This document shows, piece by piece, positions 1-64,000 of a stretch of DNA of 64,000 bases. This stretch comes from Rugalucina vietnamica (Eukaryota; Mollusca; Bivalvia; Lucinida; Lucinidae), in contig OZ024869.1 of assembly GCA_964017185.1 (NCBI GenBank), forward strand, positions 64,680,931 through 64,744,930. Reading direction: 5' to 3'. A program made the position numbers and the translations under genes. A model generated the notes under the pieces. It saw nothing but the letters and a program-made list of their open reading frames with translations. It was not told where the DNA came from and did not search any database. Positions within the stretch are counted from its first letter, which is position 1. Every line of letters begins with the position of its first letter.

Positions 1-300
1 ATAATTCAAATTCACTGTACAAACTGTATTATTTTAAACTCATTTCGGACGAAGTGTTTAGATAATTTTCGCCACCAAATACTCCTTGTGGAAAAAAAGA
101 ATGGATCGCCAACGCTGGAGGAATGTTACATATCGATCTGACCAACGCCTGACTGTCAGAGAATGACAACGTTTGCACAGAAAGCTGATTCAAAGCATAA
201 ATAATTTTTTACTCTACTTTGTCATTGAAGTCCTTGTCACGATCACTGATATTGATTTCGGAGACTGTTTTCGTAACTGTCAAGCATGTTTTCATAACTG
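1..300. other. unannotated AT-rich DNA
   Basis: No convincing exon, RNA gene or repeat terminus was seen in this stretch before the first long-TIR element. Confidence 0.5.
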
Positions 301-436
301 TTAACAATACAGCTCCCTTTAGTACATACCGATTTGTTTCATAAGTAATGGTATAGCAGTACCAGTACTTGAATCTTGACCAAATTTTATTGGGTGTTTG
401 CAGATTTAAACGGATTTCGCTGTGTCAAACCTAATA

Positions 437-684
437 TAGCTCGGCAAATAGGTCACTGTATGGGCGTTACCTTATGAATACGTTATTGGGTATGGTCTAC
501 TTTTGACCTAGGTAAAAGCTAAAGGTATACAGTTGAAAGACTCATGTTGTCCGTCAGAACGAAAATCCGAGTTTGTCTAGTTTACTGGATTGGACAAAAT
601 AGGTAGCTGATCTTTAACGGTAAAATACGTGACAGCGCTCTAGGCTGACTCAATTCGACTTTTCTATTATCTCCCTACTTGAAC
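437..684 (+). mobile_element. TA-flanked MITE (TAGCTCGGCAAAT family), 3' truncated
   Basis: This is nearly identical to the complete copy at 55410-55739, starting TAGCTCGGCAAATAGG after a TA at 435-436. It stops around CTACTTGAAC, so the right terminal repeat is missing. It interrupts the left arm of the surrounding long-TIR element, so it is the younger insertion. Confidence 0.75.
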
Positions 685-1189
685 ATTTTAGATTTTTATC
701 GATCTATAAATAGATAGTAGCACATAAAATATGATAAACGAGATATCACAATTTCTGTGACACTGATATGAATGTTAACATTGATTTCTCACACTACAGA
801 ACAATTTGAACTAAAACAATATTATTCCAATAAAATGAAAGAGCGTCGAGTACACTACACCTTACAAAATATTTGGTCTACCCTATACAGTCGAGGTTAT
901 CGAAGCTCGAAATCTTGGATTCTGCACGACTGCCTTACCTTGTTTGGACTGTCGTTTTGCCATTTGTGTCCCAGTACCTTTTCGAGTGGCATCCTTGGGA
1001 TCAAATATTTACATGCAACTGTTTGGCCATTCTTATTTGTAAATACAACCGATTTTATGTGTTACGTGGGTGATCTAATAAAGAATGGGACTTTTTGAAT
1101 TATTTCTATGTAAATAGAATTTGCATGTTGGGTGTAAATCATTATTGTTGCTCAATATAATACGACCCCCATTCACCGCTAAAATTTGA

Positions 1190-2262
1190 CATCTAAACAA
1201 CAACCTACCGTTGCCTAGCAGCGAGAGAATGTGAGTAAACAGCCCATGGCCACGTGGGTAATATGTACCTAAATTTGGTTGTGTTGCGGCCCCCGTGGCC
1301 GAGCGGTTAAGAGCGCTGTTTCTTAATCACTCGATCATCTCACCGCTGTGTCTGGTATGGGTGCGAGCCCCGCTCTGGCCACATGTGAAACAAGCCAAGT
1401 TCTGCTTGCAGGTGGTTTTTCTCGGGGTTCTACCGTTTTCGCCCACCTACTGATTGGTCCGTCTCATATGAGCTGAAATAATCTTAAAAGGGACGTAAAA
1501 CTGAATTAGATAAAAAAATAAAAAAAAAGAATTTGGTTGTCATGGCAACTGGTTGCAAAAAATCCACTAAAGACACACTTTAGTTTATACCATGCATTGC
1601 TGGCTTTATGCGCTGCAAATACCACATATATACAGCAGAAACTTTAAACAGGGTGAGCATTTTTGCGAGAAAAGCTGGGTTTTGTTTGTGAAAAAGTACA
1701 ATGAAATTAGGGGTAGGGGGGATATATTTCATAGCCTTAGTATAAATGACATAATAAATTGTTATGAACCTTGAAATTATCAGGTTCAGTGCAAATATTA
1801 CATATGAATTACAAAAGAGGCAACTGACCTTTTAGATTTATGTTGCCTAGCAACCACAGGTCTCAGAAAATGCTTTAAGTCAGAATTCATAGAGTAGAAT
1901 GGTTGCTAGGCAACCACCTCTCGATCACTAACGCTAGATCCAAATTGACTGTAGAAAAATCTTTCACAGATGATGTTTAACACAGACGATACTCAAGAAT
2001 GATCAGTTATCATTTTCAAAATGTGTGGCATAGCTCCATTTTAATAAGTTATATTAGTTCAAAGGACAGATCGTGGTACATGGAATTGTTCTCAAGTAAC
2101 CATAGCAACCAATGTTGATGAGCAAATCTGATAAAATATGCTCTATGGAGAGATCAGATGTGTATCTAGTAAATGAAAGTAGTTAGCTTGAGTCAGTCAG
2201 TAGGGTTTATGAAATAGGAAAAAGCCCCATTAATTATTGGATCACCCTCGTATTATGTATCA
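1190..2262. repeat. repeat rich in GTTGCCTAGCAAC motifs
   Basis: Several X-box-like imperfect palindromes occur at about 1209, 1843, 1902 and 2098. The stretch ends with TTGGATCACCCTCGTA, resembling a mariner-type terminus. A comparable arrangement is found at 61785-62862, so both are probably relics of one repeat family. It lies between the arms of the long-TIR element. Confidence 0.45.
1283..1529 (+). mobile_element. tRNA-derived SINE (family A), complete with TSD
   Basis: The head is tRNA(Leu/Ser)-like: box A around GTGGCCGAGCGGTTAAGAGC and box B around GGTGCGAGCCCC. A body follows (AAGCCAAGTTCTGCTTGC, then TTTTTCTCGGGGTTCTACCG) and an A-rich tail. Perfect 11-bp target duplications AATTTGGTTGT flank it at 1272-1282 and 1530-1540. 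Other copies: 4311-4588 (minus), 27027-27659 (interrupted), 43398-43535 (5' truncated). Confidence 0.9.
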
Positions 2263-2732
2263 AACGCTTACTGATTGTATAATATGGTGTACCAGGGCTA
2301 GTAGGGTGCAATAGTTTAAGCTCCAATAAACTTGAATATACACAGGGTAGACCAAATATTATGCCAGGTGTAGTCTACCGATGAATGTGCCAATCTGAAA
2401 ATATAATATGTTTTGGTTAAACCTTTCTTGAATGGTAATCTTAAATGTTAAAGTTGATATTTGTATTCTAGAAGTTATGATATTTTGCTTGACATTTTAA
2501 TGTGTTACTATTTATAAATTAATCGATCAAAATCTAAAATGTTAAAATCAGTAAATATTTCTATGTATTAGGCTTGACATAGCGAATTCCGTTTAAATCT
2601 GGAACTACCTAATAAGATTTGGCTAGGATTCAAGTACTGGTACTGCTATGCCATTACTTATGAAACAAATCGGTATGTACTAAACTTATGAAAAGGAGCT
2701 GTATTTAATGCCAACTATTATCATTATAATAA

Positions 2733-2884
2733 TAGATATTATCATCGTAGACTTGCGTAACAGACTTACCGTTATAAATGAGTGACACGCCTGTTCCAAT
2801 TTGTCAGATACATTCATTTCATTCATATTTATGACGGTAAATCTGTGTCGTGAGTCTACTACGATTATTTAGGACTAATATTTA
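2733..2884. repeat. short foldback (inverted) repeat
   Basis: Arms of about 60 bases around ATCGTAGACT and AGTCTACTACGAT are imperfect reverse complements, with TTACCGTTATAAAT pairing to ATTTATGACGGTAA. The spacer is short. No coding potential. Confidence 0.6.
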
Positions 2885-4297
2885 TCATTTAGACTTTGGC
2901 ATGTGGGGAAAGTTGTAATGCCCAAGGACAGGTACAGATACATATCGTAACTAGGTCCTGTCATATTTCGAGATGATACTCGTTATCCGCACAAATCGTG
3001 ATCCGGTTTTAATACAGACTATAGTGTGGTAGGTGGTTACATCTGTATAATGATACAGACGCGCACGCATTTTTACCTCGTTTTATTCACATACGAATAA
3101 CCGTGTTTTAATATAAAATACACTTAAAAGTTAAAAAGGCATGGCATGAATTTTTAAGCATTGTAACAAAAGATGTTGTGAATCAATATAAATGACTGGA
3201 CCGAGTGAAGCTGTATAATCTAAATGCCTGTAAACTAAATAAAACTGTGCTCTTTTAGTGCATGTTATATTTAAAACATGTCTGAGCTAAGATCTTGTTT
3301 CAATTATTGCTCGTTGGTGTACAGAAATATTTTTATTTATGAGAAACTACAAATTTGAAACAATAGGCGTCAAGATGTTTTCAATTCCATGTTTAACACA
3401 AACGTGCGCGCGCGATCCCACGCCGTAAGGTAAGCGTCTTGTAGGAGATTATAGACATTACAGGCCATAGTGGGATGAAAGTAAATAACATTTCTTGATA
3501 AAAAATAACATCTAATCTTAAGAATAAAATCGGGCCTAGTAGTTGGTCTTATCTGTTCTCTACCATTTCCTCCGTCTGCAGTCGTAGTTTACTCCGGCGT
3601 TGTTACCCTAAATTCCTCGCTAAAGAGGGCATGTTAATTAAATGTTTGAAAATGTTCAAAATATACCAAATACAAGGTTTAGCGTGACCCGGTTCTGTTT
3701 ATGACAGTTACATGTCGTTTCTACAATATGCACGATGCCATTCAATATCTTCGTACAGAAACACAAGTGCAGTTGTTTCAAGTAGGTTGTTGTATTAACG
3801 TGCATTTTTCATAGGTTTATCAATCATACGAATTCCTTCTAGCCTACAATAGTTTTGAACAACAAAATCAATATCATGAAAAACATACATAATTATTGAA
3901 ACTGAGTAAAGAGCGTGATTTTTTTATTATTATTTTTACATTTTAAAAAGAAAGATACTCTCTAATTCCTCAGGCGTAGGCGTTGTCCTCAGTGTCCGAC
4001 GTTGGTCAAATATCGATATTTGGCATACAGAGTTTGTAAGAAAGAAAAGCAATTTTTCTCCAAAATTACTGTTGCAATGCAGGCAGCATATAACTTCTTA
4101 TGTGGAAGTATTCATGAGGTGCATATTTCATTATTTCATTAATATGAAATATACTGTACTTTAGTGTCATTTTTTCTTGTTTTTATATTTCTTCTCCATC
4201 CTTATGCATTCATTATTGACCACTCACGTAGCACTTAATGTCTTAGCTCCAGAAGGAGCTACATGTATATTGCTACCACTGTTTATTCGGTTAATGG
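2885..4297. other. unannotated AT-rich DNA
   Basis: No supported gene or complete repeat. A small GC-alternating patch (GTGCGCGCGCGATCC) sits near 3404. Confidence 0.4.
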
Positions 4298-4307
4298 CCC
4301 CTAATGA

Positions 4308-4310
<3 letters not shown>

Positions 4311-4351
<41 letters not shown>

Positions 4352-4588
4352 ATTCAGTTTTACGTCCCTTTCAAGCTTTTTTACTCATATCGAGACGAAT
4401 CAATCGGTAGGTGGGGCGAAAACCGGAGTACCCGGGGAAAAACCACCTGACACACCCGCAGGCAGAACATGGCTTGTCTCACATATGAATTCGTGCCCCG
4501 TGCGAGGCGCGAACCCACATAGGTGAGATGATCGAATGATCAAGAGCACTGAAGTCAGCGACCTTAACCACTCGGCCACGGGGGCCGC
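4311..4588 (-). mobile_element. tRNA-derived SINE (family A), minus strand, with TSD
   Basis: The poly(T) run at 4311-4350 is the tail of an inverted SINE. The body runs back to the tRNA-like head CCACGGGGGCCGC near 4576-4588. The 13-bp duplications CCCCTAATGATAC (4298-4310) and CCCCTTATGATAC (4589-4601) differ at one base. Confidence 0.88.
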
Positions 4589-5124
4589 CCCCTTATGATA
4601 CAATATGTTCCTTAGATCAAAGGACTGTCATAATAAGGTGATTATCACATCTCTGCAGGGGGTAATAAAAATGCTTTAAAGAATAATACCTGTAGTTCCA
4701 GTGTTTATTGGTTTTATGGTCCCTGATAACCTGTAAATAAAATTGTCTCCCTCTGCAATCAATATTGATTTTTCCTGTTTTGGCACCTACCTGTCTTCTG
4801 ATTCATTGTCAGGTCACTAGGTTTTCAAGTTATCTGACCTTTATCTACTCTCGATGTGGCGGACCTGTCAATCTTATAAATGTTCATACTGATTATTTCT
4901 CCTATGTGTATAATATTGTAGGACTATTGGAATAGGCGAAATAATGCTTTGCATGTCACGTATATGTAATATATGTTGACTAACATTTAAATAAATAGGG
5001 TGGTCGGGTGAATATTGGCCCCGCCCATTGGGACCTAAATAAAAAGATTGACTGCTTGTGCCTAAGGCAAAGCTTATATCCTACAGACTGAGCATCCGAT
5101 TACTAATTACCAGCTCAGAACTGA

Positions 5125-5305
5125 GCCTGGCAGGACATGTGGTTCAAGTCTGTTGCCTTAATGGCCTATTTTTGGATGGTTATATTTGAAGCACTTTTTG
5201 GATGTCATGACATCTTAATTTTGGAAAAAAGTCCTATAAAATGGAGGCAACCGTCCCGACATAGCTGTAGACTGAAACGTTAAGCTTCGAGTCAAACAAA
5301 CAACT
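5125..5305 (+). repeat. tRNA-derived SINE fragment (family B)
   Basis: A tRNA-like stretch (GGACATGTGGTTCAAGTC around 5133) is followed by a body shared with 27660-27732 plus 29172-29250 and, more loosely, 53031-53235: GATGTCATGACATCTTAA, ATGGAGGCAACC and a 3' part with CATAGCTGTAGACTG. Confidence 0.55.
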
Positions 5306-5392
5306 GAATAAATCAACGGCTATTTTTCGTGAGATTAAATTACCCTATTAAGTTTTATGCATGCCACTAAACCCCTCCACCACCCCCCCCCC

Positions 5393-5393
<1 letters not shown>

Positions 5394-5431
<38 letters not shown>
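5394..5431 (+). repeat. poly(A) tract after a C run
   Basis: A homopolymer A run follows a run of C. It is most likely a retroposon tail or simple-sequence expansion. Confidence 0.8.
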
Positions 5432-5432
<1 letters not shown>

Positions 5433-5649
5433 ACGGTTCACATGTGTGCACATGTTTAATGCCAATGTACCTGTTTTGCAGACACCAAGATATTATACGA
5501 ATGGCAAGTAGGTATGTACATGTATTATATGCTTCAGAACAAATTTCCCCACGGGTGAATTCTTAATCAACCAAATAATTTCTGGAAAAATAATTCCCAG
5601 TACAAATGCGCACCAGAAAAAACATGTCAAATGAAAAGTATTCCCCCCC

Positions 5650-5866
5650 CCCATATCCGAGTTTTATATAGAAAAACTGGGGTTTGCAGGGGCATATCTA
5701 ATTTTCTTATTTTTAATCCAAAATGTACATTGTGGGTACTCGTTAGAACCGCAACGGCGAGGCGATTCTAACGTGTACCCACAATGTACGTTTTGAGCGA
5801 AAATATTTTTATCGTTTTCTTCTGAAAAAAATCTCCGTCTATGGCATGGGCAATATTTCGTAATGG
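5650..5866 (+). mobile_element. hairpin MITE (CATGTCC family)
   Basis: The core is an inverted repeat around TACTCGTTAGAACCGC and CGATTCTAACGTGTACCCAC. It is flanked by AAAACTGGGGTTTGCAGGGG and, on the far side, CATGGGCAATATTTCGTAATG. Other copies in the window: 7956-8146, 39376-39690, 43375-43617, 49046-49272, 50838-51053, 59160-59304 and 63318-63455. Confidence 0.7.
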
Positions 5867-7398
5867 AAAGCACAGTACTCTATTTTTCTAGCGCTTAAGT
5901 ACTTGTCAGCCATTATAGAGCGCTCCCACTTATCTGGATACGACCACGCTTTCAAACGTGGTCTTCTTTGTGATGATATCCAATTATCATCACGGGTCTT
6001 AGCAGATGCTATCACATCTTAATCTCAATCGTGACAATCGGATTAATGGTAGAAAACAGTTTTGACAACACATTTTTTCCACGATGAACACGATAAAATT
6101 TTATTGTTAATCGCATCAGATCGTAATATATCGTTACTAATCGCAACAGATCGAAACTACCCGATCGCAATTATCCTTACGAATCTCGGACAACGAGCAC
6201 GCCACGATGTGATTAGAACTCCTAGACGATATGCTGCGCCTTGTCGTGGTGCATCTGATACATGTAAATTTACGATTGGTTCACTTTAAACCGATATCCC
6301 ATCTCCATATCACCTAAATGTTGAGTGGGACGTCACACACCAATATGACCAACCAACAGATACATGTACTGTTGCTGCCTGTGCGAAAACTTTGACATTG
6401 AAAAAGTTGAAAAGGCAGAAGAATTTTAAGGACAAAGTTTTCCTGCGATTTCCAGCCCAGCTTGCGAACGGTCAAATTTGCAGCTGACAAATTTCTAATT
6501 TTAAACCTATATACATGTACCGTGTACTCAGTCCATTATTTTACCTATTTGCAATGTTAGTGGTAACAATCCACGCCTTATGTGTTTCACTCATTGCTTT
6601 TTTCAGAGAAACACGGATCGAAGCCTATTTCAGCCTGGGCTCTTGGACAACCATTTCTGATGGAAACAGGTACATGCCGCCATTGGATATGTAAGCCACA
6701 AGAATATATTACCATATAGTCTACATGTAACAAGTACACGGAATTTGATATGACTCGTCGGCGGACATTGGCTACGATGTACATACGATTCAAGTCACAC
6801 GCAATTTCGCAAACATGAATAACATAATGCCATAGATAGGTTCTCTAAACTAAGGTCAGTATATAATATGCTTGAGTATAAGTACCTTATTATATATCAA
6901 GCTGCAAGCAGCACCGACGGACATAGTTTTTACAATTCAGCAAAACATAAACGAAATAAATGCTTTATTTCCAAACTGAACCAGTGACCATCAGCGATTT
7001 GAGTGGTGCAAGGCGTTCCGATCATTTAAAGCGCGTGTCATTCTACGTCATTCTGACGACATTTAACGTCATTTATTTTCGTGACATTGGACGTAATGTG
7101 CAATCTCGCCATCTAACGTTACAATCCCACGTACGAGTGATGAGAAAACCAGGGGTCACAGGTTTGATCCCGGGCTTCTTAATAAACAACAACAAAACAA
7201 TTAACCTCCCGGTTGAGCCTTCAGGTGCTCCCGAGACAACAAACCCACTTAAACAAACTCCTATAGTACTGGTCTCGCCCAGGAAAAAAGTTATGAGATT
7301 ACAGATGTCCGCGACAGGGGAGCGTCATCTGTACAAAATGGATGCGGGAACTCTCTGATCTTTTCCGTCTTCTTGTCTTACACTTTGTCAGAGCCTCC
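5867..7398. other. unannotated DNA
   Basis: No convincing exon or complete repeat. The open stretch at 6960-7358 shows no recognisable domain; around 7130-7200 it overlaps a tRNA-like fragment (GGTTTGATCCCGGGCTTC) that recurs in inverted form near 36210-36240. Confidence 0.4.
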
Positions 7399-7920
7399 CT
7401 TACACCATCTTTCAGAACCGAAACTGCTTTTTCAAAATCTTTATTTTCGGAAACACCTCAAGAAAATTAAACCCTCCTATCATTTTGCATTTCAAAAATC
7501 GTAAAAAGTTGCGCAAAAGTTTTGAAAATCGGTGCACTAATAAAAAAATCATGACCAAACACATCTGTAATAGGCCTTTTGAATGCACAATGAGGTAATT
7601 CAAAGACCTTCAAAGAACTTGGAAATAAAGTTGTAGCAAACCTGTTGAATGATTTTATGTGTTTTGAGCTTAGTTACGCATTCTATACAATTTTGATTGG
7701 TTTGGTGTGTTTTTAAAATAAATCAGTTACTTCCCATGCTCGTTTTTATTAATGGAAAAAGCCCTTTTCAAACTAATTGTCTGTCATAAACGTTTACTTG
7801 TTTTCATTTTTGCGGCACATTTTAAGACTTTTGGAAGGCTAATGGGTGACATCCTTATATTTTTCGTAAGAATTTTCAGAAAAGTGTGATTTTGAAAGAT
7901 TTCTGAAAGATGGTGTTAAG
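7399..7920. mobile_element. short TIR element, 522 bp
   Basis: The left end CTTACACCATCTTTCAGAA matches the reverse complement of the right end TTCTGAAAGATGGTGTTAAG with one extra base. The interior motif AACACCTCAAGAAAATTA recurs near 30725, so related sequence exists elsewhere in the window. No transposase is visible. Confidence 0.7.
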
Positions 7921-7955
7921 ACAGTAAGTACAGTCTATACGGTGCAACCTGATCA

Positions 7956-8146
7956 GGAAAACATGTCAATACCCCCTTACATCCTACTTTGACACAGCAA
8001 AACTGGGGTACATGTACAAGTATGTAGGGGTATATCTATTTTTCTTATTTTGACCCAAAACAAAGATTGTGGATACTCGTTTGAACCGCCTCGGTGATGC
8101 TGTTTTAACGTGCACCCACAAGCTATGTTTTGAACAAAAATAAGAT
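7956..8146 (+). mobile_element. hairpin MITE (CATGTCC family)
   Basis: Begins AGGAAAACATGTCAATACCC and continues with the AACTGGGGTACATG segment. It then shows the degenerate hairpin TACTCGTTTGAACCGCC. It abuts the GGTCAAGGTCA repeat that begins at about 8153. Confidence 0.65.
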
Positions 8147-8152
8147 AGATAC

Positions 8153-9953
8153 AAACCAGAGGACCAATGGTCCTATAAACGCTCACCTGAGATCTGGGAT
8201 ATGAGACTGAAGCTGACCTTGCCATAAAAGAGGTCAAGGTCATCCCGGGGTCATGACTTATATAAACTTTGTAGAGCTCCATTTACTGATGCTTCAGGCA
8301 AAGTTTCAAAATCACAGGTCTTCCGGTTCTCAAGAATAAAATTTATAAAGGTTTTTGCTATTTATAGCCATGGTGGCCATCTTGGTCAGGTGACCTGAAC
8401 CATTTATATTAACTTTCATTCCCCTTTCCTAACGATGCTACACATAAAGTTTGGCTTTGACTGGCCAAGCGGTTTCAGAGAAGAAGATGTTTGAGTATTA
8501 TGGTCAGATACATGTATACAGTCCCGGGCAGGGGCAGACAACCCCCTGAGGACATTTCTTTTTCAAATCTTCTGTCCATTTGGATACTCCCAGCAAGTTT
8601 CCCTCCATTTAATTACGTTTGACTAATTTTCCACATTCAAATGTATGGGCAACCTATGTTGGCCTTGTCATAAAATAGGTCAAGGTCATCACAAGGTCAT
8701 GATTTATATAAACTTTGTAGAACTCCTCTCCCTGATGTTTCATGCCAAGTTTCAAAATCATAGGCCTTCTGGTTCTGGAGAAGAAGATTTTTTAAGGTTT
8801 TTGCTATTTATAGCCATGGCTGCCATCTTGGTCATGTGACCTTGACCATTCATATAAACTTTCATTCTCCCTTCCTAAGAATGTTCCACACTAAGTTTGG
8901 CTTTGATTGGCAAAACAATTTCAGAGGAGAAGATCTTTGAATATTATGGTAATATACATGTATATTGCCCTGGGGTGGGGGCAGACCTGCCACTGGGGAC
9001 AATTCTTTTCGAATCATAAATCTTCTGTCCATTTGCCCATTTCCATAATGTTTTTCCCTTCAAATGACATTTTGACAATTTTCCCCAATCAAATGCATGG
9101 GCGACCTATATTGACCTTGCCGTAAAATAGGTCAAGGTCATTCCAGGGTCATGATTTATATAAACTTTGTAGAGCTCTTCCCCCCTGGTGCTTCATGCCA
9201 AGTTTCAAAATCATAGGCCTTCTGGTTCTGGAGAAGAAGATTTTAAAGGTTTTTGCTATTTATAGCCATGGTGGCCATCTTGGTCATGTGACCTTAACCA
9301 TTTATATAAATATTTGTTCCTCTATCCTAAGGATACTAAATATAAAATTTGGCTGTGATTAATCAAGTGGTTACTGAGAAAATTAAGTTTTATACTTAAT
9401 TTATAAATGACCTTTGGTCAAGGTCAAGAAATGACCTTGACTTTTTATACTCACAACACTTCATTAGCTCAACATGTTGTCAGTATCTACCAACTTTCAC
9501 GTGACAGGCTACGAAACTTCCTGAAAAATGCAATGTTTTCACTTTTTTCCATTGAAAAGCCTGTGCAATCAAAATTGAGCTTGCCGTAAAATAGGTCAAG
9601 ATCAACCCAATGTCATGATTTATATAAACTATGACGGGCCAGAGTCCCCAATGCTACATACCAAGTTTCGTTGAAATCGGTCCACCGGTTCCAGAGAAAA
9701 CGATTTTTTTATGATTGTTACCATATATGGGCATGGCGGCCATCTTGGTCATGTGACCTGGACCTTTCGTTCCCCCTTCCTAAGGATGCTCCACATGAAG
9801 TTTGGCTTTGATTGGCCAAGCAGTTTCAGAGGAGAAGATCTTTGAAATTGTGAACGACGGACGGACGGACGGACGACGGACGACAGACAGACGGACGCCG
9901 GAGCATGGGTATACTATAAGCTCACCTGTGAGCCTTCGGCTCAGGTGAGCTAA
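8153..9953 (-). mobile_element. GCTCACCTGAG/GGTCAAGGTCA repeat, complete copy, minus strand
   Basis: Read on the minus strand it begins TTAGCTCACCTGAGCCGAAG, a hairpin closed by CTCACAGGTGAGCT, then a CCGTCCGTC-rich stretch. It ends with the small hairpin GGACCATTGGTCC and CTCTGGTT. The interior repeats modules: CATGACCAAGATGGC, GAACC with AAGCCAAA, and TGACCTTGACC. No open reading frame is conserved among copies. Other copies: 38798, 41021, 43618, 45633, 51451 and 55756. Hairpins at both ends and no obvious TSD could mean a Helitron-type origin, which is only a guess. Confidence 0.75.
9849..9901 (+). repeat. ACGG-type microsatellite inside repeat
   Basis: A short run of GGACGGAC and degenerate versions, corresponding to the CCGTCCGTC tract near the end of the GGTCAAGGTCA repeat family. 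Confidence 0.75.
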
Positions 9954-10339
9954 AAAGCTACTTAAAATTTTCAATTCTTTACATTTTAATGACGAACATG
10001 TTTTCTTTGCACTGAGAAAATAAAAAGTGGTTGAAAGAATACCCGTTGCGTGAGCCGGAAAAAAACATTTTCGCTAGTTGCTACTACACTTTGGCTATAA
10101 AGGGGAGGTGACAATAATCAATGTGGCTACTGTGGTTAACACGTTAGCTTATTTTATGCGAATTTAAACCAACGTTCAATGTTGCGTCGGCCAGTTCATG
10201 TGTATAAATATGCATCGATTCTATGGTATTCCCATATCACATTGAGTTAACAATAATTACTCACTAACTGATGAAATTACAAGTATAAATGCTTATTTTC
10301 AATTTAAGATAACTGTGATTGGTTACTTTACGATTTGAG
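9954..10339. other. unannotated DNA upstream of a putative exon
   Basis: No repeat recognised. It would be intronic if the exon that follows is real. Confidence 0.4.
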
Positions 10340-10381
10340 CCACATCATTGTTATTTGGGGACTCCGCTTCATTTTGCGAAG

Positions 10382-10653
10382 TGACTTAAATGAAACGTTG
10401 CTAAAAGAAGATGCCCCTACTATTATGCTGAGTAACTCAAAGTGGGCGTTTCTGAACCATGGTGCTATCCATTGCCTATCTCACTACGTTATAAATGGAA
10501 GTACAACTGATGTTTTATGTGTTAACGACGTGACATCTCGCTCAGCAAGATATGTCGCGCTTCAAGACAACAAATTTAAACTTGGCAAAATTCAATTTGG
10601 CACAGACGCAATGACGGAATTGACTTATTCTATTCAGATACTATCGGACAAAG
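10382..10653 (+). CDS. putative internal exon of an extracellular-type protein, unidentified
   Basis: An open reading frame of about 90 codons ends at a consensus donor (AAAG then GTGAGTG at 10654), giving a phase-1 exon end. The likely acceptor is TTTTGCGAAG at 10381; an alternative is the AG at 10338-10339, which would extend the exon to 10340. The translation holds potential N-glycosylation sites (NET, NGST), cysteines in IHCLSHY and VLCVND, and ends GTDAMTELTYSIQILSDK. I do not recognise the domain. Phase-1 ends are typical of extracellular modules, and this end is compatible with the phase-1 discoidin exon at 63043, but a 52-kb intron would be needed. Codon use is balanced, and the segment has no visible copy elsewhere in the window, unlike most of the DNA around it. 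No expression evidence is available. Confidence 0.4.
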
Positions 10654-10757
10654 GTGAGTGTTATAACTTGTGTACAGTGATAAAGACGCGTTCTGGATAG
10701 CATTACACCATAATATGATTGTGAGCAGATAACCGAATATGACCCTTGGGAGATAAA

Positions 10758-10973
10758 TGAGCCTGTTTGTGAGAAAACCAGCAATTTGGTCCGACACAAA
10801 CCGGGCTGTACAGTCACAGAAGATGGATAGCGGCTGAAAATTTTGAATTTTGAAAGTAGTTGAATTGTACTATCCGTGTAGCGAAAACAAAGACGCTTAT
10901 CAGCTTCGCAGTAACTGATCTGCGCCTTTGTTTTCGCCTAAGCAGATTGTTGTTTTTTCCATGCGGTGGCTCA
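10758..10973 (+). mobile_element. TGAGCC-GGCTCA MITE
   Basis: It starts TGAGCC and ends GGCTCA. It carries the shared interior GTGTAGCGAAAACAAAG and GCGCCTTTGTTTTCGCC, a strong internal inverted repeat. Copies: 23541-23779, 52576-52791 and 57928-58153, plus partial copies near 51205-51285, 55285-55400 and 59826-60030. Confidence 0.8.
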
Positions 10974-11003
10974 AATGGCTTAGGGTGAAAAAAAATCAAG
11001 GAA

Positions 11004-11768
11004 TTAAAATATAATTGTTAGATCCTTTGGAAGCAGTAAAAACATTCAAAGAGAGGTGGGCCATATTGTACAATTTCGGGTAATGAACCTTCATCAGTGA
11101 CTCTTTATAAAACTGGCAGCGAAAGCCAGACATTCATAATTGCTGCAATTTCAAGAATTTTCACCAGTATAGTCTAAATCAAAGACTAATATTCCCAAAG
11201 GGGCCAAATATTCAAAATTCTGTTAAGATGATGATTCTTAACGTACAATATATTTGAAATACTCCAAATATCTTCACTGATCTCAAAGGATTAAAAGAAA
11301 AATATAATCTGCACTATGGATGATATACGGGGAGACTTTTTAGGGCCGCCACACGGCACAACACCAGCTGCAGTAATAGCAAATAAAATATAATTGTTAG
11401 ATCCTTTGGAAGCAGTAAAAACATTCAAAGAGAGGTGGGCCATATTGTACAATTTCGGGTAATGAACCTTCATCAGTGACCCTTTATAAAACTGGCAGCG
11501 AAAGCCAGATATTCATGATTGCTGCAATTTCAAGAATTTTCACCAGTATAGTCTAAATCAAAGACTAATATTCCCAAAGGGGCCAAATATTCAAAATTCT
11601 GTTAAAATGATGATTCTTAACGTACACTATATTTGAAATACTCCAAATATCTTCACTGATCTCAAAGGATCAAAAGAAAAATATAATCTGCACTATGGAT
11701 GATATACGGGGAGACTTTTTAGGGCCGCCACACGGCACAACACCAGCTGCAGTAATAGCAAATAAAAT
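11004..11768 (+). repeat. 379-bp tandem repeat, two copies
   Basis: The word ATAATTGTTAGATCC occurs at 11011 and again at 11390. The two units are nearly identical over their full length, ending with GGGCCGCCACACGGC and CAGCTGCAGTAATAGC. A third, incomplete unit begins at 12374, and a diverged relative lies at 61995-62310. Confidence 0.93.
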
Positions 11769-12373
11769 GGGCCAAGATCTGATAAAAGGGGTCTTATGGC
11801 AGAAAAATCAAAATTAAGATATTAGTTACATATGAAAGACCAAGTTTCTCTGAGTAGTTCCTGAAAATTCAAAGAGATTATCTTTACAAATAGCAAAGGT
11901 ATGAACGTTGAAAGGTGTGCAGTTGATACAATCTAAACATGACGTCATACAACTGTTGATGACGTTTAGACATTGATGACGTTAACGTCTTTAAATCACT
12001 GAAATTAAAAGAAGGTAAGACTTAAATTCTCGAAATCCTCTGTGTTTCTTGAAGTTTAACATCTAAATAACTGCACAGATATGCAATAGGCACGAATTCA
12101 CAAACTGTTTGATAAAACATGCAATACAAAGGGCGTACCTGGCTTTTAAAATAAGGGTAGTCCTTATGGCGCAATGGTTGCCATGGCAACATACATGCTA
12201 CAAATAACGTTTGACCATAGGAAAAGTATGTGTCTTGGATTGTGTTACAATATTTAAGCTGTATGAAATAAATATCAGAACATGCCAAATATTTCAAATT
12301 TAGATGGTTTTGAAATTTTAATAGCATAAAATGTACTTGAATGTCCGAAGACACCTTTTATCAGATCCGCGCT
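11769..12373. mobile_element. TIR element splitting the 379-bp array
   Basis: The left end GGGCCAAGATCTGATAAAAG matches the reverse complement of the right end CCTTTTATCAGATCCGCG apart from a few bases. It sits exactly between array units, so it inserted into the array. It contains a perfect GTTGCCATGGCAAC palindrome at about 12177. No transposase is visible. Confidence 0.7.
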
Positions 12374-12570
12374 CAAATATAATTGTTAGATCCTTTGGAA
12401 GCAGTAAAAACATTCAAAGAGAGGTGGGCCATATTGTACAATTTCGGGTAATGAACCTTCATCTGTGACCCTTTATAAAACTGGCAGCGAAAGCCAGACA
12501 TTCATGATTTCCTCAATTTCAAGAATTTTCACCAGTATACACTGTAGTCTAAATCAAAGACTCTACAAGT
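12374..12570 (+). repeat. third, partial 379-bp unit
   Basis: Repeats ATAATTGTTAGATCCTTTGG through CAGTATA, with a small duplication (ACACTGTAG), and then diverges. Confidence 0.85.
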
Positions 12571-12574
12571 ATTC

Positions 12575-12715
12575 ACAGTCAGCCTCCACTAGCCATAAAA
12601 CGTTGAAATGACTATTTACATTCTTCTGGTACTAGCCAAAACGTTGAAACGCTATTTACAGTCAACTGACACTAGCCAATTTAATGTAGTTTGGCTATTT
12701 ACAGTCATTTCTAAT
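12575..12715 (+). repeat. short degenerate tandem repeat (ACTAGCCA / CTATTTACA words)
   Basis: Words such as CACTAGCCA, AACGTTGAAA and CTATTTACAGTCA recur about three times with a period near 55 bases. Confidence 0.6.
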
Positions 12716-12999
12716 TAATATTTAGAAAATGTATATATACGAGGGTCATCCAAAAAGTGAGATAGGGCATAAAAATGGTCCAAAATATTCAGTGTGTTCA
12801 TAAATGTTACTAGAGTAACGTTTGTAACTATGACAGTAGCATCTGTAACTCTATTGTAATGGCTTATCAGTTCAAAGACGTTTAAAAGAAAATTGTATGT
12901 AAAGAAAGTAAAAGAGTCTTGTAACAATTGTAACTCTAATGTAAACATACCGAAATATGGACTTATATGGACGTTAAAAAGTTATATTCTATCCTCTGG

Positions 13000-13800
13000 C
13001 GCCTGTAACTGTGTAACATCGTAACAATTGATCATAATGCAATATTTTTCAAGAGTCTCGTAGCCTTTGTAACTCTCATGTAACTATACCGAAACATGAT
13101 CGTATCATACTGTTCTGATGATAAAATATAAATTACACGGTATTTTCTATCCTCTGGAGGCAGTTACCCCGTAACACCGTAACATTTGATCATAATGCAA
13201 TATTTTCCCAGCGACTCGTAACCCTTGTAACTCTCATGTAACTATACCGAAACATGACCGTACATGGGTGTTTGATGATTAAATATAAGTTAATTTCTAT
13301 CCTTTGGAGCCAGTTACCCCGTAACACCGTAACATTTGATCATAATGCAATATTTTTCCAGAGACCCGTAACCCTCGTAACTCTCATGTAACCATACCGA
13401 AACATGACCGTACATGGGTGTTTGACGATAAAATATAAGTTATTTTATAGCCTCTGGAGCCAGTTACCCCGTAACACCGTAACATTTGATCATAAAGCAA
13501 TTGTTTTTTTTTCCAGAGACCCGTAACCCTCGTAACTCTCATGTAGCCATACCGAAACCCCGTAACATTTGATCATAATGCAATACTTTTCCAGAGCCCC
13601 GTAACACTTGTAACTCTCATGTAACCATACCGAAACATGATCGTATCTGACTGCTCTGATGATTTAATATAAGTTATTTTCTCTCCTCTGGAGCCAGTTA
13701 CACCGTAACATTTGATCATAATGCAATATTTATCCAGAGTCCCGTAACCCTTGTTACATGTACTCTCATGTAACTATACCGAAACATGATCGTATCATGT
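13000..13800 (+). repeat. 150-bp minisatellite, about six units
   Basis: CAGTTACCCC recurs at 13161, 13311 and 13461, an exact 150-bp period; flanking units are partial or shortened. Each unit carries several GTAAC words, TTTGATCATAATGCAATATT and ACCGAAACATGA. One unit near 13545-13560 is shortened. Confidence 0.92.
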
Positions 13801-14018
13801 ACACTCGTCCAGTACACGGAAACGCATACTTAAATCTACTATAAACAGCCACCGGGTTTTTTTTGCCACACCGGTTTTTGGCAAACTCAACATGCCTTTA
13901 AATTGATCCAAACTATTCAAAACCACTTTTAAACATAACAATGGAACATACTGACTAATTTCTATATGTTTTCATGATAAAAAGTTTTACAGTTTGTGAG
14001 AAATTTACCGTCAAAGTT

Positions 14019-14515
14019 GAAATTCCCGCGGGATTTTTCAAAAATCCCGCGGGAAAAAAAAATCCCGCGGGATTTTTGGAAAATCCCATGGGAATAATTT
14101 CCCTTAATACATAATGGAAAAAAATACCATGGGAAAATTGAAGGAAAATGAAACACTTTAATAAACATTCTATAACCTAATTAAATACTTATCAATACAT
14201 CAAAGCGATGTAGGAGGTGTTATTTCAAGTTCTTAATTTTTCCCGCGGGAATTTTTTACCTTGGTTCTACATTGGAAAAAAATCCCATGGGATTTTTTTG
14301 AAGTTGTAAAATTCTATTAAGCCAGTGATTGACCTATTCTATCTACAATGAGCAATATCATCGATCATTAGGAACAAGATCAAGACTCTATCATAACTTT
14401 TGATTTTTCCCGCAGAAAAAAAATCCCGCGGGAATATAATACCATGTTGATAAAATGGAAAAAAAATCCACGGGATTTTTTCCACAGAAATTTATTCCTG
14501 CGGGATTTTTTCAAC
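14019..14515. repeat. cluster of CCCGCGGG / CCCATGGG palindromes
   Basis: Roughly a dozen 8-10-bp palindromes of the form ATTCCCGCGGGATTTT or TCCCATGGGA are separated by short A/T runs. Pairs of them can stack into larger hairpins. The short open frame on the minus strand here (13962-14168) also exists in the other copy, but it is a by-product of these palindromes. Confidence 0.85.
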
Positions 14516-14518
14516 ATG

Positions 14519-14908
14519 TCCATTCAAAACACCAGTTTGGAGGCTGTAACTCAGAAACCAAAGTCGCAGACATTTCACACCATTCTGAGTAATATAAGAG
14601 TAAATTGATGAACACATATATTCTAGTCAGGTATTTCTTGACGAAATAAATCTGGTATTCGTGGCAGGCTGTTGTTCTTGGGGGTTTTACAAATATACGA
14701 GTCCTGCTCTGGGTCCATCTGTTTTATTGCTTCACACTGGTTTTCAAATAGAGTATGCATGAATAATCAATGTATCGTCTATTATGCAAATCACTTCACA
14801 GGACCTGAAACGACAATGAAACATTGTTCAAATCTCATGTTGCATAATTAATGGTCTACCACAGTATCTCAATTGTGTACAATAAAATATAGCACATAAA
14901 TAAGACAG
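14519..14908. other. unannotated DNA
   Basis: No repeat or exon recognised. Confidence 0.4.
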
Positions 14909-15456
14909 TGTGCTCAAACCTCAATTTTGTGTGTTTTACTATGGCATGAACCCCTTCGGTGTTCTTTAACTTTACATCCGACCCACTGCAGCTCATCTAT
15001 AGCTCCATTAACACCCAGAAAAATGAATTTTGTTTCTTAAATGAAACACAGTTTTACTTTACATACAAAAATTACTGTTAAAACTGTGTTACACAGACTG
15101 GTGCACAGTTTAGTGATTATCTTACTTTATACTCAATGACAAAAATACAATATGGGTCTTACCAGATATTATGGGATCTAAAGTGTGCTCAAACCTCAAT
15201 TTTGTGTGTTTTACTATGGCATGAACCCCTTCGGTGTTCTTTAACTTTACATCCGACCCACTGCAGCTCATCTATAGCTCCATTAACACCCAGAAAAATG
15301 AATTTTGTTTCTTAAATGAAACACAGTTTTACTTTACATACAAAAATTACTGTTAAAACTGTGTTACACAGACTGGTGCACAGTTTAGTGATTATCTTAC
15401 TTTATACTCAATGACAAAAATACAATATGGGTCTTACCAGATATTATGGGATCTAA
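14909..15456 (+). repeat. 274-bp direct tandem duplication, essentially identical units
   Basis: GTGTGCTCAAACCTC at 14909 recurs at 15183, and the text between matches to the end, GGGATCTAAA. I saw no difference between the copies. This is either a recent duplication or an assembly artefact. Each unit contains an ACTGTGTTTCATT / AATGAAACACAG-type hairpin. Confidence 0.95.
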
Positions 15457-15940
15457 AGGCCCTACAATCACCACCAAAATGGCATCTCTCTCACTGTCAC
15501 ATGTGAACTGTGGAAATAAGAACATAGTTAAGTATCATGCAGGCATAAATCATTCTGGGCCCTAGATTTAATAGTGAGGCATGCAGAAGGAGAATTACAA
15601 GATTGTCATCTTTACATATGGACTTTTAGTAAAAATATTGAACTTTTAAACATTGAATTGCTTGTTTTTGTGAATTAAATGCCCAATTCAAACTTAAATA
15701 AAAGGATTCTAAGAAACAATTTCAACAGTTCCAACTTCCTGAACGTCTGAAACTAGATATAATTTTAACGCCTTACACCACTGGACATTTCGAAGCAAAT
15801 GACGCTTTAATATTAAAAAACAAAATTTCTGAGTCGCAGCACTCACTTCATATTTCAACAACTAACATCAGCTCTGTAGAGCTTTTATTGCGACTATTTT
15901 AAGAATATCTGTACATTATTTACACTGAGTTGTGGAAATG
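15457..15940. other. unannotated DNA
   Basis: No supported feature. Confidence 0.35.
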
Positions 15941-16075
15941 TGACTTGCTCAAGGCCACAACAGATGACGCCCCGGATGGGGATCGAACAAGGGAACCCTC
16001 GACCCAAAGTCTGATGCGCTACCGACTGCGCCAGTCCGCTCCGACCTATAATTGTAAATTATGGTCGCCAGTCCG
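15941..16075 (-). mobile_element. tRNA-derived SINE head (family C)
   Basis: On the minus strand, a tRNA-like head (GACTGGCGCAGTCGGTAGCG, then TTGTTCGATCCCC) is followed by TTGTGGCCTTGAGCAAGTC, a body shared with the plus-strand copy at 48600-48800. The start of the head is partly duplicated at 16066-16085. Confidence 0.75.
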
Positions 16076-16637
16076 CTCCGACCTATAATTATGAATTTTA
16101 CCATCATTATATACTCATTATCTGAGATATTGTGAAATGAAAGTTTTCTAAACATTTAAACAAACTGGTCTCAAAGCCAAGGCTTACTTTCTCACATTTT
16201 CATCATTTCCGAAGTGAGTGCAAGATCAGAGCAAAATACATGGTTTGCATCCAAACCATGTAAATTGTTTATTTAAAAGAGATAAAGAAAAATCGTTCAA
16301 TATTACAATAATGACTGTGCAAGGCAAAGTGAAATAACATGTACAACTCTTGGTAAATTTAGCGCTAAATCTACAGAGACAACTGCAGTGAATTTACTGA
16401 CTACAGCAACAACTGCAGTGAATTTTCCGAGACATCTCGGTCAAAATAAAACGTGAGAGAGTTGTCTTTACTTCTAAATGTAAGTGCTTTCTCGGGAACA
16501 GGCAGTCTCGTCATTGTTGCTTTTGGGAAGGTGATTTATTCCTCTTCTTCCCATATAGTTCTTCCCTCGGATAATCGGGTATTATCGAACTGTGTGCATA
16601 TGTACACGTGTCGCCCGAGACTGATTGAGAGTGCAGT
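16076..16637. other. unannotated DNA
   Basis: No supported exon. It may include the 3' untranslated part of the minus-strand LINE. Confidence 0.35.
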
Positions 16638-17053
16638 TTAAAAACAGTTTATGTACAGATTAAAATTTTGATGCTGGTCTACATGTACATGGAGCTGAAT
16701 GGAAGCTGGTCCCTGAAGGCCTCCAAGCTTTGTGCTGAGACTGCTGACTGAGGGAGCTGGTTCCAGAGACGTATGACACAAGTTTGGGAAGGAGTTCACT
16801 GATGATTGTGGAATGGCAAATTTCATGTTGTGGCCTTTAGAAACTCGAGCTGGTATCAGGAATGGTGTGTCGGGGATGGAAACCAGTTGGTGTACTACTC
16901 TGTATAGCACCACAGTCTTTCTCTGCATCCTCCTTTGCTGAAGAGTACTCCACTGGAGATCTGCTAGTATGGCTGTAGCACTGCTGGTTGTGCTGTAGTC
17001 GACCTTCACAAACCGTGCAGCTCTTCTCTGAACCATCTCTAGTTTATGATGTA

Positions 17054-17843
17054 CTGGAAGGGTCAAAATGACCGTATTATTAGAGGTGCACCCGTAAAGT
17101 AGAGGTTAACCCCTAAAATAGGCATGCACCCCTAGAATAGGCATGTACCTGCATTTTAGGGGTTAACCGATCGGTCCATGCCTATTTTGAAATAGGCATG
17201 CACCCGCAAATATAGGGGTGCACCCGCATATTTAGAAGTTCACCCCTATTTTCAGATACGGGTTAATCTGCATTTTAGGGGTTAACCCGCAATTTAGCGG
17301 TGCATGCCTATTTAAGAGGTGCATGCCTATTTTAGAGGTTAACCTCTAAAAATGCAGGTGCACCCCTATTTTAGGTGCATGTCTAAATATAGGGGTTAAT
17401 CCGCAATTTAAAAATAGGGGTTAACCCCTATTTTTAGGGGTCCATGCCTAAATAGAGGTGAACCCCTAAATAGGGGTGAACCTGCAAAAATAGAGGTTAA
17501 CCCCTATTTTAAAATTGCGGGTGAACCCCTGTATTTAGGCTTTAACCTGCAAATATGCAGGTGCACCCCTAAATAGAGGTTAACCCCTAAATAGTGGTGC
17601 ATGCCTATTTTAGGTGTGCACCCGTACTTTTAGAGGTGCACCCGTAAAGTAGAGGTTAACCCCTAAAATAGGCATGCACCCCTATAATATGCATGTACCT
17701 GCATTTTAGGGGTTAACCTCTATATTAAAATAGGGGTGAACCTCTAAATATGCGGGTGCACCCCTATATTTGCGGGTGCATGTCTATTTTGAAATAGGCA
17801 TGGACCGATCGGTTAACCACTTCGGTCATTTTGACCCTTCCAG
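17054..17843. mobile_element. TA-flanked MITE filled with a two-orientation word array
   Basis: The ends CTGGAAGGGTCAAAATGACC and GGTCATTTTGACCCTTCCAG are perfect inverted repeats. TA lies outside each end (17052-17053 and 17844-17845), as expected for a Tc1/mariner-type insertion. The interior is a dense, irregular mosaic of GGGGTTAACCCC, GGCATGCACC, GGTGCACCC and AAATAG words in both orientations, and no fixed period is seen. It splits the LINE RT, so it is younger than that insertion. Confidence 0.88.
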
Positions 17844-17893
17844 TACACCATAGTTTTGACCCTTCTGGTACACCATAAATCTTAGCTGTAATG

Positions 17894-17975
17894 TCATGAC
17901 AGGTCTGAATAGTTTACTGGTGACACGCCAAATGACATTATTTCACCAGGGGGTTCGGATGGGGGAGAAATTAGT
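17894..17975 (-). repeat. LINE 3'-tail word (GGCGTGTCACCAGTAAAC)
   Basis: The short segment containing GACACGCCAAATGACATTAT recurs at about 19105-19160, 19862-19912, 22980-23045, 34210-34256 and 48495-48540. At 34050-34256 it follows a LINE C-terminal coding match, so it is probably a LINE 3' end. Confidence 0.7.
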
Positions 17976-18420
17976 CCCTTAAGTTCTGAGCCGATGGTCA
18001 GCCCAAGGTGTTTTGCAATTTTGACTGTCTGAAGCTTTGTTCCCTGGATGTGATAGTCATGGGTGAGAAGATTCCTATTGTTGGTAATCCTTATGACATC
18101 ACACTTGTCTGCGTTGAACTGCATTGATCAGCCAGTCTCATTTCCAATCTTGTAACTTGTCCAGGTCTTGTTGTAGGAAAATTTGGTCTTCCTTTGACTT
18201 GATTACCCTGTAGACAAGTGAGTCATCTGCAAACAGTCTCTTAGTCGATGTAATATTATCCGACATGACATTGATGTAAACCAAGAACAGCAAGGGTCCG
18301 AGGACAATTCCTTGTGGGACGCCTGGTGTGACGTTTGTTGCACTTAAGTGGGTACCTTCAAGGACAACCTATTGTTGCCTGTCAGCCAGAAAATCTGTGA
18401 CAGAAATATCAACGTAAATA

Positions 18421-18760
18421 TTGTTTTGTTTGTTTTGTTTTCTTGTTACTCCCATCAATCAATTTCTGATTATTCTTGGGAGGTGTACATTGTACACACC
18501 GGTGTGTTTGCATGATGAGCCTACATGCATGAGGATAGAACCTGTGTAGGGATCTTTAACCTGCACAGGGGATGACTGTCCTTGGACAGGGGGCCTGCAG
18601 TTAACGTCCCGATCCGAAGGACGGCGCACTTTGTCATGTCATTCCTGACACGAAGGGAAACAAGTTCGGACCAACAAATTTTCCTCGCCACCGGCGGGGA
18701 TCGAACCCGGGACCTCTAGCACAAGAAGCCAGTGCGCTAACCACTCGGCTACCTCGCTTC
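18421..18760 (-). mobile_element. tRNA-derived SINE (family D), minus strand
   Basis: This is the reverse complement of the 20021-20357 copy. It has a tRNA-like head (TAGCCGAGTGGTTAGCGCAC, then GGTTCGATCCCC) at 18690-18760 and an internal segment with GGGACGTTAACTG. The 3' end carries GATTGATGGGAGTAAC and short AAAAC repeats. Confidence 0.88.
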
Positions 18761-20020
18761 ATTGATTTCACACACTTCAAGAAAGATTGTATTGTTAAAT
18801 TGACATATCACCCGGTAGGCTACACCTAACATACTATTTGGTCTACCGTGTGTATATTCAAGGTGTCATTACGCTTTGTACTAAACTTGTGAAACGAACA
18901 TGTAGACAAAGCCAGTTAATGCAAGTTCAGCGTTTTGCCCAGAACTGTGGTACATGTACTTTGGAATGCTCTCCTCGCCTGCATTGTAATTCGATAGCGT
19001 AATTTATATTAGAGTGTCCGTTTCGGGAGCGGGTGGTGGTTGTTCGATCCCGGTTCATACCAAAGACGTTCAAAATGGAAACAGTGGCTACTACCATCTG
19101 AATGGTTTGAATCTGAATGGTTTACTGGCGATACGCCAAATTGACAATACTTCAACAGCTTGGCGCTAAGCATTCCAAGCACTGGCTTGATTTTAAAAGA
19201 CATGTCACAGAAAAGTAAAGCATGCTACTTTTTTTAGAAGCCAATTTGAAAGAGAAATAAACACAAAACAAAATTGTTGTTAAAACTCATGAAAAGTCCT
19301 TAGTTTACCTGTTGAATGTTGATACATCAAATCATGTCAATTTCACATAGCCCATGTTAATTTCATGCTGATACTATTTTTGGGTACTATGGGAGTCTGG
19401 TGATGGTAATACCTGGGGTTACAACGAGGTGCGCCGTTAAGTCAACGGCGGAACACTACAAACATAATATATAATACAGTTGCACAGTTCAGTTATGCTG
19501 ATAGCCAGATGATGCACATATCCCATTTATCACAGGACTCTTTTTAACAATTATCTTTCTCTGTGCAGTCATCCCACCTTCTATCTTGTACCATCTTTTA
19601 CTTCAAGATGTTTTGGACCGAGATGACTCCAAACAAATAGAGTAGGCGAGTAAGAACGGCTTAAACTGCTTTGATTAAACAAAGTCTTTTTGATATATTG
19701 CTCTCGAAGTCTCAGAATAATATAAAGATTTAGTTTAAAACGTTTATTGGTGTAAAAATATGAAATATGATGGATTTTAATCTCACAAGGTAAATTTTTA
19801 ATCTTTTATGTATGATAACGCTATCATTAATTGATCGCCACAATGCCATAGGTTTTCGCTCTGAATAGTTTACTGGTGACACGCCAAATGACATTATTTC
19901 ACCAGCTACCAACAGGTAGTAGAAAGATATTGATTTATAGAGTATCTTTAAATTTTTAGAGTTTCTATTAATTTATAGTACAAATGTATCTATATAGATC
20001 AAACATGTCACATGTTACAT
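18761..20020. other. repeat-fragment interval
   Basis: Holds a fragment of the long-TIR element arm (18815-18885, TTTGGTCTACC) and two minus-strand LINE tails (19105-19160 and 19862-19912). No gene is seen. Confidence 0.55.
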
Positions 20021-20357
20021 GCGGAAGCGAGATAGCCGAGTGGTTAGCGCACTGGCTTCTTGTGCTAGAGGTCCCGGGTTCGATCCCCGCCGGCGGCGAG
20101 GAAAATTTGTTGGTCCGAACTTGCTTCCCTTCGTGTCATTTGCAGGAATGACATGATACAGTGCGCCGTCCTTCGGATCGGGACGTTAACTGGAGGCCCC
20201 CTGTGCAGGGACAGTCATCCCCTGTGCAGGTTAAAGATCCCTACACAGGTTCTATCCTCATGCATGTAGGCTCATCCTGCAAACAAACCGGAGTGTACAA
20301 TGTACACCTCCCAAGAATAATCAGAAATTGATTGATGGGAGTAACAGGAAAACAAAA
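20021..20357 (+). mobile_element. tRNA-derived SINE (family D), plus strand
   Basis: A head with box A-like TAGCCGAGTGGTTAGCG and box B-like GGTTCGATCCCC is followed by a body of about 260 bases and an AAACAAAAAC tail. It matches the minus-strand copy at 18421-18760. The two form an inverted pair about 1.3 kb apart. Confidence 0.9.
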
Positions 20358-20369
20358 ACACATGTAATG

Positions 20370-20700
20370 GGGTGATCGTGTGGCTCGGTAGCTCAGTCAG
20401 TGGTAGAGTGCTCCCACACTAAGCGAGAGACCCTGGATTCGAGTCCCAGTCAGGCCACATTCTTTTTCCGCCCCTTTGACATTTGGTGACTCAGTGTGGG
20501 TCTGTGCTCGGGCTGCGAGCAGCAAAAAAAGGGACTGTCTCTTTGGTTCCGGCATGGTTCCGAGCAGATTCTGGGATGATTCTAATTAAGTAGGGGGAAA
20601 TTGTAATGGGTCGATCGTGTGGCTCGGTAGCTCGATGGTAGAGTGCTTGCATGGTAAGTTAGAGTCCTGGTCGGGCCACATTCTTTTTCCACCCCTGTGA
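20370..20700 (+). repeat. tRNA-like direct repeat, two copies
   Basis: Copies at 20374-20470 and 20612-20690 both read TCGTGTGGCTCGGTAGCTC, have a box B (GGATTCGAGTCCC in the first), and end GGCCACATTCTTTTTCC. The acceptor-like ends TGGCTCG and CAGGCCA pair only partly. The second copy has a shortened D-arm and anticodon region, so these are SINE-like or pseudogene tRNAs rather than working tRNA genes. Confidence 0.7.
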
Positions 20701-20704
20701 CATA

Positions 20705-20840
20705 CGCTTTAAACCGAAAACTGTTTGCGTACCACTGATTTTTACTGCGTACATGGTATGCACAGGTGTGAATTTTTTATGCGTACAGGGCGAAAAATCA
20801 TGCGTACATACGCAGTACGCATTGTTATCTACTTCGCTGC
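20705..20840 (+). repeat. dispersed repeat with GCGTAC words (inverted copy at 40600-40735)
   Basis: CATGGTATGCACAGGTGTGAA and GTTATCTAC match the reverse complement of 40605-40735 (GTAGATAACGATGCATACTG, then AGACCTGTGCATACCATG). Confidence 0.7.
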
Positions 20841-20949
20841 AACAGTATAAAATTTAGCTTCAACTACAAAGAATCAGAGGGATAACATAAAAATTACAAT
20901 TTTGAATTTTTGACAGTGTTTTAGATAATCATTGATGAATTTTGTAGTG

Positions 20950-21260
20950 CAAAAAAAGCCAATGTCATGGGAACATACGGAGCAGTGTGCGGTAATCAAG
21001 TATGTTGAAAGAGCGGGCAAGACCTTACAAACACTTCGTAATTCATGAAACCCAAGGAAAGTGCATAGAAAATGGTGAGGAGTCGTGTGTTCCTCTGGTA
21101 TACTCTATTTTTAAGAATCAAAAAAGTGGGAGGCGTAGGGAAGAACTGGTTGGGCTTCGACTTAGAAAATCAGATTTTTCACCAAGGCAACACCACAGTG
21201 CTACAGATAAGCAGTATATCTGGGTATTTACCCAATTAAAATGTCTTAAAACCCAATAAA
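20950..21260 (+). other. weak coding-like stretch, possibly a decayed THAP-type domain
   Basis: The open frame at 21002-21257 contains RRREELVGLRLRKSDFSPRQ, which loosely resembles the middle of a THAP domain (basic, then W, then R.DF.PS). It lacks the following C..HF pair. An ATG with GTYGAVCGN lies just upstream in another frame. No splice sites support it. It may be chance. Confidence 0.15.
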
Positions 21261-22440
21261 GATTTTCAGCTCTGCGTACAGAAAAGCAAAAGAAATCTTC
21301 GATCCGCAAATCAGATTATTTTCTTTGCTTACAGTCCTATAATTTGTCAAAATCTTGTTTACCAAACTGTGCCTGCACATGCGAATAATAATAATCGAGC
21401 ACATGGGTCTATTTTTGGAACTTGGTCCCCGTTTCGCCATTCATATAGTACAGAGCGTCTTGATGATCTAGACTATGAGCCAAGAATTTCAGCCAATCGA
21501 TTTTCGTCGCCAGGTTGCATGTAAGAATAGAAATTGTACTTTCAGTTTGGAAGCCCAATATTTTTTAGCCTATTTCTTTCAATAATGACCCATCAAACTT
21601 GTTTTATTGAATGTAAAGTTAAGAACACTTGCTGAAATTTTATTTTTCATTATTTCCAAGCAAACAATTTATTGATTCTGCAATTAACAGCTTAAGGGCA
21701 TCCTAAAATCTTACGCACTTGAACTTACGATCTGTTAACCGTACCCCATCCACTATGTCTGTATTATAGAGCTTGATGGCTCTGACTATAGTTGACTTGT
21801 ACTATTTGATACGAGAGACTACGGAATTAGCCATATAGCCCCGCTTTAGCCCCGGTGGCTCTTAGTGATTTTTCCTCCTCTGAATTCTGAGTTTGATGAC
21901 ACGCTCAGTTATGAACGTTGTTCATGTCAAAGACAAAGGGCTCCATACTTTGTTAGTGGACACACTTTGAGACTAAATTTTCGGCAGTTTCATTAAAATG
22001 ACCCTAAATGTAAATATTGTGTAGAAAAATGTTTTTCCCATTAGCATGATTAGTGTGCAAAGTTTGGACTTTCATCTTTGAAAACAAATAACACACCAAG
22101 AACAGTTCATGAACTTTCCGACTGTGCCTCGTATTTGATGCATTTGTCCAACAAGTTAAATTACTGTAGACATATGAGAACAATTTGTTATTGGAAGAAT
22201 AAAAAGACCAGGAATTGCTATTTACAAGTAAATTTAAAGCTGATTTTGATTATGTCAAAGCTGTGGAAGGCATATAAGCAGTGAATATGCTGCAGCACTT
22301 TCTGAAACCATTGACTGTATAAGGCCAGTTATCTTGTTCGCATTTACATTTTTGAGTCAGAGTATATGTAGAGATCTGAGGCAGCTTATGCTACATTGAT
22401 ATTGTACGCATTACCTTCTAAAATTCTTGATGTTGAACCA
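21261..22440. other. unannotated DNA
   Basis: No supported gene or complete repeat. Confidence 0.35.
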
Positions 22441-22518
22441 CACTGGTCAATCTATACGTTGCATTGCCGGGGTCTAAGCGGACTTGCCGGGGATTGATAC
22501 GCTGATTTGTGGAATAAA

Positions 22519-22638
22519 ATGGCGGCCAACAATAAACAAACTGCGGAAGTGGTACGGATTATCCTGCTTTTCTTCAGTTATAGTTTATTCCAAAACATCT
22601 CGCATGCCAAAGGAACTATAGAATTGTATCGGAAAGAC
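22519..22638 (+). CDS. putative first coding exon with signal peptide
   Basis: ATG at 22519 sits in a good context (AAAATGGCGG). The translation begins MAANNKQTAEVV, continues with a hydrophobic run RIILLFFSYSLF, and has a possible signal cleavage after SHA, before KGTIELYRKD. A possible donor is GTGCGT at 22639; without splicing the frame stops at 22675. The segment is not repeated elsewhere in the window. If the donor is used, this could be exon 1 of the gene whose 3' exons lie at 42837-47259, but the join over about 20 kb is not shown by the sequence. I cannot name the protein. A weaker reading is a chance ORF. Confidence 0.35.
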
Positions 22639-22959
22639 GTGCGTGGCATGCACTTGGTGATTTATCTAAACATTTAGGAATACATTCGAGTACCGATACG
22701 GTGGGTAAGACGATTTTGAAGATTTCTTGTAAATTCACGACTTTCAAATGATGTAGTTTTCACCTGTTCTATTTTTCTTTCTGTTTATCTATGCACAAGT
22801 CATCATTTGGCCCCATAGCATCGGAAACTAGCAACAGTTGGGAAGAGATGTTTGTTTTCTGAGAAATATCTCGAAAAATATCGTTGTACGTCGGAGCTGG
22901 CGGAACCATGTGCTACGCGGTTGAATGTCTGATGACTGTGTGTTCAAGTTTGCATCTCT

Positions 22960-23050
22960 TGTGAGAGCCAGGGACTGATTTTCCTCCTTGCACACACCCC
23001 TGGTGAAGTATTGCCAGTTTGGCGTGTCACCAGTAAACCATTCAGATATG
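22960..23050 (+). repeat. LINE 3' tail fragment
   Basis: Shares GGCGTGTCACCAGTAAACCA and the preceding TGAAGTATTGCCAGTTT with 34200-34256 and 48490-48540. Confidence 0.65.
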
Positions 23051-23540
23051 CACATTATCCCTCGTTTGAGTTGGAGATTTCAAAATAAACATGGGTAAAT
23101 GCCAAAGCCATGTTAGAACAATCAATTATCCTGGCAAAAGCCATCCAGAGGCAGGCTACTTAGTGCACATTTCTTTCAACTGCCAAATGTTCAGATTCTA
23201 GATCAACAACTAAAGGCCGAACTTACTCATGGCCGAAATGGCTCGTTACTGATCGTCGGGTATAGCTATTTAGAAATGCCATCATTTGTGTCAATTTGGC
23301 ACTTAATTTTAGCATCCGAGTACTCTTTCTGAACCACTGTATTGCCTAATTCATATTTCTCTAACTTGGCATGCCCACGGTGGTGTTTTAGGCAGATTTT
23401 TTAGATATTAATTGCTGTAATGTGACTTTATCGGTTATAGAATGAAACCGAAAGTAGAAAACTGACCCAACGTCCGGAAGCTATTCTTACCAGATTTTTG
23501 ATTGGCTGATGGTGTGCATTGAATTAGGAATATTCCTAAA

Positions 23541-23779
23541 TGAGCCATGTCATGACAAAACTATCAATGTGGTTTTATGAACAGGTCTGACACAAGCCGA
23601 GCTGTACAAGTACCGAAGATGGCTATAGGCTATATATATACATAGATGTTGGATTGGAAAGTAGAGAAATTGTAGTGTCCAAAAACAAAGGTGCTGATCA
23701 TCTTCACAGTTATTGGGAAGCTGATCTGCATCTTTGCTTTCACATATGCAAAATGTTTGTTTTCTCATGGAGTGGCTCA
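23541..23779 (+). mobile_element. TGAGCC-GGCTCA MITE
   Basis: The ends TGAGCCATGTCATGA and TCATGGAGTGGCTCA are inverted repeats. The interior matches 57928-58153 (ACAGGTCTGACACAAGCC, then AAACAAAGGTGCTGATCA), with an extra TATATATA stretch. Confidence 0.8.
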
Positions 23780-23902
23780 TACATTCTGTGTAGTTTTCCA
23801 AATCTCCCTGAAATGAAAGCAAAATCTCTGAGCATGCCAAATTTTTAATTAAACTTCACTTGATACTAAATTCTTTATTATTTTTTTCTTCTTATTCTTC
23901 AG

Positions 23903-23954
<52 letters not shown>
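23903..23954 (+). repeat. (GT)n microsatellite
   Basis: About 25 uninterrupted GT dinucleotides. Confidence 0.97.
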
Positions 23955-23959
<5 letters not shown>

Positions 23960-25371
23960 TCCCAAAGCATTTTTTCTTCTTTGTAGGAAATAAGGAAATA
24001 ATGTTCTGTGCTCACATTTTGTAGCACAAGGTCAAATTCATAATTTAAAAATAAAATGATTGAAAAGTAAAAAAAAATAATAAAAAAATAAATAACTGCC
24101 TCTGTGGCTATTATTTGTAATATAAATGCATTTTTCTTTCTCCCTCTTAAAAAGATTAATAAAACATATTTTTCTAGTGAACAATATGCCAATCTTCTAA
24201 TAGACACTAGAATTGGTAAGTCACACAGGTAGGCTATGTTCAATAGACAGTCACAGGTCATAAATCACCATTCAGTGTCTGGGGTCAAAAAATGGTCGTG
24301 TCATAAAAAAACATGCTCAAGCATTTATGCAAACAGTATTATAGGTTATGATCAGCCTGTACATTTTAAGTGATGGATCAGCACATCATTTTTTGCTGTT
24401 GATTGCAATTGTTTTATATCAAACACACATTTAATAGAAACTAGACACTGTGGCTCAACAGATGTACTTTTTTTTGGAAATATTGAAGGTAGACTTTCTC
24501 TTGATGGTACTCAAAAAGACAAAAGGATAGAAATTCATTTTAGTCAATGCATCAGGTGATGCCTCACCTTTATATGGATATGATTGTTTGTTTTTATTCT
24601 TTAAACATGTTACAAATAAATAGTCTGGAATATAATTACCAGAAACTTTTTATTGTAAGTATAATATTTATAGAAATTTTTAGTTTTTAAATACTATTAA
24701 TTATGAAATACATGTATGTCAAAACCTGACTTTGAAAAAATACATCATTATGCAACTGGGGGGGGGGGGGGGGGAGGCAGGGTGGTATGAACAGTATTTC
24801 TTGCACACCTGACGAGAAAATAGTACATTTACTTGGGTTGTTTTTCATGGATCATTTGAACTTTGTGTTTTTTTTATTGGTCGGCAAGCTAACTCTTTCG
24901 TGAGGAAAAATCAGTATTGGTTACCGGAACTGCACCTTTCCCGCCTCTTCGCTCATTCGGTTGAGGGTATAACTCGGTCAATATCTCTGTGATTTAATCA
25001 TTTTTAGACGCTTATAAAATCATAATTTGCCAGAAACATAACAGGGTTCATACCTTGAGTTGTAGTAATTGTGAAGATCGAAAAATACATGTAAAGCTTT
25101 TATTAATATTTTTGTTTTGTTTTCATATTTTCTGCTTTTAATTCGGTAAGGTTACAGCGAAATACACCGTGGAATTCACCTCGTACGAATGACTTATGAC
25201 GTCACGCCGACCCGATCAATATAGAGAATATACATATATGTATAGAGAGACCTTGATTATATTAACATGAAGATTTTTAGTATAAACATTGGGTTTTAAT
25301 TTCAATGTGTGGAAAGACCACACACTGACAGATATGGGAACCTTTGAACAAGCTATCATTTACTGACTTTT
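23955..25371. other. unannotated AT-rich DNA with G run
   Basis: Contains a homopolymer G run near 24759-24774. No gene or complete repeat seen. Confidence 0.4.
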
Positions 25372-26568
25372 TATACCCCCGGCATTTATGCCGACGGGTA
25401 TATAGCTTTCGCTTTTCCGTTCGTCCGTTCGTATGTTAGTTAGTTAGTTAGTTAGTTAGTTCGTTTCTTCATTCGTAATTCCGGAACGTTCATGGAATTT
25501 ACGTCAAAGTTTTGGTTAAAGTTTCTCTAGAGGTGTATATCTCATGAACCAATGGTTAGAAACCATTCATATTTGGACCATAGGTACCCTATAGGGTTTG
25601 CTTTGTTTCCATGAGTTCGGACCCCAGGGCCCATGCCCGGGGGTAGGGCTGGAGGTCAAAATCTAGGTCACCTTTAAAATAAACTATTTACAATTTTAAT
25701 GTTTCTTCTCTAAGTCCATATCTTAACAAACAATCATAGGGATGTATTCTTATTTAGTTCCTAGATACCCTATAGGGTTTGCTTTCATATTTCATGCCCG
25801 GTACCATCTGATTCTCCAGGGGTGGGGCTAGAGGTCAAAATCTAGGACTTATTTATAATATGATAAATACCAGGATAAATTTTCTATAAGTCTATTTTCT
25901 TGACATCCACAAAGTCTTGTCAGAAAGCATTCATACTTAGACCATAGGTACCATGTAAGGTTCAGACACTAGGGTCCATGTTCGGGGGGTGGGGCTAGAG
26001 GTCAAAATGTAGAACTTCTTTAAAAATTATAATTTCTGTACTTTTCTCTACCACTATGTTTAGAAATGATTTGTACATGCACCAAAGGGACTCTATAAGG
26101 TTTGCCTTGTTCCTAATGACATTAGACTCTAGGGTCCGTGCCCAGGGTGGGGCTAGAGGTCAAGATCTAGGACATCTTATTATTATTTTTTTTTAATATT
26201 ATGGAAGAATGACATTCTACTTTACATCTAGGACCGAGGACCTGACCCTCAATGTCCGCGATCAAGTCCTAGATTGAGTATACAAGTCAGCTCTGTATAC
26301 TGTTCTAAAATAGATCGTCATTCTACTACATTCCCCACCCCCACCCCCCCTTCCCATGGTTTTAGACAGTGCTTTTTGCAAATACAAATTTATAAGTAAT
26401 ACTTGTTGAGGTTGCTCTCTTTTATACGGGAATGCAGGTTCATTGTATCAGTGTCAGTGAGCATGTCTGGGTGGTGGGCCGGGAGGGGGAGGGGGGGGGC
26501 TAGGGGAGGGGGGGTTGGAGGGTGCTACCAGCCGGGGGTATACGTGCCTCTCAAGGCACTTTTTCTAG
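25372..26568 (+). mobile_element. Helitron/Helentron-like non-autonomous element, copy 1
   Basis: The left end TATACCCCCGGCATTTATGC forms a hairpin closed by GACGGGTATA. The right end has AGCCGGGGGTATA, a subterminal inverted match of the left end, followed by the hairpin GTGCCTCTCAAGGCAC, TTTTT and CTAG. A stem-loop shortly before CTAG with no TSD is the Helitron pattern. The interior has repeated GGTGGGGCTAGAGGTCAA modules and a TTAG microsatellite (25437-25462). No Rep/helicase is present. The second copy is at 56052-57248 in the same orientation. Confidence 0.72.
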
Positions 26569-27026
26569 TTTTTTTTATTCCAAAGAACCGTGGGTCAGAC
26601 AGTTGGATTAAAAAAAAAATCAGTATAATAACGAAAACATGCCTGTACACTTTGGTTTTTATTCCTACTAATTTGTAAAAACTGAAAAGTTTTAGTAGAA
26701 AAAGAAAAGAAAAAGTTTCAATTCTTATTTTTAACGCTTCTAACATGTACCCACAATCTATGTTTTGGAATAAAAACAAGAAAAACAGGAGTTATTTGCC
26801 CCATGAATTTTGCGCAGTTGAAAATGTAGTATATTCTGTAAATCCGGACATTTTTGTGTGACTTTTATTTTGTGAGTTTTCTATTTCCAAATTATTAGCA
26901 AGCATGTATACAGAGTTGTAAATCTTAATTGGGCTTTAGGGCTTTAGGACATTTCCATTTGGGTAAATACACAGATCATAAGCTGTTTAATTGTAGCACT
27001 TCTTGAGTGGTTATATTTTAAAGCAA
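26569..27026. other. repeat-fragment interval
   Basis: Holds a fragment of the hairpin MITE family (ATGTACCCACAATCTATGTT near 26745). No gene seen. Confidence 0.5.
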
Positions 27027-27659
27027 GCGGCCCCAGTGGCCAAGCGGTTAAGAGCGCTGTTTCTTAATCACTCGATCATCTCACCGCTGTGTTTGTTGTG
27101 GGTTTGAGCCCCAAACTGGGCACATGTGCGACAAGCCAAGTTCTGCTTGCGGGTTTGCAAGATGGTTTTTCTTGGGGTTCTCCCTTTTTCGCCCACAGTC
27201 ACCTACTGATTTGCTCGTCTCACACAGTGGTAGAGCTAAGTTTTAGGGAGGGCAGGGTGCATACTATCAGTATGAGGGCACTTTATGCGTGAAATCCTGA
27301 TATGAGGGCACAAAAAATGTCATTTGCTCATTAAAAAGGGCACTTGTACATGCTACAATTAGTTATTTTTTCTCAAATAAAGGCTTTATAGTCATTCTTC
27401 TAAATAAAAGGGCTTAATATTTCAATAGCTAACACAATAATTATACCAGAAATGTAAAACATTATGTATTTTTCAATATTTTGATGTTCTGAAAAGGATA
27501 AGGTGCTACCCTGGCCTCTGGGGGTCAAAAGGGCAGGGTGCATTTTCCATTTTCAAAATGAGGGCAGGGTGCTCCCCCCTTTGACACCCTTCTAGCTATA
27601 CCACTGTCACATAAGCTGAAATATGGTTGAAAGTGGCATAAAACTGAATTTTAAAAAAT
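27027..27659 (+). mobile_element. tRNA-derived SINE (family A), interrupted
   Basis: The head GCGGCCCCAGTGGCCAAGCG and body run to GTCTCACA, and the SINE resumes with TCACATAAGCTGAAATAT at 27607 after a 382-bp insertion. Its continuity across the insertion is confirmed by the intact copy at 1283-1529. Confidence 0.88.
27225..27606. mobile_element. CAGTGG-type TIR element nested in a SINE
   Basis: Left end CAGTGGTAGAGCTA and right end TAGCTATACCACTG are inverted with one mismatch. TCACA is duplicated on both sides (27220-27224 and 27607-27611). Ends in CAGTGG suggest a hAT-type non-autonomous element, although hAT normally makes 8-bp duplications. Confidence 0.8.
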
Positions 27660-27736
27660 ATATATACAGTGTATATATAGTTTAAAGCACATTTTGGGTG
27701 TCATGACATCCTAATGTTGTGTAGTAGTCCCATTAA

Positions 27737-29171
27737 GGATGTTCGCTGCTAACATTTGACATTTCGGAACTTCCGGTTTTTCTTTTGTTGAATATCTCGT
27801 AAACGGTTGCAGATATTTTCCTAATATTTTATATTTGGATACATATTGATGATATGCATTGAATGAGCCATGAAAATTGTTAATCTATAGAGGATATTCA
27901 AGTTTTTGGAGTGAATATGAGTTTTATTTCATTGAGTGAAGTGAAAAATTTTTATATTTCATGAGTGCCGAAGGCACGAATGAAATATATAATTTTTCAC
28001 TTCACGAGATGAAATAAAAGTCATATCCACGACAAAAACTTGAATTTTCTTTTTATTATATTGCATGTAGTCATTGTAACGTTGCGCGCTAAAGCATATG
28101 ACGTCAAAATCTTAAATGACGTCATTACGTCACGTCATTACGTCGCTGTTGTGTGTGAACGTTCATTGCGTCAACAATAGCATAGATTATGAAATTTAGT
28201 TATGTATAAATTAGAAATGAAACGGTGGAATCGTAATTTGCGTATTCCCAAATCTTATATTTTCACATGTGAAAATATAACTTTTTTATATTTTCACATG
28301 TGAAAATATAACTTTTTCAAATATTGGTTATATTTAATACATATTTCTCTATATTTCATCACTTGCCATATAATAAAAGAAACTTCATTTTTTCACCCCA
28401 TTTTCTGCAACTTTTCAGAAAATTTTAGCTGTCAGTAAAATTTAGGGGGTAGGTTAGATTAAACTTGAATATTTCACATCTTCAAATTAAGTGCACTAGT
28501 TCGATGTTTATTTAAGCAGCAGTATGTGTGTACATGGTCTCCTAAGTCAGTCTTTGTGTCTTTGGTGTGCTAGTTTTAAAATTTTAGGTGGTATTATGAA
28601 ATGGGCTTTAAGAAACAAAACAGCTGAAAAAAGGCTGAATATGGCAATTTTCAAGTTGTTGGTTCTCTCTTATATGCACATTACCCTATATATTTCTTTC
28701 TTTTATTCGAACAGTATTACCAAATTCTATGTTGTGTGAAAATACAAGAAAAAGTTTGAATCAACAAATATGGGTTTGGCACATTTCAAAATATTGATTT
28801 TTTTCCGACTTTTCAAGTATGGTGGTAGGGTTGGAAAAGGAATCGTAAAATTTTGTTACCCACTTCAAATTGCAATTTTTTCTATGATTTTGGTCCAAAG
28901 TAGTCTGCGTAACGTAAATACTATGACTTTTGAAAGCAGTCTAGGTGTATTTTTGTTCAAAACAGGTATGATTCAAAGAATTAAAAATTAAGTTAATTTT
29001 ACTAATTTTAAAACATGGTGCTCAGAGCTCTCATTCAGAGGCCTGTAGCTTGGAAAAATGCACACTACCCTATATTTATTTTGTTTTCAAATGTCTTGTG
29101 TTGTATTTTGGAATCAAAAAAGAGCGGATAGAAAAAAAGTTTGAATACTTTTTCATTGGCAGCGAACATCC
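27737..29171. mobile_element. TTAA-flanked TIR element, 1.4 kb, non-autonomous
   Basis: The TIRs GGATGTTCGCTGC and GCAGCGAACATCC are perfect, with TTAA at 27733-27736 and 29172-29175. The flanks join into family B SINE text (GTCCCATTAAATGGAGG), which 5232-5245 shows uninterrupted, so the empty site is visible. TTAA duplications point to Kolobok or piggyBac mobilisation. The interior has a palindrome of about 150 bases (27898-28048) and no transposase. Confidence 0.88.
27898..28048. repeat. large near-perfect palindrome
   Basis: ATTCAAGTTTTTGG pairs with the distal AAAAACTTGAAT. GTGAAGTGAAAAATTT pairs with AATTTTTCACTTCAC. The centre is GTGCCGAAGGCAC. Confidence 0.88.
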
Positions 29172-29249
29172 TTAAATGGAGGATAAACCTTCGGACATAA
29201 CCATAGCTGTTGACTGGGACTTAAAATATCTATTCAAACAAAGTTATTT

Positions 29250-29540
29250 TAAGGGTAGTCTGACTAATATTTTAATAGTCTGGTCTTGTTGAAGGCAAGG
29301 TTTAGTCTTCAAGCATGTAAAACTTACAAAATGAAGTACCTTGATGGCAGAAATGTTTGCTTATACCAACAGTATGAAATGTTCCAGACTTCGCAGAATA
29401 AAGTTTTGTGCCCTAACTTACATTGTTCACTATATAATATTATGTCTTGCCAAAAGTTAAGCATAATGCAAAAAGAAATAAAAGAAACTACATGTACCAA
29501 TTTTATTTAGTTGAGCCCATTGTATGCAACTTTCTATTGA
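29250..29540. other. unannotated DNA
   Basis: No feature recognised. Confidence 0.35.
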
Positions 29541-29544
29541 AAAT

Positions 29545-30560
29545 TGCATTATGTTCTGAAGGGTACTGTGTATTTAATTTATGGATTGGAGTCATGGATT
29601 GGAGCCATGGATTGCAGTACTGTATTGGAGTAAAATGTTGGAGAGAAAGAGAAACAGTTATTCTGGTGGTGAAATTGGTCTTGTTTGAATGCACTCCATA
29701 GCGCAGCATGTAACAAAGGACTAGGGCATTTAACACCTGATTTTGGCCTCAGATTTTGTCAAAAAATAAATTTTGGAATTTAGGTGAGAAAACTATTCCT
29801 TAAAACAGCCATATGCTTCCTCTATTAAAAACAAGGACAAGTACTCCATTTATCCTACAAGCGTTGCCCAGAAGAACCTTAGATAGAGCACATTCTGCAC
29901 TTTTTGGTCTATTTTCGACCATTTCTGAACACATTTTTTAATTTTTAAGTGCCAGCCCACACTCCGAACAAAATGATACTTAGCATGCAATATCCCTGGG
30001 TGATACTTCATAATTATTTCACAATAAGAAATTGTTCGTCGCGTGGGCCGGTAGTTGAAAATGATGTTGAATGGTGAAAAATTGACCCAAAATTGCAAAA
30101 AATGGTATTTCTATGCTTTTCGGAGCATTGCCATGGCAACATGTGTAATTTGAACGTGATAGTTGTGATAGAGTTTATAAGCAGGGACCTATACCTGCTA
30201 TATGTAATACTTCTCTCCTCAAAATTCCGAAATTCAATTTTTTATCAACACATGAGGCCGAAATCAGGCCTTAAATTCCATAGGCCTTTATGCATTACCC
30301 ATATACATGTAAATCATGGAAAATTTATGGTTAATTTATGTTGCATATCCGTTACTCATTCAGTTTATGCATTCATTACACATTTTGTGTTACGTTCACC
30401 CAGGGCGAACTGTGTACCACCAGAAATGAGTTTTTCTGTTCCTGGACTCAAAATTTAACTCCAATATCCACTCCAATACTCCATCCCATGACTCCAAACC
30501 AAGAATCCAATCCATGACTCCAGTCCATAAAATACACAGTGCCGTTCTGAAACCACACTG
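29545..30560. repeat. inverted repeat with TGGATTGGAGTCA words, spacer about 0.8 kb
   Basis: The left arm at 29545-29640 (TACTGTGTATTTAATTTATGG, then GGATTGGAGTCATGGA) pairs with the right arm at 30455-30560 read in reverse. Each arm is itself a short tandem series of TGGATTGGAG. The spacer includes an X-box-like GCATTGCCATGGCAAC at 30124. Terminal duplications are not defined. Confidence 0.7.
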
Positions 30561-31529
30561 ATCATAGAATGTTCTGGCAGTTTCATAAGAAAGCTGATTT
30601 TTAAATAAAAGTTTCCTTTTAAAAGGAATGTTTGCACAGAAAAAGAAAAATAGAATATTTTACTACTGTCCATACACATTCTTCAAGAAATTGCATTTTT
30701 GCAAAACCTCACTTTTCTGAAACACCTCAAGAAAATTATGACAATTTATCTCTATTTTGCATTCCAAAAGTCTAAAAAGGTGTAGCAAAAATTATGAAAA
30801 TAGGTAGTGGTAGGACGGTTAATCGAGTTCATCGAGCATTACTCACTTTTGGGATCCTGATTTGATGATCAGTACTTTTTCCTGTAGTTGATTAATCGGT
30901 TCCAAAATTTGAATGTTGCAGTTAGTTTTGATCAATTCATTTTTACTGGCAAAGCACTTCCAAAAGTCTAAAAAGAGCAAGTTTTTCCATATTCCAGACA
31001 GAAAAAACACTCTGTCATGTGGGCATACTTTGGTTCTATTAAAAATGTGGTGGTCTGGCATGTTAAGCTACTCTGGACATGGGAAGGGTTGTTTGCCACC
31101 ACTGCTTAAAGTTGTATATTTTTCATGAATAAAAAATGGTACCTGAAAATCATGGCCATTGAATATAAAATACTCTGTTTCTGCTTGAAATAATAGTACT
31201 GAGAATTTTTTAATAAAAATCTGAGAAAATAAGCTTCATCAAGCAAGGCACATTACAACACATGTACATCCAAAACTACAATTTTAATTCAGAGGATTAG
31301 CTAAACATGTACGTCCTCATCTTACAGGTAGCAACCGAGGCATACAGTCCAAACAGTGTGTTTGACTTACAAATGAGCGGATGTACTGATATCCTACTTG
31401 CGATGTTTTAAACCTGGTCCTATACAAACCAGCTTAAACAGTCACAGGGGCAAGTTTTGGAGTTTCCTGTCCGTGAAGCATAATTTAGATGTGTTGTTAT
31501 AGTAACTGCACACTGCACAGTCTTAGAAT
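30561..31529. other. unannotated DNA with fragment of the 7.4-7.9 kb element
   Basis: GAAACACCTCAAGAAAATTA near 30719 matches 7451 and its surroundings. Otherwise nothing is recognised. Confidence 0.4.
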
Positions 31530-31535
31530 TTCACA

Positions 31536-32125
31536 CAGTGCTTGCACTAGTGGACGTTTTGGGCGTTTTTACGTCTTGAAATGACTCCCGTACGTCGACA
31601 AATGGCACAGCAGACGTCAGCTGACTTCCACAAAAATCCTCCTACGTCCTGCAGCAAGGCACGCGACGTATGGTCAGAAATGAAAATTTACCTATTTCAG
31701 TGTATTGAAATCCATCTTAAAACTCTTAAATTAGGGATTAGTGACAGCGAGTCCATGCCTTCAGGGTGTAAAGGTGTCTTATTTTAACTGCTGAGCAGAG
31801 AAATTTGTGTCAAAACAATAAACAGATCAAGGTCAAGTGTGATCAAAAGTTTACCGCTAGACACTAAGACAGGTATATTGGACTAATCCATTAATATTGG
31901 GTAAAACTGCAATAGGGAATAGTCCACTCTAGGCTGAATATCAATACTGTGAAGGAAATCAATACACATTTTTGAAGCATCTCAACTTTGCATTTTTTTT
32001 TTTTTTTTTTTTTTTATTTTTTTTTTTTTTTTTTGAACTGAGATATTTTCCACTTTATTATTGTCACATATATGAAAGGCAAGTGTTGGTGGATTTTTTC
32101 TTTCAAAACTTTTTTAATAAGCAAG

Positions 32126-32179
<54 letters not shown>

Positions 32180-32773
32180 AAAAGATTCTTGTTCTTGTTC
32201 TTGCGCTTCTTGTTCAGCAAACTATCTAGGGAACTCGATACCTTGACCAGACACTAATAATAACAATAATAAAATAAGATAGATCTACTTATATTAAATA
32301 AGGATTAAAATGTATAATAATAAATGAAAATAAGAAATGAAATATGTAAATTAATAATAATTTTCACATATTCATGAATTATATTTATTTAAAGTTATAA
32401 CTGGTACAAGGAATACATACCCCAAGCAAATTGAGAGACTATTTCCCTAAAGGTGACCACTAAGTCACATGAATTTTGAACACTATATAAACATATGAAT
32501 ACATGCATTATAGGTGCAAACAGTACAAAAATGACACTAAAACATAGACAAATAGAACCATAACAGAATTTTCACCTTGGAAGTGTTCTATATATAGGAT
32601 GTAGTTACAAAATAATTAAATGTGTGCATGCACACTTGACACATCGCATGCGAGTAATTTAGACATGCGGCACCGCAACTAAACTATGACTTCCAGATTT
32701 TGGGCCTGTGACTTCCAAATCTTAAAGGGTGGAAGTCATGACTTCCTGGCCCAAAAAGTTAGTGCAAGCACTG
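31536..32773. mobile_element. hAT-like non-autonomous element, 1.24 kb
   Basis: Ends CAGTGCTTGCACTA and TAGTGCAAGCACTG are perfect inverted repeats. TTCACA occurs on both sides (31530-31535 and 32774-32779). CAGTG termini fit hAT, although only 6 bp of an expected 8-bp duplication match. The interior holds long T and A homopolymers (31993-32034 and 32129-32177) and no transposase. Confidence 0.8.
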
Positions 32774-33598
32774 TTCACAAAGGGTTCCTCACGATGCGGC
32801 CCATATACAAGGCTGTTGTCTTGTAATTTATTTTAAAATCATTTAGTGATTGTATCTGATTTACTTATGTTCTTCTTGGTTGTTGCATTGCACAGCAATA
32901 AATGGCATTTATATGTTTATGTTGTTGCACTGTTACAAGACACAAAAAGAAAATAAGAAAGCAAATCTGTGTGGCGAAAACTATATGACTCAAACACGAA
33001 CCTACATAAAGCTACCGCTGTAAACTTATCAAAGACCCAGAACAGCCAAACACGATTATACGCTCTCATCGTAGCCAACCCTGACTCATATATTTTTGTG
33101 AACTATGACACACTCTACGCACACAGATACTCCTTTACATTGATACATGTATTCATTTCCCGAACTCTTTATAGCGCTAGCTCCTTAGTACTTCTCTTTG
33201 CTAAAACGTTTCTTGAGTTATAACCGAAAACATGCTTTTTATACACAAAAAACAGAGACGCAGATCAGCTGTGCAATACTTTCTTAAATCCGAAATTTCT
33301 TGTTTCTAGCCTTCTGTGGCCGTACAGGCTGCTTTGAGTCTAAACTGTTTCAATGTTTTAGAAAGTTGTTGTCATTACAATTACAGGTATTCGCAAATTG
33401 GGCTATAAAGTATCTGTGACATGGAATGTTGATCAAACATTTAATGCACATTATGTTTTTCAAAAATCTTGCTCTTCTTAGTAATTTTTTCAATGTATCA
33501 GCTTGGATTAATATTTTTCGACACATGCAATTATTTGTGGTGATATTCCGCCAAAAAAAAAGAGATTTTACTAAAGATGGGTGTAATTCCTGATCTCA
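32774..33598. other. unannotated DNA
   Basis: No supported gene; the open stretch at 32969-33223 has no domain or splice support. Confidence 0.35.
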
Positions 33599-33607
33599 TT
33601 TTCAATA

Positions 33608-35266
33608 GGCAGTGGCTATTTTGCCGGACCCGGCAAAATAGTCTGTAGGCTATTTTGCCGGACCAAATAGCTGTAATGCACTTATAGGCTATTTTGCCGG
33701 ACCAAAAACTTAGTAAAATTTTTATTTTATATTTTTAAGTTTTTTTATCTACATAAAATTTTTATTTTATGTTTTTAAGTTTTTTTATCTACATTTTTTT
33801 TTTATTTCATTTATTTTAGATATTAATGATTTTTAAGATTGGGATAAATATACAGAAAAAGTTTATAAAAGTCTTTAGATACATCTTGGAGTATGACTGG
33901 CATACTTGGACAAACTAAAAGGGAATCCCTTTTAATAAGAACAGGGAGAAATGTAGTTATACAAAGGTTTGGAGGGTAAATTCAGAAAACACACAATGAC
34001 CTTAAACTCAAGAATAGGCACAATCGACATTTATTGGCATTGCAGATACCTTCAGCTAGCACAGAAGCTTACAAAAGCAGTTTTGTTCCACAAAGTATCA
34101 GTGACTGGAATCACTTCCCAGATTCTCTCTGCTGGAATGTCTGAAGTCTGTGTCCGTTCACATCTCTCATGAGAGTCAGGACTAACCGCCCCTCCCCCCC
34201 CTCCCCAATTAAGTATTGTCAGTTTTGCGTGTCACCAGTGAACTATTCAGATTCAAATTAAATATCCAAATCAACCTATTTATTTCTGTACCAGCTGGTT
34301 TAATTGAAATTGGTAAAAAAAAAAAAAAAAAAAAAATGTAGGTTGTTATCACTATTGTCACAAGTTTGTACTTGACAAAGTCAAATGTTTGAAATTCTAT
34401 AAGTTTGACAGAATAAGAACTTAGATATTGAAAGTATTCTCATATGTATGCATTGGTTCCATCAAGGCAATCATTCTAGAAGAGACTAGAAATATGTGTT
34501 TGTAAAACACTGTGCCACAACAAAATGTTTGTCTCTAACCAGGCATAGTTTATATGAATCAGTCATTCATTTTTGGCTAGAAAAGCCTGATAAAACAGAG
34601 TAGAAGAACCAGATCAAAACTGCCTTTGTACGTAAACTGCTTTATGGGTTTCCAGTAAAAGAATGGCTGTAGTCTGGAAAGCCCAGAGTGGCGAAGTCGG
34701 CCCTATATTTTCCTGGAACTAGCCATGATCAGCCATAAATCTGTTCAAAATTTCACCAGAAAGGGGAATAATTGACTAAAATTTCAACATTTCATAATTC
34801 TTGCAAAATTTCAAATAATGTTCTCTGACATAAAAAAAAAAAAAAATGTTTCAACTTTTTTTTTCATGAGAATTTCAAAATTCTAGCTTTCACCTTTCAA
34901 AAGAAGTGACCAACATACCAAGCCAGCAATCCTCACCCCCCACACAGAGAAAAACAAGCTGAAAGCAATATGCCCTTCCAACTTCTTCCAAAATTGGGGG
35001 CATAAAAAGGCTCAAAAAAACATCCTGTTGATTGATAAATATCTCAAATAAATAAATACATAAATAAAACCAAAATGTATATAGAAATACCTAACAAAAT
35101 ATAGAACAAAATATTTAATAAATATTTAGTCCGGCAAAATAGCCTATACATACAATATAGCTATTTTACCGGGTCCGGCAAAATAGCGCCTAGGGACTAT
35201 TTTGCCGGGTCCGGCAAAATAGCTCCTAGGGGCTATTTTGCCGGGTCCGGCAAAATAGCCACTGCC
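33608..35266. mobile_element. TIR element with perfect 9-bp TSD, GGCAAAATAG module ends
   Basis: Left end GGCAGTGGCTATTTTGCCGG and the right end are perfect inverted repeats, and the 9-bp TTTTCAATA stands on both sides (33599-33607 and 35267-35275). Each terminus is a short series of CTATTTTGCCGG / CCGGCAAAATAG modules. A 9-bp duplication suggests a Mutator-like (MULE) origin. Part of a LINE 3' end (34050-34256) is nested inside. No transposase. A partial inverted copy of the left half is at 39070-39780. Confidence 0.87.
34040..34256 (+). mobile_element. LINE 3' end fragment
   Basis: One frame reads SSFVPQSISDWNHFPDSL, the usual C-terminal motif (F.P..I.DWN.LP) of LINE reverse transcriptase proteins. 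It is followed by the tail word GCGTGTCACCAGTGAAC. Confidence 0.7.
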
Positions 35267-35275
35267 TTTTCAATA

Positions 35276-36125
35276 TGAATATGCTCACAATGCTAAAATA
35301 CAATACTCCAAATGGAATTATAGGGCCAATGAAAGTCGGGCCTTTGGAGTATGGTACAGGTGATTTTGTGCACCCACTCATGCCAAAACAGCTTAAGTGA
35401 TTGAAATTACCTCATGGTATTTATAGGTAAAGTCAGATTTAAGAACTTGCTTGCTAGTCAGTTTCCAAGGACGATTAAACTAAAGTTCTATCTCAAATGG
35501 CTTATGACCCAAATGGCTTGGTTACTAATGATAAATACAATAAATGGTGTTTAGTATGAGCAGAATCTGGATTTTAGAATTTGCTTTGAATCAACAGTCT
35601 TTCTGGTTATATGACTGGCTGGTTTATGATCAAGATACATGTAACTATATGGCTTGCTTTTTTCGTCACAGCTATGTAAGATACCAAGGTGGCAAGACAT
35701 GACCCTTATCATGACACATTTATACCAGCAGTCAGTGGTGCCAACCATGACTTACAGACCCGCTATAACATTTCAATTCATATGATTTTACCTTGACATG
35801 TGATTTTCGTTTTTGACCCCCATGTCATTTTTGACAAGCTATTTCTCAAAGATGGAACAATCATGCAGCATCTTTGTTTTGTTTAAATAAGTCAATCGAC
35901 AATTGAATTCTGATTAAAAGGATATATTGACTCAAAGATAATTTCTTTAGCTTTATTCTTGCAGGAAATTCTTTGACTGAAATAAAAATGTGTAACTTTC
36001 AGAATACATGTAGAATTCAAACTCACCATATCAGTCCTATGGAAAACAAGTATATTGCATATTGAGCGATAATTCACTTGGTGGTGTAATCATAGCATGA
36101 TGTTACATCATGTGTACTTAAGATT
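35276..36125. other. unannotated DNA
   Basis: No supported feature. Confidence 0.35.
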
Positions 36126-36280
36126 GTTGGTTGGTTGTTTGATTGGGGTTTAACGTCCTACCAACAGCTAAGCTCATATGGAGACGGGTTTATAGTCCCA
36201 TCCAACAGACTGGAGAAGCCCGGGATCGAACCTGGTTTACAAGGCGAGTGACATAACCACTGCACCACGGAGGCTTCTAC
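36126..36280 (-). mobile_element. tRNA-derived SINE fragment (family E)
   Basis: On the minus strand: a head with GCAGTGGTTATGTCACTCGC and box B-like GGTTCGATCCCGGGC, then a body ending with GACGTTAAACCCCAATC and a TTGGTTG-type simple tail. Related fragments lie near 7145-7190 and 53310-53420. Confidence 0.7.
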
Positions 36281-37087
36281 TTTGGATTGTGATTGAGTAA
36301 TGATGTCAGCCTGATCATCTACCAAAACAAAAACTTCAAAATAGATGGCATAACACATGACAACTTAATTACGGGTGTATTCTTAACATACACTCAGAGC
36401 ACTCTCCACTCAAACTCATCCAGTCACTCGTGTGAGCGCATGACTGCTTGATTGGAATATGCACATGCCCCACTCGTACGCGAACGCAACTAGAATTTCG
36501 AGCAAACATTGTGTAAAGGCAACAACTCACTGAAGTGCTACCCGAAAAATTTTGGACCATTAGGCCATTCCAATTTATTTCTAAGTTTAGCATCCATGGG
36601 CGGGTTGGATTGAGGCTTAAATTTAGAAGAAATAAAAAACACAAATACATATGCTTGCCGATTGTGAAAATTGTATTGTACTTCCTGATTTTCGATGTAT
36701 TTAAGTTCTGGATAAGTCTGATTTAATTTTGTCTAGTCTGAGGACATTATAATCCAAAGTTTGTTCAATTAAATATCTTTATATTGTTTACCCAGTTATT
36801 TATGTTTTTTTGTATGTTAATTCTGCTTTTTTAGTAAAACAGGAAATGCTATGTTGTTTTTTCCCAGCTTTTTGTTTGTTTTTTCTGTATAGGTAGGAAG
36901 GTTTTGCTGACTAGGGTGGATGCTAAACATAGAAAAAAATTGGAATGGTTCTAATTTGTACCCACAATCTGTGTTCTGAGCAAAATTAAGAAAAGATCAA
37001 AAATTTTCTGCTGAACAATGCTGAAAATTTTCATTTTTTACAACTTTAAAAATCACTGTATATTACATGGGCATGTTTTCATAATGT

Positions 37088-37122
<35 letters not shown>

Positions 37123-38314
37123 CCTCTAAGAAGGTTTAGTACTCAGGAAGCATTAACTCCATCCCGACATTACTGAAAATTGATAATCAGGACGTAAAAC
37201 ATCAACCCATTTCCAACATCTAAAAGTAGAAAAAAATATAATTTTTATTGATTTTTTGCTGCACCTTTTTTCCTACCCAAAACTAAGACTTTTTTCCCCT
37301 GATTTTTATTTTCTTTTCTCACCTTTTTTATTACATATGACTTTTTTTTGTTAATTTCTGAGTTATACATGTACATGTAGTTTTGATAAAAATCTTGGTC
37401 TTGATTTTTTTGTGTGTTTATATGAGCTATGTCGCAAGAGACCTTTTTACAGTCCTGAATAAAAACCAGTAAGACAAAAATCTGATTATAGTTTTGGAAT
37501 ATGGTAAAAAGCTTTAAAAGGTTTAAAAAAGAATATGCAGTGAAAACAAAGGCATAGATCAGCAGTGTTGTAACTCCATAGCCGCAGATATGGTTTTAAA
37601 AGGCAGGTTTTCTCATTACTCAACTTGTTTCAAAACATGTTGTACCATAAACTCATAAAATTCTTAACTTAAAAAAAAAACTGAAATAGAACTTTGAAAG
37701 CCATTGCTTTAAGATCTTTATAGGCATTGATTGTCAGCTTATATTATCAATAATATATTAATAATACAGTGATTTTATATGGGTAAGTAGAAACTATATG
37801 GCAGTTAATGTGACTGACAAATATCACTCACACCTATTCAGTCCTAAATTTTAGAACTATTATGGTAGTCATAAGCAGCCAAGGTATAGCTTATCTCTTG
37901 TTATGACCAGCCCTCAGGGCATATTTTGTGTGTCTGGTTTTATTAATGTACAATATTTCACCTGTGGGGCTACATATGGGAAATGAAAAAAAAAATCATG
38001 TTAAAGTGAATGAATTATTTTATATAAAAGGATGGAATATTCATATATATAGGAATTGCTAGAATTTTGGGTAACTAATTATGATGGCATTAAGAACAGA
38101 ATATAGTACCCAGTTATACAACAAAAGCTTAGCAGGAACCTTTCTTTCTTTCTGTTTCTTTATTAATATCATACATGTGATACATCTGAGAAGCCATATA
38201 GGGAGATTTACTTTTCGAAATAGGAAGAATGATTAAACAAAGAAGGAAATTGTTGATTTCAAATAGGGAGATGTATACGTTATATATATAGGGAAATTTT
38301 GAAATTCGAAATAA
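36281..38314. other. AT-rich interval with simple repeats and fragments
   Basis: Contains a hairpin MITE fragment (36950-37087), a poly(A) run (37090-37122) and a family B SINE tail (about 37123-37210, AGGAAGCATTAACTCCATCC). Near 38195-38300 there is a loose repetition of AAATAGGGAGAT. No gene. Confidence 0.5.
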
Positions 38315-38674
38315 GGCCGTCCTTAAATGATTCTTTGTTTGCTGTGCTCCTACCCATCAATTTTAGTGTGGGTAGGTAGGTAGGTCATTTTTTTTTTGAA
38401 CCAGAAAATAACTTTATAATTTGCTGTATTAGTAGATGTATATGGATCAAAATAGGATATACTGAAGTTAAAACAGTATAATAAAACATTGTCAGAACAT
38501 AAAAAAGGTTTTGGAAATAATAATTTTGTGAAAATGAATCCTTGTTTTTAGTTTTTTGAGAAAAAAAAAAAAAAAAATATATTTCCCACAAAATGGCCAT
38601 AAAATTTTTTGGATAGGGCCAATTTTGGCGGGTAGGTAGGAGCACAGCAAACCAACAATTTTTTATGGTCGGCC
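38315..38674. mobile_element. PIF/Harbinger-like MITE, 360 bp
   Basis: The TIRs are about 46 bases long and include GTTTGCTGTGCTCCTACC on the left and its complement at 38633-38652. The outer ends are GGCCGTCC and GGTCGGCC. TAA is duplicated at 38312-38314 and 38675-38677. A 3-bp TWA-type duplication is the Harbinger pattern. Confidence 0.8.
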
Positions 38675-38797
38675 TAAGGAGATTTGCTGAAAAATAGGGA
38701 GATCCCTGCGAAATAGGGAGATATCACATACATATGTTAATATAGGTAACCAACCTAAGGTTGGAAAATTTGGTTGAATTTGCAGTAGATTTCTTAC

Positions 38798-39060
38798 TAG
38801 CTCACCTGAGCCGTGAGGCTGACAAGGTGAGCCATGATCCGTCGTCCGTCCGTTCGTTGTCCACACTTTTCAAAAGATCTTTTTCTCTGAACCCACTTGG
38901 CCAATCAAAGCCAAATTTTATATGAAGCATCTATGGGAAGGGGGGAACCAGTGTGTTTATAAATAATCCAGGTCACATGACCAAGAGGCCTCCATGCCCA
39001 TATATGGTAAAAACCCTTCAAAATTCTTCTTCTCTGGAACCACTGGATACAGAGTGTTGA
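38798..39060 (+). mobile_element. GCTCACCTGAG/GGTCAAGGTCA repeat, 3' truncated
   Basis: Starts TAGCTCACCTGAGCCGTGAG, carries GATCCGTCGTCCGTCCG and GGTCACATGACCAAGAGG, and stops at about 39050, where sequence related to the 9-bp-TSD element begins. Confidence 0.8.
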
Positions 39061-39069
39061 TTTCCACAT

Positions 39070-39780
39070 GTAGTGGTTATTTTTTGGGTTAAGGTCAATT
39101 GTGTGTTTTCTGAATTTACCCTCCAGACCTTTGTATAACAACATTTCTCCCTTTCTTATTATAGGGATTCCCTTTAAATTTGTCCAAGAATGCCAGTCAT
39201 ACCCCCAGGTGTATCTGAATAAAGACTTTTATCAACCTATTCTGTACATTTATCCGGATCATAACTGAAAAAAAAAAAAACATGAATATCTCAAATAATG
39301 AAATAAAAAATGTAGATAAACATGATAAAAAACTTAAAAAATTTCAAATGAAAATTTTTGAGTTTTTGGTCTGCATCAGGAAAACATGTCCATGTAACGT
39401 ATACCCCCTTGAACCCCACTTTTATGTAGCAAAAATGGGGTATACAGGGGTATACCTGTTTTTGCTCCAAAACATAGATTTTGGGTACACATGCAGGGGT
39501 ATACAATGTACTTATTTTTGCTCCATAACATAGATTGTGGGTAGACGTTAGAATCGCCTCGGCGAGGGGGTTCTAATGTGTACACACAATATATGTTGAA
39601 AAATATAAAAAAAATTCTGATGAAATTTTCAATTTTTACAGTAGAAAAAAAATCTCTATATATTACATGGGCAAGTTTTCATAATGGGCAAAATAGCCTA
39701 CAAGTGCATTACAGCTATTTTGCCCCGTCCGGCAGAATAGCTGCCAGGGGCTATTTTGCAGGGTCTGGCAAAATAGCCAC
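39070..39780 (-). mobile_element. partial inverted copy of the 33.6-35.3 kb element
   Basis: 39080-39230 is the reverse complement of about 33860-34020, and 39690-39780 reproduces the terminal modules (CAGCTATTTTGCC, CAAAATAGCCACTG). A hairpin MITE (39376-39690) lies between them. Confidence 0.75.
39376..39690 (+). mobile_element. hairpin MITE (CATGTCC family)
   Basis: Begins CATCAGGAAAACATGTCC and ends TTACATGGGCAAGTTTTCAT, which are inverted. It has the AGAATCGCCTCGGCGAGGGG hairpin and an internally duplicated GGGGTATAC segment. Confidence 0.78.
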
Positions 39781-40189
39781 TGCTTTCATTTTATGCACTT
39801 TTATAAAACCGAAAGGACTCATTTTATGTCAAATGAAGCTGTAAATGTTCTATTTGATAACATAGAACTTTTCAATGCAATGGTATATGACTATCTAATT
39901 ATTACATCTTTCTGTGCTTGAAAAATTGTGATTGTTTCAAGACAATTTTTTGTCAGCTGAGTTGAAATGTATTTATAGTTGGGGCACTTGGTCTCTATAG
40001 TCACTGAAAAGAAAAGAGAAGAATTACTATGGAAAATGAAAAAATCTTAGAGCAATATTGATATTGTTTTAGGGTGTGTGAACTTCTGTGCAGTGTATGC
40101 TTCTGTGCAATATGAAATCAGTGTACATGTACATACCGGTATAATAAATTATGCAGTACATACCTAAATCGATCATATTAGGCTATTAG

Positions 40190-40450
40190 CTACAGCAGCA
40201 TGGATCTAGCCAAGTAAAAATTCCAAGACAGGGCAGTATGAATGCAGCATACAGCAAGCAGTATGCTTCCAGGGTACGCTACAAAGAAGTATGTCAACAA
40301 TGTAGGTATATAGAAGCATACTTCCAGTGTATGCTGCAATGCAGTATATATACTGCAAATGCGCTGCGGAGATAGGGCAAATAAGAAGTATGAAAACAGT
40401 ATGATGCAGTATGATATCAGCATACGCTGCATTCCAGCATATGATGCAAT
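40190..40450 (+). repeat. GCAGTATG / CATACTGC word cluster
   Basis: Irregular iteration of GCAGTATG, AGCATAC and AGTATGC in both orientations, including the perfect palindrome GCAGTATATATACTGC near 40340. Confidence 0.75.
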
Positions 40451-40599
40451 TCCGTAAGGGTTGCAGTCTTGAATTATGCAGTTACGATTTAACTGTATAT
40501 GGTATTATGTTGGCATTTAGGACCCTAGGAATCATCTTGGTGTATTGGGCACTTCATGGTAAGATTGTAGACTAAGATATACATAATTTTAGGTCTCAT

Positions 40600-40735
40600 G
40601 ATCAGCGATGTAGATAACGATGCATACTGTTTATGTACACACGATTTTTTACTCTGTACGCATAAAAAATTCAGACCTGTGCATACCATGTACACAGTAA
40701 AAATCGGCGGTACGCAAACATTTTTCAGTTTTATG
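40600..40735 (-). repeat. dispersed repeat, inverted copy of 20705-20840
   Basis: TTTTTACTCTGTACGCATAA and ACCTGTGCATACCATG are the complement of the earlier copy. Confidence 0.7.
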
Positions 40736-41020
40736 CATGCCTTTAAATGACAATTTTCAACTAGTTTTGTCTGGCTCATCTGTCAAGAATCGAAAAGTAG
40801 TTACAAAATTAATACAGCTTTAGATTGTTCAATATTACATAGCATGCAATATATTATCTTCAGTAGTTATTCCATATACATGCTCTCTGTTCAGTGCCTC
40901 GGTCAGACAAATTTTTTACAGGGTTACAGGTCGAGTTTGGCCTTACCTATGACAAAGGTCACAAATTAACCCTGCTATTATGCTCATGGTCAGCAAAAAT
41001 ATAGTTTCCTATTATGTTAT

Positions 41021-42645
41021 TAGCTCACCTGAGCCGAAGGCTTAAAAGGTGAGCTTATAGGATTGCCATGCTCCGCCGTCCGTCGTCTTTGTCATTGTTC
41101 ACTTTTTCAAAGATCTTCTCCTCTGAAACCCCTGGTCAAATCAATGCCAAACTTCATGTGGATCATCCTTAGGAAGGGGGAACTAAAATTTATATAAATG
41201 GTCCAGGTCACATGACCAAGGTGGCTGCCATGCCCATATATGGTAAAAACCTTAAAAAATCTTCTTCTCTGGAACCCGTGGACCAGTTTCAATGAAACTT
41301 GGCATGTAGCATTGGGGAGTGGCCCATCATAGTTTGTATAAATCATGACCTTGGGTTGACCTTGACCTATTTCACGGCAAGGTCAACTTTGGTTACATAG
41401 GCTTTTAAATGGAAAAAAGTGAAAACATTGGATTTTTCAGGAAGTTTTGTGACCTGTGACCTCAAAGTTGGTAGATACATGTACATATAACTTACTGATT
41501 TAATGAAGTCATAGGATTATTCAAGGTCATCTCTTGACCTTTGCCAAAGGTCATTTACATATTAAATTTAAACATTAATTTTCTCAGGAACCAGTTTCAC
41601 CAATCAAAGCCAAATTTTATATGTGGTATCCTTAGGAAAAGGGAATCAATTTTTGTATAAATGGTCAAGGTCACATGACCAAGATGGCTGCCATGCCCAT
41701 ATATGGTAAACACCCTAAGAAATCTTCTTCTCTGGAACTGCTGGACCGATTTCAATAAAACTTGGTATGTAGCATCGGGGACTGGCCCATTATAGTTTGT
41801 ATAAATCATGACCTTGGGTTGACTATAAATCATGACCTTGGGTTGACCTGGCAAGGTCAACATTGGTCACATAGGCTTCTCAATGGAAAACATTGGATTT
41901 TTTAGGAAGTTTTGTGGCCTTTGACGTGAAAGTTGGTACATACATACAACTTATTGAATTAATGAAGTCCTATGAATATTCAAGGTCAAGGTCATCTTTT
42001 GACATTGGCCAAAGGTCATTTACATATCAAATTTAAAACTTAATTTTCTCAGAAACCACTTCACCAATCAAAGCCAAATTTTATATGTGGTGTCCTTAGG
42101 AAGGGGGAACCAAAGTTTGTATAAATGGTCCAGGTCACATGACCATGAAGATGGCCGCCATGCCCATATATGTGGTAAAATCCTTTATAAACAGTGGCGG
42201 ATTTAGAGGGGGTTCAAGGGGTTCGCTCGAACCCCCCTCTCGGCCCGAATTATTTTATCTTCATGGGGAATTTCAAGAGATCTTGTGTGAAATTAGGCAA
42301 ACGAACCCCCCTTTTCTAAGTTTGAACCCCCTCTTCAGAAATCCTGCATCCGCCCCTGATAAATCAACTTCTCTGGAATTGGTGGACTGAATTCAATGAA
42401 ACTTGGTATGGCTCTGGCCCTTCATAGTCTATATAAATCATGACCTTGGGTTGACCTTGACCTATTAAACTGTAAATTTAAACAGAAAGATCAAATATTG
42501 CCAGAATGATTTGAAAGTTGGTAGATACAGAAAGTTTATAGTGTTAACAATTATGAGAGTATTTGAGGTAAAGTTGGCCAACATGGCCTTAGCCAAAGGT
42601 CATTCATCAAAGACAAAATCTCAGGTGAGCGATATCAGGCCATTT
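41021..42645 (+). mobile_element. GCTCACCTGAG/GGTCAAGGTCA repeat
   Basis: Starts TTAGCTCACCTGAGCCGAAG and has three tandem body modules, each with CATGACCAAGATGGC-like and CCATATATGGTAAA words. It ends CTCAGGTGAGCG. A hAT-type MITE is nested at 42192-42358. Confidence 0.8.
42192..42358. mobile_element. hAT-type MITE, 167 bp
   Basis: Ends CAGTGGCGGATTTAG and CTGCATCCGCCCCTG are inverted with few mismatches. The interior has inverted GGGGGTTC / GAACCCCC segments. ATAAA lies on both sides. Confidence 0.83.
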
Positions 42646-42836
42646 CTTCTAGTGTTACATGCTGTCATCCTGTAATTATCTCTTTCGCAACTTTGATACT
42701 TCAAGGAAATGAACTTCATAAGCCATAGGCTTTCGTTCTGATCCTAATTTATACTGTATGTATATGTGTTGCTTATTTGCTTTAATTCAAATAAATATAG
42801 TTTAACCCAAAAATGGTTTACGTTTGTTTGTCACAG

Positions 42837-42930
42837 TGGAGATGAAGAAGAGTTACAGACAATCCGAGATGAGGAAGTGAAAGTTAGAAACCTGATACAG
42901 GAAACCCTAGTCAAGTCAGATGAACTCTGT
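42837..42930 (+). CDS. internal exon, unrecognised host gene
   Basis: The acceptor TTTGTTTGTCACAG precedes, and the donor GTAAGT follows exactly at 42931. The one open frame reads GDEEELQTIRDEEVK, then VRNLIQETLVKSDELC. It is charged and helical, probably coiled coil. The exon starts in phase 2 and ends in phase 0. It lies between repeat-filled introns and is itself not repeated, with balanced codon use, which supports a genuine host exon. I do not recognise the family. The upstream exons are not located with confidence; 22519-22638 is one candidate. Confidence 0.75.
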
Positions 42931-43194
42931 GTAAGTATTGGTCTAATTTCAGTTTGATTATTATTTCTTATGCTGGAAACAATACCTCAGCTTATAGTGT
43001 TAGTGCTTTATAAGCTGATGATTGGAGATACTCTCTGTAAGGCTGAAATCTTCAAATTCAGTGTGAGTCACATTTGTTCGACATTCAAATCAAAGTTTTT
43101 AATTTGAATTATCCACAAGTATAAATGATAAGCAACAAATATTTATTCCTATAAAAAGGCTTCATGTTCAATGGAAGTTTATCTTTTATTTCAG

Positions 43195-43260
43195 AATGAA
43201 GTGGCTAAACTAGCAGACACTAACTTCCCAGAGCTCATACTTGGTATTGACATGCAGCTG
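43195..43260 (+). CDS. internal exon, same unrecognised gene
   Basis: The acceptor ATCTTTTATTTCAG ends at 43194 and the donor GTAAGA starts at 43261. It is 22 codons in phase 0 at both ends, reading NEVAKLADTNFPELILGIDM. It joins the previous exon in frame. The intron between them is short (264 bases) and is the only intron here free of repeats. The sequence looks like a continuing helix. Confidence 0.75.
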
Positions 43261-43374
43261 GTAAGATAGTTTTCTGTATCCATTAAACTAAGGGTTTCTC
43301 ATCTTCCATCTTCCTGTGATCTGGGTGACACATACTGGACAATCACATTTCGGCTGTAATGAACATAACATCAG

Positions 43375-43617
43375 GAAAACATGTCCATGTGATAGTGAGA
43401 CAAGCCAAGTTCTGCTTGCGGGTGTGTCAGGTGGTTTTTCTCGGGGCTCTTCCGTTTTCGCCCCACCTACTGATTGGCCTGTCTCATATGAGCTGAAATA
43501 ATCTTGAAAGGGATGTTAAACTGAATTAAAAAAAAAAAACATGTCGGTGCAATGTATACCCCCTTTAACCCCACTTTTATACAGAAAAACTGGGGTATGC
43601 CGGGGTATACATATTTT
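43375..43617 (+). mobile_element. hairpin MITE (CATGTCC family) carrying a SINE insertion
   Basis: CATCAGGAAAACATGTCC at 43369-43386 continues after the SINE as AACATGTCGGTGCAATG at 43538. The repeated AACATGTC on both sides is the probable target duplication. Confidence 0.7.
43398..43535 (+). mobile_element. tRNA-derived SINE (family A), 5' truncated
   Basis: GAGACAAGCCAAGTTCTGC through CTGAATTAAAAAAAA matches the body and tail of the family A SINE; the tRNA head is missing. It lies in the intron of the unrecognised gene. Confidence 0.85.
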
Positions 43618-45632
43618 TAGCTCACCTGAGCTGAAGGCTGGCTCACAAGTGAGCTTATAGTATACCCATGCTCCGGCGTCCGTCCGTCTGTACGGGATCC
43701 GGCATCCATCCGTCGGCGTCCACAGTTTCAAAGATCTTCTTCTCTGAAACCGCTTGGCTGATCAAGTTGAAATTTTATGTGGAGCCTGTATGGGTAGGGG
43801 GAATGGAAGTTTGTTCACATCACCAAGATGGCCGCCATGCCCATATACGGTAAAAACCCTTCAAAAATCTTCTCCAGAACTGGTGGGTAGATTTCCATAA
43901 AACTTGATATGTAGCAACGTGGACTCCAGCCCATCATAGTTTGCTAAAATGATGACCCTGGGATGACCTTGACCTTTTTTTGCGGCAAGGTCGATTTTGG
44001 AAACATAGGCTTTTAAATGGAAAAAGGTAGAAACAATGGATTTATAGAAACTATTGCAGCCTGAGACTTGAAAATTGCTAGATGCAAAGTTGCAAACAAC
44101 TAATGGAGTCAAGGAAGGTATGTAATTAATTAATGTCAAGGTCATTTCTTGTCCTTGACCCAAGGTCATTGAAATATCATAACTAAGTCACAATTTCAAA
44201 GATCTTCTTCTTTGAAACTGCTTGACCGATCAGGTTGAAATTTTATGAGGAGCCTCCTTGGATAGTGGAATTGAAATTTTGTTAGCCACATAACCAAGCT
44301 GGCCGCCATGCCCATATATGGTAAAACCCTTTAAAAATCTTCTACTCTAGAACCGGTGGGCTGATTTCCAAGAAACTTGATATGAAGCATAGAGGACTCC
44401 AGCCCATCATAGTTTGCTAAAATGATGACCCTGGGATGACCTTGACCTATTTTACGACAAGGTCAATTTTTTCAAACATAGGCTTTTACATAGGAAAAGG
44501 CGGAAACAATGGATATTTTGGAAACTATTGCAGCCTCAGACTTGAAAATTGCTAGATGCAGACATCTAATGGAGTCGATGAAGGTATATAATTAATGTCA
44601 AGGTCATTTCTTGTCCTTGACCCAAGGTCGTTAAAATATCAAAAAGAATAGGTCACAATTTCAAAGATCTACTTCTTCGAAACTGCTTGGCTGATCAAGT
44701 TGAAATTTTTGTGGAGCCTCTTTGGGTAGTGGAATTGAAATTTTGTTCGCCTTATCTTGGTCACATGACCAAGATGGCCGCAATGCCCACATATGGTAAA
44801 AATCCTACAGAAATCTTCTCCAGAACCAGTGGGCCTATTTCCATGAAACTTTGTATGTAGTATTGGGGATGCCAGCCCATCATACATGTAGTTTGCTAAA
44901 ATGATGACCCTGGGATAACCTTGACCTATTTTATGGCAAGGTCAATTTTGGAAATAGGATTTTACATGGGAAATGGTGAAAACAATGGAAATTTTTGCAA
45001 CTATTGCAGTCTGAGACTTGAAAGTTGCTTGATGCAAACAACTAGTAATAGAGTCAATGAAGATATGTAATTTTAAGGCCAAGGTCATTTCTTGTCCTTG
45101 ATCCAAGGTCACTTAAATGTTAAAATTAAGTCACAATGTCAAAGATCTTCTCTGAAACCCCTTGGCTGATCAAGTTGAAATTTTATGTGAAGCCTGCTGG
45201 TGTAGTGGCATTGAAATCTTGTTCACGATATGTTGGTCACATGTCCAAGCTGGCCACCATGTCCATATATGGTAAAAAAACCCTTTAAAAATCTTCTTCT
45301 CCAGAACTGGTAGGCTGCTTCACAGGAAACTTGGTGTGTAGCACTAGGGACTCCAGCCCATGGTAGTTTGCTAAAATGATGACCCTTGGATGACCTTGAC
45401 CTATTTTACGACAAGGTGAATTTTGGAAACAAAGGCTTTTATATAGAAAAGGGTGAGAATAATGGATATTTTGGAAACTATTGCAGCCTGAGACCTGAAA
45501 CTTGGCAGATGCAGACAACTAATGAAGTCAATAAAGGGGTGTGAGTATTCATGGTCAAGGTCATTTCATGATGACTAAATGCTCCAAGATCAGGCTTCAG
45601 GTGAGCATTACAGGACCAATGGTCCTCTGGTT
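43618..45632 (+). mobile_element. GCTCACCTGAG/GGTCAAGGTCA repeat, four body modules
   Basis: Starts TAGCTCACCTGAGCTGAAGG and ends with GGACCAATGGTCCTCTGGTT. The body module of about 450-480 bases, with CCATATATGGTAAAA and TTGCTAAAATGATGACCC, is repeated four times in tandem. Confidence 0.85.
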
Positions 45633-46704
45633 TAGCTTACCTGAGCCGAAGGCTCACAGGTGAGCTTATAGGATAGGGAGGCACCCGGCCTCCGTACGTC
45701 ATCTGTCGTCTGTCCGTCTCCATCAACCATTTTCAAAGATCTTTTCCTCAGAAACCCCTTGGTCAATCAGAGCCAAATTTTATATGAAGCATCTATGGGA
45801 AGGGGGAACCAATGTGTATATAAATAATTTAGGTCACATGACCAAGATGGCCACCATGCCCATATATATTAAAAACCCTTGAAAAATCTTCTCCTCCGGA
45901 ACTGGCTGGCCAACTTCAACGAAACTTGGCATGAAGCATTGATGGCTCAAGTACTACAATGTGTATATAAATCATGACCCTGTGATGACCTTGACCTATT
46001 TTATGGCAAGGTCAACCTAGGTTGCCAATGCATTTGAATGGGGAAAACTTTTAAGATATCATTTAAAGTGAAAGTCTTGCAGGAAATGGGCAGTAGGACC
46101 GAATATTAATGATTTTGAACAAAATTGGTCCGCAGGAGCTCATATGCCCCCACCCCGGGGCAGTATACATGTATATTTCCATAATATTTAAACATGTTCT
46201 CCTCTTAAAACACTTGGCCATTCAAAGCCAAATTTTTATGCGAAGCATCTATAGGATTGGGTAACCAATGTCTATATAAATAATCCAGGTCACATGACCA
46301 AGATGGCTGCCATGCCCATATATGGTAAAAACCCTTCAAAAATCTTCTTCTATGGAACCAGTGGACTGATTTCAAAGAAACTTAGCATGAAGCATCAATG
46401 GCTAAAGTATCATAATGTGTATATATTTCATGACCCTGTGGTGACCTTGACCTATTTTACGACAAGTTCAACTTAGGTTGCCAATGCCTTTGAATGGGTA
46501 AAACTGTTAAAATGTCAGTTGAAGGGAAAGACCTGCAGGAAATTGGCCAATGGACAAGATATTGATTATTATGAAAAGAAAAATGGACACCAGATCTTCA
46601 TCTGCCCCTTTAATGTGGCTTTTTTCCATAATTTTCAAACATGTTTATTGGTATATACAACAGATCTCAGGTGAGTGTTTACAGGACCATTGGTCCTCTG
46701 GTTT
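45633..46704 (+). mobile_element. GCTCACCTGAG/GGTCAAGGTCA repeat, adjoining copy
   Basis: Starts TAGCTTACCTGAGCCGAAGG directly after the previous copy and ends GGACCATTGGTCCTCTGG. It has two body modules. Two complete copies lie head to tail in one intron. Confidence 0.85.
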
Positions 46705-46876
46705 ATGTATCCCAATATGGCCTTAAGCACATTGATATGTGTATCGCAATGTACTGATTGATACCTGGTTCAAGTTTATATTAAGATTTGCCATATCAGA
46801 AAAGTTGATTTGTGGTGTGTTCTCAATTTACTTTTTGAGAAAGATACATTTTTACATCAAATTATCTCCTATACAG

Positions 46877-47006
46877 GATTTACCTTTTGTGGACATTATC
46901 TCGGATCCAAAATTGGATATTATTGGATCCAAGACATTATATCACAAACAAATCAAGACTAATAAAATTCTGGCTTGGCCAGTAAACTGTTCAAAACTCA
47001 GCCTGG
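46877..47006 (+). CDS. internal exon, same unrecognised gene
   Basis: The acceptor TCTCCTATACAG ends at 46876. The frame starts in phase 0, matching the previous exon, and reads DLPFVDIISDPKLD, IIGSKTLYHKQIK, then NKILAWPVNCSKLSL. The donor is uncertain: GTGATT at 47007 gives a phase-1 end and a sensible last exon, while GTAAAC at 46982 is an alternative. The preceding intron is filled by two GGTCAAGGTCA repeats, a SINE and a hairpin MITE, and shows no other exon. Confidence 0.6.
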
Positions 47007-47218
47007 GTGATTGATGTTCACTTTCGCATTCAGACTCAGAGCAGGTCACATTTCCACACTTTCTGGGGTATTTGTAAATTTATCATTTCCATATACAGTA
47101 AAGGGTACTATTCTACTTTTGAAACAAGCTGTAAAATTTAGAAAATCTTAGAGAGCTAGCTAGCTCGGTAATGATGTTTGTTGCTGTCCATTTCATCCAT
47201 TTTCCTTTTGCATTTCAG

Positions 47219-47259
47219 GACAGAATGTAACCTGGTGCATTGATGTTACTGCTCCATGA
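47219..47259 (+). CDS. terminal exon with stop, same unrecognised gene
   Basis: A strong polypyrimidine tract (CATTTTCCTTTTGCATTTCAG) precedes. Joined to the phase-1 donor at 47006 it reads GQNVTWCIDVTAP, then TGA at 47257-47259. With the alternative donor the frame also ends almost at once. The transcription unit thus stops 35 bases before a Kolobok element, so its 3' UTR probably reads into that element. Confidence 0.55.
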
Positions 47260-47325
47260 GAAATTCTGTTCATATAACAAACAGGAAGACTTAAAGGGAC
47301 TAGAGTAAACTATTATATTTCTACG

Positions 47326-47331
47326 AATAAA
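47326..47331 (+). promoter_or_regulatory. AATAAA poly(A) signal inside the Kolobok terminal repeat
   Basis: The only AATAAA within 100 bases after the host gene stop (47257) lies 32 bases inside the transposon end, oriented with the gene. Confidence 0.45.
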
Positions 47332-47503
47332 TGATTTTATTTGGTGGTATTTAATGTCCTTATTAAGATCCCGTGAAGTATTTTGTTATTTTCTGTCGAA
47401 TTATGACTTTTAAATAGGTTTTAAAATCGAAATTCCTTATTTTTCAAAAAACGCTACCGCGGTTATCTCCCCTGAAAATCGATAACCTAGAGGGCGCTTA
47501 TAC

Positions 47504-47525
47504 CTGCTCTGTGACGTCACAGTCG
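47504..47525. promoter_or_regulatory. conserved CRE-like palindrome in Kolobok terminal repeat
   Basis: GTGACGTCACAGTCGAA occurs at 47511-47527 and, inverted, at about 54390-54406. It is the longest perfect block between the two terminal repeats and contains the CREB/ATF core TGACGTCA. It could be a promoter element for the THAP exon or a transposase-binding site. Confidence 0.5.
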
Positions 47526-47640
47526 AACCTGAAAGTCTTCGAGAACCTGCGAGAGTCATTAAGCGTGTGTTTTTAAATGTGTGAAGTTACAATTAGTGAT
47601 TTAATTTATTAGAAAATTAATTATAATCATGGTTTTACAG

Positions 47641-47914
47641 ATTCTAAAACTCATAAGATTAGCATGTATCTAAAGCTTTCCAAAGAAGGAGAATGATAAT
47701 TCTCGCAGACAAGTTTGGATTAATTGCCTTAGCTACGAAGAAGTTCGCGCCGAATAAATATTCAACCCTGTGTGCCAAGCATTTTGAGCCAGTTCAAAAT
47801 ATCGAGAGTGCTGAACAAATTGGATATGGTGAAGATTTCCGATTGTATCCGGACGCCGTTCCAACCATTTCGAAAATCCCAACGACATCGGATGATCGGC
47901 AAAACACGAGTTGA
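47641..47914 (+). pseudogene. Kolobok THAP-domain exon, decayed
   Basis: From 47693 the frame reads MIILADKFGLIALATKKFAP, NKYSTLCAKHFEP and then GYGEDFRLYPDAVPTISKIP. The LC..HF pair is the second half of the C2CH zinc site, and the AVPT box ends the THAP domain. The upstream piece (SKTHKISMYLKLSKEGE, 47643-47693) is in another frame and ends in a stop, so a frameshift separates them. The first zinc-binding cysteine pair is not visible. The frame ends at TGA 47912. The THAP domain is the DNA-binding part of such transposases; this copy is not functional as it stands. Confidence 0.75.
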
Positions 47915-48482
47915 ATCAGGTTTGTGTAACATTTCTCCTTTATTTCTACGCACATATACTTCCTGTGTAAAATAAAGATATATAATATGCTGGATTCCCA
48001 TGCTCTCTGAATAACTTTTAAGATCGATGTGATGAAAAATACAGACAACACCTATCAGAGCAAAATTGCGGAACTGAGCCAGGTGTGGTGATGCAAATGT
48101 ATTCTTTTTCTATTCTGTTCGATTCTTCAATTTTACGCGCGCAATCTTATTGCGGGCGGATTTTGATCATTCGGTTCCATTTGTTGAGACGTTTTCCGGT
48201 TCAGTTTCCCTATTTATTTTCTTCAAAGACAACGGAATAAGATTTTTTTCTTCGATCGAGAGTGCTTTATGATGATAAGAATGCTAAAGAAAAAATTAAG
48301 AATGTGACGCTAGCTCCTAAGTAAGTGTAACTGATTGATATCATAAATGGCATGAGATTTCGTGTCTGTTGTCAATCATGTCAACAAATTCTGATGCAGG
48401 AAATCCAGTGTCAATGTCAACACCCTTTATTTGGGGCTTTAGGTAAGCTTCGGCATGCACACAAGCCATAAACAGACTGCAT

Positions 48483-48540
48483 GAATAGTGGTGAAATAAT
48501 GTCATTTGGCGTGTCACCAGTAAACTATTCAGATTCAGTT
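48483..48540 (+). repeat. LINE 3' tail fragment in Kolobok
   Basis: AATGTCATTTGGCGTGTCAC and CAGTAAACTATTCAGATTC match the other LINE tails. Confidence 0.7.
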
Positions 48541-48599
48541 TGACCGAAGTTCTGATAGAGAATAGAAAAAAATTCCAAAGTGTATAGGTAATTGGCTGA

Positions 48600-48810
48600 T
48601 TGGAGCAAACTGGCGCAGGGGTAGAGTGGTTGACTCCGATAAGTGGAACAGACTGACGCAGGGGTAAAGTGGACTCCGGTCGCAGAGGTAACGGGTTCAA
48701 TCCTCAGCCCGGACGTTTTCGTTGTGGCCTTGAGCAAGTCGCATTGCCACAGCTCCTGAGAAAGCCTCCTGGTACCATTTCTCGAATGGGACCAACTCTC
48801 GAACAATAAT
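48600..48810 (+). mobile_element. tRNA-derived SINE (family C), nested in Kolobok
   Basis: The tRNA-like head occurs twice in part (ACTGGCGCAGGGGTAGAGTG and GACTGACGCAGGGGTAAAG), with box B-like GGGTTCAATCC. A body with TTGTGGCCTTGAGCAAGTC is shared with 15941-16075. Confidence 0.75.
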
Positions 48811-49045
48811 TTGATTTATACCAAATAAAACAAAATCTGGTCCAAATAAAAACATTTTGGGCAGGTTTTCTTTCGTCAGTCAATGGGTGTCAGCCTCGTT
48901 TTGGATTTCCCTAGCAGTCAATGGAAATCGCCCAAAATCAAAGCAAAATATATTACTCAGCTTGCTTGACAATAAATTCTCTGCAGAAAAACATTCCTGA
49001 ATTCCATTTTTTTATGCTGTCTCATGCCAGAACGTCAGGAAATTA

Positions 49046-49272
49046 AACATGTCCGTGTAATGTATAACCCATGAACCCCACTTTTATGTAGCAAAACTGG
49101 GGTATGCAGGGGTATATCTATTTTTCTTAGTTTTGCTCCAAAACATTGATTGTGAGTACTCGTTAGAACCGCCTCGGCAAGGCGGTTCTTACGTGTACCC
49201 ACAATCTATGTTTTGAGCAAAAATAAGAAATTTTTCGGCTGAAAATTTTCAATTTTTAAAGCTCAAAAAATC
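49046..49272 (+). mobile_element. hairpin MITE (CATGTCC family), long hairpin
   Basis: ACTCGTTAGAACCGCCTCGG and AAGGCGGTTCTTACG form the clearest central stem of the family, and the stem extends to AAAACATTGATTGTG / CACAATCTATGTTTT. Confidence 0.85.
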
Positions 49273-49436
49273 TCTGTTATGTTTGTATACACCCCTGTGA
49301 AAATACAGTGCCCGTGAAAATCACATGAGTGACAAGACAGTTTTTATTTCGCTCTTAACTGCTCGGCCGGGGGGGTAGGTCGCCTTTACATAATGTACAT
49401 GTAGAAGAATTACAGGTACATGTTTTACACTTACAG

Positions 49437-49575
49437 GGTACAAACCATATGCAGAGTTAGAGAAGGTCGTGAAGGGGCGTCTGCTAGTCAATGACATAAA
49501 GAAACTCTCTCACTGGAGTCGTTCCATAACATCGTGTGTCACAGTCCACTACTTCTACTCTCAGATGGAAGCATG
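49437..49575 (+). pseudogene. Kolobok transposase-like exon 1 of C-terminal part
   Basis: The acceptor TTTTACACTTACAG precedes and the donor GTTAGT follows. The frame reads GYKPYAELEKVVKGRLLVND, IKKLSHWSRSITSC and then VTVHYFYSQMEAW. From memory this resembles a THAP-linked transposase family with a motif like KLEK, then a TS.LE.FH segment. Here the expected acidic residue of that segment is not seen (TSCVTVHYF), which would remove a catalytic residue if the alignment is right. Joining to the next exon through the visible sites gives a stop, so the copy looks inactive. Confidence 0.6.
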
Positions 49576-49948
49576 GTTAGTTTACACTGATACCTTTATT
49601 ACAAACACGCAGTTGTTGTCAGTCAATCTGTTATTATCAACAGGAGTCACATGTACATGTCCGTGCTGATGAGGTATTGATAATTTTATTAAAGTTTGAA
49701 TCGCCACCTAATCAAAAAAAGTAATGTGATCGAAGCTGTTGTTTAAAAAGTTGAATGAGCAAGAAACTGTTACAGGTTCAAGGTTCCTGATTATTGCTTA
49801 CTTTAACCTTTGCATGTTCTTACCTATAACCCAATACTCTGATGCTCATTCAATGATGGTGTTAAAGTATTCAATGAGTCGAATTATTCAGTCTACCAAG
49901 TCATGAATTGAAGCAGTCTAATCAGAATTTTTTTTCATGTACATGTAG

Positions 49949-50097
49949 ATTGGCGTTGGCAGCACTGCATTTCAACGAAAACACTGGTAGAGCGCAAGCT
50001 GTGACGAAAGATGGCCAGCCTCAGTTCAAGATCGCATTCCCCAAGTCCACACATGGTGAAGCAGTAGCAAAAGAAATCAAAACACAGATGTCTTTCG
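49949..50097 (+). pseudogene. Kolobok transposase-like exon 2
   Basis: The acceptor CATGTACATGTAG and a good donor GTATGT at 50098 bound an open frame reading LALAALHFNENTGRAQAVTK, then DGQPQFKIAFPKSTHGE and KTQMSF. The LAALH.NEN.R.QA segment followed by a FPK block is, as I recall, typical of the C-terminal half of THAP-linked transposase proteins abundant in cnidarians and molluscs. About 15-20 residues normally between the previous exon and this one seem absent. Confidence 0.7.
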
Positions 50098-50379
50098 GTA
50101 TGTTGTTTTACATAAAACAGTTTTGTATGTAATATTTTACATCTTTGGTTTAAAATATACTTGGAACCACTATGGCATCGTGGTTATAGAGCTATCTGCG
50201 TTTTAATCTTAAAGGGTTTTTATCTCATTCTTTGGTTTCTCTAGTATTTTATGAGACTTTAAAATTAAAAACCTTTCCTGTTTGGTATAACCTTAGCTGT
50301 TGATGGAATATTAAATCAAGACACGACAACAAATGAAAATCACAAGTTGCAACTGAAGATTGATTCTTTGTTCTTTCAG

Positions 50380-50669
50380 GTTATGTTGAAGAACTGATGG
50401 AAGTCCTACTAGAGAAAAAAAAACTGAATAAGAGTTATGCAAGAGCTAAACTGCACAACAGCCTTGTGATTCCCATGACACCAAAGCCAATAGCGCACAG
50501 CACCCCGGGACCCAAACCACAGCAAAGAAGAGGTTTTCAAGGCACATATTGCCAGATTCAACAAATCAAAATGATTCAGGCTGGACTGGATAGGTGTGAG
50601 ATTTGTAGATACTATTTGCATAACAAAACAAGTATTAAGCTTGAATCATGTACACTTTACAGTATGTGA
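50380..50669 (+). pseudogene. Kolobok transposase-like exon 3 (C-terminal)
   Basis: The acceptor TTGTTCTTTCAG joins in phase with the previous exon: GYVEELMEVLLEKKKLNKSY, then a proline-rich PMTPKPIAHSTPGPKPQQ and IQQIKMIQAGLDR. The frame stays open to the stop at 50667-50669, with a possible earlier donor (GTGTGA) at about 50594. The GYVEELM block continues the family match from exon 2. Confidence 0.65.
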
Positions 50670-50837
50670 TCTGTTTTATTAGCCAGATCTTTTGTCATTG
50701 AAGAGTATGCAATTTATTGCTTTTGTGTATTTATAAATACATTCACACTGTAATATACGGAATTATTCTTAGTGTGAGCAGGTTGAGGGGAGTTTGATTG
50801 TCTTTAGTGAAATTAATTCTCCATAGTACTGATTTTT

Positions 50838-51053
50838 CATTACGAAAACTTGCCCATGCAATGTATACAGATTTTTTTTAAATTGCAAAAATTGAAAATT
50901 GAAACCGCGGCAGTTCTAACGGTAGAGTACCTACAATCTATGTTTTGGAGCAAAAACAAGAAAAATACGTATACCCCTGCATACCCCAGTTTTACTATAT
51001 AAAAGTGGGGTGAAGAGTGTATTCATTGCAAGGACATGTTTTCCTGATGTTTA
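50838..51053 (-). mobile_element. hairpin MITE (CATGTCC family), complete copy
   Basis: Starts CATTACGAAAACTTGCCCAT and ends GACATGTTTTCCTGATG, giving inverted termini. The central hairpin is shortened. Confidence 0.8.
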
Positions 51054-51450
51054 CTGACAGGGGTATAATGTTAAACCACAACAAAACCAATTGAGCAGCG
51101 ATGCAAGAATTCTGGTCTTCTGGGATTTCAGCCGTTTGACACAAATTACACTTAGTCACAGCAGAAGGTCTCTGATTTAAGAAGAATAGGAATTGCACTA
51201 TCTGAGTTGGGAAAACAAAGGTGATGATCAGCTGTGCAGTTACTCAAAGCTGATCTTCACCTTTATTAAAATTGCCTAGGCATGTCAAAGATACATGTAT
51301 GTACACATGTATCTTGTTCAATATGATACACGTCAAAATCAGTTGCTTTTCACATGCATTTGTAAATACAAGAAATTGTACATACAATTTTAAGGCTTGA
51401 ATTTTAATTTTACTGGTATCTAAATCTAGTTCGATTTCACCATGGATTTG

Positions 51451-52387
51451 TTAGCTCACATGCGCCGAAAGCTCACAAGGTGAGGCGTCTGTCGTCGTCG
51501 TCCACAATTTCAAAGATCTTCTCCTCTGAAACCCCTTGGCCAATCAAAGCCAAACTTCATGTGGAGCATCCTTAGGAAGGGGGAACAAAAGTGTATATAA
51601 ATGGTCCATGTCACATGACCAAGATGGCCGCCATGGCTATAAATAGCAAAAACCTTTAAAAATCTTCTTCTTCAGAACCAGAAGACCTATGATTTTGAAA
51701 TTTTGCATGAAGCATCAGTGAAGGGTTTATACAAATCATGACCCTGGGATGACCTTGACCTATTTTACTGCAAGGTCAACTTTGGTAGCCCATGCATTTG
51801 CATGTGGGGAAAATTGTTAAAATATGATTTGAAGGGCAAAACATGCAGGAAATAAGCAGATGGACAGAATATGGGGTTGTCTGCCCCTGCCCAAGGGCTA
51901 TATACATGTATATGACCATAATATTCAAACATCTTCTCCTCTGAAACCGCTTGGCCAATCAAAGCCGAACTTCATGTGGAGCATCGTAATGGGCAATGAA
52001 TGTTTGTATAACCTTAAAAATCTTCTCCAGAACCAGAAGGCCTATGATTTTGAAACTTGGCATGAAGCATCAGGCAATGGGGCTCTACAAAGTTTGTATA
52101 AAGCATGACCCTGGGATGACATTGGCCTTTTTTACGGCAAGGTCAACTTAGGTTGCCCATGCATTTGAATGGGAAAATTGTTACAATGTCATTTGAAGGG
52201 CAAAACTTGCAGTAAATTGGCAAATGGACTGAATCTTCATGATTTACAAAAGAAATTGACCTCAGAGGTTGCTCTGACTCTGCCCTGGGGTTATATACAT
52301 GTATATTACCATTGTAGTCAAACAACTTTATTGGTATATATCTCAGGTCTCAGGTGAGCGTTTACAGGACCATTGGTCCTCTGGTTA
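51451..52387 (+). mobile_element. GCTCACCTGAG/GGTCAAGGTCA repeat, nested in Kolobok
   Basis: Starts TTAGCTCACATGCGCCGAAA and ends GGACCATTGGTCCTCTGG. It has two body modules. This copy arrived after the Kolobok insertion. Confidence 0.82.
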
Positions 52388-52575
52388 TAATTTATACCAG
52401 CACTCGTTTTTTTTTAAACATATATACTGTTTTAATACGGGGTTGTCAATAGAGCAATGCACACCAGAACAGTTGATACTTCATGTGTATATTCTTTTAT
52501 CATATTTATCTTGCTGGCAAACACATTTGCTCATCTATTTTCAGATTCCTGTATTTGCATTTAGCCATTTACATA

Positions 52576-52791
52576 TGAGCCGCCTCATAAGAAAACCAAC
52601 AATGTGGTTTCCGAACAGGTTTGACTCAAACCGAGCTGTATAGCTAGAGGCTTGAAATTTTGAAAGTAGAGGAACTGTACTATCCCTGTAGCAAAAACAA
52701 AGGCGCTGATCACCTTTGCAGTAATGGCGAAGCTGATCCGCGCCTTTGTTTTTGTATGTGCATATTGTTGGTCTTCTCATGAGGCGGCTCA
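52576..52791 (+). mobile_element. TGAGCC-GGCTCA MITE, TA TSD
   Basis: Ends TGAGCCGCCTCATAAGAA and TTCTCATGAGGCGGCTCA are inverted and bordered by TA. The interior carries GTAGCAAAAACAAAGGCG and CGCGCCTTTGTTTTTG as an inner inverted repeat. Confidence 0.88.
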
Positions 52792-53030
52792 TATATAAGA
52801 CATTATAGTTTGAGGCACTGATTTTTCTTTTGAAGAAATTGTCAGTTTAAAAGTTTATAAATTTGAATAAAATAACATATATTGAAAGATGCTTGTTTTT
52901 ATTGCAAGCCATTCTTCGACCTTTATGAAAATATGTAATACAGTACTTTCAATGCAAATATTGCCAATGAGTGACAACTGAAATTTTTGCCAAAGAAGCA
53001 CTTCTAGTAACCGAACTGATGCTTCTTATA

Positions 53031-53235
53031 TATATCGGAGCGCGGTGGTATTAGTGTAGTGTGTCGGACTCCGAATCCCTGTGTTCAATCCCCACAAGCG
53101 GTACCATGTTGTGTCCTTGAGCAAGACACATTAACTCCCTACAGTACTGGTCAAACCCAGGAAGCATGGGCTCCATCCAGACATGTTTGAAAATTTGTTG
53201 ACTGAGAAGTTAAGCCTCAATCCAAACAAACTTAT
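53031..53235 (+). mobile_element. tRNA-derived SINE (family B-like)
   Basis: Head GGAGCGCGGTGGTATTAGTG with box B-like TGTTCAATCCCC, then GTGTCCTTGAGCAAGACAC and GGAAGCATGGGCTCCATCC. The 3' end resembles AATTTGTTGACTGAGAAG. The minus-strand relative is 57390-57612. Confidence 0.78.
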
Positions 53236-53309
53236 TTATTTAAATCTAAAGAAGAATGACCTCTGTGTATCGCTTTTCAAATCTAAAAATCTACATGTCA
53301 AGTGTTGGT

Positions 53310-53570
53310 TAATGTCTCACAAACAGCCATTGGTCATATCATAGAGACGGGAACTAGGTTACATTTTCATGACTAAAGAAGCCCGGGATCAAACTCACAA
53401 CCACGGTTTATAAGGCGAGCATCTTTAACAGCGGCGCAATAGAGGGTTGGCTTAGGATACAAGAGAAACCCGGTTCGATCAACAGGTAAGCAGAATTTTT
53501 CTTCGCCTGTTTAATTATCTGCTTTGCCACAGAGTACATTCTGACCAGGACGTTAAACATCATAAGCATC
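53310..53570 (+). repeat. tRNA-derived SINE fragments (family E)
   Basis: GAAGCCCGGGATCAAACTCA and CAGGACGTTAAACATCA are recognisable pieces of SINE families in inverted and direct order. Confidence 0.5.
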
Positions 53571-54350
53571 ATTTAAGATGGCATTTTCTACTATAATAAA
53601 TTTTCAGGATGAAGTTTGCCCCTTTTACTGTGTTTATCCCGTTGGACTAAGTGTGTATATCCAAATTGAGTTCTGTCATATCACATTCACCGACTGGAGT
53701 TGCTCTTGATGTATTGAAAACGTGTTTCTCTAAAATTACCAAACCTGAATACAAAATATTAAATCCCTTGATGCTCCGATTGAGCTAGAGAGAGAAAGAG
53801 AGTGATAGATTTCCGATACAGCAAAAAATATCCCAGCCTGTATCATTAATCTGATTTTCAGTCAAATGAGGAGTTTGGCAGGGAGAAATTCTAAATGCGC
53901 CGTTTTCTATATATTTCAAAATGGTCATGGAAATGCACGATCGTCTCGAAAAGCATCCATGATTTTTAGGCAGTTTCTTTCAATATGAATCCGAGATTTC
54001 GGAAACCTGGTCCTCGCAGTTGCGCTTTTTCATTATAATTTTGTAATATTTAGGATATTCGTATGTAAAATCGGATAGGCAGCTGCGTGGCCAAAATAAT
54101 TCAAACAATTTATTTGCACATTCCAGTGCCCGATGCGGCGCGTTTTTGATATTTTGTATTAGTCCGATGAATCGAATGATCGAGTTCGTCAAACTGAAAC
54201 GCATTTAATGATGCAAAATATTCATAAGATCACATGAAAATCTTTTGATTTTTATTCGATTCATACTGGTATTATCATAAACCCCACAAAAAACGCATAT
54301 TTTCGAATTTTAACTTGTGATTTCGACGCTCTAATTTCGATATTCGCGCA
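53571..54350. other. Kolobok interior or inserted DNA, unannotated
   Basis: No further transposase exon was recognised here. Confidence 0.35.
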
Positions 54351-54604
54351 AAGAACTATACGGCGCCATATTGGTCCATATTGGTGACCTTCGACTGTGA
54401 CGTCACAAATCAAAGGGAAATAACTCAAATTTCAAAGACGGCAAGGGAAATAACCGATGTTCGATTTTAAGCTCCCCAAAAATAAATGTTTTAAATTAGC
54501 GCACACAAAATCAAAATTTTGTTAGAAAAATCGACATAATGTATTTATTAGTTATTGTTCTTTCATATACAAATGGATTTAGGACTTTAGAATAGTCCCT
54601 TTAA

Positions 54605-55284
54605 ATTACAACAGCGAAAACTCAGAAATTGCTAGGATAGAACATATACCTACCTTGTGACAAGGCCTTATGTAGATTTAAAAGAAAAAGAAGGGAAAAG
54701 TAAATCAAGTGCCGGATGACAACCTATTTGAAAAATAAAATCATAGCAATCTATGCAATGAATGCCAACTGATTTTGTTAGTTTAATATACTTACATTAT
54801 GATTTCAAAACAGGAAAATCAAATGAATTACAATGTTTGTGAAAAAATCTTGAATCCTATACTGAGAATGCTAAAATCAACTACTGAATTGTGTAAAGTC
54901 AGGGTCAGTAGCAGTCTAGTAGATTTTCTGGAGTTGTAGGATGTGAAACTCATGAAAAATTGACCTGTTGAAAGAAAGTTTTCTGTTAGATAGAGTGTGT
55001 TACCCATAATGACTGACTGGATTCTTCAAGAATATAGCCAAAGCTGCTGACTGATAGGATAACATGGGATGACTCGATCCTTTAAACTGTGGAGAAACCT
55101 AGGGCCTCAAAGAAAACTTGAATGCGAACAATGACTGTAGGAGTGTATTTTAAATGAAAATTAGTGATAGAAGTACAATGTACATGTATTATGAACTACG
55201 TAAAAAAAGATTCCAGTGATCCACAGTTGCAGTTTGCAAAATTGCAAAAAAGTTACCTTTTAGTAATCAAGTACCCACACTTGT
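54605..55284. other. unannotated DNA right of Kolobok
   Basis: No gene seen. Confidence 0.35.
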
Positions 55285-55409
55285 ATGAACCCTGTCATGA
55301 GAGAAACAGCATTTTGCATATGCAAAATAAAGGCACAGAACAGCTTGGCAGTAATTGCAAAAGCTAATTAATTCCTTTACTTTTGCTACACGATAGTATG
55401 ATTCCTCTA

Positions 55410-55739
55410 TAGCTCGGCAAATAGGTCACTGTATGGGCGTTACCTTATGAATACGTTATTGGGTATGGTCTACTTTTGACCTAGGTAAAAGGTAAAGGTA
55501 TACAGTTGAAAGGCTCAACTCACATGTTGTCCGTTAGAATGGAAATCCGAGTTTGTCTAGTTTACGGGATTGGACAAAATAGGTAGCTGATCTTTAACGG
55601 TTAAAATATGTGACAGCGCTCTAGGCTGACTATATTCGACTTTTCTATTATCTCCCTACTTGAACAGATGGACTAGCCGACCACGCCCAGATATGAATAT
55701 TAAAGTTGCCGCCCATACAGTGACCCATTTGCCAAGCTA
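55410..55739. mobile_element. TA-flanked MITE (TAGCTCGGCAAAT family), complete
   Basis: Ends TAGCTCGGCAAATAGGTCAC and GTGACCCATTTGCCAAGCTA are inverted over about 30 bases, with TA outside each (55408-55409 and 55740-55741). The first 250 bases are almost identical to 437-684. Confidence 0.92.
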
Positions 55740-55755
55740 TACAAATCTAAAATGT

Positions 55756-57319
55756 ACAGCCTCTAGCCATCTTCTGTGGCTTACAAGTGAGCTTATAGGA
55801 TAAGCAGGCACCACACGTACGTTGTGTTCTATTGTCCACACTTTTCAAAGATCTTGATCTCTTAAACCGCTTGACCAATCAAAGCCAAATTTTATATGAA
55901 GCACTCAGAAGCAGAAAGGGGACAAATGTGTGTTTAATAATGCAAGTCACATGACCAGATCACATGGCAAATGGACAGAATATTGTTTACTCTAAAAATA
56001 TAGTCCCAGGGCTTTATCTGCCCCTTTACTGGGACCATATACCATAATATTTATACGCCCGGCATTTATGCCGACGGGTATATAGTTTTCGCTTTTCCGT
56101 TCGTATGTTCGTTGGTTCATTTGTTAGTTCGTTCGTTATTCCGGAACGTTCGTGGAATTTATGTCAAAGTTTTTGTTAAAGTTTCTCTGGTGGTGTATAT
56201 CTCGTGAACTAATGATCAGAAACCATTCATATTTTAACCAAAGGTACCCTATAGGGGTTGCTTTGTTTCTGTGAGTTTGGACCCTGGGTCCATGCCCGGG
56301 GGTGGGGCTAGAGGTCAAAATCTAGGTCACCTTTACTTTGGGTCAAAGTTTTGGTTTAAGTTTCACTGGTGGTGTATATCTCATGAACCAGTAATCAGAA
56401 ACCATTCATATTTTAACCATAGGTACCCTATAGGGTTTGCTTTGTTTCTGTCAGTTCGGACCTTGGGTCCATGCCCGGGGGTGGGGCTAGAGGTCAAAAT
56501 CTAGGTCACCTCGAAAATGTGCTATTTACAGAGTGTTTTTTCATCTCCAAGTTCATATCTTAACAAATACTTATAGGAATGTATTCCTGTTTGGATCATA
56601 GATACCCTTTAGGGTTGAATTAAATTCCATGGCACCAAACTCTAGGGGTGGGGCTCGAGGTCAAAATATAGGACACATAAAATACAGTAGTTACCAAGAT
56701 TAATATTCTGTGTGTCTATATCTTGACAACCATGTATTAGAAAGCGTTCATGCTTACAACACAACATAGGTACCACATAAGGGCTAGGCCCACTGGTCCA
56801 TGCATGGGGTGGGGGTGGGACCTGAGGTCAAGATCTAGGACTTTTTTTATTATTTTTTTTTTATTTATTTATTTTTTTTTTTTAAGAATGACATTGTACT
56901 TTCATTTCAATCTAGGACTGAGGACCTGACCCAAAATGTCCGCGCTTATGTCCTAGATTGGGTATACACGTCAGCGCTGTATACCACTCTAAAATAGATA
57001 TGTCATTCTAAAACTACACTTCCCCATGTTTGTATGTAAAGTACTTTACACTGCTTATTTCTAAAATGTACTTGATAAGGGTACTGTCTTTCATTGGTGA
57101 TGTGAGGTTCAATGTCAGCGGTGAGCATGTGCCAGGTTGTTCAATGACAGGGGTGAGCATGTGCCGGGTTGTTTAGGTAGGGGGTAGGGAAGGGGGCTTG
57201 GTGGCTACCAGCCGGGGGTACACATGCCTCTCAAGGCACTTTTTCTAGTCTTCAAAAGTTTATTGGTATATATAGCAGATCGTAGGTGAGCGTTTACAGG
57301 ACCATTGGTCCTCTGGTTT
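55756..57319 (+). mobile_element. GCTCACCTGAG/GGTCAAGGTCA repeat split by a Helitron-like element
   Basis: The left part has CTTACAAGTGAGCTTATAGG and AATCAAAGCCAAATTTTATA. The right part resumes after 57248 with TTATTGGTATATA and ends GGACCATTGGTCCTCTGG. Confidence 0.82.
56052..57248 (+). mobile_element. Helitron/Helentron-like non-autonomous element, copy 2
   Basis: Aligns end to end with 25372-26568: TATACGCCCGGCATTTATGC at the left, and GTGCCTCTCAAGGCAC with CTAG at the right. It interrupts a repeat whose uninterrupted paralogues (for example 51915-51935) show the empty site without a target duplication. Confidence 0.78.
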
Positions 57320-57389
57320 GATTGTACTTTGTGCTTTGTGTAAACAGATAATATTCTTCTGGTTGTCATGCAAAATATTAATTTCACAT

Positions 57390-57612
57390 ATTGGCTAGGT
57401 GTTGTATTTATTGCAGTTTAACATCTCAGTCAACAATTTTCAGTCAATTCGGGACTGAGCCATGGCTTCCTGGGTGTTAACCAGTACTGTGGGGAGTTAA
57501 CTTGTCTTGCTCAAGGATACAACATGGCACCCTTGTGGTGATCAAACCCAGGCCTCTTGAGTATAGTAGTAGTAGCTATGCTCTACCACCAGGCCATCAC
57601 ACTCCCAATTCA
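57390..57612 (-). mobile_element. tRNA-derived SINE (family B-like), minus strand
   Basis: Reverse complement of the 53031-53235 organisation: TTAACATCTCAGTCAACAAT, then CATGGCTTCCTGGGTG, CTTGCTCAAGGA, and a tRNA-like head ending near GGCCATCACACTCC. Confidence 0.75.
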
Positions 57613-57660
57613 AGTGTGGTAAATAAGTGCATATGTTTTATGATATTTTTATTATGGACT

Positions 57661-57746
57661 ATAGCTCGATTTTGATGTTACAGGGTCTCATAATACACAA
57701 TACAGCTGTAAGTTGGTTAATCATGATCTGTCTAAGGGCAAAATCG
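57661..57746. mobile_element. tiny TIR element, about 86 bp
   Basis: TATAGCTCGATTTTG and CAAAATCGAGCTATA face each other across about 55 bases. TA borders suggest a Tc1/mariner-type MITE reduced to its ends. Confidence 0.75.
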
Positions 57747-57927
57747 AGCTATAGCTAGTATTGTTAAATTGGACATTAATAAATGATAAAACGCATTGTA
57801 TTTATATTTTATCCTTTTTTATTTCCTTCAATATTGTTACATGCTATAACTATAATTTGTAACATAGCATTCATAAAACTTGACAAGAGTAAAGACCAAG
57901 AAATATTTGTGCACACAATCAAACATA

Positions 57928-58153
57928 TGAGCTGTCTCGTGGGAAAACCAACAGTGTGGTTTCCTAACAGGTCTGACACAAACCAGGCTGTACAAGCACC
58001 GAAGACAGCTACAGGCTGGAAATTTTGGATTTAGGAAGTAGAGGAATTGTACTATCCATGTAGCGAAAACAAAGGCTGATCAGCTTCGCAGTAGCTGATC
58101 TGCACCTTTGGTTTCGCAGAGGCAGATTGTTGGTTTGCTCATGAGGCAGCTCA
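57928..58153 (+). mobile_element. TGAGCC-GGCTCA MITE
   Basis: Begins TGAGCTGTCTCGTGGGAAAA and ends CATGAGGCAGCTCA. The interior matches the other copies (GTAGCGAAAACAAAGG). Confidence 0.85.
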
Positions 58154-59159
58154 TATTGAGTTGCTTCTTGGCTGCCTTCACTTGTTGCCCCTACAAAATG
58201 CTAGTCAAGTAGAAACTGTAAACATTACTTGATGACAGCAGAACCAATTACCATTCATAGAATGAATTGCAATTATTGACTTCTGAGACTTTAAACATTT
58301 TGAAAATATAGGAATTTTATCGCGGTCGATAACTTAAGGGAAGACCTAAGAAATTAAGACAAGAGATTTGATTGTAGACCTAAAAGAGCCTGTGGAAATG
58401 TCTTTCTGCTTGACCGATATCATGTTAAAAAAATCCCGCGGGAATAAATTTCTGTGGAAAAAATCCCGTGGATTTTTTTTCCATTTTATCAACATGGTAT
58501 TATATTCCCGCGGGATTTTTTTTCTGCGGGGGAAAAATCAAAATGTATGATAGAGTCTTGATCTTGTTCCTAATGATTGATGATATTGCTCATTGTAGAT
58601 AGAATAGGTCAATCACTGGCTTAATAGAATTTTATAACTTCAAAAAAATCCCATGGGATTATTTTCCAATGTAGAACCAAGGTAAAAAATTCCCGCGGGA
58701 AAAATTAAGAACTTGAAATAACACCTCCTATATCGCTTTGATGTATTGATAAGTATTTTATTAGGTTATAGAATGTTTATTAAATTGTTTCATTTTCCTT
58801 CAATTTTCCCATGGTATTTTTTTCCATTATGTATTAAGGGAAATTATTCCCATGGGATTTTCCAAAAATCCCGCGGGATTTTTTTTTCCCGCGGGATTTT
58901 TCAAAAATCCCGCGGGAATTTCAACTTTGACGGTAAATTTCTCACAAACTGTAAAACTTTTTATCATGAAAACATATAGAAATTAGTCAGTATGTTCCAT
59001 TGTTATGTTTAAAAGTGGTTTTGAGAAGTTTGGATCAATTTAAAGGCATGTTGAGTTTGCCAAAAACCGGTGTGGCAAAAAAAAAACGGTGGCTGTTTAT
59101 AATTATTATAATAGCGGAGACTTTGCCTTCTGGTCCAGCAAATCTCTGCTAAAAGCTCC

Positions 59160-59304
59160 ATCATCAGGAAAACATGTCCACTTAAAGTATACCCCCTTGT
59201 ATCCCACTTTTATATTGTAAAACTGGGGTTTGCAGGGGTATACCTAATTTTCATATTTTTGATCTAAAACATACATAGAGTGTACACGTTAGAACCGCCT
59301 CGCC
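59160..59304 (+). mobile_element. hairpin MITE (CATGTCC family), partial
   Basis: CATCAGGAAAACATGTCC, AAACTGGGGTTTGCAGGG and CACGTTAGAACCGCCTCG are present; the second half of the hairpin is lost. Confidence 0.75.
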
Positions 59305-59820
59305 CGTTTTAAGATTGGGGAAAATATCGCAAGACCTCATTAAGACCGTTATACGATTATCTGTAATTCTGTACGCTTCACCCGCGATCTCGAATCCTTG
59401 CACCAGAATTTTGAACATTTTCAAAAACCGCTTGCGACGGATTTTAATCCTACGATTGCCCAAGAACGCTAAGATCAATCATAGGGTGATACTTAAGATT
59501 ATCTTTTTGAAGATTATACTATTAATCATCATTTCGCATAAAAAAAATATTTCAGCAACATCGATACTTCTCAAAAAACTGCATTAGACATTTTCGAGCT
59601 GATTATTTCAGAGGACCGCCCAATGGTCTTGCGATCCGCTGAGTTGACCTGTGATTATCGCAAACATGTGATCTTAAACTGGTCGTAAGGACAGTGGGAC
59701 TGAGGCTTAAAGTATCAACCAATATTTGAAAAAAGTACATGTATATGCGTATTATCATTGAGACAGAGACCAGTTGATAAGATGCATGGTTACATGTTAT
59801 CAGCAAACGGCATATGAAAC
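59305..59820. other. unannotated insertion segment
   Basis: Lies inside the right minisatellite element and is absent from the left copy. No gene recognised. Confidence 0.35.
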
Positions 59821-59825
59821 TGATA

Positions 59826-60030
59826 TAAGCCGCCGCATGCGACAACCAACAATCTGCATATGCTAAACCAAAGTTGCAAATGAGCTGTGAAGTAACTGCA
59901 CAGATTATCAGCGCCTTTGTTTTCGCTTTACATATTGAACAATCTGAAATTTCAATCTTCCAGCCTGCTTCTGTGACTGTGCAGGCCGATTTGTGTCGGA
60001 CATGGTCGGAACCCCAAATTGTTGGTTCTC
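59826..60030 (-). mobile_element. TGAGCC MITE, partial, minus strand
   Basis: GCCTTTGTTTTCGC, then GATTTGTGTCGGACATGGTC and AATTGTTGGTTCTCTGG are the complement of the family interior and left end. Confidence 0.7.
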
Positions 60031-61540
60031 TGGAAAAACAATTGCTTTATGATCAAATGTTACGATGTTACGGGGTAACTGGCTCCAGAGGATATAAAAT
60101 AACTTATATTTAATCATCAAACACCCATGTACGGTCATGTTTCGGTGTGGTTACATGAGAGTTACGAGGGTTACGGGTCTCTGGAAAAATATTGCATTAT
60201 GATCAAATGTTACGTTGTTACGGGGTAACTGACCCCAGATGATAGAAAATAACTTATATTTTATCATCAGAACAGTATGATACGATCATGTTTCGGTATG
60301 GTTACATGAGAGTTACGAGGGTTACGGGTCTCTGGAAAAATATTGCATTATGATCAAATGTTACGGTGTTACGGGGTAACTTGCCCCAGAGGATAGAAAG
60401 TAACTGATATTTTATCATCAGAACAGTATGATACGATCATGTTTCGGTATGGTTACATGAGAGGTACAAGGGTTACGGGACTTTGGATAAATATTGCATT
60501 ATGATCAAATGTTACGCTGTTACGGGGTAACTGGCTCCAGAGGAGAGAAAATAACTTATATTTTATCATCAACCACCCATGTACGGTCATGTATCGGTAT
60601 GGTTACATGAGAGTTACGAGGGTTACAGGTCTCTGGAAAAATATTGCATTATGATCCAATGTTACGGTGTTACGGGGTAACTGGCCGAAAAGGATAGAAA
60701 ATAAATTATATTTTATCATCAGAACAGTATGATACGATCATGTTTCGGTATGGTTACATGAGAGTTACAAGGGTTACGGGACTCTGGATAAATATTGCAT
60801 TATGATCAAATGTTACGATGTTACGTGGTAACTGGCTCCAGAGGATAGAAAATAACTTATATTTTATCAACAAACACCCATGTACGGTCATGTTTCGGTA
60901 TGGTTACATGAGAGTTACGAGGGTTACGGGTCTCTGGAAAAATATTGCATTATGATCAAATGTTACGGTGTTACGGGGTAACTGGCCCCAGAGGATAGAA
61001 AATAACTTATATTTTATCAACAAACACCCATGTACGGTCATGTTTCGGTATGGTTACATGAGAGTTACAAGGGTTACGGGACTCTGGATAAATATTTCAT
61101 TATGATCAAATGTTACGCTGTTACGGGGTAACTGGCTCCAGAGGAGAGAAAATAACTTATATTTTATCATCAAACACCTATGTACGGTCATGTTTCGGTA
61201 TGGTTACATGAGAGTAACGAGGGTTACGGGTCTCTGGAAAAATATTGCATTATGATCAAATGTTACGGTGTTACGAGGTAACTGGCTCCAGAGGATAGAA
61301 AATAACTTATTTTTAATCATCAGAACACCCATGTACGATCATGTTTCGGTATAGTTACATGAGAGCTACAAGGGTTACGGGTCTCTGGAAAATACTGCAT
61401 TATGGTCACATGTTACGGTGTTTCACCGTAACTGGCTCCAGAAGAGAGTAGATAACATCAAACCAGTCATATACGGCATGTTTCGGAAGGGTTACAGTAG
61501 AGTTACATGGGTTACGAGACTCTGGAAAATTTATTTGATA
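60030..61540 (-). repeat. 150-bp minisatellite, about ten units
   Basis: GTTACGGGGTAACTGGC-type words recur near 60070, 60220, 60370, 60520, 60670, 60820, 60970, 61120, 61270 and 61420. Two subtypes alternate, one with AACACCCATGTACGGTCATG and one with GAACAGTATGATACGATCAT. Edge units are the most diverged. Confidence 0.95.
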
Positions 61541-61784
61541 GTTTCAAACGACTATCATATTCACATTTGTTACTGCATAACAGATGTTGGTATCGGTTGG
61601 TTACAATGGTTACGCTAGTAACAAAACGGTTGTTGCTGGAAGATTTGGACCAATTTTGTGCCCTAGATGCAAAAAGTAATGCAATATTGACTGTATTTTG
61701 TTTGAACACATTATTTGAGTTTGATTTAGTTTCCTGGAAACACAAATTCAATTCGCCCTCTCCGAGATAGTTCAACACCTAGTC

Positions 61785-62862
61785 ACTTCCTGTTGCCTAG
61801 CAACAACAGAATACTGGCAAAAGGCACTTGGCCACGACTCTTAACACCGTACCATGGTGACAGGAAAACCAAATTAAACATTTCCACTTTATTTTCTTAC
61901 ATCCAACCTAAAACCGTTGTGTTTAGTGTTCAAGATAATGTAATCTGATTGATTTATTTTGAATGACATTCTGGCCAATGAAATAAAAATAAAACTGAGA
62001 TCCTTTAAGAGCAGTGAGCATATTAATGAGAAAGGGATGGGCCATACCGTGGTTTCGGCTACTTAAGCCTTTTCAGTGACCCTTTAGATTTGGCAAAATG
62101 GTGCCAAAGAGAAATACTGTAATTTTGCAACTTTCAACAGGATAGTCGATACAAAGTCTAGTATTATCCAAACAGAGCAAAATATATAAAATGTTGGTTA
62201 GAAAATGAATCTAAACCGATAATGAATTTCTGATTGCTCAGAATATCCTCGCTGATCTCAAAGGACCAAAAGGAAAATATGTTCTGCACTATGGACGAAG
62301 TTGAAAAATTAACTAAAAGTTCTCGATCGAAGGATGAATGATGGGGGTAAAGATTCAATTTCTGCTACAATATGACAGTTAGTGTGTTTAATCGAACATT
62401 TATACGCCTATTTGTTTCTACCAGAATTACTTGCTACAAAATACAATTCTCAGATTAAATATTTCGTTGCCTAGCAACCAAAATCTATGGAAAATGCATA
62501 AAACTGAAATTGCATAGGTTTTGGCGTTAGCAACAGTTAACACATATGAGGCTGTTTGAACATTGCAGTTGCCTAGAAAGTTCTGGCTAAGGTGACATTA
62601 CACAAATGGATAGTTATTTAAACACCATCAAAGAAATATCGAAGCTTTATGTTTATTTATTTGATTTTTGAAAAGTGGTTTTCGCGCCCACGACATTCTG
62701 TGGTTGCTATGCAACATAAAGTGTATGGTCCGATTTAGTTGATGTGTATACTCCTGAATTCAAATTGAATCACACTTTCAGAAATCAAAAACATTACCTC
62801 TGTCAGATAAATACTCACAAAAAAACGCTACATATTGCATTACTTTTTGAATAACCTTCGTA
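61785..62862. repeat. repeat rich in GTTGCCTAGCAAC motifs, with 379-bp relative
   Basis: X-box-like palindromes lie at about 61791, 62467 and 62702. 61995-62310 is a diverged copy of the 379-bp unit (GATCCTTTAAGAGCAGTGAG, then TGATCTCAAAGGACCAAAAG). It ends with ACTTTTTGAATAACCTTCG, close to the mariner-like terminus at 12737. Confidence 0.6.
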
Positions 62863-63042
62863 TTTCAGATGATTTTACTTTTGATAATGTATGTCGCTTG
62901 TCTTTTCAAGTGTTCGAAATTATTCTCTACAGAATCCGCTTATATGTAGAAATTGTTTGCTGTATTTTAAATTCTTGATGATTCTGTACTGTATAGACTA
63001 TTTTTCTCACATGTATCTTGATATATAATTTTACACATGTAG

Positions 63043-63212
63043 ATTCTGAAAGATGTCATCAAAGTATGGGTATAGAGGATGGCTTCATCGAAGATTTCCA
63101 GTTCAACCAGATTAACACACAAGCAGAGTGGGTATTGGTCCCTGACGCAACAGGGGGCAAAGGGAATTATGGTTGGTGTACTTCGGGAAGAAACAATTCT
63201 TTATTTATTTCT
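63043..63212 (+). CDS. F5/8 type C (discoidin) domain exon
   Basis: The acceptor ATTTTACACATGTAG precedes and a consensus donor GTAAGTG starts at 63213. The exon begins in phase 1 and ends in phase 0. The translation has the start of a discoidin domain: C followed by SMGIEDGFIEDFQFNQI, then a tryptophan (AEWVLVP), GNYGWCTS and SLFIS just before the split. In the family this is C..(L/M)GMEDG.I.D.QI, followed by a W and a WC pair and then YLQVDLG in the next exon. Such domains bind carbohydrate or lipid on secreted or cell-surface proteins. The rest of the gene lies downstream of the window or far upstream; 10382-10653 is a phase-compatible candidate. Confidence 0.8.
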
Positions 63213-63317
63213 GTAAGTGTAATTTTATCATGAAAAAACGAGTCACATTTCACTGACACACTCGAATCCCACCACGAATTGAAATTTCCCCTTTTGTCTT
63301 TTCATGGTTGAAAAATC

Positions 63318-63455
63318 AAGGAAACATGTATGGCAATATATAACCCCGTAAACCCCACTTTTATATAGAAAAACTGGGGTATGCAGGGGTATGTATATTT
63401 TTCTTATTTGTGCTCCAAAACATAGATTGTGGGTACTCGTTAGAACTGTTCTTAT
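63318..63455 (+). mobile_element. hairpin MITE (CATGTCC family), partial
   Basis: AGGAAACATGTATGGCAATAT, AACTGGGGTATGCAGGGGT and ATAGATTGTGGGTACTCG are present; the right half is missing. Confidence 0.75.
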
Positions 63456-63663
63456 TTTAAATGAAAGGGGGGTTGTCTCAAAATAGTAAATATTTGATAA
63501 ATAGTGAATATTTGATATGTTTTTTATCTCGAGACTGCAGCTGAATTTTTCAAAGATATTTTTCGGATGTTTGTCACTGGCAAAGTACAGATTTTATCTT
63601 TTTACTAGGTAAATACAAAAATGGCGTTTTGACAAAAAGGTCAATAACTCATGCGCAACTGAT

Positions 63664-63664
<1 letters not shown>

Positions 63665-63707
<43 letters not shown>
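63665..63707 (+). repeat. poly(T) tract
   Basis: A run of more than 40 T in an intron or intergenic position, possibly the tail of an inverted retroposon. Confidence 0.9.
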
Positions 63708-63711
<4 letters not shown>

Positions 63712-63744
63712 TAAGAAAGAAACTGACTTTGTATATTTAATAAA

Positions 63745-64000
63745 GAGTAACGTCTAAGGGAAGCAGCAAGGTATAATGTTTGTTGGGCTTAGGTCAATTT
63801 GAAAGTTACTGACTAATTTTTATCTATGAGAACAATAAATAATGGTTTCTGGATAGTGGAATTTCTTGTCTAATGTTGTTGTTTAGCGAAGTGCAGTAAA
63901 TAACTGTTTTTCTCGTGCAAAAGGGAGAGTAACGTCTAAGGCAAGCAGCAAGGTATAATGTTAATTGGGCTTAGGTCAATTTGAAAGTTACTGACTAATT
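63745..64000 (+). repeat. 182-bp tandem repeat, running off the window
   Basis: GAGTAACGTCTAAGG starts at 63745 and at 63927. GCTTAGGTCAATTTGAAAG follows in both. At least one and a half units are visible, close to identical. Confidence 0.88.

Follow-up and report, generated by a model that had tools for sequence, protein, structure and literature searches.

What kind of history produced a transposon copy that has broken genes and nested repeats and yet exact ends? The window, the whole stretch of 64,000 nucleotides from Rugalucina vietnamica, contains such a copy. The first-pass annotation described it as an old Kolobok-type element packed with later insertions. The Kolobok assignment, the exact ends, the THAP remnant, the exons and the missing middle all stand; "old" and "later" do not. 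With a probability of about 90%, this is a young non-autonomous copy of the Kolobok superfamily, in which the catalytic exons were lost, repeats were nested, and the resulting unit of about 7.3 kb then moved to at least four unrelated sites.

Boundaries, target sites and ends

The boundaries and terminal regions are as follows.

47291..47294, no strand: TTAA target site, left (read directly in the window)
54601..54604, no strand: TTAA target site, right (read directly in the window)
47295..54600, + strand: probable non-autonomous Kolobok copy, 7306 bp (second copy of full length on C4, 97.6% identical; C17 copy in 94–97% pieces; flanks unrelated)
47295..47594, + strand: conserved left terminal region, up to about 300 bp (12 genome matches; 0–1 gap columns against L014, L015 and L013)
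54240..54600, − strand: conserved right terminal region (13 genome matches)

AGGGACTA directly follows the left TTAA, and TAGTCCCT directly precedes the right one, in agreement with the exact, TTAA-flanked ends annotated earlier. In the 64-kb window, TTAAAGGGACTA occurs twice without mismatch, at the two ends of the element; a third place, at 27725, has one mismatch. The 4-bp TTAA target-site duplication, seen in the window copy and in other copies in the genome, and the termini 5'-AG...CT-3', which are of the RR/YY type, both correspond to Kolobok. Ordered inverted blocks had been noticed in the terminal regions of about 240 bases, and they are real: the two 250-bp ends reach a local score of 39.5, while the best of 1000 dinucleotide shuffles reaches 32.0 (0 of 1000 reach 39.5). 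The innermost block common to both ends is TGTGACGTCACAGTCGAA.

In genome searches with the element ends, other copies terminate at the identical AGGGACTA/TTAA boundary, and the annotated ends were not refuted by copies ending elsewhere. The left end (47293–47600, 308 bases) gave 12 matches, eight of which span 295–308 bases at 97–100% identity; the remaining four cover only 270, 175, 111 and 62 bases. The right end gave 13 matches over 361–364 of 364 bases, 12 at 91–100% and one at 82%. Of the 11 left-end loci displayed, 10 have TTAA 5' of the left end. The display of the remaining one, L006, covered the wrong side, and the larger locus containing it, L013, does have TTAA. TTAA also lies 3' of the right end in all eight loci displayed (L020–L027) out of the 13 right-end matches.

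Coding remnants in the window copy

Inside these ends, five features concern the coding capacity.

47708..47911, + strand: THAP domain remnant, in-frame C-terminal half preceded by pieces in other frames (PF05485 match; THAP genome-search hit C1:64728638-64728841)
49276..49385, no strand: site of the missing sister-element stretch, about 6 kb with catalytic exons (alignment to L013rc)
49436..49588, + strand: C-terminal transposase exon piece 1 (genome search; compare C16:15.2M (L039) and C17)
49941..50105, + strand: C-terminal transposase exon piece 2, LALAALHFNENTGRAQ... (genome search and comparison with sister copies)
50346..50543, + strand: C-terminal transposase exon piece 3 (genome search)

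The C-terminal half of a THAP domain, noticed earlier from the sequence, matches Pfam PF05485 with an E-value of 6.2e-5 and 24.1 bits, just above the cut-off of 23.9. The domain expected of Kolobok is thus partial in the window, and it is complete in the copy at C8:749765 (E 3.1e-16). The three transposase-like exons are also confirmed: all of them match sister copies (63 genome matches including the window's own), and one aligns to residues 522–570, the tail, of a 641-aa open reading frame (ORF) elsewhere in the genome (L060; 49% identity, E 9e-9). In exon piece 1, the LESFHN segment of the sister copies is not read in this frame. A Pfam scan of the three exon pieces and the other window pieces scanned returned no family at a meaningful level. 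Neither Rfam, for 47200–54700, nor ARAGORN, for tRNAs in the whole window, gave any hit.

The middle is indeed missing. Neither the genome search with the sister core nor the alignment to the core of the 641-aa ORF gives a match to the transposase core in the window copy, and roughly 6 kb are absent relative to the sister at C16:15.2M. Window position 49275 corresponds to L013rc 3848, and the alignment resumes at window 49386 (C16:15222550, L013rc 9982). The left edge of this gap is soft: 49045–49275 is itself a dispersed repeat, and outside the repeat the homology stops at 48733 (L013rc 3221).

Sister copies and the transposase core

The exons have collinear counterparts, at 80–94% identity per aligned piece, in sister copies on C2, C4, C11 and C16. 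The core was searched with 182 aa of a sister core, the part with the first D only, which gave 56 matches. Three sisters (C2:10.9M, C16:15.2M and C11:29.5M) contain this exon at 99–100% amino acid identity to the query; the five window-type copies and C4:48.8M have no hit. The second D, the DxxH and the zinc-finger stretches were read in C16:15.2M, the one sister copy followed further.

Kolobok transposases have a DDD/E triad with C/DxxH between the second D and the last E, and H2CH residues between DxxH and the last E, following excerpts of PMC6004289 and PMC9587614. The motifs are GGD, TDRH, FDVWH and LESFHN in C16:15.2M, and GGD, TDRH, FDVWH and LEVYHN in the 641-aa relative, both assigned by motif rather than by alignment to a named Kolobok transposase. 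Both also contain NHMYW...HEGH...CxHG, an H2CH-like series of putative zinc-finger residues between DxxH and the last E.

The 641-aa relative (L060, C2:36635268, at 1030–2955) is an uninterrupted stop-to-stop Kolobok-like ORF, distantly related and in the same genome. Its core, about residues 87–471 with GGD, TDRH and FDVWH, aligns to C16:15.2M and does not align to the window copy or to the C4:6.4M, C17 and C16:1.07–1.12M copies. The THAP genome search gave no hit beside it. Pfam returned a weak Mutator-like hit only (E 1.2e-5, 24.9 bits, under the cut-off of 26.5), and comparison with solved structures gave nothing useful (best E 0.3).

The order of domains was counted over 45 THAP, 56 core and 63 C-terminal hits, lists which are lower bounds for large families. 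A core follows THAP on the same strand within 20 kb for 22 of the 45 hits; this count takes in both halves of one split THAP as separate cases. The order THAP, core, C-terminus on one strand is found for 20 of 45. No THAP hit among the 45 has a nearby core on the opposite strand or lies downstream of the core. Judged from the sequences, THAP, core and C-terminus would be one gene family, exons included, and the exons of the window belong to it rather than to an unrelated host gene. At about L013rc 1045–2236 in C16:15.2M (L013), a reverse-transcriptase-like ORF, recognized by eye, splits the THAP exon.

The search for elements with both ends and an intact THAP protein, proposed in the first-pass annotation, gave other copies with the ends; among the best-scoring candidates of the genome search, fetched in part, no copy combines the two ends with an uninterrupted THAP and the core. 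THAP is present without a core hit in C8:749765 and C7:56679440; the C2 and C11 sisters contain the core exon and have no THAP hit. Since no complete copy was found, a helper element is inferred.

Nested repeats and window-type copies

Within the element, at least six stretches recur in the window: 48489–48541, 49031–49275, 50838–51052, 51448–52387, 52569–52799 and 53078–53229. The earlier count of five or more insertions is therefore right as far as nested repeats are concerned. That they came later is contradicted by a second copy, on C4, which aligns end to end over 47291–54605 at 97.6%, runs through all six stretches, and has its own TTAA and unrelated flanks. Because the C4 copy carries these nested repeats too, the repeats were already inside before the last move of the unit. 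We take 48585–48760 and 53033–53240 (GGGTAGAGT and CCTTGAGCAAG) to be candidate tRNA-SINE-like stretches.

One of the repeats was compared with a repeat-free site, this being the only nested stretch for which such a site was examined.

51455..52406, no strand: dispersed repeat nested before the last move of the element (repeat-free site in sister C2; further copies in the window)

Sister C2 has no such repeat at the corresponding place, and the alignments of C4:48.8M and C11 skip it as well. All five window-type copies contain it, including C4:6.4M, C17 and the two C16 copies (C16A and C16B). Its presence in the five and absence from sister C2 indicate that it entered before the unit spread. 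The window stretches without cover by the compared sister pieces are 48734–49044, 49276–49385, 51455–51499, 51873–52383 and 52773–53106.

The further window-type copies are on C17 (pieces at 94–97%) and on C16, where two form a head-to-tail pair (C16:1.07–1.12M). The 500-bp flanks of the copies do not match in any of six left and six right pairs. Over the right ~4.9 kb, the window copy (C1) differs by substitutions from C4 at 52 of 4882 positions (1.07%), from C16B at 56 of 4887 (1.15%) and from C17 at 97 of 4807 (2.0%). C16A and C16B differ by 0.28% over 4339 sites (4.3 kb for C16A). Age is relative here, based on substitution percentages.

Explanations for the spread

If the element were a decayed Kolobok insertion of great age, with repeats gained only after landing, the frame-broken coding pieces and the identity of only about 80–94% to the aligned sister pieces would be natural. 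This is very unlikely, and we reject it on account of the C4 copy, which lies elsewhere, has the nested repeats as well and is 97.6% identical overall. A segmental duplication between C1 and C4 might rescue it, but the 500-bp flanks of the two are unmatched. Segmental duplication or another host rearrangement, rather than transposition, could also have spread the 7.3-kb unit; one of the head-to-tail C16 copies, only 0.28% apart over 4339 sites, may be a plain tandem duplicate. As a general account this is highly improbable, since the C1, C4 and C17 copies and the C16 pair start and stop exactly at AGGGACTA/TTAA within unrelated flanks. That the element is a piggyBac-type transposon is suggested by the TTAA target site, and its probability is practically negligible: the element has 5'-AG...CT-3' (RR/YY) ends and a THAP domain, the sister core has the DxxH signature, and the pieces scanned contain no Pfam match to piggyBac transposase.

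Recent transposition of a deleted, repeat-laden unit is thus preferred. A THAP-DDE element would have lost its catalytic exons through internal deletion and acquired nested repeats afterwards. The ~7.3-kb unit would then have been cut at its AGGGACTA ends and inserted into TTAA at at least four unrelated sites. The window-type copies share exact ends, TTAA and internal repeats, have unrelated flanks and no core, and sisters bear the core. Movement in trans is most likely: a transposase from a sister copy would read the common ends, its THAP domain perhaps binding the conserved terminal regions. An old-looking copy, with broken genes and nested repeats, can therefore be young, as nested repeats travel along.

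Comparison with known Kolobok elements

The traits of Kolobok are TTAA, 5'-RR/YY-3' ends, C/DxxH, a zinc finger and THAP (PMC6004289, PMC9587614, excerpts). The THAP domain is usual in the superfamily (PMC6004289), and the RR/YY ends distinguish it from piggyBac (PMC9587614). TTAA, RR/YY ends and THAP support the earlier Kolobok-type assignment, to which the core motifs of the sister may add and which is based on traits and not on a tree; the family would be related to named Kolobok elements by description. The unit would be a new subfamily of a known kind. Among the molluscs surveyed in PMC10294476, as excerpted, Kolobok occurs almost exclusively in bivalves, and the curated library has 43 Kolobok elements.

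As far as the excerpts of PMC6004289 describe it, XKol of Xenopus is similar in its TTAA target, AG-starting ends and length of many kb, in a THAP domain with an AVPTIF box (here in the C8 and C7 copies), and, judged by motif, in its core motifs and putative zinc-finger residues (here in C16:15.2M). Unlike XKol, the window copy has no core, has nested repeats, and has inverted blocks extending ~240 bp inward. The listed XKol lengths are 6.8–13.9 kb, against about 15.6 kb for the sister C16:15.2M. T2-MITE, a presumed non-autonomous Kolobok in the same source, likewise has ends without its own enzyme gene, and AGGRR termini, whereas the units here are 7.3–27 kb. KolobokP (PMC9587614, excerpts) is also a Kolobok of molluscs with known head-to-tail multimers, but it has long terminal direct repeats. 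None is seen here, the best direct repeats among the matches listed being 13/13 bases within a palindrome and 29/43 (E 0.046 each), and the C16 pair shares only TTAA.

Terminal regions and interior

Aligned to L014, L015 and L013, the left end of the element shows 0–1 gap columns in its first 300 bp and at least 40 in the 180 bp that follow. Substitution identity per 60 bases drops from 92–100% in the first 300 to 86–96% in those 180; the contrast between end and interior thus consists mainly of indels. The terminal regions, almost free of indels next to a degenerate interior, hint at the cis sequences required by the enzyme. In three left-end copies (L016, L017 and L018), similarity is lost beyond about 270, 175 and 110 bp; the full 300 bp is therefore not kept by every copy, and the enzyme may not need all of it. 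In L019 (C11:37209896-37210681), ~0.8 kb long, a THAP region is joined almost directly to the right end, and its first 245 left-end bases do not match.

The head-to-tail pair on C16

Copy A, part of whose interior is duplicated, measures about 27.4 kb and copy B about 18.4 kb; they lie head to tail with one common TTAA, and the 20-base junction between them is found at a single place in the genome. A simple tandem duplication could account for the pair, as could insertion into the TTAA of a neighbour, a circle product or an assembly error. It is conceivable, albeit rather unlikely, that it records a tandem-dimer route for Kolobok elements without terminal direct repeats, one such route being by way of an excised circle whose ends abut. 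Such a circle could recombine with a resident copy or re-insert at it. Among the papers listed on head-to-tail Kolobok, or on nonautonomous, subterminal and MITE elements of Kolobok, no title or abstract opening describes a pair of this type.

Copy B corresponds to the 7.3-kb form plus three blocks of 2.26 kb, 7.3 kb and 1.3 kb. The larger C16 copies were considered as holders of the missing transposase and rejected: the 7.3-kb extra block has a FLYWCH match (E 2.7e-8) and two weak MULE matches under the cut-off, and it is read as a putative nested Mutator-like passenger. No 8–9-bp target-site duplication of this block is evident by eye. The nested block L009/L030 (C16:1105754-1113030) matches FLYWCH, has weak sub-threshold matches to MULE and PHD, and carries ~121-bp inverted ends. 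The C16 copies thus hold 18–27 kb, including the apparently Mutator-like nested element, between well-kept ends.
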